A stretch of 64,000 nt of DNA from Polyangiaceae bacterium (GTDB lineage: Bacteria; Myxococcota_A; Polyangia; Polyangiales; Polyangiaceae). The translations under genes were made by a program, and so were the position numbers. The first letter of the stretch is position 1, and each line of letters starts with the position of its first letter. The notes beneath the pieces were generated by a model that did not search any database, was not told where the DNA came from, and worked only from the letters and a program-made list of their open reading frames with translations. The stretch is taken from positions 1 to 64,000 of the forward strand of contig JAKLKA010000062.1 of NCBI GenBank assembly GCA_023150915.1. Reading direction: 5' to 3'. This document shows, in pieces, positions 1 through 64,000 of this stretch.

Positions 1-230
1 GGCGGGTCCGCCACCGGTGGCACTGGCGGAGCGGGTGGCAGCGGCGGGACTGCAACCGGCGGCACTGGCGGAGCGGGTGGCACCGGCGGGACTGCACCCG
101 GCGGCACGGGCGGCAGCGGCGGAACCGCGACGGGCGGCAGCGGCGGAACCGCGACGGGCGGCAGCGGCGGAACCGCGACGGGCGGCAGCGGCGGAACCGC
201 GACGGGCGGTGCCGGTGGCACCGGCGGAGG
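1..230 (+). repeat. Gly-Thr-Gly-Gly coding microrepeat
   Basis: Short tandem units built on ggcggcagcggcggaaccgc repeat through this stretch and encode Gly-Gly-Ser-Gly-Gly-Thr-Ala-Thr. It is an in-frame low-complexity linker rather than an intergenic repeat. Similar Gly-rich linkers occur at about 3120-3297 and 34975-35160. Confidence 0.85.
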
Positions 231-585
231 GACCAGCAAGAGCTGCAAGGGGACTGCAGCTGCGTGCGATACCCTCCTGACCTCGGGCGCCTGTGCTGCG
301 CAGGTCGGCTGCAGCACTCAGGCGAACTCGGGTTGCTCGGGCACGCCGAAGACGTGCGGGAGCTACAACGACTACACCCTGTGCACGCAGGTCGGCTGCG
401 CCTACAACTGGTCCACGAGCAAGTGCACCGGCACGCCGAATGCGTGCTCGACCTACAAGCTCGATCCCCTCTGCGCAACCGCAGGCTGCAGCTGGACTCC
501 GCTCTGCGCCGGCACGGCCGCCGCCTGCACCACGTTCAGCAGCCAGTCCGCCTGCGAAACCCAGTCCGGTTGCGGTTGGAACTGA
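1..585 (+). CDS. Gly-rich, Cys-rich repeat protein, 5' end outside window
   Basis: Frame 1 is open from the first base to the TGA at 583-585, so this is the C-terminal 194 residues of a longer gene. Residues 1-77 are Gly/Thr/Ser/Ala repeats of the kind used as flexible linkers behind lipidated N-termini in Polyangia. Residues 82-194 hold four tandem Cys-rich units of 26-30 residues, each following the pattern CxGTxxxC, then 7-9 residues, C, then xxxxGC. The last ends in GCGWN just before the stop. The regular cysteines suggest disulfide bonds and an extracytoplasmic location, probably the cell surface. The start and any signal peptide cannot be seen. A kinase gene follows 94 bases downstream on the same strand. 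Function unknown. Confidence 0.8.
   Translation, partial: GGSATGGTGGAGGSGGTATGGTGGAGGTGGTAPGGTGGSGGTATGGSGGTATGGSGGTATGGSGGTATGGAGGTGGGTSKSCKGTAAACDTLLTSGACAAQVGCSTQANSGCSGTPKTCGSYNDYTLCTQVGCAYNWSTSKCTGTPNACSTYKLDPLCATAGCSWTPLCAGTAAACTTFSSQSACETQSGCGWN
244..582 (+). repeat. Four tandem Cys-rich protein repeats
   Basis: Units begin at 244, 334, 424 and 505 (30, 30, 27 and 26 residues). Each has C-x-G-T-x3-C near its start, a middle cysteine, and a GC pair, followed by an aromatic residue in units 2 (GCAY), 3 (GCSW) and 4 (GCGW). The units are diverged in DNA sequence, so they are old repeats. Confidence 0.8.
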
Positions 586-679
586 GAACCCAGGGCTCTG
601 CTCGCGGGCGCCTGCACTGCTTGCAGGCGCTCGCGATCCGCCTGGCGCCGCGAGGCCGGGCTGGCCGGGGCGTGCGGCC

Positions 680-2038
680 ATGACCACGCCGCGCGAAGGC
701 GACGTGCTGCTCGGCAAATACGTGGTCGAGAAGGTCCTGGGCATGGGCGGCATGGGGGTGGTCGTGGCGGCGCATCATCGCCAGCTCGACGAGCGCGTGG
801 CGCTCAAGTTCTTGCTGCCCGAGGCCGCCGAGAGCCCCGAGGTGGTGGCGCGCTTCCTTCGAGAGGCGCGCGCCGCCGCCAAGATCAAGAGCGAGCACGT
901 CACCCGCGTCTTCGATGTGGGGACCATGGACAGCGGCGCCCCGTTCCTGGTCATGGAGTACCTGGAAGGGCGCGACCTGTCGGCGCTGCTCGGTGAGCGC
1001 GGCCCGCTCGAGCCCGGGCTGGCGGTGGACTACGTGCTTCAAGCCTGCGAGGCCCTGGCCGAGGCGCACGCCGCGCGGATCGTGCATCGCGATCTGAAGC
1101 CACACAACCTGTTCCTTTCGCACCGCGCTGACGGTTCGTCGTGCATCAAGGTGCTCGACTTCGGGATCTCGAAGTCCGTCACGACCGTGGATGGCGCGAT
1201 GACTCGGACCTCGGCGATGATGGGCTCGCCGCTCTACATGTCGCCAGAGCAGATGGTGAGCGCCCGCGACGCTGACGTGCGCTCTGACATCTGGGCGCTG
1301 GGTGTGATCTTGCACGAGCTCACGACCGGCAAGACGCCCTTCGAAGCAGAGACCATGCCGCAGCTGGTGGTGCAGGTCACCCAGCACGCCCCCCGCGCGC
1401 TGCGCGCCGATCGCCCCGACGCACCGGCGGCCCTCGAGGCTGCGATCGCGCGCTGCCTGGAGAAGGATCCGGCCTGCCGATTCCAGAACGTGGCCGAGTT
1501 GGCTGACGCGCTCGCGCCGTTCGCGTCGGTCGAGCGCCGTGGCTCGGTGAGCCGCATCGCACGCGTGCTCGGCGCGTCGGACGGTGCGCGACCGCCACAA
1601 GCCTCGGAGCCGGCCGTCGCGGTCGGTGCAGAGAGCGTCACCCAGGGCTCGTGGGGGCGGACTGGAGCTGCGACCCGCGCGTTTCCGACCGCGCGCGTTG
1701 CCGCCGCGACGGTGGCGCTCGCGTTGATCGGCGCGGCGGTGGGGATCGGGCTGTGGAGCCGCGCCGGGGCGGGGAGCCCCACTGAAGCGCCGCCCACTCC
1801 GAACGCAGGCGCCGGCGCGTCGCCCGCTCCGTCCGCGGTCGACGCGCCGGCCATCTTGCCCAGCGTTGCCACCGAAACCCCGCGGGCCGATGCCGATGCC
1901 GATGCCGGCGCGACCCGAGCCCCTGCGCCGAAGACGCGGGCTGACGCTGCGGCCAAGCCGCGCGACGTGGCCAAGTCGCCTGCGGCCTCGGCGCCGACAC
2001 CCCCTGCACATAGCCCGGTTCCCACCGATCGGAAGTAG
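680..2038 (+). CDS. Membrane-anchored Ser/Thr protein kinase (PknB-like)
   Basis: A 452-residue Hanks-type kinase. The catalytic domain (about 14-275) shows a Gly loop GMGGMG (21-26), the ATP lysine in VALK (K43), the catalytic loop HRDLKPHN (136-143), the metal-binding DFG at 160-162, and an activation segment ending GSPLYMSPEQ. A single hydrophobic segment at about 340-358 is followed by an Ala/Pro-rich tail, so the catalytic part is cytoplasmic and the tail probably periplasmic. No PASTA repeats are present. The frame stays open upstream, but ATG 680 begins a normal kinase N-terminus, MTTPREGDVLLGKY. A TPR-like protein gene starts 2 bases after the stop, so the two are probably co-transcribed. 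Substrate unknown. Confidence 0.92.
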   Translation: MTTPREGDVLLGKYVVEKVLGMGGMGVVVAAHHRQLDERVALKFLLPEAAESPEVVARFLREARAAAKIKSEHVTRVFDVGTMDSGAPFLVMEYLEGRDLSALLGERGPLEPGLAVDYVLQACEALAEAHAARIVHRDLKPHNLFLSHRADGSSCIKVLDFGISKSVTTVDGAMTRTSAMMGSPLYMSPEQMVSARDADVRSDIWALGVILHELTTGKTPFEAETMPQLVVQVTQHAPRALRADRPDAPAALEAAIARCLEKDPACRFQNVAELADALAPFASVERRGSVSRIARVLGASDGARPPQASEPAVAVGAESVTQGSWGRTGAATRAFPTARVAAATVALALIGAAVGIGLWSRAGAGSPTEAPPTPNAGAGASPAPSAVDAPAILPSVATETPRADADADAGATRAPAPKTRADAAAKPRDVAKSPAASAPTPPAHSPVPTDRK

Positions 2039-2040
2039 CC

Positions 2041-3021
2041 ATGCGTCGACGTCTCCTCGTCTTGCTCGTCGCCGGTTGTGTCCCGGCCTTTCCGGCGATC
2101 TGCGCCGCGCAGCCCAGCGCCGCGGCGCAGACCCTGTTCGACGAAGCGCGCGCCCTGATGGACGCCGGCAACTTCGCGGACGCCTGCCCGAAGCTGGCAG
2201 AGAGCCAGCGGCTGGATCCGGGCGGCGGCACGCTGATTCATCTTGCCCTCTGCTACGAGAAGCAAGGCAAGACGGCCTCGGCCTGGGTCACGTTCAACGA
2301 GGCGCTCAGCGCGGCCAAGCGCGACCGGCGCGACGATCGCTCGAAGGTTGCCGAAGAGCACCTGGCCGCGCTCACGCCCAAGCTCACCAAGCTGCGATTG
2401 GTCGTGTCGGCCGACCTGGCCAAGACCCCGGGCCTGGTGATCCGTCGCGGCGGCGATCCGGTCAGCCGCGCCGAATGGGGAAGCGCGGTGCCCGTGGATC
2501 CGGGCCCGATCCCCATCGAGGCGAGCGCGCCGGGCAAGCGGCCCTGGCAGCGCACCGTGACCGCGGACCAGCCCGGACAGACCATCGACGCCGAGCTCGG
2601 CGTGCTCCCCAGCAGCGATTCGCCCGCTTCCGACACGTCTGCGGTGCCTCCCGAAGAGGATGCCGGAGTGTCAGCGGGGTCGAGCGGAGGACTACGAACT
2701 GCGGGCCTGGTGGTCGCAGGGGTGGGAGTCGTCGGGCTGGGCGTCGGTGGGTATTTCGGGCTCCGGGCGATGTCCAAGAAGAAGGACGCCGACGAGCACT
2801 GCGACGGAAGCGCCTGTCGCGATCAGACCGGGGTCGATCTGCGGCACGACGCCCAGAGCGCCGGCACGATCTCGACCATCGCCTTCGTGGCGGGCGGCGT
2901 CGCCACGGCGGCGGGCGTGGTGCTCTACCTGACGGCACCCCAGCCGGGGCGCGCCCGGGCGCGCCTGATGCCGCGCATCGGGGTCGGGTTTGCTGGAGTG
3001 GGAGCGGAGGCCAACTGGTGA
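2041..3021 (+). CDS. Exported TPR-like membrane protein
   Basis: 326 residues. The N-terminus is an ordinary signal peptide (about residues 1-23, ending ICAAQ). Residues 28-130 contain helical repeat sequence (ALMDAGNFADACPKL, LALCYEKQGKTASAW) typical of the TPR-like envelope proteins found next to kinases in myxobacteria. The middle resembles a PEGA-type carboxypeptidase-regulatory domain, though this is a guess. Two hydrophobic segments lie near the C-terminus (about 222-245 and 280-302), separated by a charged loop with two cysteines. It follows the kinase by 2 bases and its TGA overlaps the next ATG by one base, so kinase, TPR protein and RCC1 lipoprotein probably form one operon. Possible role: envelope partner of the kinase. 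Confidence 0.82.
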   Translation: MRRRLLVLLVAGCVPAFPAICAAQPSAAAQTLFDEARALMDAGNFADACPKLAESQRLDPGGGTLIHLALCYEKQGKTASAWVTFNEALSAAKRDRRDDRSKVAEEHLAALTPKLTKLRLVVSADLAKTPGLVIRRGGDPVSRAEWGSAVPVDPGPIPIEASAPGKRPWQRTVTADQPGQTIDAELGVLPSSDSPASDTSAVPPEEDAGVSAGSSGGLRTAGLVVAGVGVVGLGVGGYFGLRAMSKKKDADEHCDGSACRDQTGVDLRHDAQSAGTISTIAFVAGGVATAAGVVLYLTAPQPGRARARLMPRIGVGFAGVGAEANW

Positions 3022-4385
3022 TGCGAGTCGTCACGTTTTCGATCGCGATGCTGGCGGCCCTGAGCGGTTGCAACGCCCTGTTGGGCAACGAGGAGGGCGA
3101 GCTCGTCGTGTCGTCGGGCGGCGCGGGCGGCGGTGCCACCGGCGGGGCCGCAGGCCGCGGCACCGGGGGCACCGGGGGAGGGGGCACCGGGGGCGCGGCC
3201 ACCGGGGGCGGCGGCACCGGGGGCGCGGGCACCGGGGGCGGCGGCAGCGGGGGCGGCGGCACCGGGGGCAGCGCCACGGGAGGCGCCGGCGGAGCTGGCG
3301 CGTGCGCCGTGGAGCTCGATCTGGGCGATCACCACGCGTGCGCGCGGAAGGGCGACGGAACGCTGTGGTGCTGGGGGATGAACAACTACGGCCAGATCGG
3401 CGACGGGGGCACGGCCGACAAGAAGGCCCCCGCGCAGGTTCAGGCGTTGGGCACCGCCGTGGCCGAGCTGGCCACCGGGGGCTATCACACCTGCGCGCGC
3501 AAGGGCGACGGCAGCGCGTGGTGCTGGGGCCTCAACGACTTCGGTCAGCTCGGCGACGGTACTTCGGTCAAGAAGACCGCGCCGGCAGCGGTGAAGGACC
3601 TGGGAGCCGTGGCCAATTTGACCGCGGGCACGATGCACAGCTGCGCGCGCAAGGCCGACGGCACGGCGTGGTGCTGGGGATTGAACGACGCGGGTCAGAT
3701 CGGTGACGGGACCCTGGTGAACAAACCCACGCCGGTGCAGGTGAAGGCGCTGGGAACCGTGGCCCAGCTGGCTGCAGGCGGCGCGCACACCTGCGCGCGC
3801 AAGACCGACGCGACGCTGTGGTGCTGGGGCAACAACGACCACGGCCAGATCGGCCCCGGGGGCGGCTCGCTGAGCTCGGGGCCGGTGGAGCTGACCGCCC
3901 TCGGCACCGAGACGGCCGAAGTGACTGCGGGGGCCGCGCACACCTGCGTACGCAAGACGAACGGAACGGTGTGGTGCTGGGGCGACAACGCCTTCGGCCA
4001 GCTCGGGGACGGATCGAGCACCGCCAGCGCCGCCCCGGTGCCCGTGACCGCGCTCGGTGCTTCCGTGGTCGAGGTGAGCGCCGGCGCGTCCCACACCTGC
4101 GCGCGCAAGCAGGACGGAACGCTGTGGTGCTGGGGCGACAACAACTTCGGTCAGCTGGGCGACGGCACTTACGACAAGAAGACGTCACCCGCGCAAGTGA
4201 CGTCGCTCGGAACGACCGTGGCCGAGGCCGAGCCGGGCTACGGCACCAGCTGCGCGCGCAAGGCCGACGGGACGGTCTGGTGCTGGGGACTTTCCAGCGC
4301 GCTGGGCGACGGCACGCCGGGAAGCGAAGTCTGCGGCTCCCAGAAGTGCACGCCGGCGCCGGTGAAGACCCTGCTCTGCCCGTGA
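3021..4385 (+). CDS. RCC1-repeat beta-propeller lipoprotein
   Basis: 454 residues. The start ATG at 3021 shares its A with the TGA of the previous gene. An N-terminal signal with lipobox LSGC marks a lipoprotein. A Gly/Thr-rich linker follows (about residues 34-92). The rest is seven copies of a 50-residue RCC1-like blade containing CARK...GT.WCWG.N..GQ.GDG, the expected number for a closed seven-bladed propeller. Each blade carries one cysteine in CARK (or CVRK) and one in WCW, so disulfides probably staple the blades on the cell exterior. The last blade is slightly shorter. RCC1 propellers are protein-interaction platforms; the ligand here cannot be told. It converges on the gene at 4399. 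Confidence 0.9.
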   Translation: MRVVTFSIAMLAALSGCNALLGNEEGELVVSSGGAGGGATGGAAGRGTGGTGGGGTGGAATGGGGTGGAGTGGGGSGGGGTGGSATGGAGGAGACAVELDLGDHHACARKGDGTLWCWGMNNYGQIGDGGTADKKAPAQVQALGTAVAELATGGYHTCARKGDGSAWCWGLNDFGQLGDGTSVKKTAPAAVKDLGAVANLTAGTMHSCARKADGTAWCWGLNDAGQIGDGTLVNKPTPVQVKALGTVAQLAAGGAHTCARKTDATLWCWGNNDHGQIGPGGGSLSSGPVELTALGTETAEVTAGAAHTCVRKTNGTVWCWGDNAFGQLGDGSSTASAAPVPVTALGASVVEVSAGASHTCARKQDGTLWCWGDNNFGQLGDGTYDKKTSPAQVTSLGTTVAEAEPGYGTSCARKADGTVWCWGLSSALGDGTPGSEVCGSQKCTPAPVKTLLCP

Positions 4386-4398
4386 CGCCGCCTCGGGC

Positions 4399-5520
4399 TC
4401 ACGGCTTCTTCTGCGAAACCTTGACCAGGTGCAGCGAGCGCCTCTGCAAGAAGGGCTGCTCGCCGGTGCGGATGCGCACCGTGGCGGGCGAGCGCGACAC
4501 CACGCGGCCCACGAAGGCATCGATGTTCCACTCGGTGCCGGTCTCGGTGGCGTCGTAGCGGGCGTGCACCAGGTAGAGGCCCGGGCTGCCGAAGGTGCCG
4601 GTGGGGCAGAGCTCGATCAGGCGGCTCACCACCGAGATCGAGCCGCCCGGGCCCAGGCGGGTGAACGCCTGGCGGTCGGGCGAGCGCGTGTCCGGCTGCG
4701 GATCGCAGCTCACCAGGCCGTCGGGGCGCATCACCTCGAACTTCACCAGCTCGCGGCGGAAGTAGACCGTCTGCGCGTGCTTGCTGCGGTTCTGCACGGT
4801 GAGCTGCACGGTGGCCGCGCGCTCGGCGTGGGCGTCGGAGCCCTGCACCATCTTGAGCACCAGTGGGCTCTCTTCGCTCGCCTTTCGGTCGGCCTCGATA
4901 CGGGTGCGTGACCACTCTTGATAGTCGCTCTTGAGCGCGAAGGGCTCGGCCCTGAGCTCTTTCAAGCCATGGTCGTCGTCGGCCTTGGCGCTGCCCGGGG
5001 TGGGAGCGGCCAGCACCGCGAAAGGCGCTTCTTGCTTCGGCGTCTGCTCGACCTTCTTGCCCGCGCGCCAGACCGGGGGCTTCTTCTTCTCGGGCCAACC
5101 AAAGCGAGGAGTGACCAGGGCGCCGGGCACGAGCTGCCATTGGCCGCCGGCGGCGAAGCAATAGAGCCGCGGATCGAAGTGCTGCTCGACGCCCTCGCCG
5201 GGCTCGAGCACCAGCAGCGTGCGCTTGTCGGCACGCGCGGGGAACAGCTCGGAGGGCAGCGCGCAGGTCTCGGGCTTCTTCTTGCCGGGCGCCAAGATCT
5301 CGAGACGCAAGAGGCGCGGATCGGCGGCCAGCACCGCGGGGGTGTTGCCGTGGTTGGCGATGCTCAGCGACCAGGGGCGCGAGGGCCCGCGCTCGCTCAC
5401 CCGCAGCGTCAGGTTGGGCACGGCCGGCGGGCCGTCGGCGGGGGCGCCCTTCTCTTCCGCCGCGGCCACGCCGGCGGCCACGAGCACGGCCGAGCACCAG
5501 AGCGAAGCGCGGAGGATCAT
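4399..5520 (-). CDS. Hypothetical exported protein
   Basis: 373 residues from ATG 5520, chosen because it opens a clear signal peptide (MILRASLWCSAVLVAAGVAA). An in-frame start 36 bases upstream would put charged sequence before it. The mature part looks like two beta-rich modules: an early segment with LSIANHGNTPAVL and a later one with VQLTVQNRSKHAQTVYF, both reminiscent of Ig-like or CARDB-type folds. A charged middle segment separates them. No catalytic motif was recognised. It converges on the RCC1 gene with 13 bases between stops and is divergent from thiE. Function unknown. Confidence 0.75.
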   Translation of the reverse strand: MILRASLWCSAVLVAAGVAAAEEKGAPADGPPAVPNLTLRVSERGPSRPWSLSIANHGNTPAVLAADPRLLRLEILAPGKKKPETCALPSELFPARADKRTLLVLEPGEGVEQHFDPRLYCFAAGGQWQLVPGALVTPRFGWPEKKKPPVWRAGKKVEQTPKQEAPFAVLAAPTPGSAKADDDHGLKELRAEPFALKSDYQEWSRTRIEADRKASEESPLVLKMVQGSDAHAERAATVQLTVQNRSKHAQTVYFRRELVKFEVMRPDGLVSCDPQPDTRSPDRQAFTRLGPGGSISVVSRLIELCPTGTFGSPGLYLVHARYDATETGTEWNIDAFVGRVVSRSPATVRIRTGEQPFLQRRSLHLVKVSQKKP

Positions 5521-5563
5521 GGTCGATGGGTTACCAAAGCCGCGAGGCGCCGCCAACCCACGC

Positions 5564-5569
5564 TATGCT
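5564..5569 (+). promoter_or_regulatory. -10-like TATGCT, leaderless start of thiE
   Basis: TATGCT lies 11 bases before the thiE ATG and no Shine-Dalgarno sequence is present. Transcription would begin about 4-5 bases before the start codon. No convincing -35 was seen. Confidence 0.45.
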
Positions 5570-5580
5570 GCGCCCGGTAC

Positions 5581-6219
5581 ATGCGCGGACTTTATGCGAT
5601 CGTGGATCACGGCAGCCTGGGAGCGCTGGGCGTGGACGTGCTGGCTTTCGCCCGGGCGGTGCTCGCCGCGGGGCCTGCGGCGGTGCAGCTTCGGGCCAAG
5701 GCACTGGGCGCGGGCCAGACCCTGGCACTGTTGCGCGCACTGTCGCCGCTGTGCCGTGACGCGGGCGCCCTGCTGTTCGCCAACGACCGCCCCGATCTGG
5801 CATTGCTCGCCCGCTGCGACGGCGTCCACGTGGGTAAGACCGATCTCGCGGTGACCGACGTGCGCGCGGCGTTCCCCGACTTGAAGGTCGGGGTCTCGAC
5901 GCACGACTCCCGCGAGCTCGAGGCGGCCCTTGCCAGCCGGCCCGACTACCTGGCCTTCGGGCCCGTGTTCCCCACCGGGTCGAAAGAGAACCCCGATCCG
6001 GTGGTGGGCGTCGACGGGCTGGCGCGCGCCCGGGCGAAGGTGGGCGCCGTGCCACTGGTGGCCATCGGCGGCATCGATCTCGAGCGGGCCCCGTTGGTGG
6101 CAGAGCACGCCGACATGGGCGCGGTGATCGGCGCGCTCTTGCCGCGCGCGGGCGAGTCGCTCGACGCCGTGACCGCGCGCGCGCGGGAGCTGCACGCGCG
6201 GCTCGGAGGCGCGGCGTGA
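5581..6219 (+). CDS. thiE: Thiamine-phosphate synthase
   Basis: 212 residues, the usual size for ThiE. The enzyme couples hydroxymethylpyrimidine diphosphate to thiazole phosphate to give thiamine phosphate in the cytoplasm. Family motifs are in order along the TIM barrel: VQLRAK, FANDRPDLAL, DGVHVGKTDL, GVSTHD, YLAFGPVFPTGSKEN and the phosphate-binding VAIGGI. The ATG at 5581 immediately begins the first barrel strand (MRGLYAIVD). There is no ribosome binding site, but a -10-like hexamer lies just upstream. Its TGA overlaps the GTG of the next gene (GTGA). No other thiamine gene is in the window. Confidence 0.93.
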   Translation: MRGLYAIVDHGSLGALGVDVLAFARAVLAAGPAAVQLRAKALGAGQTLALLRALSPLCRDAGALLFANDRPDLALLARCDGVHVGKTDLAVTDVRAAFPDLKVGVSTHDSRELEAALASRPDYLAFGPVFPTGSKENPDPVVGVDGLARARAKVGAVPLVAIGGIDLERAPLVAEHADMGAVIGALLPRAGESLDAVTARARELHARLGGAA

Positions 6220-6818
6220 GCCTGATCCTCACCGCGCTGGTGGTGGGGGGCGGCGCGCTGGTGGCCGGCCTGGCCACGCGCTACGCGGTGAAGAAGCGCG
6301 CGCCCGCGCCGCCGCTGCCGCCGCCGCCGCCGCCGTCTGCGCCCGCGGCTCCGTCCCCGCTGGCCCGCGCGGGGTTCGAGATCGAGCTGGGCGACGTGAT
6401 GGAAGTGCTCGGCCGCGAGCTCTGGTTGGAAGAGGCGTGGCTCCTGTCCGAGGGCCAGGATCCGGTGGCGGCGCTGTTCCAGGCGCGCGAGGCCACGCTG
6501 CTCGTCTTGCCCCCACCGGTCAGCACGCTCTACCTGCTGAACGACGCCGCGATCCCGCTGCCGGCCGAGCCGCCGACCAGCCTCGAAGCGGGCGGCGTGC
6601 GCTTCGAGCGGGTGCGGCGGTTGCGGGTGTTGGTAGCGCCCGTGGGGAAGTCTGCGCCGCTGCCCTGGAACGAGGGCCTGCTCTCGGAGTACCGCGGGCT
6701 CGAGAACGACGCGCTCTGGGTGCTGGGTCACGGCGGACACAGTCGCGTGTGGCAGGGGCGCGCGGTCCACACCTCGGACGTGGTGCGCTGGGGCGGCGGC
6801 GCGAAGACCCTGGAATAG
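6216..6818 (+). CDS. Small membrane-anchored hypothetical protein
   Basis: 200 residues from GTG 6216, which overlaps the thiE stop by four bases (GTGA), so translation is probably coupled. An N-terminal transmembrane segment (about 3-22) is followed by basic residues and a run of prolines (33-45), then a compact soluble domain of about 150 residues. That domain begins EIELGDVMEVLGRELWLEEAW and ends with the Gly/Trp-rich stretch GHGGHSRVWQGRAV. I do not recognise the family. It converges on holB with 3 bases between the genes. Confidence 0.75.
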   Translation: MSLILTALVVGGGALVAGLATRYAVKKRAPAPPLPPPPPPSAPAAPSPLARAGFEIELGDVMEVLGRELWLEEAWLLSEGQDPVAALFQAREATLLVLPPPVSTLYLLNDAAIPLPAEPPTSLEAGGVRFERVRRLRVLVAPVGKSAPLPWNEGLLSEYRGLENDALWVLGHGGHSRVWQGRAVHTSDVVRWGGGAKTLE

Positions 6819-6821
6819 GCG

Positions 6822-7799
6822 TCAGGCGCGGCGCAGCCGCGCGACCATGGCCTCGAGCGCCAGCGCTGGCTGCACGTTGCGCTCGATCTCGGCCAGGGTG
6901 GCCAGCACCACGGCGTGCCGGTGCGCGTTGCGCTCGGCGCTGGCCGGATCGGTCTCGATGGCGCCGCGCGCGTCGTCGGCCAGGGCTTGCGCGAAGAAGC
7001 CCAGCTGCTCGCGGACCGCGTCGCGACCCTCGGCCCGCTGCTGGCCGAGCGCGATGGCCTCGGCCAGATCGGGCGCGTCGAGCGCCGCGCGGGCCGCTGC
7101 CAGGAAGTCGTGGCGCTCGCGCATCGCCTCGGGATCGGCCAGCTCGAAGGCCAGCTCCGCGCTGCCGTGGGCCAGCGGCGCGACCTCGGGGCTGAGGCCG
7201 CGGGCCGTGAGCAGGCGCGCCACGATCTCGTCCGAGAGCGGGCCGAAGCGCACCGCCAGCGTGCGGGAACGCACCGTGTCGAGCAGGCGCCGCGGGCGGC
7301 TGGTGAGCAAGATGAAGTGGGTGCGATCGGCCGGCTCTTCCAGGGTCTTGAGCAGCGCGTTGGCGGCCTGTTGCGTCAGCTCGTCGGCGTCGCGCACGAT
7401 GAACACCAGCGCGCGCCCCTCGTGGGGGCGATAGCCCGCACGGCTCAGCACCACCCTGCGGATCTGCTCGACGCTGATCCCCGTGGCTTCGCTCACCCCG
7501 CTGCCGAGCAGCCCGCCGTACAGCCCGCGGCCGATCAAGACCACGTCGGGGTGGGTGGGCACGTGGGGCTCTTCCGCGGCCAGGGTCAGCGCGCGCTGGC
7601 AGGCGCTGCACTTCTCGCAGGCCAGAGGCGTGGGTGCCTCGCACACCAGGGCCTGCGCCAGCGCGAACGCGACCAGCTCTTTGCCCACCCCGCGCGGCCC
7701 TTCGAAGCGGTAGGCATGGTGCAGCTTCCCGGCGGCCAGCGCGCGGGTCAGGGTCTCGACCGCCGTGGGCTGCCCGACGATGGCCGAAAACCCGCTCAC
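6822..7799 (-). CDS. holB: DNA polymerase III delta' subunit
   Basis: 325 residues, close to the family norm of about 330. Delta' is the stator of the clamp loader that opens the sliding clamp at replication forks. N-terminal AAA+ module: GQPTAVETLTRAL, a P-loop EGPRGVGKEL, then the zinc-ribbon cysteines CEKCSAC with a further Cys upstream, the acidic motif VFIVRDADELT, and the sensor segment NALLKTLEEP...FILLTSRP. The start GTG 7799 was chosen because it opens VSGFSAIVGQ, the normal N-terminus, and overlaps the upstream gene's TGA as GTGA. The frame remains open far upstream, but that part overlaps the peptidase gene. Confidence 0.92.
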   Translation of the reverse strand: MSGFSAIVGQPTAVETLTRALAAGKLHHAYRFEGPRGVGKELVAFALAQALVCEAPTPLACEKCSACQRALTLAAEEPHVPTHPDVVLIGRGLYGGLLGSGVSEATGISVEQIRRVVLSRAGYRPHEGRALVFIVRDADELTQQAANALLKTLEEPADRTHFILLTSRPRRLLDTVRSRTLAVRFGPLSDEIVARLLTARGLSPEVAPLAHGSAELAFELADPEAMRERHDFLAAARAALDAPDLAEAIALGQQRAEGRDAVREQLGFFAQALADDARGAIETDPASAERNAHRHAVVLATLAEIERNVQPALALEAMVARLRRA

Positions 7800-8842
7800 T
7801 CGCCGTTGCCCCAGGAAAGCGCGCCGCTCTCGACGATGCCCGGCCAGCTGTCGACGTAACGCGACGGCTGCCCCGGCTCCGAGACGTCGATCCACACGGC
7901 GTGGCCGGTGCCCGGCGGGCGCACGTCCACGTGGATGAACTTGTTGTGCGGGTAGAAACCGCAGCCCACGTCTTTCAGGCTGCGGCAGAGCTTCATCACC
8001 GCCTCGTTCGAGACCCCCATCACGAACAGATCCAGGGCGCGCCCCTTCTTGTGGAAGCTGTCGTGCCCGTCGCGGCGATAGCCGCTGATCACGTAGATGG
8101 CGCGCGCGGGGAACGCTTCCGAGATCCGGGCGACGACCCAGAGCAGGCGCGGATCGAGCAAGCGCACGTTCGGGACCCACTCGCCCAGCACTTCGCTCTC
8201 GGCCATGGGCTCGAGCGGCAGCGGCAGCTCGGGTCGCTCGGCGCCGGCGGGGCGCGCCGCCACGCTCAGGCGATCGAGCGCGTCCAGGGCGACCGAGCCG
8301 TCGCACTCGAGCAGTTGAAACGTGTCGTGCTCGCCGCCATAGCGCGCCAGCGTGACGCTGTACGGTCGCTGCCACGGCTGGCAGCGCGGCGTGGTCGACG
8401 CGCTGACGAAGGCTGCGTCGACGCGCGGCGGTGCTTCCAGCCGCCACGACGGGAGCAGCTCGGCGCCGCCGAGCTCGGGGGTGACGATCTCGCGCGCGGG
8501 GATCATCACCAGCTCGAACGTGGCGCTCTCGCGCCGACTGGGCTGCCACGCGCTCAGCGTCCACGACAGCTGCGGGGGCGCGGTCCAGGTCGCCGGACCA
8601 AAGCGCCCCTGGTAGAAAGTGCGCCACTCGCCTTGCCGCTCGACTCGTGGCTGCTCGAAGCGCTGCAGCAGCGCCAGATCGGTCTGAGCCGGCAGGCGCA
8701 CCTCGACCAGCTTCGCCCAGGGGCTGTCGCCCAGGCCGGGCAGCGGCGCGGGCTTCACCGGTCGCGGCGCGAGCGGAAATGCCCCGGCGGTCGCCGCGCA
8801 GCCGAGCGCGAGGGCGAGGGCGGGCCAGAGCGAGGGCTTCAC
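7796..8842 (-). CDS. DUF882 / M15-like murein peptidase, probable lipoprotein
   Basis: 348 residues from GTG 8842. The C-terminal third carries the DUF882 (MepK/YcbK-like) pattern: VISGYR, SFHKKGRALDL and, further on, FIHVDVR, giving the His-x-x-x-...-Asp and H-x-D zinc ligands expected of M15-type peptidases. These cleave peptidoglycan cross-links. The N-terminus VKPSLWPALALALGC has a lipobox, so it is probably lipid-anchored in the periplasm. The middle part (about 50-210) is beta-rich with no recognised domain. A longer form starting at TTG 8878 is possible, but that codon is part of a good -35 hexamer. The stop overlaps holB. Confidence 0.82.
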   Translation of the reverse strand: MKPSLWPALALALGCAATAGAFPLAPRPVKPAPLPGLGDSPWAKLVEVRLPAQTDLALLQRFEQPRVERQGEWRTFYQGRFGPATWTAPPQLSWTLSAWQPSRRESATFELVMIPAREIVTPELGGAELLPSWRLEAPPRVDAAFVSASTTPRCQPWQRPYSVTLARYGGEHDTFQLLECDGSVALDALDRLSVAARPAGAERPELPLPLEPMAESEVLGEWVPNVRLLDPRLLWVVARISEAFPARAIYVISGYRRDGHDSFHKKGRALDLFVMGVSNEAVMKLCRSLKDVGCGFYPHNKFIHVDVRPPGTGHAVWIDVSEPGQPSRYVDSWPGIVESGALSWGNGE

Positions 8843-8849
8843 AGCGGCG

Positions 8850-8878
8850 AAGATGCCTCGGGCTCGCGCGGTTTTCAA
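8850..8878 (-). promoter_or_regulatory. Sigma70-like promoter for the DUF882 gene
   Basis: On the minus strand TTGAAA (8873-8878) is followed after 17 bases by CATCTT (8850-8855), then 7 bases to the GTG at 8842. It supports a leaderless transcript and the shorter protein start. Confidence 0.5.
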
Positions 8879-8892
8879 ATTCGGCGAGGCGA

Positions 8893-9579
8893 TCAGCTCT
8901 TCTGAGCCGGGCTCTCCATCGCCTTCATGCCCAGGCGCAGGAGATAGAGGAAGGTCTGGTACGCCTCTTCGGCCTTGGCGTCTTTCTCGCCTTCCAGCTC
9001 TTGGGCCACGGCCAGGCCGTTGAGCACGGCCAGGATCAGCACCGAAAGCGCCTCCATCGGCGGGAAGTCTTTGGCGTCGATTTTGAGCACGTCGGCCACG
9101 CCTTCGGCGATCAACGTCCGGGCGTCGTGCTGCAGCGTGGCGGCCCGCTTTCGGAGCTCCGGATCGCGCCGGGCGGCGGCCCAGACCTCGATGTTCAGGC
9201 CCACCATGGTGCGGTTTTCCTGGATCGAGCTCCAGAGCGAGTTGAGCGCGCTCAGCATGCGCTGCTTCGACCCGTCTTCGCTGGCGCTCAGCGACCCCTT
9301 CACCTTCTCGAGGTAGCGCTTCTGGGTGAAGCTCTGCACCTCGTGAATCAGGGCGTTTTTGCTGGCAAAGTAGTAGTGGACGATGCTCTTGCGGAGCCCC
9401 AGCTCTCGGCCGATCTCGGCCAGGGTGGTGGCGCTGAACCCCTTGCGAGAAAAGCAGGTGGCGGCGGCGGACAAGATGGCGGCCACGCGCGGGTTTTCCC
9501 AGTCCACTGCGCGGTTCGCGGCGCCGTTGCCACCGCCGTTCGAAGGCTCCGAGTGAGTAAAAGTTTCCACGGAATTCAT
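8893..9579 (-). CDS. TetR-family transcriptional regulator
   Basis: 228 residues. After a 28-residue low-complexity N-terminal tail comes the TetR DNA-binding domain: ILSAAATCFSRKGFSATTL, then the recognition region EIGRELGLRKSIVHYYFASK, which matches the family's ...G.S.G..Y.HF..K signature. The C-terminal 150 residues are helical and ligand-binding, with no family-specific motif seen. Such proteins repress until an effector binds. The target is unknown. It starts 124 bases downstream of the phosphatase gene on the same strand, and the gap contains a 7-bp dyad. Its own ATG has no clear ribosome binding site. Confidence 0.92.
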   Translation of the reverse strand: MNSVETFTHSEPSNGGGNGAANRAVDWENPRVAAILSAAATCFSRKGFSATTLAEIGRELGLRKSIVHYYFASKNALIHEVQSFTQKRYLEKVKGSLSASEDGSKQRMLSALNSLWSSIQENRTMVGLNIEVWAAARRDPELRKRAATLQHDARTLIAEGVADVLKIDAKDFPPMEALSVLILAVLNGLAVAQELEGEKDAKAEEAYQTFLYLLRLGMKAMESPAQKS

Positions 9580-9643
9580 GGTCGTCGTGAAGCCCCTTGC
9601 GTCTCGCGGGACCTCGCCCTCCGGTCCGGCTTATTGGTCAGGG

Positions 9644-9671
9644 GGCCCACCGGAGTCAAGGCCCGTGGGCC
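9644..9671. other. Inverted repeat upstream of the TetR gene
   Basis: GGCCCAC (9644-9650) and GTGGGCC (9665-9671) are perfect complements around a 14-base loop, in the gap between the phosphatase stop and the TetR start. No T-run follows on either strand, so an operator or a weak hairpin is as likely as a terminator. Confidence 0.4.
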
Positions 9672-9703
9672 GAACCGCGGAAGTCCGTGGATTTCCTGAC
9701 GGG

Positions 9704-10210
9704 TTAGCGCCGGTTTCCGTACCGCCGGCGCAGGGCGCTGCGAAACTCCCAGGCCGGTGCGATCAGCAGCTCGGGCGCGTACCCCAGGTGGGCCAGGGCC
9801 AGGGCCTTGGCCCCCGCCACGTGCTCGAACGCGGCCTCGACGCTGCTGCCCAGCTCGCAGAGGTGAGCGGCGATCACGCTCACGCTGCGGCTCATGCCCG
9901 CGGCGCAATGCACCAGCACATTGCCGTGCAGCATGCGGCGCTGAATGAAGGGCAGGGCGGCACCCAGGGCGTCTTCGAACTCGGTTTCGCCGTTGCCGCC
10001 GTCCATGATCGGCATGTGCAACCACTCGGTCTCGTCGCGGGTGGGCGAGAGCAGCTCGACCCCCGGATAGAGCGGCATGGGGCAGAGCGAGACCACGCCC
10101 GCAAAGGGCGCAGGGCTGCCTTCGGGATCGGTGGGGTGCTCTTCACCCAGCAGAGCAGACAAGCCCGATTCGTGATCCCCCAGGTACAAACGGTGCTCGA
10201 TCCGCCACAC
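9704..10210 (-). CDS. Dual-specificity protein phosphatase family protein
   Basis: 168 residues from GTG 10210. The signature HCAAGMSRS, fitting HCxxGxxRS, holds the catalytic cysteine and the phosphate-binding arginine. The general-acid Asp could be in MPIMDG about 30 residues before. The overall order (WRIEHRLYLGD at the start, MPIMDG, then VHCAAGMSRS and a helical end) matches small eukaryote-like dual-specificity phosphatases, which remove phosphate from Ser/Thr and Tyr. Given the two kinases in the window, a signalling role is plausible. GTG 10210 was chosen because it begins the conserved N-terminal strand and sits 9 bases after a CATACT hexamer. Confidence 0.88.
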   Translation of the reverse strand: MWRIEHRLYLGDHESGLSALLGEEHPTDPEGSPAPFAGVVSLCPMPLYPGVELLSPTRDETEWLHMPIMDGGNGETEFEDALGAALPFIQRRMLHGNVLVHCAAGMSRSVSVIAAHLCELGSSVEAAFEHVAGAKALALAHLGYAPELLIAPAWEFRSALRRRYGNRR

Positions 10211-10219
10211 GATCGCGCA

Positions 10220-10225
10220 AGTATG
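10220..10225 (-). promoter_or_regulatory. -10-like CATACT, leaderless start of phosphatase gene
   Basis: CATACT on the minus strand is followed by 9 bases and then the GTG start. No Shine-Dalgarno sequence is present. The same hexamer and spacing precede the gene starting at 34777. Confidence 0.45.
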
Positions 10226-10251
10226 CCACGGAACGCGCGCGTGCAAACCGT

Positions 10252-11283
10252 TCAGAGCGACGGCACCAGCACCAGGCGCCCGGAGACGGTGCGGTGCTCG
10301 AGTCGCTCGTGCGCAGACTTTGCATCGGACAGGGGGAGCCGGTCGGCGATCAGCGGGCGCAGCTGACCGCGGAGCAGCAGGCGGAAGCACTCTTCCAGGT
10401 CGTGCCGCGTGTAGCTGCGCGCGCCCGCGATGGTGTGCCCGTACAGGATCAACGGCCCCAGGGCCACGCTGACCTTGCCCAGGTCGATGTTGCCGATCAC
10501 CACCAACCGCCCGCGGGGTCGCAGGCACTTCTGTGCGTCGCGGAAGGTCGCAGCCCCGGTCAGCTCGAGGGCGACGTCCACGCCGCCGTCGGAGACCGCC
10601 CGCACGTCGGCGGCGAACTGGTTGTCGCGCGCCACGACCACGGAATCCGCTCCGGCCGCGAGCAGCCCGTCCCGTTTCGAGTCGTTGCCCGTGACGGCGA
10701 TCACACGCGCGCCCGCCGCCTTGGCGAGCTGGATCGCGGGCAGGCCCACCCCGCCGCTGGCCCCGGTGACCAGCACCGTTTCGCCGAGGGCCAGCTTTGC
10801 GCTCTCTCGCAGGGCGCGCAGCGCCACCGCGGCGGTGCACCCGAGGGGCGCTGCCTGCTCGGCGGTCACACCTTCCGGGATCTTCACCAGCGCGCGCTCG
10901 GGCGCGGCCACCAGCTCGGCATAGCCGCCATCGATGGTGTGGCCGAAGCTCTGCCAGGCCTGCTCGCAGTCCAGCGTGCGACCTGCCACGCAGCTCGGGC
11001 AATCGCCGCACCACGGCCGGTGCAGCGTGGCCACGCGATCGCCCACCGCGACCAGCGTGACGCGTTTGCCCACGGCCACGACCTCGCCCGCGATCTCGTG
11101 GCCGAGAATGGTCGGCAGCTTCATCATCGGAAAGCCGCCTCGCCGATCGATCAGATCGCGCCCGCACACGCCGACCGCGTGCACGCGCACCAGCGCATCG
11201 TCGGGACCCAGCTCGGGATCGGGCCAGTCGCGGAGGCGGAGCTCGCTCGCGTCTCCGGTGCGCTCCAGCACGACCGCGCGCAT
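10252..11283 (-). CDS. Zinc-dependent alcohol dehydrogenase family protein
   Basis: 343 residues, the standard length for medium-chain dehydrogenases. The catalytic-zinc region shows VGVCGRD and LGHEIAGEVVAVG. The structural-zinc cysteines are present as CGDCPSC plus a fourth seven residues later (RTLDC). The NAD(P)-binding fold has VTGASGGVGLPAIQLAK. This combination is the zinc-type ADH/quinone oxidoreductase superfamily, which moves hydride between alcohols or enones and NAD(P). The substrate cannot be told. It starts 3 bases after the stop of the Pro-rich lipoprotein gene, so the two are likely co-transcribed. The C-terminus ends normally. Confidence 0.9.
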   Translation of the reverse strand: MRAVVLERTGDASELRLRDWPDPELGPDDALVRVHAVGVCGRDLIDRRGGFPMMKLPTILGHEIAGEVVAVGKRVTLVAVGDRVATLHRPWCGDCPSCVAGRTLDCEQAWQSFGHTIDGGYAELVAAPERALVKIPEGVTAEQAAPLGCTAAVALRALRESAKLALGETVLVTGASGGVGLPAIQLAKAAGARVIAVTGNDSKRDGLLAAGADSVVVARDNQFAADVRAVSDGGVDVALELTGAATFRDAQKCLRPRGRLVVIGNIDLGKVSVALGPLILYGHTIAGARSYTRHDLEECFRLLLRGQLRPLIADRLPLSDAKSAHERLEHRTVSGRLVLVPSL

Positions 11284-11286
11284 GCG

Positions 11287-12027
11287 CTACTTCTTGGGCG
11301 CAGCCGGCGGCGGTGCTGCGGGGGGCGGAGCCGGCGGCTTCGGCGGCGCTGCGGGCGGCTTCGGCGGCGCGGGCTTCACCGGAGGCTTCGGCGGCGTGGG
11401 CGGAGCGGCACCGGGCTTACCACCGGGCGGCGGTGGAGGCGGAGCGGCACCGGGCTTGCCACCGGGCGGCGGTGGAGGCGGAGCGGCGCCGGGCTTGCCA
11501 CCGGGCGGCGGCGTGGGCGGAGCGGCACCGGGCTTGCCACCGGGCGGTGGTGGAGGCGGAGCTGCGCCGGGCTTGCCGCCGGGCGGAGCTGCGCCGGGCT
11601 TGCCACCGGGCGGCGGCGGAGGCGGAGCTGCGCCGGGCTTGCCGCCGGGCGGAGCTGCGCCGGGCTTGCCACCGGGCGGCGGCGGAGGCGGAGCTGCGCC
11701 GGGCTTGCCACCGGGCGGAGCCGCCTTGCCACCCGGCGGCGGAGGGGGCGCAGCGGCACCGGGCTTGCCCGCCGGCGGCGGCGCGTCGGGCTTCGCGGTG
11801 TCCTTGTCGTCGCCATCGTCGTCGCCGTCGTCGTCCTTGTCGCCCTTGTCCTTGGCGGCGCCAGCGGCCGGCTTCGCGCTCTTGCTCTCTTCTTCTTCCT
11901 GGCGCAGCCCTTCTTCCGGCACGGGCTTGAACACCGGCGCAACGGGAGGAATGCTCGCTTCGCCGGCGCCCCCGCAGGCAGTGAGCAAGAACAGGACGGG
12001 CAAGGCAGACCAGCTGAGAGAACGCAT
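11287..12027 (-). CDS. Pro/Gly/Lys-repeat lipoprotein
   Basis: 246 residues. An N-terminal signal ends in the lipobox LTAC, followed by GG, so the protein is lipid-anchored. Residues 40-85 are strongly charged (Glu- and Asp-rich, with a KDDDGDDDGDDKD stretch). From about 85 to the end it consists of repeated PPPPPPGGKPGAA units with shorter PPGGKPGAA variants. There is no folded domain. It probably acts as an extended, wall- or surface-spanning tail. The repeats are nearly identical at DNA level, so length may vary between strains. A TAGGCT hexamer lies 6 bases before the ATG. The zinc dehydrogenase gene follows after 3 bases. Confidence 0.8.
   Translation of the reverse strand: MRSLSWSALPVLFLLTACGGAGEASIPPVAPVFKPVPEEGLRQEEEESKSAKPAAGAAKDKGDKDDDGDDDGDDKDTAKPDAPPPAGKPGAAAPPPPPGGKAAPPGGKPGAAPPPPPPGGKPGAAPPGGKPGAAPPPPPPGGKPGAAPPGGKPGAAPPPPPPGGKPGAAPPTPPPGGKPGAAPPPPPPGGKPGAAPPPPPPGGKPGAAPPTPPKPPVKPAPPKPPAAPPKPPAPPPAAPPPAAPKK
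11290..11775 (-). repeat. Tandem Pro-Gly-Lys coding repeats
   Basis: Nearly identical 27- and 39-base units (core ccgggcttgccaccgggcgg on the plus strand) make up the 3' two thirds of the lipoprotein gene. They stay in frame throughout. Confidence 0.85.
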
Positions 12028-12033
12028 GCCGGC

Positions 12034-12039
12034 AGCCTA
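12034..12039 (-). promoter_or_regulatory. -10-like TAGGCT, leaderless start of Pro-rich lipoprotein
   Basis: TAGGCT on the minus strand lies 6 bases before the ATG at 12027, and no Shine-Dalgarno sequence is present. The rest of the gap up to 12180 shows no other feature. Confidence 0.45.
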
Positions 12040-12179
12040 GAGCATTTCGGCGAGGGGATCACTCGGGCAAGCGCGCGCCCTGCCCCTGACCGATTCTCTG
12101 CGGGCCGGGTGCGGGGGGGCACCACCGGGTCGGCATGCGTGGCTCGGGCTGTCTTTTGTCGGGGTGTGCCTGAACGGTT

Positions 12180-12410
12180 TCAGGGCGTGAGCACGGCGAT
12201 CGCGGCACGGAGCAGGGGCTCGGGCCAAGGCCCCACGCCACGCACGCGAACCTGCTGGACGGCTTGCTCGGCCTGGGCCCGGTGGTCGAGCTCCGCCCGG
12301 TGGAAGATGACGTTCGCACACGCCGACCGTTTCGCACCGCAGGACGCTGCCTGCACGGCCGCGAACGAGCTCCTCGACGCGCGCTCGGCGGGCACGCCCG
12401 CCCCGCCCAC
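12180..12410 (-). CDS. Possible small protein downstream of VanW gene
   Basis: A 76-residue frame from GTG 12410 starts 4 bases after the VanW stop. Its codons have strong third-position G/C use, including over the AT-richer middle, which suggests coding. It contains two cysteines (AASCGAKRSAC) and a helical C-terminal part (DHRAQAEQAVQQVRVRG). There is no signal peptide, no ribosome binding site and no recognised family. It may be a real small gene, a decayed fragment, or chance. If it is not real, 12028-12414 is an intergenic stretch holding only the TAGGCT hexamer. Confidence 0.3.
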   Translation of the reverse strand: MGGAGVPAERASRSSFAAVQAASCGAKRSACANVIFHRAELDHRAQAEQAVQQVRVRGVGPWPEPLLRAAIAVLTP

Positions 12411-12414
12411 CCCG

Positions 12415-14052
12415 TCAGCCCTTCTTCCCCTTCTTCTTCTCTGCCTTCTTCGGCTTCTTGTCGGTCTTCGCCGGCCCCTCGTCGCCGGCCTCGGCCTTGC
12501 CGCTTGCCTCGTCGAACCAGGGCATCCCGGCCTTCTCTGTCCAGCGCGGTTCGCCGAACTGCCCCGGCTCGCGGCTCTCGGACACGTCGCGGCCGGTGGA
12601 CTCGCCGTCGTTCGCGCCCACGTCCAGCCCCTGGGTCATCACCAAGAGCTCGTCGGCCAGGTACTCGGGGTGCTCGTCGTGCTTGAGCGCCATGCTGTCT
12701 TTGGGCATCGCGCCGCGCCCCACCTTCACGATCTGAGTGGTGGGCGGGTAGACGTCGTTCCAGCGCTCGCGCACGGCGTGCTCGCCCTCGCGCACGATGC
12801 GATAGCGGTGCAGCTTGAAGCCGGCCACCCCGCGCTGCGACAGCACGCGCACCCCTTCGGGCAGGTTCGGGTCGTCCCGCTCGACTTCTTCATAGGGAAT
12901 GGCGCTGTCGATGCGACGAATCAGGGTCACGGTGCGCACGCGCCGTGGCCCCAGCACCTCGGCGCGCACCACACCATTCTTCACCGTCTGGTGCAGCACC
13001 ACGGGGAAGTCGAAGCCGTTCTTCACCCGGAAGTTGATGGTCGGGTACACCACCGTCGCGTCGAGCCCCATCTTGATGTACGAGCTGGGCCGCGTGTGCG
13101 GGTAGCGCTCGACGACGTCGAGGCCGGCGAAGAACGCGGCGCCGTGCAGCGTGCCCGAGATCTGGCAGGTGCCGCCGCCGATGCCGTCCACCAGCTCGCC
13201 CTCGGCGATCACCGGCGCCACCTTGTAGCCGTTGGCCTCGTCGCGCGAGCCGACCACCTCGTTGAAGTCGAAGACCTCGCCCGGCAAGAGCACCGTGCCG
13301 TCCAGCTTGCTGGCGGCCAGGCGCAGGTTGAAGGTGCGCGCCTGGTACTTGTCGCCGCGGCTGTACTTGGTCTCGAACCAGCCGAGCACCGCGTCGAACT
13401 TCACGTCCCCCAGCTGGGCGGCGGCGCGCCGGGGCGGGCGCGCCTCGAACACCGCGCTGGCCTGGGCTTCACCGGTGGCGACGGCCGCGCGCAGCGCCGC
13501 CAGCGTGGCGTCCACGTCGAGCAGGCGGCCCGAGACCTCGGGCACCAGCGAGCGCTTCTCGAGATCGAGCCGCGCGTCCACCGGGAGGCGGTCCAGCTCG
13601 TCTTTGAGGCGCAGCAGCACCGCGACCGCCGCGCCGGTGTCCAGCACGATGGGCACGGGCAGCGTCACGTCACCCGCGCGGCCGCGCCGGGCCATGCGCA
13701 GCGGGCTGGTGGCGTCCCGGCAGTCACGCACCAGCTGCGAGAGCCGCACCTTGTCGATCTCGGCGCCCAGCCGTCCGAATGGCAGCTCGCGCTTCTGGCC
13801 GTCACCCAGGTCGAGCGTCAGCTTGCCGGCCGCGAAGCGCCTCACCCGGTCCAGGGCGCGCTTCGGCGCCTCGTCGTCCAGAGCCAGCGGCTCGCCCAAG
13901 AGCAGCACCTTGGGGGGCGGCTCTTTCGCATCGCCCGGGGTCGGGGCCCGGGGCACCAGCAGAAAGCCGATCCCCAGCCCGGCCGCCACCGCCACGCCGA
14001 GGACCAGCGCGCCGCGAGAGCGATCGAGCGAGAGCTTGTGCCAAAGCGGCAT
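12415..14052 (-). CDS. VanW family membrane protein
   Basis: 545 residues. One N-terminal transmembrane helix (about 14-33) is followed by a putative peptidoglycan-binding-type region (about 60-230), then the VanW domain (about 240-370): YQARTFNLRLAASKLDGTVL, PGEVFDFNEVVGSRDEANGYK, GGGTCQISGTLHGAAFFAGL and ERYPHTRPSSYI. VanW proteins occur with vancomycin-resistance clusters and widely elsewhere. Their biochemical role is not established, though they act at the envelope. The C-terminus is a Lys/Glu-rich tail ending KKGKKG. No resistance genes are nearby, so the name implies homology only. The gene is divergent from uvrC with a 42-base gap. Confidence 0.88.
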   Translation of the reverse strand: MPLWHKLSLDRSRGALVLGVAVAAGLGIGFLLVPRAPTPGDAKEPPPKVLLLGEPLALDDEAPKRALDRVRRFAAGKLTLDLGDGQKRELPFGRLGAEIDKVRLSQLVRDCRDATSPLRMARRGRAGDVTLPVPIVLDTGAAVAVLLRLKDELDRLPVDARLDLEKRSLVPEVSGRLLDVDATLAALRAAVATGEAQASAVFEARPPRRAAAQLGDVKFDAVLGWFETKYSRGDKYQARTFNLRLAASKLDGTVLLPGEVFDFNEVVGSRDEANGYKVAPVIAEGELVDGIGGGTCQISGTLHGAAFFAGLDVVERYPHTRPSSYIKMGLDATVVYPTINFRVKNGFDFPVVLHQTVKNGVVRAEVLGPRRVRTVTLIRRIDSAIPYEEVERDDPNLPEGVRVLSQRGVAGFKLHRYRIVREGEHAVRERWNDVYPPTTQIVKVGRGAMPKDSMALKHDEHPEYLADELLVMTQGLDVGANDGESTGRDVSESREPGQFGEPRWTEKAGMPWFDEASGKAEAGDEGPAKTDKKPKKAEKKKGKKG

Positions 14053-14061
14053 GCCGCGGCG

Positions 14062-14067
14062 CTAATA
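14062..14067 (-). promoter_or_regulatory. -10-like TATTAG, leaderless start of VanW gene
   Basis: TATTAG on the minus strand is followed by 9 bases and the ATG at 14052. The same AT-rich island read on the plus strand gives TAATAT (14063-14068), which could serve uvrC with a 26-base leader. Confidence 0.4.
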
Positions 14068-14094
14068 TCACGACCCCGCCAGGCCGGCACGCCC

Positions 14095-16050
14095 GTGAAC
14101 CTTCCCGAGAACGTCGCACTGAAGCTGAAAGCGCTGCCCGCGCGACCGGGTTGCTACGTCTTCCGCGACGGCGCGGGAGCCGTGCTCTACATCGGCAAGG
14201 CCAAGAGCCTGCGTGCACGCGTGCGCAGCTACTTCCAGGAAGGGCAGAGCGACGCGCGCGGCTTCATCCCGCTCTTGCAGAAGCACCTGGCCGACTTCGA
14301 CACCGTGGTGACGCGTACCGAGAAAGAAGCCGCCATCCTCGAGAACAGCCTGATCAAGGAGAACCGGCCCCGGTACAACATCAAGCTGCGGGACGACAAA
14401 GAGTTCCTGACGCTGCGGTTGTCGCTCGACCACGACTGGCCGCGGCTCGAGCTGGTGCGGCGCCCGGCGGCGGACAAGGCGCGCTACTTCGGGCCGTATC
14501 ACTCGGCCACCGCGGCGCGCCGCACGCTGAACCTGATCGAGAAGCACTTTCAGCTGCGCACCTGCACCGACCGCGAGCTGCAGAGCCGCTCGCGACCGTG
14601 CCTGCAGTTCCAGATCAAGCGTTGCCTGGCGCCCTGTGTGTACGAGGTGGATCGCGGGCGCTACGCCGAGCAGGTACGGGCGGTGAGCCTGTTCTTGGAC
14701 GCACGCCACGACGAGCTGACGCGGGAGCTGGAGGCCCGGATGGCCGAGGCGGCGCGCACCCTGGAATACGAGCTGGCGGCGCTGTATCGCGATCAGCTGC
14801 GAGCCGTGTCGCTGGTGCGCGAAGCGCAGCGCGTGGTGGCGGTCAGCGATCGCGACCAGGACGTGCTCGGCCTGTACCGCGAGGGTGATCTGGTCGAGCT
14901 CTCGCTGCTCTGCGTGCGCAGCGGTCGGGTGATCGAAGCCTCGAGCTTCAGCCACAAGAAGGTCGAGTTGCCCGACGACGAGCTGGTGGGCTCGTTCTTG
15001 CGCGAGCACTATGGCGCTGACGGGCTGTCGGCCGGGCTCATCCCCGACGAGGTGGTGGTGCCGGTCTTGCCCGAGGGCTCGGCGGGCGTGGCCGAGTGGC
15101 TGAGCGAGCGTCGCCAGGCGCTGGCCCGAGAAGACGGCGCGCGCGCGCGCAAGGTCGAGATCGTGGCGCCCGAGCGCGGCGCCAAGCGCCAGCTGCTCGA
15201 GCTGGCGGCGGACAACGCGCGCCACGCTTTCGACGAGAAGCGCCGCTCGGCCGAGGACATGGACGTGCGCCTGGAGCAGCTCAAGGAAAAGCTGCGGCTG
15301 CCGGTGGTGCCCCGCCGCATCGAGTGCGTCGACATCTCGCACCTGGGCGGGCAAGACACGGTGGGCGCCATCGTGTCGTTCCGGGACGGCGCCCCCGACA
15401 AGAAGCGCTATCGCACCTATCACGTGAAGGGCGTGAGCGACGGCGACGACTACGGCGCCATGTACGAGGTCCTGGCGCGGCGCTTCCGGCGCGGGCGTGC
15501 CGCCGAAGACGGCGACGAGAAGACCGAGTGGGAGCTGCCGGATCTGCTGGTGGTCGACGGCGGCCGCGGGCAGCTGGCCGTGGCGCTGGCCGCGGCGGGG
15601 GATCTGGGCTTGCACGAGCTCTGCGTGGTCGGCCTGGCCAAAGAGCGCGAGAACCCTCTGGGCGACAAGCTGGTGGACCGGGTGTACCTGCCCGGTCAGA
15701 AGAACCCCATCGCGCTCCGCCCGCAGAGCCCCGAGCTGTTCTTGCTGGCGCGTGCTCGCGACGAAGCGCACCGCTTCTCGAACCGCGGGCGCAAGCAGAC
15801 CGGGAAGAAGCGCCGCTTCGAGAGCGCGCTCGATGGCATTGTCGGGGTCGGCCCCAAGACCCGCCGCGCGTTGCTGGACGCGCTCGGCACGGTGCAGGGC
15901 GTGCGAGAGGCCAGCGACGCGGCGCTGCTGGCGGTGCCCGGTGTCAGCCCGAAGACCTTGGCGGCCCTGCGGAAGCATTTCGCAGCGGGGGGCCCGGCGG
16001 TTGGCGAGCTCGCCAACCCAGTTGACGGCTCGGTGGGCGGCGAGCCCTGA
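14095..16050 (+). CDS. uvrC: Excinuclease ABC subunit C
   Basis: 651 residues, usual for UvrC, which makes the two incisions around DNA lesions after UvrAB loading. Domains in order: the N-terminal GIY-YIG nuclease (PGCYVFRDGAGAVLYIGKAKSL, residues about 17-38; the first motif is GCYVF here), the Cys-rich region (CLQFQIKRCLAPC), the UvrB-binding UVR motif (about 205-240), the RNase H-like nuclease domain with CVDISHLGG and LLVVDGGRGQL, and C-terminal helix-hairpin-helix motifs (GVGPKTRRALL, VPGVSPKTLAALRKHF). GTG 14095 was chosen because it opens the conserved N-terminus (VNLPENV). The frame is open for kilobases upstream, overlapping genes on the other strand. No ribosome binding site was seen. 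Confidence 0.95.
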   Translation: MNLPENVALKLKALPARPGCYVFRDGAGAVLYIGKAKSLRARVRSYFQEGQSDARGFIPLLQKHLADFDTVVTRTEKEAAILENSLIKENRPRYNIKLRDDKEFLTLRLSLDHDWPRLELVRRPAADKARYFGPYHSATAARRTLNLIEKHFQLRTCTDRELQSRSRPCLQFQIKRCLAPCVYEVDRGRYAEQVRAVSLFLDARHDELTRELEARMAEAARTLEYELAALYRDQLRAVSLVREAQRVVAVSDRDQDVLGLYREGDLVELSLLCVRSGRVIEASSFSHKKVELPDDELVGSFLREHYGADGLSAGLIPDEVVVPVLPEGSAGVAEWLSERRQALAREDGARARKVEIVAPERGAKRQLLELAADNARHAFDEKRRSAEDMDVRLEQLKEKLRLPVVPRRIECVDISHLGGQDTVGAIVSFRDGAPDKKRYRTYHVKGVSDGDDYGAMYEVLARRFRRGRAAEDGDEKTEWELPDLLVVDGGRGQLAVALAAAGDLGLHELCVVGLAKERENPLGDKLVDRVYLPGQKNPIALRPQSPELFLLARARDEAHRFSNRGRKQTGKKRRFESALDGIVGVGPKTRRALLDALGTVQGVREASDAALLAVPGVSPKTLAALRKHFAAGGPAVGELANPVDGSVGGEP

Positions 16051-16129
16051 AAACCCGGGCCGATCGTCGCGGTACAGGCCTTGCTCTCTTCCTCCCTGGC
16101 GATGGTCTGGGCTCGCACCGAAACCGCAA

Positions 16130-16159
16130 TTGACAGTAGTCGTCCCGCGCACTTACGCT
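16130..16159 (+). promoter_or_regulatory. Sigma70-like promoter of the VWA-like lipoprotein gene
   Basis: A perfect TTGACA (16130-16135) is followed after 18 bases by TACGCT (16154-16159). The resulting leader of about 95 bases ends in a good Shine-Dalgarno sequence, AAGGAG (16250-16255), 7 bases before the ATG at 16263. Confidence 0.55.
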
Positions 16160-16262
16160 GCGGGCGCTGGCCAAATTCGGCCGGTTGGCGGTCGGGCCTC
16201 CCCGCGGGGGCTCACCCACCGGGCTGCCCATCCCACCGGTCCGGTCCTGAAGGAGCAATTCG

Positions 16263-18737
16263 ATGAGTCTCGATGCGATGAAGAAGGATGACTCGCTGCT
16301 CACGCGCTGGGTGCGCATGGGCCTGGCTGGCCTTGGCCTGGTTTCCGCCGTGGCGGCGTCCAGCGTGGGCTGCCTCGACCGGCCGGTGTCCCCGGCCTCG
16401 CCGAACACCACCAACGTGTTCGTGCAGGACATCCGCCAGACCACGGTCGACAAGATCGACCTGCTCTTCATGATCGACAACTCGATCTCGATGGCAGACA
16501 AGCAGCTGATCCTGGCCGACGCCGTGCCGCAGCTGCTCAACCGGCTGATCACGCCGCTGGTGGTGGACGGAAAGCCCGAGTTCAAGGCGGTCGTCGACAT
16601 CCACATCGGCATCGTGTCGTCCAGCTTGGGCGGCCACGGTGGCGACCAGTGCTCCGAGGGCGGTCCGAACTCGAACCCCACGCAGTACGACAACGCCCAC
16701 CTGATCGGCACCGTGCGCCCCAGCGCGAACCTGCCGAGCTACAACAACATGGGCTTCCTGTGGTGGGACCCGACCGGCACCAAGGGCACCGCCGGGCCGG
16801 GCGAGGCCAACGCGGGCGCGATGGAGGCCAACTTCACCAACCACGTGAAGGCCACTGGCGAGAACGGCTGCGGCTACGAAGCCTCCCTCGAGGCCTGGTA
16901 CCGCTTCCTGGTCGATCCGGCCCCGCCCACCAAGATGGTGAAACAGGGCGACGTGGTCGTGCCCGAGGCGGTCGACACCGTGGTGCTCCAGCAGCGCCGA
17001 GACTTCTTGCGGCCGGACTCGCTGGTGGCGGTCGTGATGCTCACCGACGAGAACGACTGCTCGATCATCGACGGCGGGTACAACTGGTACGCCTCGCAGA
17101 CCAGCAACTCGAACAACACGCCGTTCTTGCTGCCCCGCTCGACAGACATCTGCAACACCGATCCGAACAGCCCCTGCTGCCGCTCGTGCGCCACCAATGA
17201 AGGCGCGCCGCCAGCCGGCTGCACTGCGCTGGGCAGCGATCCTTCGTGCACCCAGAACAGCGGCTTCTGGTCGGACACCGACGACCACCCGAACCTGCGC
17301 TGCTGGCAGCAGAAGAAGCGCTTCGGCATCGACTTCCTCTACCCCACCCGGCGCTATGTCGAGGCGCTCACCCAGCCGCGCATCTGTCCGCAGTGGGACG
17401 CCAACGGCCCGGTCAACTGCCAGTTCGACGATCCGAACCAGGGCAACTATCGTGCGTGCAACCCGCTCTACGCCAAGGACAACAGCTGCCCGCTGATCGC
17501 CGACGAAACGGGCTGCAAGGCCAACGCCAACTGCGGCTGGAACGGCGCCGCCTGCGCATCGGTGTGCGAGACCGGCACGCGCGATCCGGCGCTGGTCTAC
17601 GCCGCCGGCATCGTGGGCGTGCCGTGGCAAGACATCGCCACGGCCGAGACGCTCAACGACCCCAACAAGCTCAGCTATTTGTCGGCGGACAAGATGACCG
17701 AGTCGGGCCGCTGGGATTGGCTGGTTCCGACCTGCGAGAAGCCCACCACCGACAAGCTGCCGCGCCCGGTCAGCATGTGCGACAAGTGGAACCTGAAGGA
17801 TCAGCCCGACGACGCCCTGATGATCGAGTCGAGCGACCCGCGCCAGGGCACCAACCCCGCGCTGAACATCCAGCTCGCGCCCGAGTCGGCCCCGTCCATG
17901 GCCAACGCCATCAACGGCCACGAGTGGCTGACCTCGAAGGGTGATCTGCAGTACGCCTGCATCTTCAAGCTGCCCCAGGCCAAGGATTGCGCCACCGCCA
18001 GCGGCGGCTGCGACTGTGACGACGTGGGCACGGGCTACACCGCCAACAACCCGCTGTGTCAGGGCGGCGGCGGCTACAGCAAGATGCAGGAATACGCCAA
18101 GGCCTTCCCGGGGACGCGCATCCTGGAGGTGCTGAAGGACTTTGGCACGAACAGCATCGTGGCCAGCATTTGCCCGAAGATCACGGGTGACAAGAACAAC
18201 CCCAGCTATGGCTACAACCCGGCCGTGGCCGCCATCATCGAGCGGCTGAAAGAAGTGCTCGCCGGCCAGTGCGTGAACCGCCCGATCGCGTTCCCGCCCG
18301 GGCCCGACGGCAAGCCCGATCCGGCCGCGACCCCCCAGTGCGCCATCGTCGAGGTGCAGGCCACGACCGGCGGCTGCGGGCCGTGCGACGCCAACCTGAA
18401 CCGCTCGGACGTGGATGCCGCACTGGTCAAGCCGGTGATCAACCGCCTGAAAGAGACCGGCCAGTGCACGGGCGACGGCTGCGACCCCGCGAAGTACTGC
18501 ATGTGCGAGATCGAGTTCGTGAAGGACCGCGTCAAGTGCGAGCAGACCGGCGCCGACCCGAACAACTATGGCTGGTGCTACGTGGACGAAGCGCAGAAGA
18601 TCGGCAACGCCGCCTTGGTGGAGAACTGCAACCCCAAGCGCCAGCTGATCTTCAGCGGCAACAACACCCCGGCCTCGGGCTCCACGGTGTTCATCGCGTG
18701 CCTGGGCGCGCCGCTGGCCAACGCCGGCGCGAACTGA
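16263..18737 (+). CDS. VWA-like Cys-rich lipoprotein
   Basis: 824 residues. The signal peptide ends in SVGC, a lipobox. Residues about 60-270 look like a von Willebrand factor A fold: VDKIDLLFMIDNSISM contains the DxSxS metal site (MIDAS), followed by QLLNRLITP and, later, LVAVVMLTDENDCS. The remainder is rich in cysteines and asparagines, including the segment DETGCKANANCGWNGAAC at about 418, which resembles the Cys repeats of the gene at 1-585. Such proteins are common in Polyangia, and metal-dependent adhesion or ligand binding at the surface is the likely role. A strong ribosome binding site, a promoter and a terminator frame it as a single-gene unit. No enzyme motif was seen. Confidence 0.85.
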   Translation: MSLDAMKKDDSLLTRWVRMGLAGLGLVSAVAASSVGCLDRPVSPASPNTTNVFVQDIRQTTVDKIDLLFMIDNSISMADKQLILADAVPQLLNRLITPLVVDGKPEFKAVVDIHIGIVSSSLGGHGGDQCSEGGPNSNPTQYDNAHLIGTVRPSANLPSYNNMGFLWWDPTGTKGTAGPGEANAGAMEANFTNHVKATGENGCGYEASLEAWYRFLVDPAPPTKMVKQGDVVVPEAVDTVVLQQRRDFLRPDSLVAVVMLTDENDCSIIDGGYNWYASQTSNSNNTPFLLPRSTDICNTDPNSPCCRSCATNEGAPPAGCTALGSDPSCTQNSGFWSDTDDHPNLRCWQQKKRFGIDFLYPTRRYVEALTQPRICPQWDANGPVNCQFDDPNQGNYRACNPLYAKDNSCPLIADETGCKANANCGWNGAACASVCETGTRDPALVYAAGIVGVPWQDIATAETLNDPNKLSYLSADKMTESGRWDWLVPTCEKPTTDKLPRPVSMCDKWNLKDQPDDALMIESSDPRQGTNPALNIQLAPESAPSMANAINGHEWLTSKGDLQYACIFKLPQAKDCATASGGCDCDDVGTGYTANNPLCQGGGGYSKMQEYAKAFPGTRILEVLKDFGTNSIVASICPKITGDKNNPSYGYNPAVAAIIERLKEVLAGQCVNRPIAFPPGPDGKPDPAATPQCAIVEVQATTGGCGPCDANLNRSDVDAALVKPVINRLKETGQCTGDGCDPAKYCMCEIEFVKDRVKCEQTGADPNNYGWCYVDEAQKIGNAALVENCNPKRQLIFSGNNTPASGSTVFIACLGAPLANAGAN

Positions 18738-18755
18738 GCGGCGAAGGCTGCGTCA

Positions 18756-18793
18756 CCGCGCGGAGGGCTCGGCTCTCCGCGCGGCGGCGTTTT
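18756..18793 (+). terminator. Intrinsic terminator of the VWA-like gene
   Basis: CCGCGCGGAG (18756-18765) pairs perfectly with CTCCGCGCGG (18775-18784) around a 9-base loop, followed after 5 bases by TTTT (18790-18793). It lies 19 bases after the stop codon. Confidence 0.8.
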
Positions 18794-18810
18794 GTGGGTC
18801 CGGCGGGCGG

Positions 18811-18838
18811 TTGAGTCCGCCCACCAGGCGAGTACGAT
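18811..18838 (+). promoter_or_regulatory. Promoter of the response regulator gene
   Basis: TTGAGT (18811-18816), 16 bases, then TACGAT (18833-18838). Initiation about 7 bases on would leave roughly 6 bases of leader before ATG 18852. It follows the terminator of the previous gene. Confidence 0.45.
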
Positions 18839-18851
18839 GCCTGGCGAACGG

Positions 18852-19544
18852 ATGGAGGCGAAGAAGACCATCCTCGTCATCGACGACGAGCCCAACATCT
18901 TGCTGGGGCTGAAGGACGCGCTCTCGTTCGAGGGGTACCGCGTGGTCACCGCCACCACCGGGAAGGAGGGGCTGGTGCTGGCCCGGGCCGAGCGCCCCCA
19001 CGTGGTGCTGCTCGATCTGATGCTGCCGGACATGAACGGCTACCAGGTCTGCGAAGACCTGCGCCGGCAGGACGCCTTCGTGCCCATCTTGATGCTGACC
19101 GCCAAGAGCCAAGAGGCGGACAAGATCCGCGGGCTGGACGCCGGCGCCGACGACTATGTGACCAAGCCCTTCAGCGTGGGCGAGCTGGTGGCCCGGGTCC
19201 GGGCCCTGTTCCGCCGCACCGCGCGCCCCATCGAGAACAACACCTTCAGCGTGGGCGAGGTCACGGTCAACGTCTCGGCGCACACCGTGCAGCGGGCCGG
19301 CAAGAAGAGCGCCGAGCCGCTCAGCTTCTACGAGGTGGAGCTGCTGCGCCTGCTCAACGAGCGCGCCGGGCAGCCCGTCAGCCGGGAAGAGATCTTGAAC
19401 AAGATCTGGGGCGTCGAGGCCAACCCCACCAACCGCACCATCGACAACTTCATCGTCAAGCTGCGCCGCAAGGTAGAGAAACGCCCCGACAAGCCCGAGC
19501 ACATCCTGACGGTCTATGGGTACGGCTACAAGCTGGTGCCGTGA
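18852..19544 (+). CDS. OmpR/PhoB-family response regulator, orphan
   Basis: 230 residues. Receiver domain (about 4-120): the acidic pair in LVIDDEPN, the phospho-accepting Asp in LLDLMLPDMNGY, the switch Thr in MLTAKS, and the conserved Lys in VTKPF. The C-terminal winged helix (about 130-230) ends NRTIDNFIVKLRRKVE...VYGYGYKL, matching PhoB-type DNA-binding domains. Phosphorylation by a sensor kinase would activate DNA binding. No histidine kinase is beside it, so the partner is encoded elsewhere. ATG 18837 (adding MPGER) is an alternative start, but it overlaps the likely -10 hexamer. The stop lies 3 bases from the convergent peptidase gene. Confidence 0.92.
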   Translation: MEAKKTILVIDDEPNILLGLKDALSFEGYRVVTATTGKEGLVLARAERPHVVLLDLMLPDMNGYQVCEDLRRQDAFVPILMLTAKSQEADKIRGLDAGADDYVTKPFSVGELVARVRALFRRTARPIENNTFSVGEVTVNVSAHTVQRAGKKSAEPLSFYEVELLRLLNERAGQPVSREEILNKIWGVEANPTNRTIDNFIVKLRRKVEKRPDKPEHILTVYGYGYKLVP

Positions 19545-19547
19545 CCC

Positions 19548-20393
19548 TCATTCCGCTGCAAGCGGCATCACATTTCTGGGGTCGCACGCCACCGTGCGGG
19601 CGTTCTTGGTCAGCTCGCCGGGGGCCAGCGACGCGACGTTGATGCCGTCGCGCACGCGCCGCACCTCGAAGTGCAGGTGCACATCGCCGGGGCTGCCGCT
19701 GTCCCCCACGAAGCCCAGCAGCGCGCCCTCGCGCACGTTCATGCCGCGGCTCAGGCCGGGTGCGGCCCCCTCGAGGTGGCCGTAGACGATCACGTATTCG
19801 CGCAGCCGGTCGCCCTCGCGCACCGAGTGCCGCGTGACCACCGAGTTGCCGAAGACCTCGCCCACGAACAGCACCTCGGCGTCGGCGGTCTGGTGCTCGA
19901 GGTTCACCAGGCGCACCTCGGCGCCGCGCCGCTGCCCCAGATCGAGGCCACCGTGGCCCACCGCCTTGATGTGCGCGCCGCGGCGCTGCTGCACGTCGGG
20001 ACGATCGAGATCGTAGCCGCTCACCACCAGGTTCTGCCCGGGCAGCGGCGGCACCGGCCAGCGGTAGCGGCGATAGTCGCCAGGCCGCTCGGGCCGCCGC
20101 GGGATCTGCTCGTAGAACCGCCAGGCCCCGCTGCGATCGCGGTGGGCGTTCTCGGCCGCGGTGAGCTCGGCGCCGCCCGCGGCGCCCTGGGGCACCGGGA
20201 TGCAGACGCCCTGGTCGGGAAGGGTGCCCTCGGGGCACGCGCTGGCCAGCGCCGACGACGCCGGTGCCGCCGACGCACCCAGGGCGTGGGCGGGCACCGG
20301 CCCCGGGCCCACCCGAGGGCGCCCGCGCTCGGCCGCGTGCGCGAGCGCGATCAGGGCGGCGATCAGGGCGGTCGCCTGGGTCAGCGGCTGCAT
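19548..20393 (-). CDS. M23-family metallopeptidase, exported
   Basis: 281 residues from ATG 20393, which opens a signal peptide (MQPLTQATALIAALIALAHA). A low-complexity segment follows, then the LytM/M23 fold: GHGGLDLG holds the first His/Asp zinc ligands and DVHLHFEVR the HxH motif, with YVIVYGHLEG between. All catalytic residues appear intact, so it is a probable peptidoglycan endopeptidase acting in the periplasm. The sequence CPEGTLPDQGVC may form a small disulfide loop before the domain. A TATGCT hexamer lies 6 bases before the start. It is divergent from a methyltransferase gene with a 102-base gap. Confidence 0.9.
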   Translation of the reverse strand: MQPLTQATALIAALIALAHAAERGRPRVGPGPVPAHALGASAAPASSALASACPEGTLPDQGVCIPVPQGAAGGAELTAAENAHRDRSGAWRFYEQIPRRPERPGDYRRYRWPVPPLPGQNLVVSGYDLDRPDVQQRRGAHIKAVGHGGLDLGQRRGAEVRLVNLEHQTADAEVLFVGEVFGNSVVTRHSVREGDRLREYVIVYGHLEGAAPGLSRGMNVREGALLGFVGDSGSPGDVHLHFEVRRVRDGINVASLAPGELTKNARTVACDPRNVMPLAAE

Positions 20394-20399
20394 GCGCGG

Positions 20400-20405
20400 A
20401 GCATA
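20400..20405 (-). promoter_or_regulatory. -10-like TATGCT, leaderless start of M23 gene
   Basis: TATGCT on the minus strand, then 6 bases, then the ATG at 20393. No Shine-Dalgarno sequence is present. Confidence 0.45.
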
Positions 20406-20483
20406 ACCGGGAGAAGGCGCCCGGCCCATTCCGTCCGCATTTCCACCCCGCCGTGCGGGATCGTTTGCGTTCGGTCCCCCGGG

Positions 20484-20489
20484 TTTGAT
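20484..20489 (+). promoter_or_regulatory. -10-like TTTGAT before methyltransferase gene
   Basis: TTTGAT is followed by 6 bases and the GTG at 20496. This mirrors the divergent M23 promoter 80 bases away. The -35 region is not convincing. Confidence 0.35.
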
Positions 20490-20495
20490 ACGCGA

Positions 20496-21317
20496 GTGGG
20501 CGTGACGTTCCCTTCGGGCCCGCTCAGCCCGGCCGATGCGGCGGTGATGGAGACCTTCGTGGTCCCTCGCTATCTGTCGTTCTTCGGCGAGCTCTCGCTC
20601 GAGCTCTTGCTGGCGGGGGAGGGCGCGCGCATCGTGCACCTGGGCTGTCGCACCGGTTACCCCGATCGGCAGATCTGTGAGCTGACGGCTCGGGCCGAGG
20701 TCATCGGGCTCGATGCGTCCCCGGCCGCGCTCGATCTGGCCCGGGGCAAGCTGGGCGACTCCGGTTTGCCCGTGGAGTATCTGGTGAGCACCGAGCTGCC
20801 CACCGGGCTCGAGGCCGGGGGCTTCAGCCACGCGGTGTGCCTGCACCCCGTGGGCTCGCCCCACGATCGCGCGCAGATCTATCGCGAGATGTATCGCCTG
20901 CTCTGTGACGACGGTCAGGCGCTGATCGCGCTGCCCCTGCGCGGCTCGTTTCAAGAGGTCGGCGATCTGTTCCGCGAATACGCGCTGAAGCACGACGATG
21001 GCGACCTGGGGAAGACGGTGGACGAAGCCATGGCCTCGCGCCACAGCATCGAGACACTCTCGGAAGAGATCGAAGCCTGCGGCCTCGAAGACGTAGACGT
21101 CGAGATCCGCAGCGTGGTGCTCACCTTCGACAGCGGCCGCGCCTTCGTGGAAGACCCGGTGTCGCGCCTGTTGATCTTGCCCGAGATCGCGCTGTCGCTG
21201 GGCGGCGCCGACATCGACAAGCCCCTGGCCTATACCCGGGACGCCATCGACAAGTACTGGTCGGAAGGCAAGTTCGAGCTGACCGTGAACGTGGGCTGCG
21301 CCAGCGCGCGCAAGTGA
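20496..21317 (+). CDS. SAM-dependent methyltransferase (class I)
   Basis: 273 residues. Class I Rossmann motifs: ARIVHLGCRTGYPD is motif I (a variant of the usual GxGxG, with a Cys/Arg in the loop), VIGLDASPAALDLARGKL is the acidic motif that binds the SAM ribose, and FSHAVCLHPVGSPHDRAQIYREMYRLLCDDGQALIALPL covers motif II and post-II. The last 100 residues form a separate substrate part. The substrate is unknown. GTG 20496 was taken as start; GTG 20502 is an alternative two codons on. The stop converges on the large kinase gene with 7 bases between. Confidence 0.85.
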   Translation: MGVTFPSGPLSPADAAVMETFVVPRYLSFFGELSLELLLAGEGARIVHLGCRTGYPDRQICELTARAEVIGLDASPAALDLARGKLGDSGLPVEYLVSTELPTGLEAGGFSHAVCLHPVGSPHDRAQIYREMYRLLCDDGQALIALPLRGSFQEVGDLFREYALKHDDGDLGKTVDEAMASRHSIETLSEEIEACGLEDVDVEIRSVVLTFDSGRAFVEDPVSRLLILPEIALSLGGADIDKPLAYTRDAIDKYWSEGKFELTVNVGCASARK

Positions 21318-21324
21318 GCCGGCG

Positions 21325-24300
21325 TCAGCCAGCCCCCAGCTCGGCGGCCAGCGCCATCAGGCGCGCGTGCTCGGGCACGTTCTGAAGGAAGCACCGCCCG
21401 AGGCGCTGGTCGCGGAGCGAGGCTGCCCGCTGGCGAAGACTGCCGACCGCGACCCGGGCCGCCGCACGCGCTTCGTCGATCAAACCAGCGGCCCGGGCGG
21501 CCTCGACGAAGGCAGCGCGCACGCGGCCCTCGGTCTCGTCGCTGCCGCCGTGCTCTTCGAGCAGCGCCAGCCCGGCGCGCGCCTGCTCGAGCGCTGCCGC
21601 CACCTGGCCCTGGGCGAGCAGCGCCGTGGATCCGACGGCCAGTGCCTGGGCGCGCACGATGGGAACGGTGGGGGCCGAGGCGTAGGCAGCCTCGGCTTCG
21701 GCCTCGGCTCCGGTCGCGTCGCCGCTCATCTGCAGAATGAGCGCCAGGTAGAGGTGCGTGGCGCTGATCAAGAGCTTCTCTTGTCGGGTCTCGGCCTCGA
21801 GCAACGCGCGGCGCTCGACCTCGATGGCCCGAGCGAACTGCCCGCGATAGGCGAGCGCTAGCCCCAGGTTGTGCATCACATAGTGGCCGATGCCGGCCAT
21901 GCCCAGCCGCTCGGTGAGGGCCAGGGCCTCTTCCAGCAGGCGCTGGGCTCGGTCGATGTCCCCGACCGAGAGCGCCGCATAGCCCAGATTGGCCCGGGCG
22001 TTGGTTCCGGTTCGTGCGTCGCCAATGGCGTCGAAGCCCGCGATCGAGGCCTCGACCTCGGTCATGAAGCGGCCCACGTCGCCGTCGTAATAGGCGCGCG
22101 CGCTCTTGCCGTGGTGCACCCAGGCCCGACCCAGCGCTGCGAGCGCGCCCAGCTCTTCGCTCAGGGCTGCGGCGGTGGTGATCAACGCTTCGGCGGCGTC
22201 GCTGAGCCCCAGCTTGAGGTGGCCGTGCGAGGCGCGGATCAGCGCCACGATCTGGTTGGCGCGGGCCTCTTCGCCCTGGGCCACCTGGGCCGCGGCGCGG
22301 GCGCCCCAGGCGATCAGCTCTTGGTCTCGGCCCAGCGTCCCGACCGCGCTGCACAACGCCCCGATCGAGACGTACCAGCGCGCCGAGCCGGGTGCCAGCA
22401 GCTCCACCGCAGCGCGGGCGTGCCGTTCCGATTCCGTGTACTCGCCGCGCCAGAACTGAGCGTCGGCTGCCAGGTAATGCAGCTCCCCGCGGGTGGGCTC
22501 GTCAGGGTTCATCTCCAGGGCGCGCTGCACCCGCGCCAATACTGCCTCGAGGTCGGTGCCTTCGAGCGCCTCGCGGGCAGCGGCCAGGTAGTAGCGCGCG
22601 GCGCGCTCGGGCAGCTCGCCGCGCCGGAAGTGCTCGGCCAGGGCCAGGGCGTCGGTCACGCCGGCTGCCTCCAGAAAGCCAGCCGCCAGGCGATGGCCGA
22701 GGGCGCGGTCTTCCGGGGTGAGCGTGGCGTACACGGCCTCGCGCAGCGTGGCGTGCCGGAACACGTGCTCGGCCTCGCCCGCGAAGCTGGAGCTTTGGCT
22801 GGCCGAGATCAGCTCGCGGCGGGCCAGCTCGTCGAGCTCGAGGGCCACGACGCCCTCGTCGGCGTCCCCGCCGAGCACCGCCCGCACCCCACCGGTCCAG
22901 AAGTGGCCGCCGAAGATCGAGGCCGCGCGCAAGATCCGGCGCGACTCGGCGCCCAGAGCCTCGAGCCGCGTCTGCACCATGCCCAGCACCGTCTCGGGAA
23001 GATCGCGCTGCCCCTCGGCCAGCGCGCGCAGCAACTCTTCCAGGAAGAAGGCGTTGCCGTCGGCCAGATCGACCGCGCGCTCCAGGCTGGCGGCGTCCAC
23101 GCCGTCGCCCAGCACCTCGCGCGCGAGCGAGAAGGCCGCGCTCTTGCGCAGCGGGCCGAGGCGAAGCTCGAGCGGCTCGCGCTTCTGCCACAGCTTCGGC
23201 ATCACATCGGCCACCTCGGGGCGCGCCAGCCCCAAGACGAACAGCGGCAGCTCGCCGAGCGTGGCCAGGGCGGCTTCGACGAAGCTGACCGATGGCAGAT
23301 CGCCCCAGTGCAGATCCTCGAGCACCAGGATCACGGGATGGGCGGCGCACTCGCCCGCCAGAAAATCGAGGAATGCGCCGCGCATCGCGTCGCCCAGCAG
23401 GGTCGGGTTCTGGCGCATGGCCAAGAGCGAGGGGTGGGCGGCGTCGGGGAAGGTCACGTCGGCGAGCTCACCCAAGAACACCGTGGTCCGGTGCACGTCG
23501 CTGCCGGCCAGGGCGTGCCGGGCCACCCGCGTGGCCAGCTTGTCGCGGCTGGCCGCCGGGGCCTCGCCGTCGCGGATCTGGGCCAGCGCACGGAGCGCAC
23601 CGCGGAGCAGCGCGAAGGGTGATCCGGCGCTCACCCCGTCGGCGCGCCCGAACAGCACGAGCACCTCGGGGTGGCGCGCCCGGATCCGAGCCAAGAGCTC
23701 GTAGCGCACCCGTGACTTGCCCAGGCCCGCCGGCGCGATCACCAAGGCCGCGCGGGGCACCGGTTCGTCGATGCACTCGTCGACCAGCGCTTCGAGCGTC
23801 AGAAGCTCGCGCTCGCGCCCGACCACGGTGGTGGGGCGGCCGAGCAGGCGTCGGGTCGCTTCGGCCTGCCGCTCGCTGCCCAAGAGTGCGGCACCCCGGG
23901 GGTCGCGGCCCAGGTCGTAGCTGTCGGCGATGGCCCCTGCCGTGGTGTCGTCGAGCGCCACCTGGCCAGCGGCCGTCCGCGCGAGGAGCGCCACGCCGCG
24001 CTCGATCACGGCGCCGACCGGGGCGCGCCCGCCCACCACGCCAAGCCCGGACGACAGCGCGATGGCGCGATCGGGAAAGAGCTGACGCATGGCGCGCGCC
24101 ACGCGCACGGCCGAGAGCGCCTGGTCCCGCGCCGCGCCGCCGCCCACGAAGCTGGCCACGCGCGCGCCGTTGGCCAGCGTGTCGAAGCGGCCGCCCGAGG
24201 CCGCCACGGCCTCGGCCAGTCGGCTCTCGGGCGTGAGCGCGAGCTCGGGCTCCGTTTCTTGCCGGGTTTCGCCGTCGTCGGCCTGGAGCCCGCCGAGCAG

Positions 24301-25218
24301 CGCCACCCAGACCACCCGCTGCTCGCGACCGGTGATCCCCGGTGTGGCCCCGGTCTCGTCCAGCGCCGAGCCCAGCGCGTCGCACTGACCGAGCAGCGCG
24401 CCGGCGTCCCGCGGGCGCGACTCGGGCGCCTTGGCCAGCATGCGAATCACCAGCTCGTCGAACGCCGCGGGCACCGCCACCGACAGCTCACTGAGCGGCG
24501 TTGGCTCGTCGAGCAGCACCTTGGCCAGCACCGCCGTCGAATCGCCGCCGCCGAACGGCGTGTCGCCGGTCATGCACTTGTAGACCACGCTGCCCAGCGA
24601 GAACACGTCGGACGCGGGCTCGATGTGCGCCGCGCCGCGAGCTTGCTCGGGCGACATGTAAGCCAGGGTGCCGATCAACAGCCCGCGCTCGGTGATGCGA
24701 GGGTCGAAGCGTCGGCGCGCGATGCCGAAGTCGATGAGCTTGGCTTGCCCCAGCACGCCGTCGGGGATCAAGATGTTGCCCGGCTTCAAGTCACGGTGGA
24801 CCACGCCCAGTCGGTGGGCCACCGCCAGCCCCGCGCACACCCGGCGCAAGAGGGTGAGGCATTCGCCGAAGCCCAGCCGGCGGGTGGCCACGTACGACGC
24901 GAGGCTGGTGGCCTCGAGCCATTCCATGGCCAGATACACCTGACCCTTGGGCGTGATGCCGTGGGCGATGTAGCGCACCACGGCCGGGTGCGACAGCTCG
25001 GCGAGCACCGCGGCTTCGCGCAAGAACCGGTCGGGGCGCTGGTCGGCGTGCAGCACCTTGAGCGCGCACAGCTCGCCGCTCACCTGGTCCTCGGCGCGGT
25101 AGACCACCCCCATGCCTCCGGCCCCCGCGCGGCCAAGGACGCGGAACCGATCGCCGAGGAGCTCACCGGGACGCACTGGGACCGAAGCGTACTCTACGCC
25201 CCGCGAGCGCTCTAGCAC
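21325..25218 (-). CDS. Ser/Thr kinase - cyclase-like - AAA ATPase - TPR signalling protein
   Basis: 1297 residues. (1) Hanks kinase, about 22-280: AGAGGMG, CALKVLHAD, VVHRDLKPGNIL, LIDFGIAR, GTLAYMSPEQAR, all catalytic residues present. (2) About 300-455: a segment resembling a degenerate class III nucleotide cyclase fold (AEAVAASGGRFDTLANGARV, then ALSAVRVARAMRQLFPDRAI), with no metal-binding Asp evident. (3) About 460-800: a STAND/AAA-type ATPase with VVGRERELL, P-loop APAGLGKSR and Walker B VLEDLHWGD. (4) From about 830: helical TPR-like repeats. It is probably a cytoplasmic sensor-integrator. The start GTG 25218 lies 9 bases after the tamB stop; GTG 25176 (VRPGELLGDRF) is an alternative. 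It is the last gene of the tam operon. Confidence 0.92.
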   Translation of the reverse strand: MLERSRGVEYASVPVRPGELLGDRFRVLGRAGAGGMGVVYRAEDQVSGELCALKVLHADQRPDRFLREAAVLAELSHPAVVRYIAHGITPKGQVYLAMEWLEATSLASYVATRRLGFGECLTLLRRVCAGLAVAHRLGVVHRDLKPGNILIPDGVLGQAKLIDFGIARRRFDPRITERGLLIGTLAYMSPEQARGAAHIEPASDVFSLGSVVYKCMTGDTPFGGGDSTAVLAKVLLDEPTPLSELSVAVPAAFDELVIRMLAKAPESRPRDAGALLGQCDALGSALDETGATPGITGREQRVVWVALLGGLQADDGETRQETEPELALTPESRLAEAVAASGGRFDTLANGARVASFVGGGAARDQALSAVRVARAMRQLFPDRAIALSSGLGVVGGRAPVGAVIERGVALLARTAAGQVALDDTTAGAIADSYDLGRDPRGAALLGSERQAEATRRLLGRPTTVVGRERELLTLEALVDECIDEPVPRAALVIAPAGLGKSRVRYELLARIRARHPEVLVLFGRADGVSAGSPFALLRGALRALAQIRDGEAPAASRDKLATRVARHALAGSDVHRTTVFLGELADVTFPDAAHPSLLAMRQNPTLLGDAMRGAFLDFLAGECAAHPVILVLEDLHWGDLPSVSFVEAALATLGELPLFVLGLARPEVADVMPKLWQKREPLELRLGPLRKSAAFSLAREVLGDGVDAASLERAVDLADGNAFFLEELLRALAEGQRDLPETVLGMVQTRLEALGAESRRILRAASIFGGHFWTGGVRAVLGGDADEGVVALELDELARRELISASQSSSFAGEAEHVFRHATLREAVYATLTPEDRALGHRLAAGFLEAAGVTDALALAEHFRRGELPERAARYYLAAAREALEGTDLEAVLARVQRALEMNPDEPTRGELHYLAADAQFWRGEYTESERHARAAVELLAPGSARWYVSIGALCSAVGTLGRDQELIAWGARAAAQVAQGEEARANQIVALIRASHGHLKLGLSDAAEALITTAAALSEELGALAALGRAWVHHGKSARAYYDGDVGRFMTEVEASIAGFDAIGDARTGTNARANLGYAALSVGDIDRAQRLLEEALALTERLGMAGIGHYVMHNLGLALAYRGQFARAIEVERRALLEAETRQEKLLISATHLYLALILQMSGDATGAEAEAEAAYASAPTVPIVRAQALAVGSTALLAQGQVAAALEQARAGLALLEEHGGSDETEGRVRAAFVEAARAAGLIDEARAAARVAVGSLRQRAASLRDQRLGRCFLQNVPEHARLMALAAELGAG

Positions 25219-25227
25219 CCTCGGCGG

Positions 25228-28200
25228 TCAGTACCGGTACTGCCACAGCAGATCGAGGCCGGTGCCCAGCGTGCCGACCTCGGTCCGCAGCGACCAGTTG
25301 CGTCGGAAGCGCCAGTCCACCGTGCCGCTGACGTCCACCGGCTCGGTGGTGGTGGTGTTCTGCTGCTGCTCGAGGCGGTTTCGGTACGTGCCCTCGAACC
25401 AGACGCTCTCGCTCAGCCGCACCGCCGCGGTGTAGCTGGCCTTGTTCTCGTCCGTTCCGGTGCGCAGCTCGACGCTGCCGACCAGCGCGTCGGCGAAGAG
25501 CGTGTTGAACGCCGTGGCGATGCCGCCGGCGGCGGCGGTCTCTCGCGTGCGCGCCCCCGAGGCCTCGTCACTGGCGCCGCTGGACGAACCGCCGAAGAGC
25601 AGGGCCATGATCTCGGGCTCGGACCGGGCCGGGTCACTCGACAGCTTCAGCTTCGCGTCCTTCAAGGTCCCGCGCACGTCCACGTAGACCACGGTGGCGT
25701 CCGGGGCGCGCCAGCTGGCGGTGGCGAAGAGATGCGGGTCGGTGGGCTCGGGGGTGTCGAACACCACCCGACCGGCCTCGATCACCCAGGTCTTGCCCCA
25801 CGACTGGAAGCGCCCGCCGGGCTCGAGCTCGATGAAGCCGCCCACCACCGCCTTCTTCTCCAGATCGATCACCGGTTGCCCGACCAGCGGCAGGTCGAGG
25901 TCCGAGCGGGTGATGCGGACCCCGCGCTTGAGGTTCACCACGAAGCGCCACGGCAGGGTGCTGCCGGTGCGTTCCACGGTGGGCTCTTTCAGCGCCTGCA
26001 CCACCTGGATGGCCGGATTGTCCGCGACGTCCACCACCTCGCGCCCGCCGGCCTGCGGCAAGCGCGCGTTGAGGTTGGGGATGTCCACCGTGACCACCAT
26101 GCGCTCTTCTTCGCGCTCGAGCTTGAGGGTGGCCGAGCCGCTGGCGATGGCCTGCGACACGCCCTGGAACATCACGGGCACCTCGGTCATGCTGAGCGAA
26201 GCGTTGCCGCGGGTCATGCGCACGCCGTCGAAGTAGAAGTTGGCGAGCGCCCGCAGGTTCACCTTCTCGGAGCGGGCCTTGCCCTCGACGTCGAACACGT
26301 TCACCCGGGTGAATCCGCCGGCCTTCTTGGCCGTGGCGCCGAAGGTCACGTCGCGGAACTCGATGCCCAGCGGCGCGATGTGCACCACCCCCTGGCTGAC
26401 CGTGGCGCGGCCGTCGACGTCGGTCTCGAACTGGCCGGTGGGGTCGCCGTTCGACTTGAGCCGCGGCTCGAGGGTCGCGGTCAGTCGGCCGTCGACCTTG
26501 CCCGTGAGCCGCGAGAAGATGTCGCGCAGGAACGGCGAGAGCACCACCGCGTCGTAGCCCTTTGCTTCGGCGCTGAGCAGCACGCGGCGTGCGCGATCCA
26601 GCGCCGGCAGGGCCCCGCCCCAGTCCAGGCCGAGCCGCGCCTCGGCGGTGAGCCGGCCCCGCCCGTCGTCCAGCTCGGCCTGGGCGCGCAGCTGCTTGCC
26701 GTCCGAACGCACCAGCACGTTGCCGCGGCCCACGCTGACGCCGTCGACGCTGGCGCCGGTGAGATCCACGTTCGCCGAGAGCTGCGGCGGCGCATCGGCC
26801 TGGGTGCGCTGCAGCGCCACGTTGCCCTGCAGGGCGCCCGCGACCTTGGCGTCGGCAAAGCCGGGCACCACGGTCAGTGGCGTGCCCTCGAGCGCCAGGT
26901 GCGCGCCGCCCGTCCAGGTGCCGCCCACGATGTCGGCGTTGCCCTTGGTGGTGAGCTGGGCGATCCGGCGACCGGCGGCCAAGAGCTCGGCGTTGGCGCC
27001 GAAGCGCCCGCTGGCCAGCTCGTACTCGCCGTTCGCGCGCAGGTCGACCGGCAACGCGCGCCGACCGGCGGTGGACTGGATCTGACGGGCCTCGACGTTG
27101 GCCGACAGCTTGGGGTCGCTGGCCGAGCCCGAGAAGAGCAGGCGTGCGGCGCCCGTGCCCTGGACCCCCTCGGGCCGAATCACCGGGGGAAACTGCGAGA
27201 ACGGGCGCTCGTGCAGGGTGATCACCGCCATCACCGGCGCTTCGAGCAGGTGGCCGAGCCATTCGTCGGGCGCGGCCACGATCTCTTTCCACGCGACGCG
27301 CGCGGTGCCGCTGGTGGTGACCACCGGTCCGACCGCGTCGACCAGCTGAGTGGTGCCGCTGGCGTCGCCCTTCTCGCCGTTCACGCCGCCCACCATGGTG
27401 ACGTCGATGCCCTGGACCACCAGGGGCCTTTCGCCCTTCTTGGCCGGAGCTTGCACGACCTCGAGCCCCCGCGTGCCGGCGATCTCGACGCGGGCGTTGG
27501 GGAGCTCTTTCGGGGCCAGGCGCTCGACGCGCACCCTTGCGAAGGCCGTGCCGGCCACCTTCTCGATCCGGGCGGACTTCGGCAGCACCAGCCGCAGCAA
27601 CGAGAGCTGGATGTCGCTGAGCTGGATCTCGCCGTCGCCGGTCATGCCCGCCCACGACTTGGGCTCTGCCGGGTTGCCGTTCAGCTCGGACTGCCAGGTG
27701 GCGCCGAAGGCCCCGATGTCGCGCACGATGCCCGACGCCTTGCCCTCGATGTGCTCGCCCTCCAGGCTGGCATCGAGCGACATCGAGATGCCGCCGACGG
27801 CGGCGATCGAGCCCTTGCCCAGGCCGAGCTTCACGTGGCCGGTGGACTTCTCTTTGCTGGCCACGATGTCGGCGTCGACGTTCAGCGTGCCCCCCAGCAT
27901 TCCGCGCCGCAGCCCCAGCGCCCGCGAGACCACGTCCAGATCCAGCCGCTCGCCCTTGGCTTTGACCTCGACCCGGCCCTTCGAAATCCGGACCTTGCCG
28001 CCCAGCTCGCCGCCGGCGCCGGTCAGCTTCATGCTGTCGACCACCACGTCCTGGGCGTCCAGATCGAGGTGAGCGATCTTTCCGGCCAGCACCGCGTCGT
28101 CGCGCTTGATCTGGACCTGCACGTTCTTGACCGCCGGCTTGCCTCTCGCTTCGAGCGTGCCGCTGGCGCGCACCTCGGGACCGTGCGGGTCGGTGAGGGT

Positions 28201-29865
28201 GGCGGTCAGCGCTGGGCGGATCACCGGGCCTTTGGCGGTGCCCGAAACCTTGCCGAAGCTCTGGCCGCGGGCCGAGAAGTCCGAGCCCGTCACCTTGGCG
28301 TCGATCGCCAGCTTCTCGAGCTCGGTCAGCTTGCCCTTGGCGTGGCCGGTCACATGGCCGCGCGCCAGCTTCACGTCGGCCAGCGAAAACCCCGAGACGT
28401 CGGCCGAGAGCGTGGCGTCCAGCGTGTTCTTCTCGATGCGAGCCTTGACCTGCGCGTCGGCGCGGCCCCGGGCCGGGGTGAGCTTCTTCAGCCGCGGCGC
28501 CAGCTCCATCTGGAACGAGCGCGCGCGGGCGTCCAGATCCACCGCGCCGTCGGGGTGGACGGTGAAGCCGACCTTGAGCGGCATGCCGACCTCGTGGACC
28601 GTGGCCTTGCCGACGAACCCTTTCGGATCCCAGCTGCCCGAGACGTCGATCGGCGGGACCATCTGGCCGACGAAGGTGGTCTCGGCGGTGGTGCCGTTGA
28701 CCTCGACCGAGATCTGGCCGCGCTTCTGCCAGATGGCCAGGGCGGTATCGAGCGTGGCGCTGGTCTTCGGGGCCTTGGGCCAGAGGGCGCGGATGTCGAC
28801 GCCGCGCCCCTGCACGTCGAGCCCGATCTCGAGCTCGGGAGCGAAGCGCACGTGGCCGGCCGAGGTCAGGCGCGCCTCGCCGACCTCGAAGCGGGCCTGA
28901 GTCTCCAGCTTGGGCAGCTCACCGGTGGCCTCGACGTGCGCGGCCACGGGCTCGAGCACCGGCCAGTCCGCGAGCAGCGCGCGCACGTCTTCGGGCAGCG
29001 CCTTCGGAACGTCGAGCGAGGCCTTGATGGTCTTGCCCTTGACGTACACCGAGCTCGACACGGGCAGATTGCCGAAATAGCCGTTGAAGCTGGTCCACAC
29101 CGCGCCCGGTGCGCGGATGTGGATCTCGCCGGTGCCCGTGGCGTCCGTCCCGGCCAGCCCGCGCACCGTCATGCCATAGCGATGCACGTCGATGGCCGCA
29201 CCCTTGGGTGTGGCCAGCACCGAACCGCGCACGCCCGCCAGGCCCACCTCCAGCGTGGGCAAGCCGGCCACGGTGCCGCGCGCGTCGATGCGTCCGATCT
29301 CGATCTGCGGCAGCCAGAGGCGCAGCGGCCGCGAGGGCGCGGCGGGCTTCTTGGGCTCGGCGCTGGGCGCGCTGGGCACGGGGGTCAGCGCTCGGGCCAG
29401 CGTCGGCACGCCGCTCTCGTCCGGGATCACCAGCACGTCGGCGCGCCCCGCCCGAATGTGGCGCACGATCAGCGTGATGCGCTCGTCCGCCGTCAGCACC
29501 TCTTGCAGTAACGCGAGCACGTCGGTGCGCACGCGCAGGTCGTGGAGCGTGATGACGGTGTTGCCGGCTTCGTCTTTGACGGTGACCTCGTTCAGGGTCG
29601 CGCCTCGCAGGCTGAGCTCCTGGATCTCTCCCGTGCGAAGCTCGCCGTGAAACACCCCGACCAGCGAACGGGACAAGAGGTCCGAGGCCAACCGGCGCGA
29701 TGCCGGCAGGTCGATGTGCAGCGCGATGCCCCCGCCCAGGCCGGCCACGAAGGTGACGGCGAGCCCCAAGGTCGCCAGGGTGCGACCGAGGGCGCGCACC
29801 ACGCGCTGCCGGCGGGTTCCCCGGTCGGCCACCGTCGGCGGCGGTCGCAGGGTGGTCTTGGGCAT
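25228..29865 (-). CDS. tamB: TamB-like translocation/assembly module protein
   Basis: 1545 residues, within the range of TamB and AsmA-like bridge proteins. An N-terminal basic region and single transmembrane helix (about 28-50) anchor it in the inner membrane. Long beta-rich repeats follow, as in the hydrophobic groove that spans the periplasm. The C-terminal DUF490/TamB domain (about 1200-1545) has WLQ-type features: PGGRFQSWGKTWVIEAGRVV, DPHLFATASW and SEPEIMALLFGG. TamB partners an Omp85 protein in moving lipids or beta-barrel proteins to the outer membrane. Its ATG shares one base with the TGA of the upstream Omp85 gene, showing tight coupling. The gene ends with an aromatic outer-membrane-like terminus. 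Confidence 0.92.
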   Translation of the reverse strand: MPKTTLRPPPTVADRGTRRQRVVRALGRTLATLGLAVTFVAGLGGGIALHIDLPASRRLASDLLSRSLVGVFHGELRTGEIQELSLRGATLNEVTVKDEAGNTVITLHDLRVRTDVLALLQEVLTADERITLIVRHIRAGRADVLVIPDESGVPTLARALTPVPSAPSAEPKKPAAPSRPLRLWLPQIEIGRIDARGTVAGLPTLEVGLAGVRGSVLATPKGAAIDVHRYGMTVRGLAGTDATGTGEIHIRAPGAVWTSFNGYFGNLPVSSSVYVKGKTIKASLDVPKALPEDVRALLADWPVLEPVAAHVEATGELPKLETQARFEVGEARLTSAGHVRFAPELEIGLDVQGRGVDIRALWPKAPKTSATLDTALAIWQKRGQISVEVNGTTAETTFVGQMVPPIDVSGSWDPKGFVGKATVHEVGMPLKVGFTVHPDGAVDLDARARSFQMELAPRLKKLTPARGRADAQVKARIEKNTLDATLSADVSGFSLADVKLARGHVTGHAKGKLTELEKLAIDAKVTGSDFSARGQSFGKVSGTAKGPVIRPALTATLTDPHGPEVRASGTLEARGKPAVKNVQVQIKRDDAVLAGKIAHLDLDAQDVVVDSMKLTGAGGELGGKVRISKGRVEVKAKGERLDLDVVSRALGLRRGMLGGTLNVDADIVASKEKSTGHVKLGLGKGSIAAVGGISMSLDASLEGEHIEGKASGIVRDIGAFGATWQSELNGNPAEPKSWAGMTGDGEIQLSDIQLSLLRLVLPKSARIEKVAGTAFARVRVERLAPKELPNARVEIAGTRGLEVVQAPAKKGERPLVVQGIDVTMVGGVNGEKGDASGTTQLVDAVGPVVTTSGTARVAWKEIVAAPDEWLGHLLEAPVMAVITLHERPFSQFPPVIRPEGVQGTGAARLLFSGSASDPKLSANVEARQIQSTAGRRALPVDLRANGEYELASGRFGANAELLAAGRRIAQLTTKGNADIVGGTWTGGAHLALEGTPLTVVPGFADAKVAGALQGNVALQRTQADAPPQLSANVDLTGASVDGVSVGRGNVLVRSDGKQLRAQAELDDGRGRLTAEARLGLDWGGALPALDRARRVLLSAEAKGYDAVVLSPFLRDIFSRLTGKVDGRLTATLEPRLKSNGDPTGQFETDVDGRATVSQGVVHIAPLGIEFRDVTFGATAKKAGGFTRVNVFDVEGKARSEKVNLRALANFYFDGVRMTRGNASLSMTEVPVMFQGVSQAIASGSATLKLEREEERMVVTVDIPNLNARLPQAGGREVVDVADNPAIQVVQALKEPTVERTGSTLPWRFVVNLKRGVRITRSDLDLPLVGQPVIDLEKKAVVGGFIELEPGGRFQSWGKTWVIEAGRVVFDTPEPTDPHLFATASWRAPDATVVYVDVRGTLKDAKLKLSSDPARSEPEIMALLFGGSSSGASDEASGARTRETAAAGGIATAFNTLFADALVGSVELRTGTDENKASYTAAVRLSESVWFEGTYRNRLEQQQNTTTTEPVDVSGTVDWRFRRNWSLRTEVGTLGTGLDLLWQYRY

Positions 29866-31964
29866 CAGAACGACTCCCCCAGGGCGATGTGAATCGCCAT
29901 CGGCAAGCCGAACACGGTCCCCGGGTTGCCCTCTTGGCGTTCCAGATCCTCTTCGCCGATCTGCTGCAGCCAGGGCGTGCGGTAGCCGGCGTCGATGCGC
30001 AGCGGGCCCACCGGCGTGCGGTAGCGCAAGCCCAGGCCCGGCGAGATGTGGGGCACGTCGAAGCGGATTTCACCCACTCTGCGTGTGACGTCGCTCGCGT
30101 CCAAGAAAGTCGCGGCGTAGAGCGGACCGATCACCGGGAATCGCACTTCCAAGGAGGCTTCCCAAAGCGTGAGGCCGCCCAGGGGGCGAATGCAAGCTGC
30201 CGGCAGCTGATCCAGGGGCCGACCGCAGTCTTCGCCGGTGGGCACCAGGAAGCCGACCGGCCCGTGGGGGCCGACGCCGCGGTACGGGTAGCCGCGGTTC
30301 GAGTTGGGGCCGCCCGAGTAGAAGGCGCGGAACAAGAGCTTGTGCTGGTCGCGCACAACCGCCGGGTTGGTGGGGTCGTTCGCCGCCTGAGCGCTGGTCA
30401 GCGTCTCGCCATAATCGGAAGGGAACAAGAAGCCGGTGGTCAGGCGCGTGGCCAGCGTGACGTGCTTGCTGAGCGGCAGAAAGCCCCGGAACTCGGGCCG
30501 CAGGCGCAGGTCGCTCACGGTGCCACCGAACACGTAGCCCGCCACCTGTGCCGAGTTCGCGACGTAGAACCCCTCGCGCGGCTCGATGCGGTCGTCCCGG
30601 AAGTCCAAGATCGCGTACAGCTCGGGGAACGCCACCCGCACGGCGTCGAGGCCGTCGGGCCTTCCACCCTGATAGGTGAAGGGGAAGTTCGCTTGCCAGT
30701 TCAGCGACGGCGTCACGAACAAGTGATGGCCGAAGAACGCGCGCTCTACCCCGGTGGCGGCCTTGATCTCGTGGTAGCCAATGACGCGCTCTTTCTCGGG
30801 ATCTACGCTGTCGGGCAGCGGATAGAGCAGCGGGTAGATGCTGTAGTCGCCGGAGATGAAGCCGGTGAGACGCCCTTCCAGGAACGAGGGCTGACGCAGC
30901 TCGGTGTGCACCCGGTTCTCGGGCAAGAGCCGGGTGGGCGAATCGAAGCGCCCGATGCGGGTTGGGAAGTACGTGACGCCGGGACGCGCCTCGATGTTGA
31001 AGCGCCGCATGCCGCCCAGGAAGTTGCGATGCTCCCACCCGACCCGGGCGTGGTTCGAGAGCCGCAACACGTCGAAGCGTGCTCCGCCGCCCAGGCGCAG
31101 CGTGCGCAGCGACGCCTCGCGGACGATCACCGTGATTGGCACCTGGCCGCTCTTGGGTCGCGCCTTGTCTTGCCGGACCTCGACCGAGGCGAACACACCC
31201 AGGTTCTGCAGCGCCTCTTGCGCGTCGACCACGTCGGTGCGCGAATAGACGTCCCCTTCTCGGAGCCCCAGCACCGCACGCACCGGATCTTCGGGGATCG
31301 ACTGGAGACCGACGACCCGCACGGGGCCGTAGCGGGCGACCGGACCCTCTTCGACCTCGAAGATCACGTCGGCGGTGTGGGTGGCCAGGTCCACCTTGGC
31401 GCGGTGCTTGACCTCGGCGAAGGCGTAACCGGCGTCGCCCAGCACGTGCGCGATGGCCTTGGCGTTGGCCTCGAACTCGTCTTCGTCGAAGCGGTCGCCC
31501 GGGTCGAGGGTGATGGCCGAGAGCGCGCGGGCGGCCACGTCGAACGGCAGGTTGGCGAGCCCCTTGGCGTCGGCGCGGCGGACCTCGACCACCGGCCCCT
31601 CGTCGACCGCGATCTCGACCCGCACGTGCCGCGGCCCGACGCGCTCGATGCGGGCAGCTCGCACCTTGGCCTCGTAGAACCCCTTGCGGCGGTAGTAGCG
31701 CTCCACCCGCTCGAGGTCGCGGCTGAGCACCGTCTCGTTGAAGACCTCGTAGTCGTACAGCAGCCCCTCGAGCGATCGGGGCCAGGGCGGCGGGCGGGTG
31801 GCCAGGCGATCTTCGACGGTGTCAGCGTCGAGCGCGCTCGCCCCCACCACCCTCACGTCGGCCACCAGGTCGCGGCCTGCCGGGGCGCCCTTCTTGATGC
31901 AGCCCGACATCGCGGCCGAGAGCACGGCCGCCCAGGCCAGTGCTCCCGCGCGCGACGCAGGCAT
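29865..31964 (-). CDS. Omp85/TamA-like outer membrane protein with lipobox
   Basis: 699 residues. Three POTRA-like domains fill about 32-285 (for example VERYYRRKGFYEAKVR, EVEEGPVARYGPVRV, VVDAQEALQNLGVFASVEV), followed by an Omp85 16-strand barrel (about 290-699). The barrel carries FRAFYSGGPNSNRGYPYRG, matching the family's conserved (V/I)RG(F/Y)-type lid-lock region, and ends ...MAIHIALGESF. The signal ends AAMSGC, so it may be acylated, like the TamL proteins known in Bacteroidetes. With tamB one base downstream it forms a TAM-type pair. BamA itself is a different protein usually found elsewhere. It follows the lipoprotein gene by 3 bases. Confidence 0.9.
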   Translation of the reverse strand: MPASRAGALAWAAVLSAAMSGCIKKGAPAGRDLVADVRVVGASALDADTVEDRLATRPPPWPRSLEGLLYDYEVFNETVLSRDLERVERYYRRKGFYEAKVRAARIERVGPRHVRVEIAVDEGPVVEVRRADAKGLANLPFDVAARALSAITLDPGDRFDEDEFEANAKAIAHVLGDAGYAFAEVKHRAKVDLATHTADVIFEVEEGPVARYGPVRVVGLQSIPEDPVRAVLGLREGDVYSRTDVVDAQEALQNLGVFASVEVRQDKARPKSGQVPITVIVREASLRTLRLGGGARFDVLRLSNHARVGWEHRNFLGGMRRFNIEARPGVTYFPTRIGRFDSPTRLLPENRVHTELRQPSFLEGRLTGFISGDYSIYPLLYPLPDSVDPEKERVIGYHEIKAATGVERAFFGHHLFVTPSLNWQANFPFTYQGGRPDGLDAVRVAFPELYAILDFRDDRIEPREGFYVANSAQVAGYVFGGTVSDLRLRPEFRGFLPLSKHVTLATRLTTGFLFPSDYGETLTSAQAANDPTNPAVVRDQHKLLFRAFYSGGPNSNRGYPYRGVGPHGPVGFLVPTGEDCGRPLDQLPAACIRPLGGLTLWEASLEVRFPVIGPLYAATFLDASDVTRRVGEIRFDVPHISPGLGLRYRTPVGPLRIDAGYRTPWLQQIGEEDLERQEGNPGTVFGLPMAIHIALGESF

Positions 31965-31967
31965 TCG

Positions 31968-32687
31968 TCACTTCTTCTTCGGCGGTTCCTTCGGCGGATC
32001 CATCCCGGGCAAGAACGCGAGCTCTGCCGGTTTCTCGTGATAGGTCAGCTCTTCGAAGGTGAGGATGCCCATGATGGGGTCGGCCTCGGTGCCGGTCGTG
32101 GCGCGCACGAAGGTGGTCGAATAGTCGCCCTTGACCGTGACCTTCGCGCCCTTGTTCGGGATCGGGTTCGGCATCTTCACGCCCCAGAAGGTGTCGCTCT
32201 TTTCGGCGTCTTCCTTCTTCTCGAACTCTTTCACCGCGTCGTAGATGCCGGCGAAGTTCGAGGCCCAGCCCATCACCTTGATGCACTCGTTTTCGGGGGC
32301 GTCTTTGGTGTCGCAGAGCCAGAACGCCGGCACCGGGGCGTTGCAGCCCTCGGGATCGGCCTTGCCGCCCTTGTGCACCGCGCACGCCGGCGCGTCGGGC
32401 AGGTTGGTCTTGCCGATGTAGCCGGTGATGCTGAGCTTCTTGCCGGCCACCTCTTTACGGTGGGTGCGGCTGCGCAGGTGATAGCTGGCGCCCCACACCG
32501 TGTAAGCGTCGCCCGCCTTGATCGGCTTCTGGGGAACGTTCGGCACCGCCGGCAATTGCGCCTTGGCGCCGCTCGCGGCAGCGCGGGGCTGGTATTTCTC
32601 GTCGTCCTTACCCCCGCCGCAGCTCACCACGGAAGCGGAGAGCACGACGACGGCGAGCGAGGCAGAGATTCGGCGGGCAGTCTGCAT
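31968..32687 (-). CDS. Lipoprotein of the tam operon
   Basis: 239 residues. ATG 32687 was chosen because it begins a signal peptide ending in the lipobox SVVSC followed by GGG, and because AGGGAGG sits 4-5 bases before it. Upstream in-frame codons extend into intergenic DNA. The mature part (about 50-225) contains paired cysteines (ACAVH..., GCNAP, LCDTK, ECIKV) and an OB-like stretch VAGKKLSITGYIGKTN. A Lys/Pro tail ends it. I do not recognise the family. As the first gene of a tight operon with the Omp85 protein and TamB, it may be a periplasmic or outer-membrane accessory of that machine. Confidence 0.82.
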   Translation of the reverse strand: MQTARRISASLAVVVLSASVVSCGGGKDDEKYQPRAAASGAKAQLPAVPNVPQKPIKAGDAYTVWGASYHLRSRTHRKEVAGKKLSITGYIGKTNLPDAPACAVHKGGKADPEGCNAPVPAFWLCDTKDAPENECIKVMGWASNFAGIYDAVKEFEKKEDAEKSDTFWGVKMPNPIPNKGAKVTVKGDYSTTFVRATTGTEADPIMGILTFEELTYHEKPAELAFLPGMDPPKEPPKKK

Positions 32688-32812
32688 GGGGCCTCCCTGA
32701 ACGGAATGATTTCGCATGGCTATCACGCGGCGCGCCGCTGCCACAAGGCTCTGATCGCTGCCGGGCGGCGGATCTTGCCCCACCCGGCCGGCGGGGCACC
32801 ATTTTCTGGGAT

Positions 32813-32840
32813 TTGACACGGGGTTTCAGCCTCATAGCCT
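32813..32840 (+). promoter_or_regulatory. Consensus -35 promoter of the PPP phosphatase gene
   Basis: A perfect TTGACA (32813-32818), 16 bases, then TAGCCT (32835-32840), then 8 bases to the GTG at 32849. Predicted initiation is within 1-3 bases of the start codon, so the mRNA would be leaderless. Confidence 0.6.
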
Positions 32841-32848
32841 CCACGCCC

Positions 32849-33541
32849 GTGGCTCGCACCATCGTCATCGGAGACGTCCACGGCTGCCGGACGGAGCTCG
32901 ACGAGCTGCTCGACCGCGTGGCCCTGGCCCAGGGCGACGCGCTCTGCTTCGTCGGCGACCTGGTGGCCCGCGGTCCGGATTCCGCCGGCGTGCTCGATCG
33001 CGTGGCCCAGCTGGGGGCGGCGCTGGTGGTCGGCAACCACGAGTGGCGACTCTTGGCGGCGCGGCGGGGCGAAGCCGTGCGCCTGGGCCCGTCGCACCAG
33101 GCACTGATGAAGAGCCTCGACGATCGCCACTTCGCCACGCTCCAGGCGATGCGAGCCTGGGTCGACTTCCCCGAGCACGACCTGCGCGTGGTGCATGCCG
33201 GCGTGGTGCCGGGTGTGCCGATCGAAGCACAAGACCCCTGGGCGCTGTCCCACCTGCGCACGCTGCGCGACGACGGCACCCCCAGCGCCACGCGCGACTT
33301 CACGCTGTGGGGCGAGCGCTACCACGAAGCGCCCCACGTGGTGTTCGGGCACAACGCGGTGGACGGCTTGCAGCTCCATCCGTTCGCCACCGGCATCGAC
33401 ACGGGCTGCGTGTATGGTGGGCGGCTGACCGCGATGGTGCTGGCCGCGGGCGAGCGCGTGCCGCCGAAGCAAGACCGGCGCGACGTGCTGGTCTCGGTGC
33501 GCGCGCGACGCGCGTATGTCGAGCTCGAGCCCGGGGCGTGA
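32849..33541 (+). CDS. PPP-family metallophosphatase (Ser/Thr phosphatase-like)
   Basis: 230 residues. All PPP signature motifs are present: GDVHG (near 9-13), GDLVARGPDS (the usual GDxVDRG is altered to GDLVARG, which also occurs in ApaH- and PrpE-like proteins), GNHE, HAG, and the late VFGHN. Two metal ions are therefore expected. Substrates may be phosphoproteins or dinucleoside polyphosphates; ApaH proteins are usually longer (about 270-280 residues). GTG 32849 begins the first strand (VARTIVIGDVHG). A TTG at 32813 in the same frame is part of the -35 box. It converges on the next gene with 3 bases between stops. Confidence 0.88.
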   Translation: MARTIVIGDVHGCRTELDELLDRVALAQGDALCFVGDLVARGPDSAGVLDRVAQLGAALVVGNHEWRLLAARRGEAVRLGPSHQALMKSLDDRHFATLQAMRAWVDFPEHDLRVVHAGVVPGVPIEAQDPWALSHLRTLRDDGTPSATRDFTLWGERYHEAPHVVFGHNAVDGLQLHPFATGIDTGCVYGGRLTAMVLAAGERVPPKQDRRDVLVSVRARRAYVELEPGA

Positions 33542-33544
33542 GCT

Positions 33545-34777
33545 TCACAAGATCTCTACTGCTCGATCGAGCCCGCGCAAGGCGTGACAGGCGTCGCCGA
33601 TCAGATCCAGGTAGGTCTGCTCGCGGTCCTTGCGGATGGCGTCGAGCCGCTCGTAGACCCCGCCGTCGAGCAGCTGCCCCGACACGTCGACCAGATCAGC
33701 GGTAGCGTGGGCAATGGTCTGGTCGATGCGCCGGCCGCCCTCGCTCTGGGCCGCGGTGAGCCCCAGGTTTCGCGCCAAGGTCAGGGTCTCGACCAGGTGG
33801 CCGAAGAACTTCTGCTGCTGCAGCCGGATCAGCAGGCCCTGCTCGGGGTGGCGGGCCAAGAGCGCGGCGTAGGCGGGGCGCTCGAGCTCGTAGCGGAAGA
33901 GCAACACGCCGAGCTGCTTCCGGAAGCGGCGCTCGTCGGCCTCACGACGCACGATGGACACGGCGCTGGCCGCGGCCTGGATCAGGTGCATGCCGCCGCA
34001 GCTGTGGCCGTAGATCCCCTGCTTCGCCTTCTTCGCGGCATGGAGCGGGCTGCCCTCGTCGAAGGCCTTCTCGGGCGGGCCGCCGTAGCCTTCGACCACC
34101 TTCTGGTCGGCCTCGAGCCTGCCCAGCGCCGTCTCGATCAGCGCGGCCAGCTGGGGCTCTTGCTCGGCCGCGGCCGGGACGCGCTTCACGTGCTCGGCCA
34201 GCGCCGAGATCTGCCAGGCCACGTGGTGGTGGTCCGCGTCGGTCTTGGGCGCCTCGGCGGCGGCGCGCAGATCGGCCACCAGCCGGGTGAGCGTGACTTT
34301 GTCGCCGGTCGACGTCGCGAAGCTCTGATCGAGCGGCACGTTCATCTCGAGCAGCGTCTTGACCAAGAGGAAGCGATGCGGCTCGACCGGAGCGCCCGCC
34401 TTCTTGTCGGGGAACAGCCACAGCTTCTTGTCGCCCACGGTCGTCGGCTCGGCGAACGACACGATCACGTCGCTGGCGCGGCGCCCGTCACTTGCCGAGA
34501 AGCTGACGCCGAACGCGACCATGCCGTGCGCCAGCGCCCACGGGCTGGTGGGGTCGCCGGCCGGAACGCGCACCGCATTACCCAGGCGCTTGGCCAGCGC
34601 GCGGGCTTCGGCGCGCGTCGCGCGTCGCGGCGCGGGCACCTCGGGGGCGCTGCTCGCGCTGGGCGCCGGCGGAAGAGGCGCGTCGCGCCCGGTGGGCTTG
34701 CGGGTGACCCCCAAATAGATCCCGCCCACGGCCGCAGCCGCGAACAACACCAACAAACCGCGGGTTCTCTCCGACAC
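33545..34777 (-). CDS. Hypothetical membrane-anchored protein
   Basis: 410 residues from GTG 34777. A transmembrane helix (about 7-23) and a Pro/Ala/Ser-rich linker (30-55) are followed by a mostly helical domain to the end. Distinctive stretches are GIYGHSCGGMHLIQAAASAV, with a Ser-Cys-Gly-Gly centre, and FGHLVETLTLARNLGL. The pattern GHSCGG looks like a nucleophile elbow but lacks a lipase-like context. No recognised family. It probably acts on the periplasmic face. CATACT lies 9 bases before the start. It is divergent from a Gly-rich lipoprotein with a 130-base gap. Confidence 0.72.
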   Translation of the reverse strand: MSERTRGLLVLFAAAAVGGIYLGVTRKPTGRDAPLPPAPSASSAPEVPAPRRATRAEARALAKRLGNAVRVPAGDPTSPWALAHGMVAFGVSFSASDGRRASDVIVSFAEPTTVGDKKLWLFPDKKAGAPVEPHRFLLVKTLLEMNVPLDQSFATSTGDKVTLTRLVADLRAAAEAPKTDADHHHVAWQISALAEHVKRVPAAAEQEPQLAALIETALGRLEADQKVVEGYGGPPEKAFDEGSPLHAAKKAKQGIYGHSCGGMHLIQAAASAVSIVRREADERRFRKQLGVLLFRYELERPAYAALLARHPEQGLLIRLQQQKFFGHLVETLTLARNLGLTAAQSEGGRRIDQTIAHATADLVDVSGQLLDGGVYERLDAIRKDREQTYLDLIGDACHALRGLDRAVEIL

Positions 34778-34786
34778 GGCGCGGGG

Positions 34787-34792
34787 AGTATG
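34787..34792 (-). promoter_or_regulatory. -10-like CATACT, leaderless start
   Basis: CATACT on the minus strand, then 9 bases, then the GTG at 34777. It has the same hexamer and spacing as the phosphatase gene at 10210. Confidence 0.45.
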
Positions 34793-34907
34793 CGGGCTCT
34801 TCTGCGACGCGTCAGGCCTTTTCGGTCCAGTGACGCTGCAAGCGCGGGCGGCGTGTCGTGTCGTGTGGGTGGGTGGCTAAAAACCCCACTCGAACTCGGA
34901 GGCTTTC

Positions 34908-35963
34908 ATGCTGCGGACGATCGGATTCATTGCTCTGACTCTGGTGCTCGGTGGCTGTGGCGGTGGCGATGACGGTGGGTCGGAGGGCAGCTCCGGCTCC
35001 GGCGGCGGACAGAACGCGGGCGGGGGTGGAGGCATCGGCGCCATGGGCGGCGGCGGCGGCGGCGGCGGGCTGGCGGGCGGCGGCGGCACCCCGGCCTCTG
35101 GCGGAAGCGGCGCCGAGGGCGGCTCGCCCGGCAGCGGCGGCTCGACCAGCGGCTGCGGCAACAACAACAAGCACGCCACCATCGCCAACCTGATCACGGC
35201 CGACGTGAGCTGGCCGGCGAAGACCGGCATCGCGGCGGGCAGCGGCAAGATCCTGATCTGGACGCGCACCGTGCTCGACTTCGGCGAGGCCGACGGCAAG
35301 TCGGGGCAGATCCCCGCGACCGGCGACGTGACCCCGTGCGGCAGCTCGATCCCGGCGCTCACCAAGACCAGCATCGCCGGCGGCGGCCAGGTGCAGACGG
35401 TGATCCCCGACGCGGTCTGGGACAAGGGCAGCATGCCGAAGTTCAAGGCCAAGGGCACGCTCTCGGGCTTCGACGTGGGGGCCACCATCTCGATGGACCC
35501 GGTGGTGTCGCTGGTCGGGCTCAACATGTCGGACCCGGCCTCTCCCTGGCCGTCGTCGTCGAAGCAGGTCACGGCCGTGGACCACGATGGGGACGGTCAA
35601 CCCGGGATCTTGGCGGTGCCGCGCACCGACCCGCCGTTCTCGGCCCCGCCCACCGGCCTGATGGAGGCGTTGAACCCCAGCGGTAAGCGCGCGACCGAGG
35701 TGTACATCGTGACGCGAACCGCGGTGCAGATCTCGGGCACCCGCGACACCTGCACCAGCGCGTCGGGCAAGGCCGACGTGAAGATGTTCGACAGCCACGT
35801 GGTCGGCTGCAAGCGGAACGACGGCCAGCTCTGCAAGGCCGGAGAGGTGGACTTCATCGATCAGAATCAGCCCAAGTTCACCATCGCGAATGCGGCGTAC
35901 AAGATGGTCCAGCTCAAAGAGGGGGCGACGTGCGCCGACGTGCGTACGGCGCTTCCTCAGTAG
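34908..35963 (+). CDS. Gly-rich lipoprotein, hypothetical
   Basis: 351 residues. Lipobox LGGC after MLRTIGFIALTLV, then a Gly/Ser-rich linker to about residue 83. The folded part (about 85-351) has a possible calcium loop DHDGDGQPG near 225, six or so cysteines likely paired, and strands such as KILIWTRTVLDFG. CGGAGG lies 7-8 bases before the ATG, and TAAAAA (34878-34883) could be its -10. Its last 34 bases overlap the start of the penicillin-acylase gene, so the two are probably translated together and may work together at the surface. No family recognised. Confidence 0.8.
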   Translation: MLRTIGFIALTLVLGGCGGGDDGGSEGSSGSGGGQNAGGGGGIGAMGGGGGGGGLAGGGGTPASGGSGAEGGSPGSGGSTSGCGNNNKHATIANLITADVSWPAKTGIAAGSGKILIWTRTVLDFGEADGKSGQIPATGDVTPCGSSIPALTKTSIAGGGQVQTVIPDAVWDKGSMPKFKAKGTLSGFDVGATISMDPVVSLVGLNMSDPASPWPSSSKQVTAVDHDGDGQPGILAVPRTDPPFSAPPTGLMEALNPSGKRATEVYIVTRTAVQISGTRDTCTSASGKADVKMFDSHVVGCKRNDGQLCKAGEVDFIDQNQPKFTIANAAYKMVQLKEGATCADVRTALPQ

Positions 35964-38488
35964 TCGGGCTCGGTCTCGCCCTCGTGCTCCTGGTCGCCGG
36001 CTGTGGCGGCGATCCGGAGCCCGACGGCGGGGACGCGCCGCGCGTCGAGATCATCGTCGACGACATGGGCGTGCCGCACATCTACGCCCAGAGCGACGAC
36101 GATCTATTCTTTGGCTACGGCTACCAGCTGGCCACCGATCGCCTGCTGCAGCTCGAGATGTGGCGGCGCTTCGCCCATGGGCGGCGGGCCGAGGTGCTGG
36201 GCGCAGATTTCAAGGGCTCGTTCGGCGCCACGGCGCTGCACGACGACAAGCTGGTGCGGCTGTTCGACCTGCCCCGCTGGGGCAAGCTGGACGCAGAGCT
36301 GATGAAGAGCGAGCACCCCGAGCGGTGGAAGCTGCTGCAGGCGTGGCGGAGCGGGATCAACCGTCGGGTGGAAGAGGTGCGGAGCGGCGCCGCTGCGCGC
36401 CCGTTCGGTTTCGGCCAAGACGAGCTCGACTTCTTGCCCGAGCCGTGGAGCGAAGACGACCCGCTGATCGTGCAGAAGATGATCCAGCTGGGGCTCGATC
36501 AGAGCCTGCTGTACGAGATCTTGGTCACCCTGCTCGGCCAGCTGGCCCCCAGCACGCTCGAGTCGGCGCAGATCTTCAAGCCTGCGCACGCCACCTGGAC
36601 CGTTGCCCCCGAAGATCTGCCGGCGGGCGCCCAGGGCGGCAGCACCACCGGGGGGAAGCCGGCGGCCCCCGCCGAGAAGCACGCGCTGCCACCCCACGCG
36701 AAGTCCCCGGCGGCGTGGCGGCACCTGTCGGCGGTGCCCAAGGCCGGGAGCAACAACTGGGCAGTCGACGGTCGCTTCACCGACAACGGGCGACCGCTCT
36801 TGGCCGGCGATCCGCACCTGGTGTTCACGCTGATGGGGGCAATGTACGCGCTGCACCTGAACAGCGCCGACCGCGGTGGCAGCTTCGATGTGGCGGGGTT
36901 CGCGTTCGTGGCCGCGCCAGGCATCTTCGCGGGTCAGACCCAGGGCGCGATCTGGGCGCCGACCTCTGCCTTCGGCGACGTGATGGATCTGTGGTCCGTC
37001 GAGATCACCGACGCCGGCGCGCGGATCGGGGATCAGACGGTGCCCCTGGTCACCCGCGAAGAGGTGATTGCGATCCGCGGAGGGCAGAGCGAGAGCATCG
37101 TGGTTCGCGACGTGCCCGGCCGCGGCGTGATCTTCGACCCCGGGTTTGCCGGTGTGCCGGTGCCCCTCACCAGCGAAGGCCGCGAGGTGCTGCTGGGGTG
37201 GACGGGGTTTTCGGCCCGCAGCTCGCTCTACTTCCTCGAGCTCGATCGCGCCCAGACGGTGCAAGAGTTCGACCAGGCGGTGCAGCGCGTGCCCGAGCTC
37301 AGCTACAACTGGCTGAGCGCCGACGCTCGGGACATCTCGTACCGCGTGAGCCTCGAGGTGCCCCGGCGCAGCGCCGTGGCGCCGGGGCGCGAGCCGTGGC
37401 GGGTGATGGACGGCGACGACCCGAAAGCGTTCTGGCCCGGCGGCAAGCTGCCGCTCGAGCAGCTGCCCCACGGGCGGGCGAAAGAGCGGGGGTTCCTGGC
37501 CACGGCCAACAACGACCCGTTCGGGTTCACCGCCGATGGCGATCCGGGCAACGACGCCTGGTACTACGGCGCGTTTTTCGACCCGGGCTATCGCGCGCGC
37601 CGCATCGACGACGAGCTCGCGCGCCTCACGAAACGCGGTCAGGTGAGCGCCGTCGACATGCAGGCGCTGCAGATGGACTCGCGCTGTCTGATGTCGGACA
37701 CGTTCCTGAAGCTGCTTCAGGCAGCGTGGGCCGCGCGCGGGTCGGATCCGGCGCTGGGCGAGCTGGCGGCGCGCCCCGGTGCCGCGCGCGTCGTGAAGCT
37801 GCTCACCGAAGAGTGGGACCGCCAGATGAAACGCGACTCGGCCGGGGCCGTGGCGTTCCACGCCTTCGCGCATTTCACCACCGCGCAGGCGGTCGAGGAC
37901 GACATGATCCCGCTGCTCTTCGAGCGGGTGCTCGAAGCGGCGCCGTTCTACGTTCTCAAGGTGGCGGCCCTGGCGCTGAACGGCGCGTACCCGAAGGGCG
38001 ACGCGGTGCTGCAAGAAGGCAAGCACCGCATCGTGCTGGAAGGTCTTGCCAAGACCGTCGACTACCTGAACGCTCGCTTCGGCAGCGTCGAGCCCAGCCA
38101 CTATCGCTGGGGCGACGTCCACCTGACCAACTTCGACAACGCGTACGGGCTGGGCGTGGCGCTCACGCAGGTGCCCACCGACGGCGGTGAGAACACGGTC
38201 AACGTGGCGCACAGCGTGTTCCGGCGTGACTTCGACGTCCCCAAGCAGTGGCTCAGCGACTATGGCCCGGTCGAGCGCCTGGTGGGCCGCTTCGACGACG
38301 CCGGCGTCCCCGAGGTGTGGGTGAACTTCCCGCTGGGCAACGTGGCTGACCGCTCGAGCCCGCACTTCGACGACCTGCTCGATGACTGGGTCGAGGGCCG
38401 CTACCGCAAGCTGGCATTCTCGCGCGGCGAGGTCGAGGCGCGGGCCGAACAGCGGCGCGTGCTGGGATCTGATATGACCGCGCGGTGA
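35930..38488 (+). CDS. Penicillin acylase (Ntn-hydrolase) family lipoprotein
   Basis: 852 residues from GTG 35930, inside the end of the previous gene, with AAAGAGGGG upstream. The signal ends in the lipobox VAGC. An alpha-chain region (about 35-270) contains DDMGVPHIYAQS and FGYGYQLATDRLLQLEMWRR. The spacer and the beta-chain start KAGSNNWAV place the catalytic N-terminal Ser at 274, as in penicillin and acyl-homoserine-lactone acylases, which self-cleave and use that Ser. GRPLLAGDPHL follows as usual. Possible substrates are N-acyl homoserine lactones, lipopeptides or acyl amides. Membrane tethering is unusual for the family. The stop overlaps rsmE (GTGA). Confidence 0.9.
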   Translation: MRRRAYGASSVVGLGLALVLLVAGCGGDPEPDGGDAPRVEIIVDDMGVPHIYAQSDDDLFFGYGYQLATDRLLQLEMWRRFAHGRRAEVLGADFKGSFGATALHDDKLVRLFDLPRWGKLDAELMKSEHPERWKLLQAWRSGINRRVEEVRSGAAARPFGFGQDELDFLPEPWSEDDPLIVQKMIQLGLDQSLLYEILVTLLGQLAPSTLESAQIFKPAHATWTVAPEDLPAGAQGGSTTGGKPAAPAEKHALPPHAKSPAAWRHLSAVPKAGSNNWAVDGRFTDNGRPLLAGDPHLVFTLMGAMYALHLNSADRGGSFDVAGFAFVAAPGIFAGQTQGAIWAPTSAFGDVMDLWSVEITDAGARIGDQTVPLVTREEVIAIRGGQSESIVVRDVPGRGVIFDPGFAGVPVPLTSEGREVLLGWTGFSARSSLYFLELDRAQTVQEFDQAVQRVPELSYNWLSADARDISYRVSLEVPRRSAVAPGREPWRVMDGDDPKAFWPGGKLPLEQLPHGRAKERGFLATANNDPFGFTADGDPGNDAWYYGAFFDPGYRARRIDDELARLTKRGQVSAVDMQALQMDSRCLMSDTFLKLLQAAWAARGSDPALGELAARPGAARVVKLLTEEWDRQMKRDSAGAVAFHAFAHFTTAQAVEDDMIPLLFERVLEAAPFYVLKVAALALNGAYPKGDAVLQEGKHRIVLEGLAKTVDYLNARFGSVEPSHYRWGDVHLTNFDNAYGLGVALTQVPTDGGENTVNVAHSVFRRDFDVPKQWLSDYGPVERLVGRFDDAGVPEVWVNFPLGNVADRSSPHFDDLLDDWVEGRYRKLAFSRGEVEARAEQRRVLGSDMTAR

Positions 38489-39207
38489 CGCTGCGGGTCC
38501 CGGTTTCGGCGCTTTCGGCGGGAGAGCGCGCCCTCGATCACGCGACGTCGCGCTACCTGGTCAAGGTGCATCGGTCGCGGGTCGGGGAAGCGTTCACGGC
38601 CTTCGACGTGGACGCCGGGCTCGAGGCCGACGCTCGGTTGTTGAGCGCCGATCCCCGCGCCGCGCGGATCCGGCTGGGCACGCCCCGGCCGGCGCCGGTC
38701 GTCTCGCCGCTGCCGGTGACCCTGCTGTGGGCCGTGGGCAAGGCCGACAAGCCCGAGGCGGTGATCCGCGACGCGACCGCGCTCGGGGTTCGGCGCATCG
38801 TGCTCTGCACCACCGAGCGCACGGTGGTGCGTCTGGGTGAGCGTGCCGAGGCCCGCCGCCCGCGCTGGCAGAGCGTGGCGCGCGAGGCCGCGCGGCAATC
38901 GGGCCGAGGGGACGTGCCCGAGCTGGTCGGCCCGGTCCCGCTCGCCGAAGCGCTGGCGCTCGGAGCAGGCTCGGTCGCCATGGTGCTCGACCCGAAGGCG
39001 GAGCTCACCCTTGCCCAGGTGCTCGCGCCGACCCCGGCGTCGACCCCGCTTTCGGTGCTGATCGGACCCGAGGGTGGGCTCGACGACGGCGAGCTCGCCG
39101 CGGCGGCTCAGGCCGGTTTCCGAGCGGTGCGCTTCGGCCGCTTGGTGCTGCGCACCGAGACGGCCGCGGTGGCGGTTTTGGGCGCGCTTCTGGGGGGTCG
39201 GACCTGA
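38485..39207 (+). CDS. rsmE: 16S rRNA (uracil(1498)-N3)-methyltransferase
   Basis: 240 residues, the usual size. RsmE methylates U1498 of 16S rRNA. An N-terminal PUA-like part (HATSRYLVKVHRSRVGEAFTAFD) is followed by a SPOUT domain with LLWAVGKADKPEAVIRDATALGV, RWQSVAREAARQSGR (the family's conserved Glu-Ala-x-x-Q-x-x-R helix) and the SAM-binding knot VLIGPEGGLDDGEL ... RLVLRTETAAV. The start GTG 38485 overlaps the previous stop by four bases. Its coupling to a penicillin acylase gene is probably accidental. Confidence 0.93.
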   Translation: MTLRVPVSALSAGERALDHATSRYLVKVHRSRVGEAFTAFDVDAGLEADARLLSADPRAARIRLGTPRPAPVVSPLPVTLLWAVGKADKPEAVIRDATALGVRRIVLCTTERTVVRLGERAEARRPRWQSVAREAARQSGRGDVPELVGPVPLAEALALGAGSVAMVLDPKAELTLAQVLAPTPASTPLSVLIGPEGGLDDGELAAAAQAGFRAVRFGRLVLRTETAAVAVLGALLGGRT

Positions 39208-39209
39208 GG

Positions 39210-39215
39210 TAGGCT
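39210..39215 (+). promoter_or_regulatory. -10-like TAGGCT, leaderless start
   Basis: TAGGCT begins 3 bases after the rsmE stop and is followed by 9 bases and the ATG at 39225. No Shine-Dalgarno sequence is present. Confidence 0.45.
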
Positions 39216-39224
39216 CTCGCCGTC

Positions 39225-41558
39225 ATGCGAAAAGCTGGTTGGGCGCTGGTGTTCAGCGCGTTGGTTCTGGCGCAGCCGGCCCATGCGGCGCTGACGGACT
39301 CGGAGAAGGCGCAGGTTTCGGGCTTCATCCGCTCTGGCGAGCTGAAGAATGCGGCGCGCATCCGCGCACTGGTCGCGCGCCCGGATCTGGCCGTGGACGA
39401 AGCGGCCGCGCCGCTCAGCGCCGGCTTCGCCGCCGTGCCCTTCGACCCCAAGCGCGAGAAGCTGGCGCGCGAGATCTTGCTCGGTCCCGGCTCGGCGGCG
39501 GCCCGCAGCGAGCTGACTCCGGCGCTGGTGCGGGCGCTGCTCGCCCGGGCCTCGAGCGCGTATGCGGCGATGCCCGCCAGCGAGAGCGGCCCGGAAGCAT
39601 CCAAGGCCGATCGCCTCGCGGCCGAGGCGGTTGCCATCCATCGCTTCGTCACCGACGTGATCGCCAACGCGGGTCGCCCACCGGTGGACGGGCACGACGC
39701 CAGTGCCGGCATCCGCGACGACGCGCTGAAGTCGTGCATCGAGGCGTATCGTGCGCACTTCGAGCGCCACGCGGCGATCTTGCGCCCGGGCAGCAAGCTC
39801 AGCCCGTCGCTGGTTCCGGTGCGTGCGCAAGCCAGCCTGGCGGTGGTGGACCTGTCACGGGGCTTGCTCCAGCGGCACGAAGTCTCGGCGTTGCTGGGCC
39901 TGGGCGGCGTGCGCAAGGCCGCCTTCGAGCGTCACGGCACGCTGGTCGAAGACGGCGGCAGCGCGACCGACGAGCGACTGGCAGAGGTGATCCGATTCCT
40001 CGATCTCGCGCCGCGCGCCGCCACGGAGCTGGGGCTCTGGCTGGTGAGCAAGGCCCCGGTGCGGGGGCTCGGGTCGCGCGCGGGTCGCGTGGGGGCCCGG
40101 GTCTCGCTGGGCAACAGCCGCGGGGCGCCCACGGCGGCGGCGCTCTGGCCTGAAGACGTGATCCCGTCTCGACCCGATCGCGAGCTCGGCGAGGTCGCGT
40201 ATTCCGCGGCGTGGTTCATCACCCGGGCCGCGTTCAAGGCCAAACCCCAGCTGGCCAAGACCGCGGCGCAGATCGCTACCCGCGCGGGGCGCGCCGGTGC
40301 GCCGGGCCAGCTGGCGGTCGATCTCGATTCATCGGTGCTGCCGGTGCCGGGCACGGTCGGGCCCGGGTCGCAAGCGTCGTCGGCCGAGCTGTTCGCCGTC
40401 CACTCGCTGCGCCTGCTCTTGCTCGACGCACCGCGCGCGCTCGAGCTGGCGTTGTCGCGGGCGGTGCAGGGTCGGGACGAGCCGCTGGCCGCGTTCGTGC
40501 TCGGCGCCAGCCTGCTCGCGGCCACCGGCGGCAGCGCCGACGAGGTGTGGGTCAGCCGCACCGACCAGGCCGGCGCCGTGAGCGCCGACAAGCTGACCGG
40601 CGTGAAGCTGACCAACGACCTCTTGTCGGCCTTCGAGCTGGACTCGAAGAGGGTCGAGGTCAGCCTGGGCTCGGATGGGCAGGTCGACAAGGTTCAGGTC
40701 GACGGGGCGGCCCCGCGGCTGTCCAAGCTGCGCCGCGTACGCTTCGTGCCAAAGGCCGGCGACGCCTGGCAGGTCGGCGGCCAGCGCTGGGAGAAGATCA
40801 GCGGCGCGCCCCGGGGGCTGGCGGTGGACGACGGGCGTTTCGTGCTCGGCGCCGCCGAGCCCAGCGACGGCTTCGACGCGGTGGTCACGGGTGACGACGC
40901 CACCGACGTCACCGTCCACGCCCACCTGAGCGTGAAGGGCCGCGGCGGTGGGCTGGTGGTGCGCGCGCAGGCTGGCCAGAAGAGCTACGACGGCGTGGCG
41001 CTGCTGGTGACTGCCGAGCCGTCGCCCCTGGCGACGCTGGTCTTGGTCGACGGCAAGGGCAAAGCCACCGAGCTGGCGCCGCCCGTGGCGCTGGCTGCGC
41101 CGGGCGACGCGGGCTACCTGGCCGTGCTGAGCGTGAAGGGCCAGAAGGTCAGCGCCAGCGTCGACGGCAAGAAGCTCGAGGCGAAGCTGACCCGCGGGGT
41201 CGGTTCGGGCCGCGTCGGCCTGGTGGTCCCCGCCGCCGGCACGGTCGAAGTGACCGGGTTTGCCCGCGGCGCCCCCAAGCCCGAAAAGAAGGCCGCCGAG
41301 GGGCCGAAGGCCCCCGGGGCGAAGCCCCCGGCAGCCAAGGTCGCACCCGCGGCCAAGCCCCCGGCGGCCAAGGCCGCACCCGCGGCCAAGCCCCCGGCAG
41401 CCCAGGCCGCACCCGCGGCCAAGCCCCCGGCGGCCAAGGCCGCACCCGCGGCCAAGCCCCCGGCGGCCAAGGCCGCACCCGCGGCCAAGCCCCCGGCGGC
41501 CAAGGCTGCACCGGCGGCCAAGCCCCCGGCAGGCCCTGCTCCGAAGAAGAAGCCATGA
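39225..41558 (+). CDS. Large exported protein with Ala/Lys/Pro repeat tail
   Basis: 777 residues. Signal peptide [21 protein letters not shown]. Residues about 25-450 are helical and Ala/Leu-rich, with no known motif. Residues about 460-570 carry short beta segments ([18 protein letters not shown]). Residues about 555-685 resemble a concanavalin-like/DUF1080 sandwich ([40 protein letters not shown]). The end is about eight copies of [11 protein letters not shown], a basic extended tail that could contact wall polymers or nucleic acid. Function unknown. Its stop overlaps the B12-binding gene (ATGA). Confidence 0.78.
41320..41540 (+). repeat. 33-base Ala-Pro-Lys coding repeats
   Basis: Tandem 33-base units (core gcggccaagcccccggcggc) encode [11 protein letters not shown]. 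Copies differ at only a few bases, so array length is likely to vary between strains. Confidence 0.8.
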
Positions 41559-41965
41559 CCGATCGACAGAAGGTTCGAATCCTGGTGGCCAAGCCTGGCC
41601 TCGACGGCCACGACCGCGGTGCGAAGGTCGTGGCCCGCGCGCTTCGCGACGCCGGGTTCGAGGTGGTCTACACCGGCCTGCACCAGACCCCCGAGATGAT
41701 CGCCAGCGCGGCGGTTCAGGAGGACGTCGACGCCGTCGGCCTATCCATCATGAGCGGCGCCCACAACACGCTCTTCCCGGCGGTTATCGAAGCGCTCCGC
41801 GGGCGCGGCTCGAACGACGTGATCGTCTTCGGCGGGGGCATCGTGCCCGACGAAGATCTGCCTCGCCTGGCGAGCGCCGGGGTGAAGCGGATCTTCAAAC
41901 CCGGCACGACCCTTGGCGAAATCGTCGAGTGGGTCGACCAGAACGTGAAGCCCCGCGGGCTCTGA
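41555..41965 (+). CDS. Stand-alone cobalamin-binding domain protein
   Basis: 136 residues, equal to the C-terminal B12 domain of methylmalonyl-CoA mutase. [20 protein letters not shown] contains DxHxxG, whose His coordinates the cobalt. [10 protein letters not shown] and [14 protein letters not shown] complete the family pattern. It would supply adenosylcobalamin to a separately encoded catalytic subunit, such as a split acyl-CoA mutase, or act as a B12-carrying adaptor. No mutase gene is in the window. ATG 41555 overlaps the previous stop (ATGA). This is an odd pairing, because the upstream protein is exported and this one is cytoplasmic. Confidence 0.9.
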
Positions 41966-41972
41966 GCCGGGC

Positions 41973-42176
41973 TCAGGCCTGAAGCTGCTCGCCCATTGCG
42001 CTACGACGCGCTGCGCCGAGCGGGAGCGGCGTGCGCAAGGCAGAGCCCACGTGGCGGGCGGCGACGGTGCGCTGGCTTCGAGACTGGGTCGCGTGACGCG
42101 GCGGGGTCAGGCGGAAGGTGCCGACGAAGATCGCCACCGCAACCAGGCTCGGGATCAGCGCGAAGAGGAGGGTCAT
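41973..42176 (-). CDS. Possible small membrane protein
   Basis: 67 residues from ATG 42176. The first 20 residues form a hydrophobic helix (MTLLFALIPSLVAVAIFVGT). The rest is basic with many Arg, so the helix would be anchored with its tail in the cytoplasm. Third codon positions are strongly G/C, especially in the first half, as expected of a real gene here. No clear ribosome binding site and no known family. It is divergent from mraZ. Confidence 0.45.
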   Translation of the reverse strand: MTLLFALIPSLVAVAIFVGTFRLTPPRHATQSRSQRTVAARHVGSALRTPLPLGAARRSAMGEQLQA

Positions 42177-42301
42177 GCTTTGCCTTCGGGTCCGAAGCAG
42201 TGCAGCAGGTGTGCCGCCCGGGTTCGGGGCGGCAAACCTAGGAAAGACCAGGGCATTTGAGCAACCCTAAAGTTGCCCTCGGGACGCGGCCCCGTGGGTG
42301 G

Positions 42302-42364
42302 TTTTCCACAGCTCGCTCCCGCTCGACACTGTACGTGCGAGCATGTAGGGAGAGTGTATCCACA
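42302..42364 (+). promoter_or_regulatory. Two DnaA-box-like sites upstream of the dcw cluster
   Basis: TTTTCCACA (42302-42310) and GTATCCACA (42356-42364) each differ at one base from the consensus TTATCCACA, in the same orientation, 54 bases apart. They lie about 40-100 bases upstream of the mraZ -35. Nothing else was seen in 42177-42404 apart from a small GCAAC/GTTGC hairpin at 42261-42276. Confidence 0.35.
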
Positions 42365-42404
42365 TAGGTGTGCGGAATCCTTGAGATTCTTCTTGGCCGA
42401 CTTG

Positions 42405-42433
42405 TTGACAGGGGAGGTCGCGCCCTCTAGTTT
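42405..42433 (+). promoter_or_regulatory. Main promoter of the dcw cluster
   Basis: A perfect TTGACA (42405-42410), a 17-base spacer, then TAGTTT (42428-42433). Transcription would begin near 42440, just before the MraZ boxes, and give a leader of about 60 bases. Confidence 0.65.
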
Positions 42434-42447
42434 CGCCCCACCGTCAG

Positions 42448-42472
42448 TGGGAAAAAGTGGGGCGAAGTGTTG
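42448..42472 (+). promoter_or_regulatory. MraZ operator: three 10-bp-spaced TGGG-type boxes
   Basis: TGGGA (42448), TGGGG (42458) and TGTTG (42468) recur at exactly 10-base steps, with 5-base spacers. MraZ is known to bind TGGGN repeats separated by 5 bases in front of its own gene. The third box is degenerate. The position just past the predicted transcription start fits autorepression. Confidence 0.7.
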
Positions 42473-42499
42473 GCTTCGCCCGTTAGGTGGCAGCAGAGG

Positions 42500-42949
42500 A
42501 TGTTCCGCGGACAGTTCGCTCACACGATCGACGCCAAGGGCAGGGTCAGCCTGCCGGCGCGATTCCGCGACGGACTGGTCGCGCAAGGCGACGCACGCTT
42601 CATCCTGACCCCGGCGCTGTTCGACCCCTGCCTGCACCTCTACCCGATGCGCGGGTGGGAAGAGCTCGAGGAGAAGATCGCGGGGCTCCCCAGCTTCGAT
42701 CCCAACATCGTGCGCTTCCGGCGCCTGTACGTGTCGGCCGCGCTCGAGTGCGAGCTGGACAAGGCCGGTCGCGTGCTGGTGCCCCCGGCGCTGCGTGAGC
42801 GCGTGGCGCTGGCCAAGGACGTGCTCTGGGCCGGAATGGGCCGGACGGTGGAGCTGTGGGCGAAGGAGAAGTGGGAAGCGGAGCTCACGCTTTCCGACGA
42901 CGAGCGCGTGGCGCTCGAGCGGGCGGTGATGGAGCAGATCCGGGTATGA
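42500..42949 (+). CDS. mraZ: Transcriptional regulator MraZ
   Basis: 149 residues with two SpoVT/AbrB-like domains: MFRGQFAHTIDAKGRVSLPARFRD and LYVSAALECELDKAGRVLVPPALRE, each with the DxxGR signature. MraZ forms a ring that binds repeat boxes before its own gene and controls division genes. ATG 42500 opens the normal N-terminus and has AGGTGG 9 bases before it; a start further upstream would overlap the operator. It is the first gene of the dcw operon. Its TGA overlaps the rsmH ATG (ATGA). Confidence 0.96.
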   Translation: MFRGQFAHTIDAKGRVSLPARFRDGLVAQGDARFILTPALFDPCLHLYPMRGWEELEEKIAGLPSFDPNIVRFRRLYVSAALECELDKAGRVLVPPALRERVALAKDVLWAGMGRTVELWAKEKWEAELTLSDDERVALERAVMEQIRV

Positions 42950-43869
42950 CGACCGTGGCAACGACGAGCGACGACACGCCGAGCTTCGAGCACGTCACGG
43001 TCCTGGCGAAGGAAGTCGTACGCGTGCTGTCGCCCGAGCGCGGCGGCCTGTTTCTCGACGTTACCGCCGGTGGCGGTGGCCACGCCGCGGCGATCCTGGA
43101 AACGGCGCAGAACGCCCGAGTGATCGCCTTCGATCGCGACCCGGTGGCGGTCGAGGCCGCAGCCCGCCGGCTGGCGCGCTTCGGCGAGCGCGCGATGGTG
43201 GTGCACTGCGCCTTCAGCGGCGTCTCCGATTGGCTCCGCTCTGGCGAGCTGGGTCCGGTAGAAGGGGTGGTCGCGGATCTGGGCATCAGCTCGCAGCAGC
43301 TGGCCGACCGCGAGCGCGGCATGAGCTTCCGCAACGAGGGGCCCCTCGACATGCGCATGGACCCCACCGCCGGCGAGACCGCCCGCGAGCTGATCGCGCG
43401 CGTGACCCAGGACGAGCTGGCGGACGTCATCTATCAGCTGGGCGAAGAGCGGCGATCGCGCCGCGTGGCCGCGTGCATCAAGCAGGCGCTGGCCGCCGGC
43501 GAGCTCGAGACCACGCTCGACCTGCGCCGCGCCGTGGTTCGCGCCGTGGGCCCGCGCCGAGTGGGCGGCATCGATCCGGCGACGCGCACCTTTCAGGCCC
43601 TGCGCATCGCGGTGAACCGCGAGCTCGACGAGCTGCGCAGCCTGCTGGAAGTGCTGCCCGACCTGCTCGCACCCGGCGGCGTGGCGGCGATCATCAGCTT
43701 CCACTCGCTGGAAGATCGACTGGTCAAGCGCGCCTTCTTGGAGCGCGAGCGCTGGGAGCGGCTGCACAACAAGCCGATCGTGGCGGACGAGGACGAGCGC
43801 TCCGAGAACCCGCGGGCCCGCAGCGCCAAGCTGCGCGCCGCACGCCGCGTGGCAGAGGTGCCCGCGTGA
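42946..43869 (+). CDS. rsmH: 16S rRNA (cytosine(1402)-N4)-methyltransferase
   Basis: 307 residues, typical for RsmH (MraW), which methylates C1402 of 16S rRNA. Motifs: HVTVLAKEVVRVLSPERGGLFLDVTAGGGGHAAAIL (SAM motif I), FDRDPVAVEAA, VVADLGISSQQL, RGMSFRNEGPLDMRMDP, and the late IISFHSLEDRLVKRAF. ATG 42946 overlaps the mraZ stop (ATGA). The C-terminal NPRARSAKLRAARR is the usual end. Its stop overlaps ftsL (GTGA). Confidence 0.96.
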   Translation: MTTVATTSDDTPSFEHVTVLAKEVVRVLSPERGGLFLDVTAGGGGHAAAILETAQNARVIAFDRDPVAVEAAARRLARFGERAMVVHCAFSGVSDWLRSGELGPVEGVVADLGISSQQLADRERGMSFRNEGPLDMRMDPTAGETARELIARVTQDELADVIYQLGEERRSRRVAACIKQALAAGELETTLDLRRAVVRAVGPRRVGGIDPATRTFQALRIAVNRELDELRSLLEVLPDLLAPGGVAAIISFHSLEDRLVKRAFLERERWERLHNKPIVADEDERSENPRARSAKLRAARRVAEVPA

Positions 43870-44315
43870 AGAGCCGCCGGAACCCGTTCCTGACGCTGTG
43901 GACGCTGGCGGTGCTGGCCGCCACCGCCGCGTTCGTGCTGTACTTGGGCTTGCGGGTCCGCAGCGTCGAGCTGGGCTACGAGCTCGGCCGCGCCCACGCC
44001 CGCGTCGCTCGCCTGCGCGAGGTGAAGCGGGTGCTCGAGCTCGAGCTGGCCAGCCACAAGACCCCCGAGCGCGTCGACATGGTGGCGCGCTCGCTCTTGG
44101 GGATGAGCGAGCCGACGCCGGATCGCATCGTGCCCGCAGGCGTGCAGCCGGTGGACGACGATGAGCACGCACCGAAGGCTTCGGCGCCCACCGACGAGGC
44201 GGCGCAAGAAGACACGCGCCCCGCCGCCGTGCAGCCCACCGGCACCCCGACCGCCCCCGGCGCTGCGCCGCCGGCGCCGCCCCCCGCCGCAGAGTGGGAG
44301 GAGCCGAACGAGTGA
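43866..44315 (+). CDS. ftsL: Cell division protein FtsL-like
   Basis: 149 residues from GTG 43866 overlapping the rsmH stop. A short basic N-terminus and one transmembrane helix (about 10-30, TLAVLAATAAFVLYLGL) are followed by a coiled-coil-like segment (YELGRAHARVARLREVKRVLELELASH), the FtsL plan: a bitopic protein that bridges FtsQ and FtsI/FtsW. The sequence itself is poorly conserved, so position between rsmH and ftsI is the main support. An unusual Ala/Pro/Thr-rich C-terminal extension (about 95-149) follows. Confidence 0.8.
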   Translation: MKSRRNPFLTLWTLAVLAATAAFVLYLGLRVRSVELGYELGRAHARVARLREVKRVLELELASHKTPERVDMVARSLLGMSEPTPDRIVPAGVQPVDDDEHAPKASAPTDEAAQEDTRPAAVQPTGTPTAPGAAPPAPPPAAEWEEPNE

Positions 44316-46393
44316 GCAGCCTCGATTCGCCCCGTGGCCGCTGGATCCGCCTTCGCATGGGGATGCTGTGCGGACTTCTGGCGCTCGGCCTGGGTGTGGT
44401 CGTGTCGTCGGGCTACGACTTGATGGTCGGCCAAGGCGCCGAGTGGCGCGAGCTGGCCGAGAAGCAGCGCCAGCGGCGGCTGCACGTGGCGCCCAAGCGC
44501 GGCACCATCTACGACCGTAACAAGAACGCGCTCGCCGTCAGCGTCGAGGTGCCGAGCGTCAGCCTGGACGCCGTCGAGCTCTTGCGCAACGTGCCGGCGC
44601 AGCAGATCCCGGTGGTGGCCCGCGACGCGGCCAATCGCATCGCGCAGGCCCTGGGGCTGGATCCGGCGCAGATCGAGCGCAAGATCTTGCAGAAGCGGCG
44701 CTTCACCTGGCTGAAGCGCCAGATCAGCGCCGACGAGGCCGAGAAGGTGCGCGCCCTGGGCAGCAAAGACGCGCCCGGAGGCAAGCCCGTTCGCGGCCTG
44801 GTGGTCGAGGGCGAAGGGCGTCGCTATTACCCGCGCCGCGAGCTGGCGGGACCCATGCTGGGCTTCGTCGCCCCCGACGGCGAAGGCAAGGACGGCTTCG
44901 AGTTCAGCATGAACCAGGAGCTGAAGGGCCACGTCGAGCAGCTGCGCGGGTTGCGCGATCGCTCGGGGCGCCTGCTGTTTGCCGACGGCATCCAAGACGA
45001 GCAGGCCTTGGCCGGGCACAACGTCGAGCTGACGCTCGATCAGGGCATTCAGTTCACCGCCGAGCGCGAGCTGGCGAATGCCGCCCGCACCTTCGAGGCG
45101 GCCGGCGGCAGCGTGATCGTGGTCGACCCGTGGACCGGCGAGATCCTGGCCGCGGCCAGCTGGCCTGGTTACAACCCCAACGACTACGGCGACAGCGAGC
45201 CCACGCAGCGTCGCGATCGCGGCATCAACGACGTGTTCGAGCCGGGGTCGACCATCAAGATGTTCACCATCGCGGCGGGGCTATCGGCGGGCGTGATCAC
45301 CCCCGATCAGAAGCTGTTCTGCGAGAAGGGCATGATGCCCGTCGACAACGTCGTGATCCGCGACACCCACCCGTCGGGGTGGTTGACCGTGGCGCAGGTG
45401 CTGGCGGTGTCGTCCAACATCTGCTCGGCGAAGGTCGGGCTGGGGCTCGGTGGCGACAAGCTGTACGAGGCCCTGCTGCGCTTCGGCTTCGGGCAAGAGG
45501 CGGGCGTGCCGCTGCCCGGCGAATCCAGCGGCACGCTGCGGCCGCGCGGGCGGCCCTGGGTGCAGGTCGAGACTGCGGCCGCCTCGTTCGGCCAGGGCAT
45601 CAGCGTCACCAACCTGCAAATGGCGATGGCGGCGGCAGCCATCGCCAACGGCGGCGAGCTGATGGATCCGATCCTGATCAAGCGCGTCACCACCGCGACG
45701 GGCGACGTGGTGCGCGAGGCCACGCCCAAGGTGCGACGGCGAGTGATCCAGAAGCGCATCGCGCAGACCATCACCGAGCTGCTCGTCTCGGTGACCGAGG
45801 GCGAGGGTACCGGTCTCGAGGCGGCCATCGACGGCTATCAAGTGGCCGGCAAGACGGCCACCGCCCAGAAGACGGATCCGGCCACCGGGCGTTACTCCCT
45901 CGACAAGTACATGGCCAGCTTCGTCGGATACGTACCGGCCAAGAAGCCCGTGGTGGCGATCAGCGTGATCGTGGACGAACCCATGGTCGAGCACGCCGGT
46001 GGCGCCGTGGCGGCACCGATCTTCCGTCGGGTGGCCCAGGCGGCGCTCAAGTACAAGGGCCTGAGCGGGGCCGCGGTCGAGCGCGTCGACGTGGCCGATC
46101 TGGGCGCGAAGCCCGACCGCGCAAACGCGGCCTACGACATGCTGCGCGTGGCCCAGGGCAAGAAGCCGGCGGTGCAAGAGGGGGTGGCCCAGGGCGGCCC
46201 GGTGCCGGCGGGCAAGGTCCGCGTTCCCGACATGACCGGTTGGCCCGCGCGCGCGGCCGTCCGTCAGGCCCTCGAGCTCGGCGTCGAGCCGCGCGTGTCC
46301 GGCACGGGCCTGGTGGCCAAGCAAGAGCCGCCGCCCGGGGGGGTGGTCGACAAAGGCGCGAGCATCACCCTCGTGTTCGAGCCCGCTTCATGA
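44312..46393 (+). CDS. ftsI: Peptidoglycan transpeptidase FtsI (PBP3) with PASTA domain
   Basis: 693 residues from GTG 44312, overlapping ftsL (GTGA), with GGGAGGAG upstream. N-terminal transmembrane helix (about 15-33), PBP dimerisation region (GTIYDRNKNALAVSVEVPS), then the transpeptidase: SxxK motif with catalytic S313 and K316 (EPGSTIKMF), SxN at 367-369 (SSN), and the third motif K514-T515-A516 (AGKTATAQK), where KTG is usual. The C-terminal PASTA-like domain (about 634-693) begins VRVPDMTGWPARAAVRQALE. FtsI makes septal cross-links in the periplasm with FtsW. Stop overlaps murE (ATGA). Confidence 0.95.
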   Translation: MSSLDSPRGRWIRLRMGMLCGLLALGLGVVVSSGYDLMVGQGAEWRELAEKQRQRRLHVAPKRGTIYDRNKNALAVSVEVPSVSLDAVELLRNVPAQQIPVVARDAANRIAQALGLDPAQIERKILQKRRFTWLKRQISADEAEKVRALGSKDAPGGKPVRGLVVEGEGRRYYPRRELAGPMLGFVAPDGEGKDGFEFSMNQELKGHVEQLRGLRDRSGRLLFADGIQDEQALAGHNVELTLDQGIQFTAERELANAARTFEAAGGSVIVVDPWTGEILAAASWPGYNPNDYGDSEPTQRRDRGINDVFEPGSTIKMFTIAAGLSAGVITPDQKLFCEKGMMPVDNVVIRDTHPSGWLTVAQVLAVSSNICSAKVGLGLGGDKLYEALLRFGFGQEAGVPLPGESSGTLRPRGRPWVQVETAAASFGQGISVTNLQMAMAAAAIANGGELMDPILIKRVTTATGDVVREATPKVRRRVIQKRIAQTITELLVSVTEGEGTGLEAAIDGYQVAGKTATAQKTDPATGRYSLDKYMASFVGYVPAKKPVVAISVIVDEPMVEHAGGAVAAPIFRRVAQAALKYKGLSGAAVERVDVADLGAKPDRANAAYDMLRVAQGKKPAVQEGVAQGGPVPAGKVRVPDMTGWPARAAVRQALELGVEPRVSGTGLVAKQEPPPGGVVDKGASITLVFEPAS

Positions 46394-47916
46394 CCCAGGC
46401 GCAGATGATCTCCAGCACCCCCGCACTCGGACTGACCCTCGGCGAGCTGGCCGCCGATCTGGCCGCGCTCGGGGCGCGGGTGCGCGGTGACGCCGGCGTG
46501 CGCGTGCTGGACGTTCGCCAGGATTCGCGTCGAGTGGCGGCGGGCGACCTGTTTGCCGCGCGCGCCGGCGGCCAAGTGGACGGCGCCAGCTTCGTGCGCG
46601 ACGCGATCTCGCGGGGCGCCGCGGCGGTGATGGTCGAGCGCGGCAGCGCCCTGCCCGACGTCGGCGTGCCGGTGATCGAGGTGAGCGACGTGCGCCGTGC
46701 CGTGGCCTTTGCCGCCGAAGCGGTGCACCAGCACCCGTCGCGCGCCATCGGCGTGGTGGGCATCACCGGCACCAACGGCAAGACCACCACCAGCTACCTG
46801 ACCGCGGGGGCGATCTCGGCTGCCGGCGGGCGCGCAGGGCGGCTGGGGACGCTGGGCTTCGCGTTCGAAGGCGACGTGGTCGACTCGTCGCTGACCACGC
46901 CGGAAGCAGACGAGGTCACGCGGCTGGTTGCGCGCGTGCGCGACGCCGGCGGCACCCATCTGGTGATGGAAGCGTCGAGCCACGCGCTCAGCCTGTGCCG
47001 GGTCGAGGCGCTGACCTTCGCGGCGGCGGTCTTCACCAACCTGACCCAGGACCACCTGGACTTCCATGGCAGCATGGAAGCGTATGCCGCGGCCAAGCTG
47101 CGGCTGTTCACCGAGCTGTCGCCGCGGGTCGCCATCGTCAACGTGGACGACCCCTTCGGCGTGACGGTGGCCGCGCGGGCGACCGCGCCGGTGCTCAGGG
47201 TCAGCAAGCGCCCCGAGGCTGCCGACGTCTGCCCGGTGCAGGTGACGCTCGACGCCCGCGGCATCCGGGGGACGGTGCGCCTGCCCTCGCGCCAGGTGGC
47301 GATCGAGAGCCGCCTGGTGGGCGCGCACAATCTGGACAACCTGCTGGCGGCTCTGGCCGTGCTCGAAGGCCTGGGGCTCGACGTCGAGCGCGCCGCGCGG
47401 GGGCTCGACTCGGCTCCGGCGGTGCCGGGTCGCCTCGAGCGCTGCGACACGCCCGACGACGACCTGCTGGTGCTGGTGGACTATGCCCACACCCCAGATG
47501 CCCTCGAGCGCGCCCTCGAGACTTGCCGATCGCTGACTGGTGGCCAGGTGATCTGCGTGTTCGGCTGCGGTGGCGATCGCGATCGCGCCAAGCGCCCCAA
47601 GATGGGCGACGCGGTGGGGCGACTGGCGCACCGGGCCATCGTGACCAACGACAACCCGCGCTCCGAGGTGCCGAGCGCCATCGCGGCGGACATCGTTCCC
47701 GGGCTTGCCCCGTACGGCATTCCCTACGAGATCGAGCTGGACCGCGCCCGGGCCATCGAGCACGCGGTGCACCGCGCCGCCCCCGGCGACGTGGTGCTGA
47801 TCGCGGGCAAGGGGCACGAGCCCTACCAGATCGTGGGCAGCGAGCGGCGCAACTTCGACGACCGCGTCGAGGCCCGGCGCGCGCTTTCACTGCGCCGCGG
47901 CAGAGGGGCGGTCTGA
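46390..47916 (+). CDS. murE: UDP-MurNAc-tripeptide ligase
   Basis: 508 residues. Mur ligase motifs: GITGTNGKTTTSY P-loop (124-136), SLTTPEADEVTRLV, MEASSHALSLCRV, and LTQDHLDFHGSMEAYAAAKLRLF with the carbamylated-Lys region. The segment NDNPRSEVP carries DNPR, the mark of meso-diaminopimelate-adding MurE, as expected of a Gram-negative. It joins the third residue to UDP-MurNAc-L-Ala-D-Glu using ATP. ATG 46390 overlaps the ftsI stop. Confidence 0.95.
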   Translation: MTQAQMISSTPALGLTLGELAADLAALGARVRGDAGVRVLDVRQDSRRVAAGDLFAARAGGQVDGASFVRDAISRGAAAVMVERGSALPDVGVPVIEVSDVRRAVAFAAEAVHQHPSRAIGVVGITGTNGKTTTSYLTAGAISAAGGRAGRLGTLGFAFEGDVVDSSLTTPEADEVTRLVARVRDAGGTHLVMEASSHALSLCRVEALTFAAAVFTNLTQDHLDFHGSMEAYAAAKLRLFTELSPRVAIVNVDDPFGVTVAARATAPVLRVSKRPEAADVCPVQVTLDARGIRGTVRLPSRQVAIESRLVGAHNLDNLLAALAVLEGLGLDVERAARGLDSAPAVPGRLERCDTPDDDLLVLVDYAHTPDALERALETCRSLTGGQVICVFGCGGDRDRAKRPKMGDAVGRLAHRAIVTNDNPRSEVPSAIAADIVPGLAPYGIPYEIELDRARAIEHAVHRAAPGDVVLIAGKGHEPYQIVGSERRNFDDRVEARRALSLRRGRGAV

Positions 47917-49337
47917 TGGCCACGCCGATCCCGGACAATCACGCGCGCTTCTCGCTCGACGAGATCGCGTGCGCCACTGGCGGGTTCGCGCAGACCGGCG
48001 GCCACGCCAGCGTCGCCGGCGTCACCACCGATTCGCGCGCCGAGGTGCAGGGCAAGCTGTTCGTCGCGCTCACCGGCGAGCGCTTCGATGGGCATGCCTA
48101 CGCCAGCGACGTGCTTTCCCGCGGGGCGCACGCCGTGGTGGTGAGCCGCGAGGTCGAGCTGCCGGCCGGGTCGTCCGCAGTGCGGGTCGCCGACACCACC
48201 GAGGCGCTGGGCGCCCTGGCGCGCTTTCACCGTCGCCGCTGGGGCAAGACGGTGGTCGCGGTCGGCGGCTCGGCGGGCAAGACCACCACCAAGGGCGCGA
48301 TTGCGGCGCTCTTGGGTGCGGCGCGTCCGGGTGCGGTGCACTTCGAGCGCGGCAACCTGAACAACCTGGTGGGCGCACCGATGGTGCTGCTCGGTCTCAC
48401 CGACGCCCACGCGGTGTGCGTGGTCGAGCTGGGGACCAACCAGACCGGCGAGGTGGCCCGGCTGACGCGCGTCGCCGAGCCCGACGTGGCGGTGCTCACG
48501 CTGGTGGCCATCGAGCACTCGGAAGGCATTGGGGACCTGGATGCGATCGACGCCGAAGAGGGCGCACTCTTCGACCTGCTGGGCCCGGCTGCCACCGCCA
48601 TCGGCAATGGCGACGACGCCCGGGTGGCAAAGCGCCTGGCCGCATCGCCGGCGGCGCACAAGATCCGCTACGGCTCCGGCGCGGGGGCGGACTATCGCGT
48701 GGTCGCCCGTGAGCCGCTCGATCTGCACCGCTCGCGAGTCGAGATCGCGCGGCCTGCCGGGGGGCCGGTGCGGGTGGTGACCGGGCTGCTCGGCGCTCCG
48801 GGGGCGCTGGCGCTGGCGGCAGCGCTGGCGGTCACCGAGCGCGTGGTCGGCGGGCCGCTGCCGGCCGACGTGATCGAGGGCGGGCTGGCGGCCCTCGGCG
48901 CCGGCGAGGCTCAGCGTCTGTGTCCGATCGAGCTCTCGGACGGCAGTGTGGTGGTGGACGACAGCTACAACGCCAACCCCGCCAGCGTGCTCAGCTCGGC
49001 TCAGACGGCCCGCGAAATTGCGCAGCGCCGTGGCGCGCGTCTTCTGCTCGTGGTCGGTGAGATGCGCGAGCTGGGACCGCTGAGCGTGAGCGAACATCGC
49101 GAGCTGGGCAGGGCCCTGGCAACCCTGGGCGCGGATGGGCTGATCGCCGTGGGGGGTGACGCGGAGCACCTGGCGAGCGCGGCGGGCTGCACCTTCGCCA
49201 AAGACGCGGACGAGGCCCTCACGGCGGTCTTGGCGGTGCTCCGCGCGGGCGACGTGGTGCTGGTCAAGGCATCGCGCGGGGTGCGCGCCGAGCGAGTGGT
49301 CGAGGGCCTGGTGCGGGCGAAGGGCAGGGCAGCGTGA
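47916..49337 (+). CDS. murF: UDP-MurNAc-tripeptide:D-Ala-D-Ala ligase
   Basis: 473 residues. Motifs: GVTTDSRAEVQGKLFVAL, P-loop VGGSAGKTTTKGAIAALL, the ELGTNQTGEVARLTRVAEPD segment, and C-terminal VVDDSYNANPASVLSS, which is typical of MurF. It adds D-Ala-D-Ala to complete the pentapeptide precursor in the cytoplasm. The ATG shares one base with the murE stop (TGATG), with GAGGGG upstream. No ddl gene is in the cluster, so its D-Ala-D-Ala comes from an enzyme encoded elsewhere. Confidence 0.95.
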   Translation: MATPIPDNHARFSLDEIACATGGFAQTGGHASVAGVTTDSRAEVQGKLFVALTGERFDGHAYASDVLSRGAHAVVVSREVELPAGSSAVRVADTTEALGALARFHRRRWGKTVVAVGGSAGKTTTKGAIAALLGAARPGAVHFERGNLNNLVGAPMVLLGLTDAHAVCVVELGTNQTGEVARLTRVAEPDVAVLTLVAIEHSEGIGDLDAIDAEEGALFDLLGPAATAIGNGDDARVAKRLAASPAAHKIRYGSGAGADYRVVAREPLDLHRSRVEIARPAGGPVRVVTGLLGAPGALALAAALAVTERVVGGPLPADVIEGGLAALGAGEAQRLCPIELSDGSVVVDDSYNANPASVLSSAQTAREIAQRRGARLLLVVGEMRELGPLSVSEHRELGRALATLGADGLIAVGGDAEHLASAAGCTFAKDADEALTAVLAVLRAGDVVLVKASRGVRAERVVEGLVRAKGRAA

Positions 49338-50464
49338 TCTACGAGCTGCTCTATCCGCTGTCGCTCGAGTACGGCTGGGCCGGCGCGCTCAACGTGCTTC
49401 GCTACACGCCCTTCCGCGCCATCATGGCCACCATCACCGCCATGATGATGTGCTTCTTCCTGGCGCCGTGGTTCATCCGCACGCTGCAGACCAAGCAGAT
49501 CGGGCAGGTGATCCGCGCCGAGGGTCCCGAATCGCACAAGATCAAGGCCGGCACGCCCACCATGGGCGGCGCCCTGATCTTGCTGGCGGTGCTGGTGCCC
49601 ACCGCGCTCTGGGCCGACGTGAAGAACGTGTTCGTGCTGGCCACCACCGCCGTCACCGCGGGCTACGGCGCCATCGGCTACCTGGACGATCGCCTGAAGA
49701 TCGAGGGCAAGAGCTCCAAGGGGCTGCCCGGTCGGTACAAGCTCTTGGGGCAGTTCCTGATCGGTGGCGGCGCCGTGGGCTATCTGTTCTTGGGCTCGGG
49801 CAAGCTCTCGCCCGAGTGGCTGGCGCTGCGCGGCCGGCTGGCGATCCCGTTCTTGGCCTTCGACAAGCACCCCGTCGATCTGCCGCTCTGGTTCTACTTC
49901 GCGTTCGCGGTCTTGGTGGTGGTCGGCACCAGCAATGCCGTGAACCTCACCGACGGGCTCGACGGTCTCGCCATCGGCCCGGTGATGATCAACGCCGGCA
50001 CCTACGTGGTCTGGGCGTACATCGCCGGCTCGGTGCTGTTCGGCCGCCCGCTGGCGACCTATCTGCACATCGCCGGCATCCCCGAGATGACCGAGCTGGC
50101 GGTGTTCGGAGCGGCAGTGATCGGCGCGGGCATCGGCTTCCTCTGGTACAACACCTATCCGGCGCAGGTCTTCATGGGGGACGTGGGCTCGCTGTCGCTG
50201 GGCGGCGGGCTCGGCATGCTGGCGGTGCTCACCAAGAACGAGCTGCTCAGCATCTTGCTCGGCGGCATCTTCGTGGTCGAGGCGGTCAGCGTGATCACGC
50301 AGGTGGCCAGCTTCAAGCTGTTCAAGAAGCGCATCTTCTTGATGGCGCCCATTCACCACCACTTCGAGAAGAAGGGTTGGCCCGAGCCCCGCATCATCGT
50401 TCGCTTCTGGATCATCTCCATTCTGCTGGCGCTGGTGTCGCTGAGCTCGCTCAAGCTGAGGTGA
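49334..50464 (+). CDS. mraY: Phospho-MurNAc-pentapeptide transferase
   Basis: 376 residues, with about ten transmembrane helices. MraY makes lipid I at the inner membrane. Signatures: HKIKAGTPTMGGALIL near the start, GYLDDRLKI, SSKGLPGRYKLLGQ, NLTDGLDGLAIGP, and the late APIHHHFEKKGWPEP, which carries the conserved histidines. GTG 49334 overlaps murF (GTGA) and opens the normal N-terminus. The stop overlaps the region before murD. Confidence 0.96.
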   Translation: MIYELLYPLSLEYGWAGALNVLRYTPFRAIMATITAMMMCFFLAPWFIRTLQTKQIGQVIRAEGPESHKIKAGTPTMGGALILLAVLVPTALWADVKNVFVLATTAVTAGYGAIGYLDDRLKIEGKSSKGLPGRYKLLGQFLIGGGAVGYLFLGSGKLSPEWLALRGRLAIPFLAFDKHPVDLPLWFYFAFAVLVVVGTSNAVNLTDGLDGLAIGPVMINAGTYVVWAYIAGSVLFGRPLATYLHIAGIPEMTELAVFGAAVIGAGIGFLWYNTYPAQVFMGDVGSLSLGGGLGMLAVLTKNELLSILLGGIFVVEAVSVITQVASFKLFKKRIFLMAPIHHHFEKKGWPEPRIIVRFWIISILLALVSLSSLKLR

Positions 50465-50469
50465 TGGCC

Positions 50470-51792
50470 ATGGACCTCTCGAACAAGCGCGTGATCGTGG
50501 TGGGGCTGGGCAAGAGCGGCGTGGCGGCCGCGCGCCTCTGCCTGCGCCGCGGTGCGCGCGTGCTGGGGACCGACGCCGCCCCGGCCGAGAAGCTGCCCCG
50601 CGAGCTGGGCCAGCTGGGGGTCGAGCTGTGCCTGGGTGGCCACGCGGGCGTCGACTTCGCGCGGGCGGATCTGATCGTGCTCTCGCCCGGGGTTCCGCCC
50701 TTGCCCCAGCTGGCGCACGCCACGGCGCCGGTGATCGGCGAGATGGAGCTGGCGGCGCGCTGCGTGACCGCGCCGATCTTGGCCGTGGGGGGCACCAACG
50801 GCAAGAGCACCACCACCACCTTGTGCGCCGACATGCTGCGGGCGGGGGGCCAGCGCATCTTCGCCGGCGCGAACCTCGGCACCCCGGCCTGCGAGGCCGC
50901 GGACCAACCGCTGGACGTGGTGGTGTTCGAGGTCTCGAGCTTCCAGCTCGAGCACGCGCCGTCGTTCCACCCCAAGGTGAGCGTGCTGCTCAACATCAGC
51001 GAAGACCACCTGGACCGCTACGCCAGCTTCGACGAATACGCGACCGCCAAGGGCAACGCCTTCGTCAATCAGATCGAGGGCGACGTGGCGGTGGTGCCGC
51101 AGGGCGACCCGGCGTGCGAACAACAAGCCCGCCGAGGCCGCGCGAAGCTCGCGAGCTTCGGCCAGGGTGGCGACTACGTCGTCCATGGCCGCAGCGTGGT
51201 CGAGCGCGCCAGCGGCGAGGTCTTCTCGCTCGAGGGCGTCGATCTGCACGGTCGCCACAACCTCGAGAACGCTGCGGCGGCCATCGCCGCGGTGCGTGCG
51301 TTCGGCCTCGGGCGCTCGGCCATCGAGGCCGGCCTTCGTGGCTTCCACCCGCTGCACCACCGCATGGCCCTGGTCCGCGAGGCGTTTGGCGTGCGTTTCT
51401 ACGACGACTCGAAGGGGACCAACGTGGGCGCGGCGGTGACCGCCCTGCGCGGGCTGGAAGAGGAGCGCGCCGTGCTGATTGCCGGCGGTCGCGACAAGCT
51501 GGGGAGCTACCAGCCGCTGGCCGAGGCGCTGGCGGAGAAGGGCCGCGCCGTGGTGGTGATCGGTGAGGCGGCCGAGCGCATCGCCCAGGCGGTGGGCGAG
51601 CGCCTGCCGGTGGCGCGCGCCGGCAGCATGGAAGAGGCGGTGCGCGTCGCGCTGGGGCTGGCGAAGCCCGGCGACGCGGTGCTGCTGTCCCCCGCCTGCT
51701 CCAGCTACGACATGTTCCGGGACTACGTCGATCGCGGGAACCGCTTCGCCGCGGCGGTGAGCGACCTCGGCGGAGAGGAGGCACGCGCATGA
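50470..51792 (+). CDS. murD: UDP-MurNAc-L-alanine:D-glutamate ligase
   Basis: 440 residues. VIVVGLGKSGVAAARLC (Rossmann N-terminal domain), PGVPPLPQL, P-loop VGGTNGKSTTTTL, VFEVSSFQLEHA, LNISEDHLDRYASFDEYATAK, and FYDDSKGTN mark MurD. The start was placed at ATG 50470 because GAGGTGA lies at proper spacing before it. GTG 50461 and ATG 50464 in the same frame overlap the mraY stop and are alternatives. It adds D-Glu to UDP-MurNAc-L-Ala. The stop overlaps ftsW (ATGA). Confidence 0.95.
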   Translation: MDLSNKRVIVVGLGKSGVAAARLCLRRGARVLGTDAAPAEKLPRELGQLGVELCLGGHAGVDFARADLIVLSPGVPPLPQLAHATAPVIGEMELAARCVTAPILAVGGTNGKSTTTTLCADMLRAGGQRIFAGANLGTPACEAADQPLDVVVFEVSSFQLEHAPSFHPKVSVLLNISEDHLDRYASFDEYATAKGNAFVNQIEGDVAVVPQGDPACEQQARRGRAKLASFGQGGDYVVHGRSVVERASGEVFSLEGVDLHGRHNLENAAAAIAAVRAFGLGRSAIEAGLRGFHPLHHRMALVREAFGVRFYDDSKGTNVGAAVTALRGLEEERAVLIAGGRDKLGSYQPLAEALAEKGRAVVVIGEAAERIAQAVGERLPVARAGSMEEAVRVALGLAKPGDAVLLSPACSSYDMFRDYVDRGNRFAAAVSDLGGEEARA

Positions 51793-53048
51793 GCCTGGTG
51801 AAGAAGTGGCTGTCGCCCACCCAGCGCATGGGTCCGGTGGATCCGGTGCTGGCGGCCATCGTGGTCGCGTTGATCGGCTTCGGCGTGGTGATGGTCTACA
51901 GCGCCAGCGTCATCGAGGCGACGGTCGTCTTCCGCGACGCGCAGTACTTCCTCAAGCGGCAAGCGATGTTCGGCGGCGCCGCGCTGGCGGTGATCTGGGT
52001 CACCTCGCGCATCGACTATCGGCGGCTGCGCCCCCTGACCTATCCGGTCTTGGGCAGCGTGTTCGTGCTGCTGGTGCTGGCGGTGATCGGCCTGGGCCAC
52101 ACCGGCGGCGGCGCAACGCGCTGGCTTCGGCTGGGGCCGATCCACGTGCAGCCCTCCGAGGCGGCCAAGCTCGCGCTGATCCTCTGGCTGGCGTACTCGC
52201 TCGAGAAGAAGCGCGAGCAGATGAAGACCTTCTCCGTCGGGATGCTGCCGCACCTGCTGATGGCGGGCGCGCTGATGCTGCTCTGTCTCAAGCAACCCGA
52301 CTTCGGCGGCGCTGTGGTGCTGCTGTTCTTGACCTTCACGCTCCTCTTCGTGGCGGGCGCGCGGGTCGGCTATCTGCTCGGGGTCGCCATGATCGGCGGT
52401 CTTGCGGCGGTCTGGCTGGTGCGCTTCACCAGCTATCGCTGGGACCGCATGCTCGCCTGGTTCAACATGAGCGAGCATCGGCAAGATCTCGCGTATCAGC
52501 CCTTCCAATCGGTGATGAGCTTCGGCTCGGGGCAGGTCGGCGGCCTGGGCCTCGGCAAGGGGCTGCAGGTCTTGTACTTGCCCGAGGCGCACACCGACTT
52601 CATCTCGGCCATCATCGGCGAAGAGCTGGGCTTCATCGGCGTGCTGGGGCTGGCAGCCACGTACTTGTTCATCGTGGTGCGCGGCGTGCGCGCGGCGCTG
52701 CTCGCCCAAGACGACTACGGCTCGTACATCGCCTTCGGGATCTCGATGCTGTTCGGCATTCAGGCGGTGGCGAACCTCGCGGTCGCCATGGCGGTGTTGC
52801 CCACCAAGGGGCTGACCCTGCCGTTCGTGAGCTATGGCGGCTCGTCGCTGTTGGTCAGCGCTGCGGCGATGGGCATCTTGCTGAACGTGACTCGGCCCCG
52901 CGAGGGGTCGGAAAATCAGCGGGTGGCCGAGCCGGGCGGGCCGAAGCCCGAGGCCAGCGCCATGCTGGTGAGCGAGGCGGGCTTCGCCGAAGAGGCCACG
53001 CAGCCGCGCCGCAGCCGCGCCGAAAGGCCGCAAGAGGTGATGTCATGA
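51789..53048 (+). CDS. ftsW: Septal peptidoglycan polymerase FtsW
   Basis: 419 residues of SEDS family, about ten transmembrane helices. Hallmarks: VMVYSAS early, QPSEAAKLALILWLAY, a large periplasmic loop with YQPFQSVMSFGSGQVGGLGLGKG, LPEAHTDFISAIIGEELGF, and LPFVSYGGSSLL. It polymerises glycan strands with FtsI at the septum. ATG 51789 overlaps the murD stop, with a GGAGAGGAGG Shine-Dalgarno sequence before it. The cytoplasmic tail of about 55 residues is longer than usual. Confidence 0.95.
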   Translation: MSLVKKWLSPTQRMGPVDPVLAAIVVALIGFGVVMVYSASVIEATVVFRDAQYFLKRQAMFGGAALAVIWVTSRIDYRRLRPLTYPVLGSVFVLLVLAVIGLGHTGGGATRWLRLGPIHVQPSEAAKLALILWLAYSLEKKREQMKTFSVGMLPHLLMAGALMLLCLKQPDFGGAVVLLFLTFTLLFVAGARVGYLLGVAMIGGLAAVWLVRFTSYRWDRMLAWFNMSEHRQDLAYQPFQSVMSFGSGQVGGLGLGKGLQVLYLPEAHTDFISAIIGEELGFIGVLGLAATYLFIVVRGVRAALLAQDDYGSYIAFGISMLFGIQAVANLAVAMAVLPTKGLTLPFVSYGGSSLLVSAAAMGILLNVTRPREGSENQRVAEPGGPKPEASAMLVSEAGFAEEATQPRRSRAERPQEVMS

Positions 53049-54211
53049 CCCGCCCGACGGTGCTGCTCGCCGGCGGCGGGACGGGCGGTCACGTCTTCCC
53101 GCTCATCGCCGTGGCCGATGCGCTCTCGGCGCTGGCGCCCGAGGTGAACCTGGTGTTCGTGGGCACCGAGCGCGGCATGGAGGTGAAGCTGGTGCCCGAG
53201 CGCGGGTACGCGCTCGAGCTGGTGAAGGTGTCGCCGATCCGCGGCGGGGGTCTGGGCGGCGCGGTGCGCGGGGTGTGGCGCGCAATGATGAGCATTCCCG
53301 AATCCAGAGCGCTGCTCGAGCGGCACGCGCCGCGGGCGGTGCTCAGCATCGGCGGGTACGCGGCGGGCCCGATCTCCCTCGCCGCGCGCCTGAAGAAGAC
53401 CCCGCTGGCGCTGATCGAGCCGAACAGCGTGATGGGGCTGGCCAACCGCCTGACGGTGCCGCTGGTACAGCGCGCGTACGTGGCCTTCCCGCAGGCGGGC
53501 CGGCACTTTGGTCGTGGGACGGCGCTGACCACCGGGGTGCCGATCCGTGGCGGCTTCGAGCCCAGGCCCTTCCGGCGGCCCGGCGACGGGCTCGAGGTGT
53601 TGGTGCTCGGTGGCAGCCAGGGCGCCAAGTCGCTGAACGAGACGGTTCCGGCGGCGCTGGGTCGGGTGGGCGCGAAGCTCAGGGTGACGCATCAGTGCGG
53701 TGCGGCGCACGCCGACGGCGTGCGGGCGACCTACGAGAAGCTCGGCGCGCGCTTCGACTGGGAAGTGGTGCCGTTCATTCAAGACGTACCCGCGGCGCTC
53801 GGTGCGGCGAACCTGGTCATCAGCCGCGCCGGGGCGAGCGCGGTCAGCGAGATCGCGGCGGTGGGGCGGCCCGCGCTGTTCGTGCCGTATCCGTACGCGG
53901 CGGGCGATCACCAGCGACACAACGCCGAGACGCTGGCTCGCGCCGGCGCGGCGGTCTCGATCGCCGCCCAGGGAGCGACGGTCGAGACGATCGCGGCCGA
54001 GGTCGAGCGCCTGGCGACGGAGCCGGGGCTGCTCGAGCAGATGGCGGCCGCTGCCGAGCAGTGGGGAAAGCCCCACGCGGCCGCCGAGATCGCGCGGGAT
54101 CTGCTCCGCCTGGCGGGCCTCGCGCTCGAGGCCGCCGGCACGACCGAGCCGCAGCGCAAGCAGGAAGCACCCGACGACGGCGCACCCAGGCTGGCCGAGG
54201 TGGCGGGATGA
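53045..54211 (+). CDS. murG: Lipid II synthase (UDP-GlcNAc transferase)
   Basis: 388 residues. GGGTGGHVFPLIAVADAL (first Gly-rich loop), LSIGGYAAGPISLAAR, ALIEPNSVMGLANR, VLGGSQGAKSLN (second Gly loop), and SRAGASAVSEIAAVGRPALFVPYP (donor site) are the MurG signatures. It converts lipid I to lipid II at the inner face of the membrane. ATG 53045 overlaps ftsW (ATGA). The last 25 residues are a variable tail. Its TGA is part of another ATGA (54208-54211), although murC starts only at 54498. Confidence 0.95.
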   Translation: MTRPTVLLAGGGTGGHVFPLIAVADALSALAPEVNLVFVGTERGMEVKLVPERGYALELVKVSPIRGGGLGGAVRGVWRAMMSIPESRALLERHAPRAVLSIGGYAAGPISLAARLKKTPLALIEPNSVMGLANRLTVPLVQRAYVAFPQAGRHFGRGTALTTGVPIRGGFEPRPFRRPGDGLEVLVLGGSQGAKSLNETVPAALGRVGAKLRVTHQCGAAHADGVRATYEKLGARFDWEVVPFIQDVPAALGAANLVISRAGASAVSEIAAVGRPALFVPYPYAAGDHQRHNAETLARAGAAVSIAAQGATVETIAAEVERLATEPGLLEQMAAAAEQWGKPHAAAEIARDLLRLAGLALEAAGTTEPQRKQEAPDDGAPRLAEVAG

Positions 54212-54243
54212 ACCGGATCTCTCGCCCCTCTGCGCTCCCTTCT

Positions 54244-54346
54244 GGCTCTCCGCAAGCGGCCGTCTTCGGCCGCGAGCGCTCTCCTCTCGCCTCCGGCTCT
54301 CCGCAAGCGCCGCGGAAGCGGCGCGAGCGCTCTCCCTCTCGTCTCC
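54244..54346 (+). repeat. Two tandem hairpin repeats between murG and murC
   Basis: Unit 1 (54244-54294) and unit 2 (54295-54346) share the flanks GGCTCTCCGCAA and GAGCGCTCTCC, but their stems differ: GCGGCCG/CGGCCGC with loop TCTT (54256-54273) against GCGCCGC/GCGGCGC with loop GGAA (54307-54324). Three of the seven base pairs change in a compensatory manner. The rest of the 54212-54497 gap shows only the murC Shine-Dalgarno sequence GGGAGG (54486-54491). Confidence 0.8.
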
Positions 54347-54497
54347 TGTCAGGGAACTCTCGCGGGCGCATGGCTTCTTTCAGAACGCCAGAGTCGCGAG
54401 GCGCCCAAGTCACCCCGACGCCAAACAAAGAATCCAAGTGCGGCCCGCGGGGACGCCTCCGGTCAGAACAGAAGCCTAGACGCGACGGGAGGCGCTC

Positions 54498-55895
54498 ATG
54501 TTTAGGGGCCGTGTCCGGCACGTGCACTTCATCGGGGTCGGCGGCATCGGGATGTCCGGGCTGGCCGAGATCCTGCGCACCCTCGAGTTCGACGTCTCGG
54601 GCTCGGACATGAAAGAGGGCGAGAACACCAACCGGCTGAAGCGGCTGGGCGTGCGGATCGACGTCGGACATCGTGCCGAGAACGTGCGCGGGGCCGACGT
54701 GGTGGTCTTCTCGAGCGCCATCGGGGCCGACAACGCCGAGATGCGCGAGGCCGCGCGGCTGGGGATCCCGATCATCGCCCGCGCCGAGATGCTGGCCGAG
54801 TTGATGCGCCTCAAGTACGGCGTGGCCATCGCCGGCAGCCACGGCAAGACCACCACCACCTCGCTGGTGGCGACGGTGCTGCGCGACGCGGGCTTCGACC
54901 CGACCGTGGTGGTGGGCGGGCGCATGGCGGCGCTGGGCTCGAACGCGCGGCTCGGGGCAGGGGACCTGCTGGTGGCCGAGGCCGACGAGAGCGACGGCTC
55001 GTTCTTGCGGCTCACGCCGACCATCGCGGTGATCACCAACATCGACGCCGAGCACCTGGACTTCTACGGCACCCACGAGCGGGTCAAGACCGCGTTCGTC
55101 GAGTTCGCCGAGCGGGTGCCGTTCTACGGCCTCAGCGTGCTGTGTCTCGACCACCCGCACGTGCAGGACATCTTGCCGCGCATTCGCCACCGTCACGTGA
55201 CCTATGGCCTCTCGCCCCAGGCCGACTACTGCGCGCGCAACGTGCGGCACTCGGGCTTGACCACCAGCTTCTTCGTCAGCCGCAAGGGCCAACCGCTGGG
55301 CGAGTTCTCGGTGCGAATGCCGGGGCAGCACAACGTGCTCAACACGCTGGCCACCATCGCCGTGGCCGACGAGCTCGAGGTACCGCTGGACGTGATGAAG
55401 AGTGCGCTGGCGGGCTTTCACGGCGTGGCCCGGCGCTTCACCGTCACCCACGAGATCGGCGGCGTGACGCTGGTCGACGACTACGGCCACCACCCGGCCG
55501 AGGTGATGGCCACGCTCGAGGCGGCCCGCAAGGTGTTCGATCAGCGGGTGCTGGTGGCCTTTCAGCCCCACCGCTACAGCCGCACGCAGCACTCGTTCGA
55601 CGAGTTCACGCGGGCGTTCAACGTCGCCGATTCGGTGATCATCGCCGACATCTATGCGGCGGGCGAGAAGCCCATCGCGGGCATCAGCGCCGAAGCGCTG
55701 GTCGACGCCATTCGCGAGCACGGCCATCACTCGGTGCGGCACGTGGGCGACAAGCGCGCCATCGCCGACGCCCTGATCCAAGAAGCAGCGCCCGGCGACG
55801 TGGTGATCGCGCTGGGCGCGGGCGACATCAACAAGATCCTGCCGCTGGTGGCCGACGGCCTCCGCGCGCGGTTCGGCGAAGGGAGCCAGGCGTGA
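54498..55895 (+). CDS. murC: UDP-MurNAc:L-alanine ligase
   Basis: 465 residues. VHFIGVGGIGMSGLAEILRTL (N-terminal Rossmann), P-loop AGSHGKTTTTSLVA, EADESDGSFLRLTP, ITNIDAEHLDFYGT, and DDYGHHPAEVMATLEAA identify MurC, which adds the first residue (L-Ala) to UDP-MurNAc. Unlike its neighbours it does not overlap the preceding gene, and has its own Shine-Dalgarno sequence 6-7 bases before the ATG. The usual next genes murB and ddl are missing; its stop overlaps ftsQ directly (GTGA). Confidence 0.95.
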   Translation: MFRGRVRHVHFIGVGGIGMSGLAEILRTLEFDVSGSDMKEGENTNRLKRLGVRIDVGHRAENVRGADVVVFSSAIGADNAEMREAARLGIPIIARAEMLAELMRLKYGVAIAGSHGKTTTTSLVATVLRDAGFDPTVVVGGRMAALGSNARLGAGDLLVAEADESDGSFLRLTPTIAVITNIDAEHLDFYGTHERVKTAFVEFAERVPFYGLSVLCLDHPHVQDILPRIRHRHVTYGLSPQADYCARNVRHSGLTTSFFVSRKGQPLGEFSVRMPGQHNVLNTLATIAVADELEVPLDVMKSALAGFHGVARRFTVTHEIGGVTLVDDYGHHPAEVMATLEAARKVFDQRVLVAFQPHRYSRTQHSFDEFTRAFNVADSVIIADIYAAGEKPIAGISAEALVDAIREHGHHSVRHVGDKRAIADALIQEAAPGDVVIALGAGDINKILPLVADGLRARFGEGSQA

Positions 55896-56806
55896 GCGCG
55901 AAGAAGCATGGGGCCGCGGTCTCTGCGCCGGACGAGAGCGCGTTCGTCGAGAGCGAGAGCCCGAAGCCCGGACCGGTGGCGGCGAAGAACGCCCGGGGGC
56001 GCCGCGCGCAGGGCGGGGTCAGCGAGCCGCCGCCCGAGGGGCCGGGGTTCTTCCGCACCGCCTGGTCGCTGGCCAAGCTGGGCCTGGGCGTGCTCTTGGT
56101 GGTGGGCGCGTCGGTGCTGGTGGCCTGGGGCGCGCACCGCTACGCGCTCACCTCGCCGCGCTTTGCCGTGCGGCAGATCGAGGTCAAGGGCGGCAAGCGC
56201 AAGACCGAAGATCAAATCGCCCAGGTGGCGGGCATCAAGCGCGGGGACAACGTCTTCGCGGTCGACACCAACCAGGTCGAGCAGAAGCTGTTGTCGGACC
56301 CCTGGGTGAAGCAGGTGAAGGTCACCCGCGCGCTGCCCAGCACGGTCAGCATCGAGCTGGAAGAGCGCGAAGCGGGCGCACTGGCGTCCATCGGCGACCG
56401 CCTCTACCTGGTCACCAAGAGCGGCGAGCCGTTCAAGCCGGTGGAAGAGGGCGACCCCTTCGACCTGCCGGTGCTGACCGGGGTGACCGCCGAAGATCTG
56501 GCCCGCGACCGCGCACGGGCGGTCGAGCGCATTGCCTTGGGTCTGGAGATCGTCCGGCACTGGGAGCGCATCCCGATGAGCCGGGTGCACCCGATGCAAG
56601 AGGTGCACTTGGCCCCCGGCGGCGACGTCAGCCTGGCGGTGGGCAAGGCGGGCATCACGGTGCACGTCGGCAAGGGGCCCTGGCGCAAGAAGCTGCTGAT
56701 GGCCGAGCGCGTGATCGGGCAGATGGAGAAAAAGGGCCGGGTGCCCGGCATCGTGTTCGCCGACAACGTGGCCCACCCCGAGCGGGTGGTGGTGAGGATG
56801 CGATGA
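55892..56806 (+). CDS. ftsQ: Cell division protein FtsQ
   Basis: 304 residues from GTG 55892 overlapping murC. A cytoplasmic N-terminal stretch of about 55 residues and a transmembrane helix (about 60-82) are followed by a POTRA domain starting FAVRQIEVKGGKRKTEDQIAQ and containing GDNVFAVDTNQVEQKLLSDPWVKQVKVTRALPSTVSIELEER, the FtsQ/DivIB pattern. The beta domain that follows has EPFKPVEEGDPFDLPVLTG. FtsQ scaffolds FtsL and partners at the division site. Confidence 0.93.
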   Translation: MSAKKHGAAVSAPDESAFVESESPKPGPVAAKNARGRRAQGGVSEPPPEGPGFFRTAWSLAKLGLGVLLVVGASVLVAWGAHRYALTSPRFAVRQIEVKGGKRKTEDQIAQVAGIKRGDNVFAVDTNQVEQKLLSDPWVKQVKVTRALPSTVSIELEEREAGALASIGDRLYLVTKSGEPFKPVEEGDPFDLPVLTGVTAEDLARDRARAVERIALGLEIVRHWERIPMSRVHPMQEVHLAPGGDVSLAVGKAGITVHVGKGPWRKKLLMAERVIGQMEKKGRVPGIVFADNVAHPERVVVRMR

Positions 56807-56808
56807 GC

Positions 56809-56862
56809 GGGCAACTTTCCGGATCTGGGACTGTCCCGGAATCCCTCGTGAAAAGTTGGCCC
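56809..56862 (+). other. Nested inverted repeat between ftsQ and ftsA
   Basis: Three dyads lie inside one another: GGGCAACTTT (56809-56818) with AAAGTTGGCCC (56852-56862, one bulged G), GGAT (56821-56824) with ATCC (56841-56844), and GGGAC/GTCCC (56827-56837). No T-run follows, so it is more likely an attenuator-like or protein-binding site, or a small inserted palindrome, than a plain terminator. Confidence 0.6.
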
Positions 56863-56939
56863 GGTGGGGGGGCCTCTGGCAGCGTCGGCCCTGCTCCGAA
56901 GCCCTGGAAAAAGGCGCGGTCGGAGGCGTGAGGAGAACG

Positions 56940-58205
56940 ATGAGCTACGCCGCCCTGTCCACCCCCGAAATCGTGGTGGGACTCGACCTCGGGTCGACCA
57001 AGGTCAGCGCCGTCGTCGGCGAAGTCGACGCCGACGGCATCACCATTCTGGGTGTCGGCAACGTGCCGTGCCGCGGCCTGCGCAAGGGCGTGATCAGCAA
57101 CATCGAGTGGACGGTGCGCTCGATCCGCGAGGCCATCGACGCGGCCCAGACCATGGCGGGCGTCGAGATCCGCACGGTCTACGCCGGCATCGCCGGGTCC
57201 CACATCCGCAGCCACATGTCGGACGGCGTGTGCGCGATCAGCGGGCGCGAGGTGACCCGGGGCGACCTCGAGCGCGTGCTCGAAGGCGCCCGGGCCATCC
57301 CGGTGGACGCCGATCGCATGATCTTGCACGCGCTTCCCCGCGAGTACGTGGTCGACAACCAGGACGGCATCCGCGACCCGATCGGGATGAGCGGCGTGCG
57401 CCTGCAGGTGCGCTGCAACCTGGTGACGGCAGCCACCAGCTGCGTGCAGAACGTGGTGCGCTGCGTCGAGCGCTGCAACCTGCAGGTGGCCGACGTGGTG
57501 CTCGAGCCGCTGGCCAGCGCCGACGCCGTGGTCTCGGAGGACGAGAAAGAGATCGGCGTCGCGGTCATCGACATCGGCGGTGGCACCACCGATCTGATCT
57601 TGTTCGCCGACGGCGGGGTGGCCCATGTGTCGGTGATCCCGGCGGGCGGCAACAACATCACCAGCGACGTGGCCGCCGGGCTGCGGACGCCCATGGCCGA
57701 GGCCGAGCGTCTCAAGCGCAACTATGGCTGCGCGCTCGGGCGCATGGTCAACGACGACGAAGAGATCGAGGTGCCCGGGGTGGGTGGCCACGGTCCGCGC
57801 CGCGCGGCCCGCCGCCTGCTCAGCGACATCATCGAGCCTCGCGTGGAAGAGATTTTCAGCGAGGCGCGCCGCCGCATCGAAGAGACGGGCCTGCTCGAGC
57901 AGGTGTCCAGCGGCTGCGTGCTCACCGGCGGCGCGGCGCTGATGGAGGGCATGGTCGAGTGCGCCGAAGAAATCCTCGGCATGCCCGTGCGGCTGGGCTT
58001 CCCGGTCGGGGTGCGCGGCATCGTGCAGCTGGTGCAGGGGCCGCAGTACGCCACCGGCGTCGGGCTGGTGCGCTATGGCGCGCAGCAGCTGGCCGACGCT
58101 TGCCCGCGGGGCGGGCTGGTTTCGGTGGAGCCGGTGGCCTTGCCGAGCGAGGCGGCCGCGAAGCAGAAGAGTGGACTCTGGAGCTGGATCAGGGCGGCGT
58201 TCTGA
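56940..58205 (+). CDS. ftsA: Cell division protein FtsA
   Basis: 421 residues, usual length. Actin-fold ATPase motifs: VVGLDLGSTKVSAVVGEV (phosphate 1), the inserted 1C subdomain with YAGIAGSHIRSHMSDG, VAVIDIGGGTTDLILF (phosphate 2), and VLTGGAALMEGMVECAEEIL (adenosine). The C-terminus ends in an amphipathic membrane-targeting helix (KSGLWSWIRAAF). It tethers FtsZ to the inner membrane. ATG 56940 was chosen because AGGAGA lies just before it and MSYAALSTPEIVVGLDLG is the normal start; an upstream ATG lies inside the inverted-repeat region. Confidence 0.95.
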   Translation: MSYAALSTPEIVVGLDLGSTKVSAVVGEVDADGITILGVGNVPCRGLRKGVISNIEWTVRSIREAIDAAQTMAGVEIRTVYAGIAGSHIRSHMSDGVCAISGREVTRGDLERVLEGARAIPVDADRMILHALPREYVVDNQDGIRDPIGMSGVRLQVRCNLVTAATSCVQNVVRCVERCNLQVADVVLEPLASADAVVSEDEKEIGVAVIDIGGGTTDLILFADGGVAHVSVIPAGGNNITSDVAAGLRTPMAEAERLKRNYGCALGRMVNDDEEIEVPGVGGHGPRRAARRLLSDIIEPRVEEIFSEARRRIEETGLLEQVSSGCVLTGGAALMEGMVECAEEILGMPVRLGFPVGVRGIVQLVQGPQYATGVGLVRYGAQQLADACPRGGLVSVEPVALPSEAAAKQKSGLWSWIRAAF

Positions 58206-58349
58206 GCGGCATCCGAGAAACAGAAGTCAGTAGCGACAACGAACACGGACGAACAGCGAACGACGAAGGCTCCACCCAGGGGAAGGCAGGCCCCGGAGCT
58301 CGAGTCACAAGGGAATAGCGGCAATGGCCGCACCGGGAGGATGAGGAAG

Positions 58350-59654
58350 ATGACGTTCTCGATCGAGTTTGCCGACGAGACCCAGGCGTACCAGGCCCGT
58401 ATCAAGGTGATCGGGGTGGGCGGTTCGGGCGGCAACGCAGTCAACACGATGATCCACTTCGGCCTCGAGGGGGTGGAGTTCATCAGTGTGAACACCGACG
58501 CCCAGGCTCTGGGCAGCAACGCCGCCGCCAACAAGATCTCGATCGGCGCCAACCTGACGCGCGGTCTGGGCGCGGGCGCCGACCCCGAGCGCGGCCGCAA
58601 GGCGGCGCTGGAGGACGTCAACCGCATCAAAGAGGTGCTGGAAGGCGCCGACATGGTGTTCATCACCGCCGGCATGGGCGGCGGCACGGGCACCGGCGCG
58701 GCGCCGATCATCGCGCAGATCGCCCGCGAGCTGGGCGCGCTGACGGTGGGCGTGGTGACCAAGCCCTTCGTCTTCGAGGGCAAGAAGCGCGCGCGCCAGG
58801 CCGAGTCGGGCATCGCCGCGCTGAACGATCACGTGGACACGCTGATCACCATCCCCAACGAGAAGCTGATGACCCTGGCCGACGAAGAGCTGACCTTCGT
58901 CGACGCCTTCCGCAAGGCCGACGAGGTCTTGTTCCAGGCCGTGAAGGGGATCAGCGACCTGATCACGCAAGACGGCATCGTGAACGTCGACTTCGCCGAC
59001 GTGCGCACGGTGATGAACAACATGGGCCGCGCGCTGATGGGCACGGGCTGCGCCAAGGGCGAGGGCCGCGCGCGCCTGGCTGCCGAGCACGCCATCACCT
59101 CGCCGCTGCTCGACAACATCAGCGTCGAGGGCGCCACCGGCGTGTTGATCAACATCGTCGGCGGCTCGGACATGAAGATGAAAGAGATCCAAGAGGCGGC
59201 CAGCTTGATTCAAGAGCAGGCCCACGAGGACGCCAACATCATCTTCGGCGCCAGCATCGACGAGAGCATGGGCGAGGCCATCAAGGTGACGGTCATCGCC
59301 ACCGGTTTCGATCGCGCCGACGTGGACATTCCGGTGGAGATTGCCCAGCCCGCGCGGGTGGTGGCCACGGCGCCCAGCCGCCGCGACTCGGTCCGCGACG
59401 CGCTGCGCGAGGGCTTCGGCGTTCCGCCGGCGTCCCGCGCCGCCCACTCGACCGCGCGCCCGGTGATGAACCCCGACTTGGTGCCCGCGCTCTCGACGCG
59501 CCGCCCGGCAGCGCTGGCCGCCAGCCTGCAAGCCGGCAGCTCGCCCAGCTCGAGCGTCATGCCCGAGGTCCGCTCGCGCATCAGCTTCCCTGCCTCGCTC
59601 GATGCCGATGCCGACTGGGACACGCCTACGTTCCAGCGCCGCAACGGCGGCTGA
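58350..59654 (+). CDS. ftsZ: Cell division GTPase FtsZ
   Basis: 434 residues. IKVIGVGGSGGNAVNTM, the tubulin signature GGGTGTG (110-116), GALTVGVVTKPF..EGKKR, and ITIPNEKLM, plus the T7 synergy loop region VNVDFADVRTVM, mark FtsZ. A linker of about 100 residues leads to the C-terminal peptide DWDTPTFQRR, which binds FtsA. ATG 58350 was chosen because GGGAGG lies 9 bases before it; ATG 58341 has no spacing. The 144-base gap after ftsA is A-rich, with repeated CGAACA-type words and no start or terminator. Confidence 0.96.
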   Translation: MTFSIEFADETQAYQARIKVIGVGGSGGNAVNTMIHFGLEGVEFISVNTDAQALGSNAAANKISIGANLTRGLGAGADPERGRKAALEDVNRIKEVLEGADMVFITAGMGGGTGTGAAPIIAQIARELGALTVGVVTKPFVFEGKKRARQAESGIAALNDHVDTLITIPNEKLMTLADEELTFVDAFRKADEVLFQAVKGISDLITQDGIVNVDFADVRTVMNNMGRALMGTGCAKGEGRARLAAEHAITSPLLDNISVEGATGVLINIVGGSDMKMKEIQEAASLIQEQAHEDANIIFGASIDESMGEAIKVTVIATGFDRADVDIPVEIAQPARVVATAPSRRDSVRDALREGFGVPPASRAAHSTARPVMNPDLVPALSTRRPAALAASLQAGSSPSSSVMPEVRSRISFPASLDADADWDTPTFQRRNGG

Positions 59655-59696
59655 TTCTCTGCCTGGTTCGTTTCGATTCCTCCGTACCGGTATGTG

Positions 59697-59726
59697 AACC
59701 CCTCGTCTCGAAAGAGGCGGGGGGTT
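59697..59726 (+). terminator. Terminator hairpin after ftsZ
   Basis: A 13-bp stem (59697-59709 with 59714-59726, two G-U pairs) closes a GAAA tetraloop, 42 bases after the ftsZ stop. The T-tract that follows is weak (CGTGTTTG). It ends the dcw operon. Confidence 0.7.
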
Positions 59727-59835
59727 CGTGTTTGGGGGGTGCTGGCGGTCACGGGCGCAGGCGAAGCAGGAGCTCCGGCGGCCCCGTGTTCAGCCGGAGG
59801 TGGCGGCCTGACAGCACGCCGGACCTGCCAATCCG

Positions 59836-59862
59836 CGACGTGAATGAATATCAACCACGTCG
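59836..59862. promoter_or_regulatory. Perfect 7-bp dyad in the gap after ftsZ
   Basis: CGACGTG (59836-59842) and CACGTCG (59856-59862) flank a 13-base AT-rich centre, a layout usual for dimeric regulators. It lies 115 bases upstream of the lipoprotein ATG at 59978, near a TTGACG/TACGTC promoter-like pair (59941-59946, 59962-59967). The rest of 59727-59977 holds nothing recognised. Confidence 0.4.
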
Positions 59863-59977
59863 TGAATACACTGCCCCGCCGGGTGGATGACGCGCTCGCC
59901 GCGCGGGGCCTCGCCCGAGAACGAGTGGCTCTCTCCCCGCTTGACGAAAGTGCCGGGGTCGTACGTCCATCTCGAGA

Positions 59978-60898
59978 ATGGCTCGGCTGATCGCGTGGCT
60001 CTCGCTCTTCTTGCTGGTCGCGTGTAGCTCGGCCGCGTCGCGCATCGCGTCACCGGACGCGACCGAGCTGGAGCGCGACCTGCTCGGGGGCGCCCCGGAC
60101 GCGCGCTTGGTGCTGCGCCTGGACAAGGCGGCACAGGACCCGGTCTACGGCGGGCCGCCCACGGGCTACGACCGCCGAGAGCCCGCCGATCCGGAGCTGG
60201 AGGCGTTTCTGGCCGGGCTGACCGGGATCGAGGTGTGGTTCGTCGCCGATGACCAGAAGGCCGACAGCTCTTCGGCCTTGGTCGTGATCCGCGGCCGGCC
60301 GAACCTCGGCTACCTGCAGAAGCACGAGAAGGCGCGCACTCTCTTCGCGCGCGAGACGGAACGGCTGCCAACCGGGGTGCGTGTGTACGACTTCTCGGAA
60401 GGGGGGACGCGCGTGGCGTTCTTCATCCTGCCGAGCGGGTCGTGGGTGATCGCCACCGGGCGCATCGTCGGGCGCGTCCGCTATCACTTCTTCTCGCACG
60501 GCGATGACCCACCGCCGGTGCGCTCCGAGCCCGACGCCTTGCTCGCGATGTGGGTGGGCCCTGGCGTGATGCGGCTTGCCGACCTCGCGAAGCAAGGGGG
60601 CGGCTTCGAGGGGCTCTCGCTCGCGATTCGCTCGAGCGCGCGCGGAGACATGGAAGCGTCGGCGACCTTCGTCGACGACAAGCACGCGAACGACGCGCAG
60701 GCTGCCATCGCGGCTGCCCTGGCCGAGCTGCCGAAGGCACAGAAGGCCCTGGCGGACGAGTGCCCGGCCTGGCAGTCGGTGCGCTTCGAGCTTCGCCGCG
60801 ACGGGCGGACGCTCACCGGGCGCGTGTCGAATCTGCCGCCGCTGGTCCGAGCCTACCGCTCGGGCGCGTGCCGCCGCCGCCCCGGCGTCCGTGGCTGA
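59978..60898 (+). CDS. Hypothetical lipoprotein
   Basis: 306 residues. Signal with lipobox LVAC followed by SS, so it is lipid-anchored. The mature part is a mixed alpha/beta protein: LVLRLDKAAQDPVYG, GIEVWFVADDQ, VRVYDFSEGGTRVAFFILPSGSWV, and a helical stretch near the end (DAQAAIAAALAELPKAQKAL). No catalytic motif or known family. It is between the dcw operon and the GlmS-like gene, with its own possible promoter. Function unknown. Confidence 0.78.
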   Translation: MARLIAWLSLFLLVACSSAASRIASPDATELERDLLGGAPDARLVLRLDKAAQDPVYGGPPTGYDRREPADPELEAFLAGLTGIEVWFVADDQKADSSSALVVIRGRPNLGYLQKHEKARTLFARETERLPTGVRVYDFSEGGTRVAFFILPSGSWVIATGRIVGRVRYHFFSHGDDPPPVRSEPDALLAMWVGPGVMRLADLAKQGGGFEGLSLAIRSSARGDMEASATFVDDKHANDAQAAIAAALAELPKAQKALADECPAWQSVRFELRRDGRTLTGRVSNLPPLVRAYRSGACRRRPGVRG

Positions 60899-60936
60899 AG
60901 CCTGCGAGGCGCTGTTCGCGAGCAGGCCGCCCGTGC

Positions 60937-60942
60937 TAGGCG
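60937..60942 (+). promoter_or_regulatory. -10-like TAGGCG, leaderless start of GlmS-like gene
   Basis: TAGGCG lies 6 bases before the ATG at 60949. No Shine-Dalgarno sequence is present. Confidence 0.4.
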
Positions 60943-60948
60943 ACGCCC

Positions 60949-63552
60949 ATGTGCGGCGTGATCGGTTTGATCTTCGAACAACCGCGGGCCGACCTCGGGC
61001 AGGTCGCGGCCGAGCTCTTGAAGACGCTCGAGTACCGCGGTTACGACTCGACGGGCGCGGCGGTGCAGGGCGCCACGGAAGAGGTGGCGCTGGCCAAGGG
61101 GGTGGGGGCGCCATCGGTGATGGTGCACGAGCTGGGGATCACGCGCATGAGCGGGCAGATCTTCTGCGGTCAGGTGCGCTGGGCCACCTTCGGCGCCGTG
61201 ACCGACGAGAACTCGCAGCCCCACGTGGTGCGCTGCAAGACCTTCCTCTACGGCGCCCACAACGGCAACGTCACCAACTGCGACGAGCTGAAGACCTGGC
61301 TGGTGTCCGAGGGCCACGCGGTGCTTTCGGACAACGACGGCGAGATGGTGGTCCACACCGTGGAGCACTTCTTTGCGCGAGAGGTCGCCAAAGCAGAGGG
61401 CGCCGGGCCCAGTGCGCGTCGCGCCGCCATGCGCGCGGCGGTGGTGGCGGCGGCCGAGCGCTTGCAGGGTTCGTTCGCGGCTGTGATCGTCGATCCGGTC
61501 ACGCGCACGCTGTGGGCCATCAAGCAGGGCTCGAGCCTGTACTTCGGGGTGGGCAGCGAGCCCGATCACGGGCGCTTCGCCATTGCCTCGTCCGATCTCT
61601 CGAGCGTGCTCAAGCTCACGCGCGTGGTCGTGCCCCTCTCTGAGGGTGAGCTGGTCGAGTACGACGCGGCGGGTTTTCAGCTGTACGCGCTGGCCTCGGG
61701 GCAGCCGCTCGAACGGAGCCCGGTGCGGAGCCGCCTGCGCGCCAAGGACACGCAGCTCTTGCCCGAGTTCGCCACCTTCATGGATCAGGAGATCAGCGCG
61801 CAGGAAGAGGCCTGTCGCGAGGTGATCCGCCTGTTCTTGGGTGGGTCGGCGGCGGCGCAGAGCCTGGCTGCCGGTCTGCCCGCAGTTGCCGGCGCAGACG
61901 CCGCCGACGTCGGCGCGCGGCTCGACGTGCTGCGCGACCAGGTGGACGACGCCAGCATTCGCGCGCTGTTCCACCAGCTCTGCGACTCCGAGGCCTTCCG
62001 CCGGCTGCGCGCCGCCGTGCCCGGCTCGGCCGCCCCCGGAGAGCTCTCGCACGAGCGACGCAGAGAGCAGCTCTTCTCGGCCGAGGCCGGCTTCTTCGCC
62101 GACCTCTTGCCCATGGCGCGGACCCGCGACGACGAGGTGGCGGTCCACCTGCTCGACGCCCTGCTCGAGGCCGAAGAGGTCCGGGACTTCGCCGCGGTCG
62201 TGGAAGAGTTCGGTCGACTGTGTCTGTCGACCATCGCGCGCCGTGGCCGCATCTACGTCGTCTGCTGCGGCAGCTCGTATCACGCGGCCAAGGCCGCCAG
62301 CCTGTTCTGGAACGAGCTGGCCCAGGTCGAGCTCTGGCCGTGTCTGCCCGGCGAGTTCCGCGGGCAGTCGTCGCGCTCGCTGGGCGACGGAGATCTGGTG
62401 ATCGCCGTCAGCCAGAGCGGCGAGACCAAGGACTTGATCGACGTGCTGAACGACGTGATCGCGTCCGGACACGACGTCAGGCGCGTGGCGCTGGTCAACA
62501 ACGTGAGCTCGACCTTGGCCCAAGAGAAGAGCCACCTGGTGGTCCCGCTGCGCTGCGGCCCCGAGACGGCGGTGCCGGCCACCAAGAGCTTCATGAATCA
62601 GATGCTGGTGTTCTACTGCCTGGCGCTGCACCTGGGCGCGCTGCGCGCCGACGCTGTGGCCGCCAGCCCCGACCAGCGCGCGCGGCACGCTGGCGAGCTC
62701 GCAGTCCGACGCGAGAAGCTGGCCACCTTGCCCGAGCTGATCCGCGAGACGTTCGACGCGACCGACGCCGACGTCGAGGTGGCGGCCAAGCTGCTCTACC
62801 TGCGACCCAGCATCCACATTCTGGCCACCCGCATGACCGCCGTGGCCAAGGAAGGCGCGCTCAAGATCCGCGAGGTGGTGCTGAACCACACCGAAGGTTT
62901 CGAGGCCTCCGAATTCAAGCACGGGCCCAACACCATCTTGGGGTTCAACACCGTGCTCGGCCCGCTCGAGGTCGACGCCATGCTCAAGCGCCTGGGGCTT
63001 TCGCTGCAAGAGCTGGCGACCTCGAGCGCCGCTCAGGGTCTGGGCAGCGACGCGCTGTGCCGGCTCTTGCAGGCGGCCACGGACTCGGTGCTCTCGCCGA
63101 CCTCGACGCCGTTCGCGCTGACCGCCGGCGAGCGGGCGCTGTTCGAGAAGGCCGTGGACCGTGCTGCCCTGGTGCGTGAGCTCTCGGCGGACTACCCGCT
63201 GCTCTACGTCACCGGGCCCGATCCGCGCGACGTGGCCCTCACCGTCTCACAGATCAACACCCACAAGATCCGGGGCGCGTCGAGCGTGGTGATCGCCGAG
63301 GACCACCCGGCGCTGCGCGGCGCCGCCGGCAAGGCGCCGGTCGACAATCCGTCGTATCGCTCGGTGTACATCCCGCTGCCGCGCACCGGCGATACGCTGA
63401 TGGCGATGTTCTCGGCCACGGTGGTGCTGCAGCGCCTGGCGCTCAAGATGAGCCTGCTGAAGAAGCAGTACCTCGATCGCCTGGGCATCGCCGACCACGG
63501 CGTTCACCCGGACGTGCCGAAGAACGTCAGCAAGTCGATCACCGTCGACTGA
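60949..63552 (+). CDS. Enlarged GlmS-like glutamine amidotransferase with SIS domains
   Basis: 867 residues against about 610 for GlmS. N-terminal glutaminase: Cys2 nucleophile in MCGVIGLI, LEYRGYDSTGAAV, VRWATFG, HNGNVTN. C-terminal sugar isomerase domains: VVCCGSSYHAAKAASLF, SQSGETKDLIDVL, ATKSFMNQMLVFY, FEASEFKHGPN, and the end VPKNVSKSITVD, matching the GlmS terminus. Two inserts account for the extra size: about 150 residues between the glutaminase and first SIS domain (about 280-425), and about 85 in the second. It probably aminates fructose 6-phosphate to supply wall precursors, fitting its place beyond the dcw cluster, but a related sugar is possible. Confidence 0.87.
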   Translation: MCGVIGLIFEQPRADLGQVAAELLKTLEYRGYDSTGAAVQGATEEVALAKGVGAPSVMVHELGITRMSGQIFCGQVRWATFGAVTDENSQPHVVRCKTFLYGAHNGNVTNCDELKTWLVSEGHAVLSDNDGEMVVHTVEHFFAREVAKAEGAGPSARRAAMRAAVVAAAERLQGSFAAVIVDPVTRTLWAIKQGSSLYFGVGSEPDHGRFAIASSDLSSVLKLTRVVVPLSEGELVEYDAAGFQLYALASGQPLERSPVRSRLRAKDTQLLPEFATFMDQEISAQEEACREVIRLFLGGSAAAQSLAAGLPAVAGADAADVGARLDVLRDQVDDASIRALFHQLCDSEAFRRLRAAVPGSAAPGELSHERRREQLFSAEAGFFADLLPMARTRDDEVAVHLLDALLEAEEVRDFAAVVEEFGRLCLSTIARRGRIYVVCCGSSYHAAKAASLFWNELAQVELWPCLPGEFRGQSSRSLGDGDLVIAVSQSGETKDLIDVLNDVIASGHDVRRVALVNNVSSTLAQEKSHLVVPLRCGPETAVPATKSFMNQMLVFYCLALHLGALRADAVAASPDQRARHAGELAVRREKLATLPELIRETFDATDADVEVAAKLLYLRPSIHILATRMTAVAKEGALKIREVVLNHTEGFEASEFKHGPNTILGFNTVLGPLEVDAMLKRLGLSLQELATSSAAQGLGSDALCRLLQAATDSVLSPTSTPFALTAGERALFEKAVDRAALVRELSADYPLLYVTGPDPRDVALTVSQINTHKIRGASSVVIAEDHPALRGAAGKAPVDNPSYRSVYIPLPRTGDTLMAMFSATVVLQRLALKMSLLKKQYLDRLGIADHGVHPDVPKNVSKSITVD

Positions 63553-63585
63553 GCGGGGGCGTGAGGGTTCCCGCTCCAAGTGTGG

Positions 63586-63591
63586 CATGCT
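63586..63591 (+). promoter_or_regulatory. -10-like CATGCT before the last gene
   Basis: CATGCT is followed by 6 bases and the GTG at 63598, in the 45-base gap after the GlmS-like gene. No Shine-Dalgarno sequence is present. Confidence 0.35.
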
Positions 63592-63597
63592 CGGAGC

Positions 63598-64000
63598 GTG
63601 GCTCCCTTGAAAGCGGTTTCTGTTCTCGCTGGCGTCTTCCTGAGTGCTTGTGCTGCGCCGGTGGAATCGAAACCGGCCGCCGCTCCCGCTCCGAGCGCTG
63701 CCGCGCCCCTGGCGGGCCCGAAGGTTGCGGTAGTCGAGGGCTCCGTGATGCTCAGAGAGTGTCCGGCGAAGCTCGACAAGAAAGAGGCCGAGAGGACCAT
63801 GAACGGCCTGGTGGGTGAGTGCGACAGCGTTCCAGGCGGGACGGCGAGCTTTCAGGCCACGCTGCTCCCCGGTGGTCGCATCGAGATCAGCGCGCCGGAC
63901 GGGAGCGATCGAGGAACTGTCCCCATCTGCGTCGTCAAACACGCGCTGAAGCACAAGCTGTTGCTGGCGAAGCCCTGCACGCTGGCGGTGCAGATCGAAG
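63598..64000 (+). CDS. Lipoprotein, 3' end outside window
   Basis: The frame from GTG 63598 runs off the window after 134 codons. The N-terminus VAPLKAVSVLAGVFLSAC has a lipobox (LSAC), followed by a Pro/Ala-rich linker (about 20-42). The start of the folded part has cysteines in MLRECPAKLD, LVGECDS, PICVVKH and KPCTLAV, again suggesting disulfides. No family recognised. Confidence 0.75.
   Translation, partial: MAPLKAVSVLAGVFLSACAAPVESKPAAAPAPSAAAPLAGPKVAVVEGSVMLRECPAKLDKKEAERTMNGLVGECDSVPGGTASFQATLLPGGRIEISAPDGSDRGTVPICVVKHALKHKLLLAKPCTLAVQIE

What the first reader, a model, noticed from the sequence alone, without database searches (positions are those of the whole stretch)
54244..54346. 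Tandem hairpins with compensatory base changes split murG from murC
Two adjacent units share flanks almost base for base but have different stems. In stem positions 4, 6 and 7 both partners change, so pairing is kept (G-C to C-G, C-G to G-C, G-C to C-G) and the loop changes TCTT to GGAA. That pattern means the RNA or DNA hairpin, not the sequence, was selected. The murG stop still forms ATGA, the overlap used at most other dcw junctions, though murC starts 287 bases on. I infer a repeat element inserted at an overlapping junction, then gained a structural role (processing, attenuation or tuning of murC-ftsZ expression).
Basis: partly seen in the sequence, partly recalled or inferred. Interest (0 to 1): 0.7.

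Follow-up and report, generated by a model that had tools for sequence, protein, structure and literature searches.

The report
Repeat-grown spacer between murG and murC
Two look-alike hairpins sit in a fast-changing, repeat-built gap between two cell-wall genes. The gap is found only in this bacterial genus among the genomes examined, grows by local duplication, and shows no good sign that the hairpins themselves are kept by selection, so it is a curiosity rather than a new RNA element.

Summary
Two 51/52-base units lie at 54244-54346, with identical flanks and different 7-pair stems, in a 286-base gap between murG and murC. The inference that selection on the hairpin must have produced them is not supported. 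The units occur nowhere else in the genome, even with free stems. A 7-pair stem is expected by chance in a spacer like this (28% of shuffles). The 'three compensatory changes' can be rewritten as one base pair lost in the stem and one gained at the loop. Template switching can make such paired changes in one mutation. What is unusual is the gap. All other dcw junctions are nearly constant in three species of the genus (each within 6 bases), while this one is 286, 552 and 735 bases, filled with different tandem repeats, and an overlap or near-overlap in most other genera examined. Its alignable 3' part evolves about as fast as four-fold sites, with one conserved block (54423-54451). I read it as a lineage-specific, largely neutral repeat expansion. 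One open lead: an ATGA start with a Shine-Dalgarno sequence opens a stop-free frame through the gap in all three species, ending on the murC start in two. Codon tests show no protein-level selection.

The parts
54212..54497 (+). murG-murC spacer, 286 bases; 552 and 735 bases in the two same-genus genomes
54244..54294 (+). repeat unit 1 with hairpin GCGGCCG-TCTT-CGGCCGC (54256-54273)
54295..54346 (+). repeat unit 2 with hairpin GCGCCGC-GGAA-GCGGCGC (54307-54324); one C longer than unit 1
54208..54211 (+). ATGA overlap at the murG stop, preceded by GAGGTGGCGGG (Shine-Dalgarno-like); GAGGT and GGATGA kept in all three species of the genus
54423..54451 (+). only block in the 3' 130 bases that is conserved in all three species (around AAACAAAGAATCCAAGTGCGGCCCGC); possible regulatory site, function not shown
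   Evidence: 21 of 26 columns, P about 0.0015 by column permutation
53045..54211 (+). murG
54498..55895 (+). murC

Best explanation
A genus-specific intra-operon spacer that has grown by tandem duplication of short GC-rich, palindrome-bearing segments and simple hexamers, and is otherwise nearly free of constraint. The two hairpins are one chance GC palindrome copied once in tandem. The core of one copy was then rewritten while its pairing was kept, most simply by a local replication event (hairpin-guided template switching or core inversion with paired one-base indels) and not by repeated selected compensation. The spacer is tolerated because it contains no intrinsic terminator and murC keeps its own Shine-Dalgarno sequence (GGGAGGCGCTCATG). 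Shown: the repeat, the lack of dispersed copies, the genus-specific length variation, the near-neutral divergence of the alignable part. Inferred: the mutational route and the reason for tolerance.
For: Gap 286/552/735 bases in three species, while the other dcw junctions differ by 0-6 bases. Overlap or near-overlap in ten other genera: -1 in seven, and -8, +4, +56 in the others. Each species carries a different repeat set: G000 51 bases x2; G002 about 102 bases x2.8 plus CCGTCT hexamers; G001 spacings 93/207/300 plus CGAGCA hexamers. The 3' 130 bases are 55-65% identical between species, like four-fold sites (57-72% in murC), whereas the ftsQ-ftsA gap is 80-92%. No dispersed copies: GCTCTCCGCAAGCG with up to 2 mismatches gives 211 sites against 208 for the control, and flanks with a free 18-base core match exactly only at these two places. 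Individual stems are within chance (P 0.28, 0.12 and 0.13). No terminator or sigma-70-like promoter. No Rfam match. Template switching can make multibase compensatory changes in one event (PMC8794818).
Against: The core differs at 10 of 18 positions while the adjacent flanks are identical, which is odd for plain drift. Palindromes at a comparable position recur in all three species. One conserved block (54423-54451) and the conserved ATGA plus GAGGT argue that not all of the spacer is free. No single exact template-switch path was found within the unit: the best has 4 mismatches over 14 bases.
Confidence: 0.6

Rival explanations
1. Translated relay: ribosomes leaving murG restart at ATGA and translate the spacer to the murC start, which keeps the operon coupled. 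The reading frame is selected, the amino-acid sequence is not.
For: Stop-free ATGA frame of 248 codons in G001 (P 0.004 by dinucleotide shuffle) and 187 codons in G002 (P 0.17), both ending at the TAG inside ATGTTTAG at the murC start. Repeat spacings 51, 93, 102, 207, 300 and the hexamers are all multiples of 3. GGA-TGA and GAGGT kept in all three although GGA is 5% of Gly codons. In G000 the same frame would close on murC but for the one extra C of unit 2.
Against: Differences fall evenly on codon positions (25/25/25 and 12/13/12). Amino-acid identity is no higher in this frame than in the others. Codon usage is non-coding in G000 and G002 (-0.62, -0.64 against +0.25 to +0.55 for genes) and only intermediate in G001 (-0.04). 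The frame is shifted in G000. No Pfam match reached its cut-off. Tandem copies make the statistics less independent than they look.
Confidence: 0.2
2. Selected RNA hairpins that process the messenger or tune murC-ftsZ expression.
For: Pairing is kept although 6 of 14 stem bases differ between units. G002 (CTGGCCGC-AA-GCGGCCAG, three times) and G001 (GCAGCCGC-TC-GCGGCTGC) also have perfect palindromes in the gap, each followed by GAG.
Against: Each stem is within chance for such GC. A homologous second unit in G001 (GCCGAGGGCAGCGATGGC) has no such stem. The whole spacer folds no better than shuffles (z -1.15). No Rfam match.
Confidence: 0.12
3. Promoter-bearing spacer: an extra promoter for murC-ftsQ near the conserved AT-rich block 54423-54451, the upstream repeats being filler.
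For: Only conserved block in the 3' part of the spacer.
Against: No sigma-70 match; other promoter types are not covered by that scan.
Confidence: 0.08

Closest known systems
Intergenic tandem repeats / VNTR-like spacers in bacterial operons
   Same: Head-to-tail copies, copy number and unit change between species, no dispersed copies
   Different: Lies inside the normally overlapping dcw operon; units carry perfect GC palindromes
REP/BIME and other small dispersed palindromic repeats
   Same: Short GC-rich palindromic units, intergenic
   Different: No dispersed copies in the genome
Quasipalindrome template-switch products (PMC8794818; E. coli work PMC7202029)
   Same: Coordinated changes in both arms of a hairpin next to unchanged flanks
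   Different: No exact single-switch path recovered here

Membership tests
REP/BIME-like dispersed palindromic repeat family | Many copies dispersed in the genome | tested here: not met
   only the two copies
REP/BIME-like dispersed palindromic repeat family | Palindromic unit in an intergenic region | tested here: met
Conserved structured RNA (cis-regulatory leader) | Covariation across species on a common alignment | tested here: inconclusive
   The hairpin part does not align reliably across the three species; only the two units of G000 can be compared with confidence
Conserved structured RNA (cis-regulatory leader) | Fold more stable than shuffles | tested here: not met
   z -1.15
Intrinsic terminator | GC hairpin followed by a T run | tested here: not met
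Protein-coding gene | Codon-position bias in substitutions and codon usage | tested here: not met
   (G001 codon usage intermediate)
Intergenic tandem repeat (VNTR-like) | Head-to-tail copies with copy number or unit differing among relatives | tested here: met

The most novel reading that the evidence does not exclude
A sequence-free translated relay: an ORF kept open and in phase between murG and murC, so that ribosomes bridge a growing repeat spacer, with selection on the frame and none on the protein.
Probability: 0.15. Interest if true: 0.55.

Novelty: new member of a known kind. Interest (0 to 1): 0.27.

Why it matters
Compensatory changes are often taken as proof of a selected RNA structure. 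This case shows how a tandem copy in GC-rich DNA could mimic that with few events. The spacer itself is a natural experiment: one junction of an otherwise frozen, essential operon has been let loose in one genus. It asks how coupling of murC-ftsZ expression survives that.

Tried and rejected
Dispersed family: searched by exact flank, by 14-mer with mismatches, by flanks with a free 18-base core and by 151-base DNA; the weak hits that I inspected (L107-L120, L123-L124) show no copy of the unit. Known RNA: Rfam none. Protein family for the spacer ORFs: Pfam none above cut-off. One-step template switch within the unit: no exact path, although core 1 is nearer the reverse complement of core 2 (edit distance 5) than core 2 itself (7), a difference that lies in the loop only. 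Intrinsic terminator and sigma-70 promoter: none. Copies of the conserved 3' block elsewhere in the genome: only chance-level hits. Rho-site idea: the spacer is C-rich in G000 and G002 but not in G001, so not general. Literature: the searches gave no paper on a spacer at this junction (titles and abstracts only were read).

Full report
What is there. The 54244-54346 repeat is as described: two units, start-to-start 51, with identical 12- and 11-base flanks and different 7-pair stems with 4-base loops. It lies in a 286-base gap between the murG stop (ATGA, 54208-54211) and the murC start (54498).

No repeat family. GGCTCTCCGCAA occurs exactly twice in the 8.0 Mb genome. GCTCTCCGCAAGCG with up to two mismatches is no commoner than its reversed control (211 against 208). 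Flanks with a free 18-base core match exactly only at the two units; partial matches are 17 against 9 control in this genome, 27 against 15 in G001 and 14 against 23 in G002, and none of those listed is a second copy of the unit. A 151-base DNA search finds only chance-level similarity.

How unusual are the hairpins? In dinucleotide shuffles of each spacer, a stem as long as the best one seen arises in 28% (this genome), 12% (G001) and 13% (G002) of cases. The two hairpins here are tandem copies and so count as little more than one. The remaining surprise is that the copies differ at 10 of 18 core positions, with pairing kept, beside unchanged flanks. Written with indels, the change is one pair lost in the stem, one gained at the loop, and a new loop sequence. 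Such coordinated changes in both arms can come from a single template-switch event, a mechanism argued for RNA stems in general (PMC8794818). I could not reconstruct one exact switch, so this remains an inference.

The gap in relatives. Two other genomes of the genus are held. Across the three, the junctions of the cluster from ftsI to ftsZ are constant to within 6 bases, except murG-murC: 286, 552 and 735 bases. In ten other genera the same junction is an overlap or close to it: -1 in seven, and -8, +4 and +56 in the others. The gap is therefore a feature of this genus among the genomes examined, and its contents differ: 51-base units here, a 102-base unit with CTGGCCGCAAGCGGCCAG plus CCGTCT hexamers in G002, longer spaced duplications plus CGAGCA hexamers in G001. 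The last 130 bases can be aligned and are 55-65% identical, close to four-fold sites in murC (57-72%) and far below the ftsQ-ftsA gap (80-92%). One block, 54423-54451, stands out (21 of 26 columns conserved, P about 0.0015).

Is it coding? In G001 and G002 the ATGA frame runs without a stop to the TAG inside the murC start ATGTTTAG. The repeat spacings are multiples of three, and the ATGA and an upstream GAGGT are kept in all three species. Here the frame would also close on murC if unit 2 did not carry one extra C. Against this, substitutions fall evenly on the three codon positions (25/25/25), amino-acid identity is not higher in this frame (0.49, 0.49, 0.42), and codon usage is non-coding in two of three genomes. 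A translated protein under selection is not supported. Translation without selection on the protein is not excluded.

Background. In sampled stretches of the same genomes, intergenic DNA holds about 0.8-1.7 hairpins per kb (stem 7 or more, loop 3-8), and a few other intergenic tandem arrays exist. Gene calls for that background were crude (GC by codon position), so the rates are approximate; the call for this region, for example, missed murG. The local density is high here because of the duplication.

Verdict. The inference of a selected hairpin is weak. The better description is a lineage-specific, repeat-grown, largely neutral spacer in an otherwise frozen operon, with one small conserved block and an open question about translation through it.

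Noticed in passing
L138 (G001:C3 about 2380890-2381560) and L139 (G001:C3 about 2378750-2379150): Same-genus genome G001 has intergenic tandem arrays of period 51 and 52 (unit GCGGTCTGCGACGCGTGCGTTGTCCGTGAGGTGGCCAACAGGCGCGTCGGA, about ten copies in the larger) with inverted repeats and no evident sequence relation to the murG-murC units.
   Followed up: partly
window 56807-56936: The ftsQ-ftsA gap is strongly conserved across three species (80-92%, long identical runs such as CTCTGGCAGCGTCGGCCCTGCTCCGA), well above four-fold sites, so it may hold a real regulatory element.
   Followed up: partly
window 55892-55895: murC is followed directly by ftsQ with a 4-base overlap; no murB or ddl lies between them.
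   Followed up: no
window 41313-41535: 33-base tandem repeat, 6.7 copies at 94% match (unit CCCGCGGCCAAGCCCCCGGCGGCCAAGGCCGCA), perhaps coding for a Pro/Ala/Lys-rich tail.
   Followed up: no
window 3339-4288: 150-153-base degenerate tandem repeats whose translation looks like RCC1-type repeats (CWGxNxxGQxGDG).
   Followed up: no
window 11389-11793: 39- and 66-base tandem repeats, apparently Gly/Pro-rich if coding.
   Followed up: no
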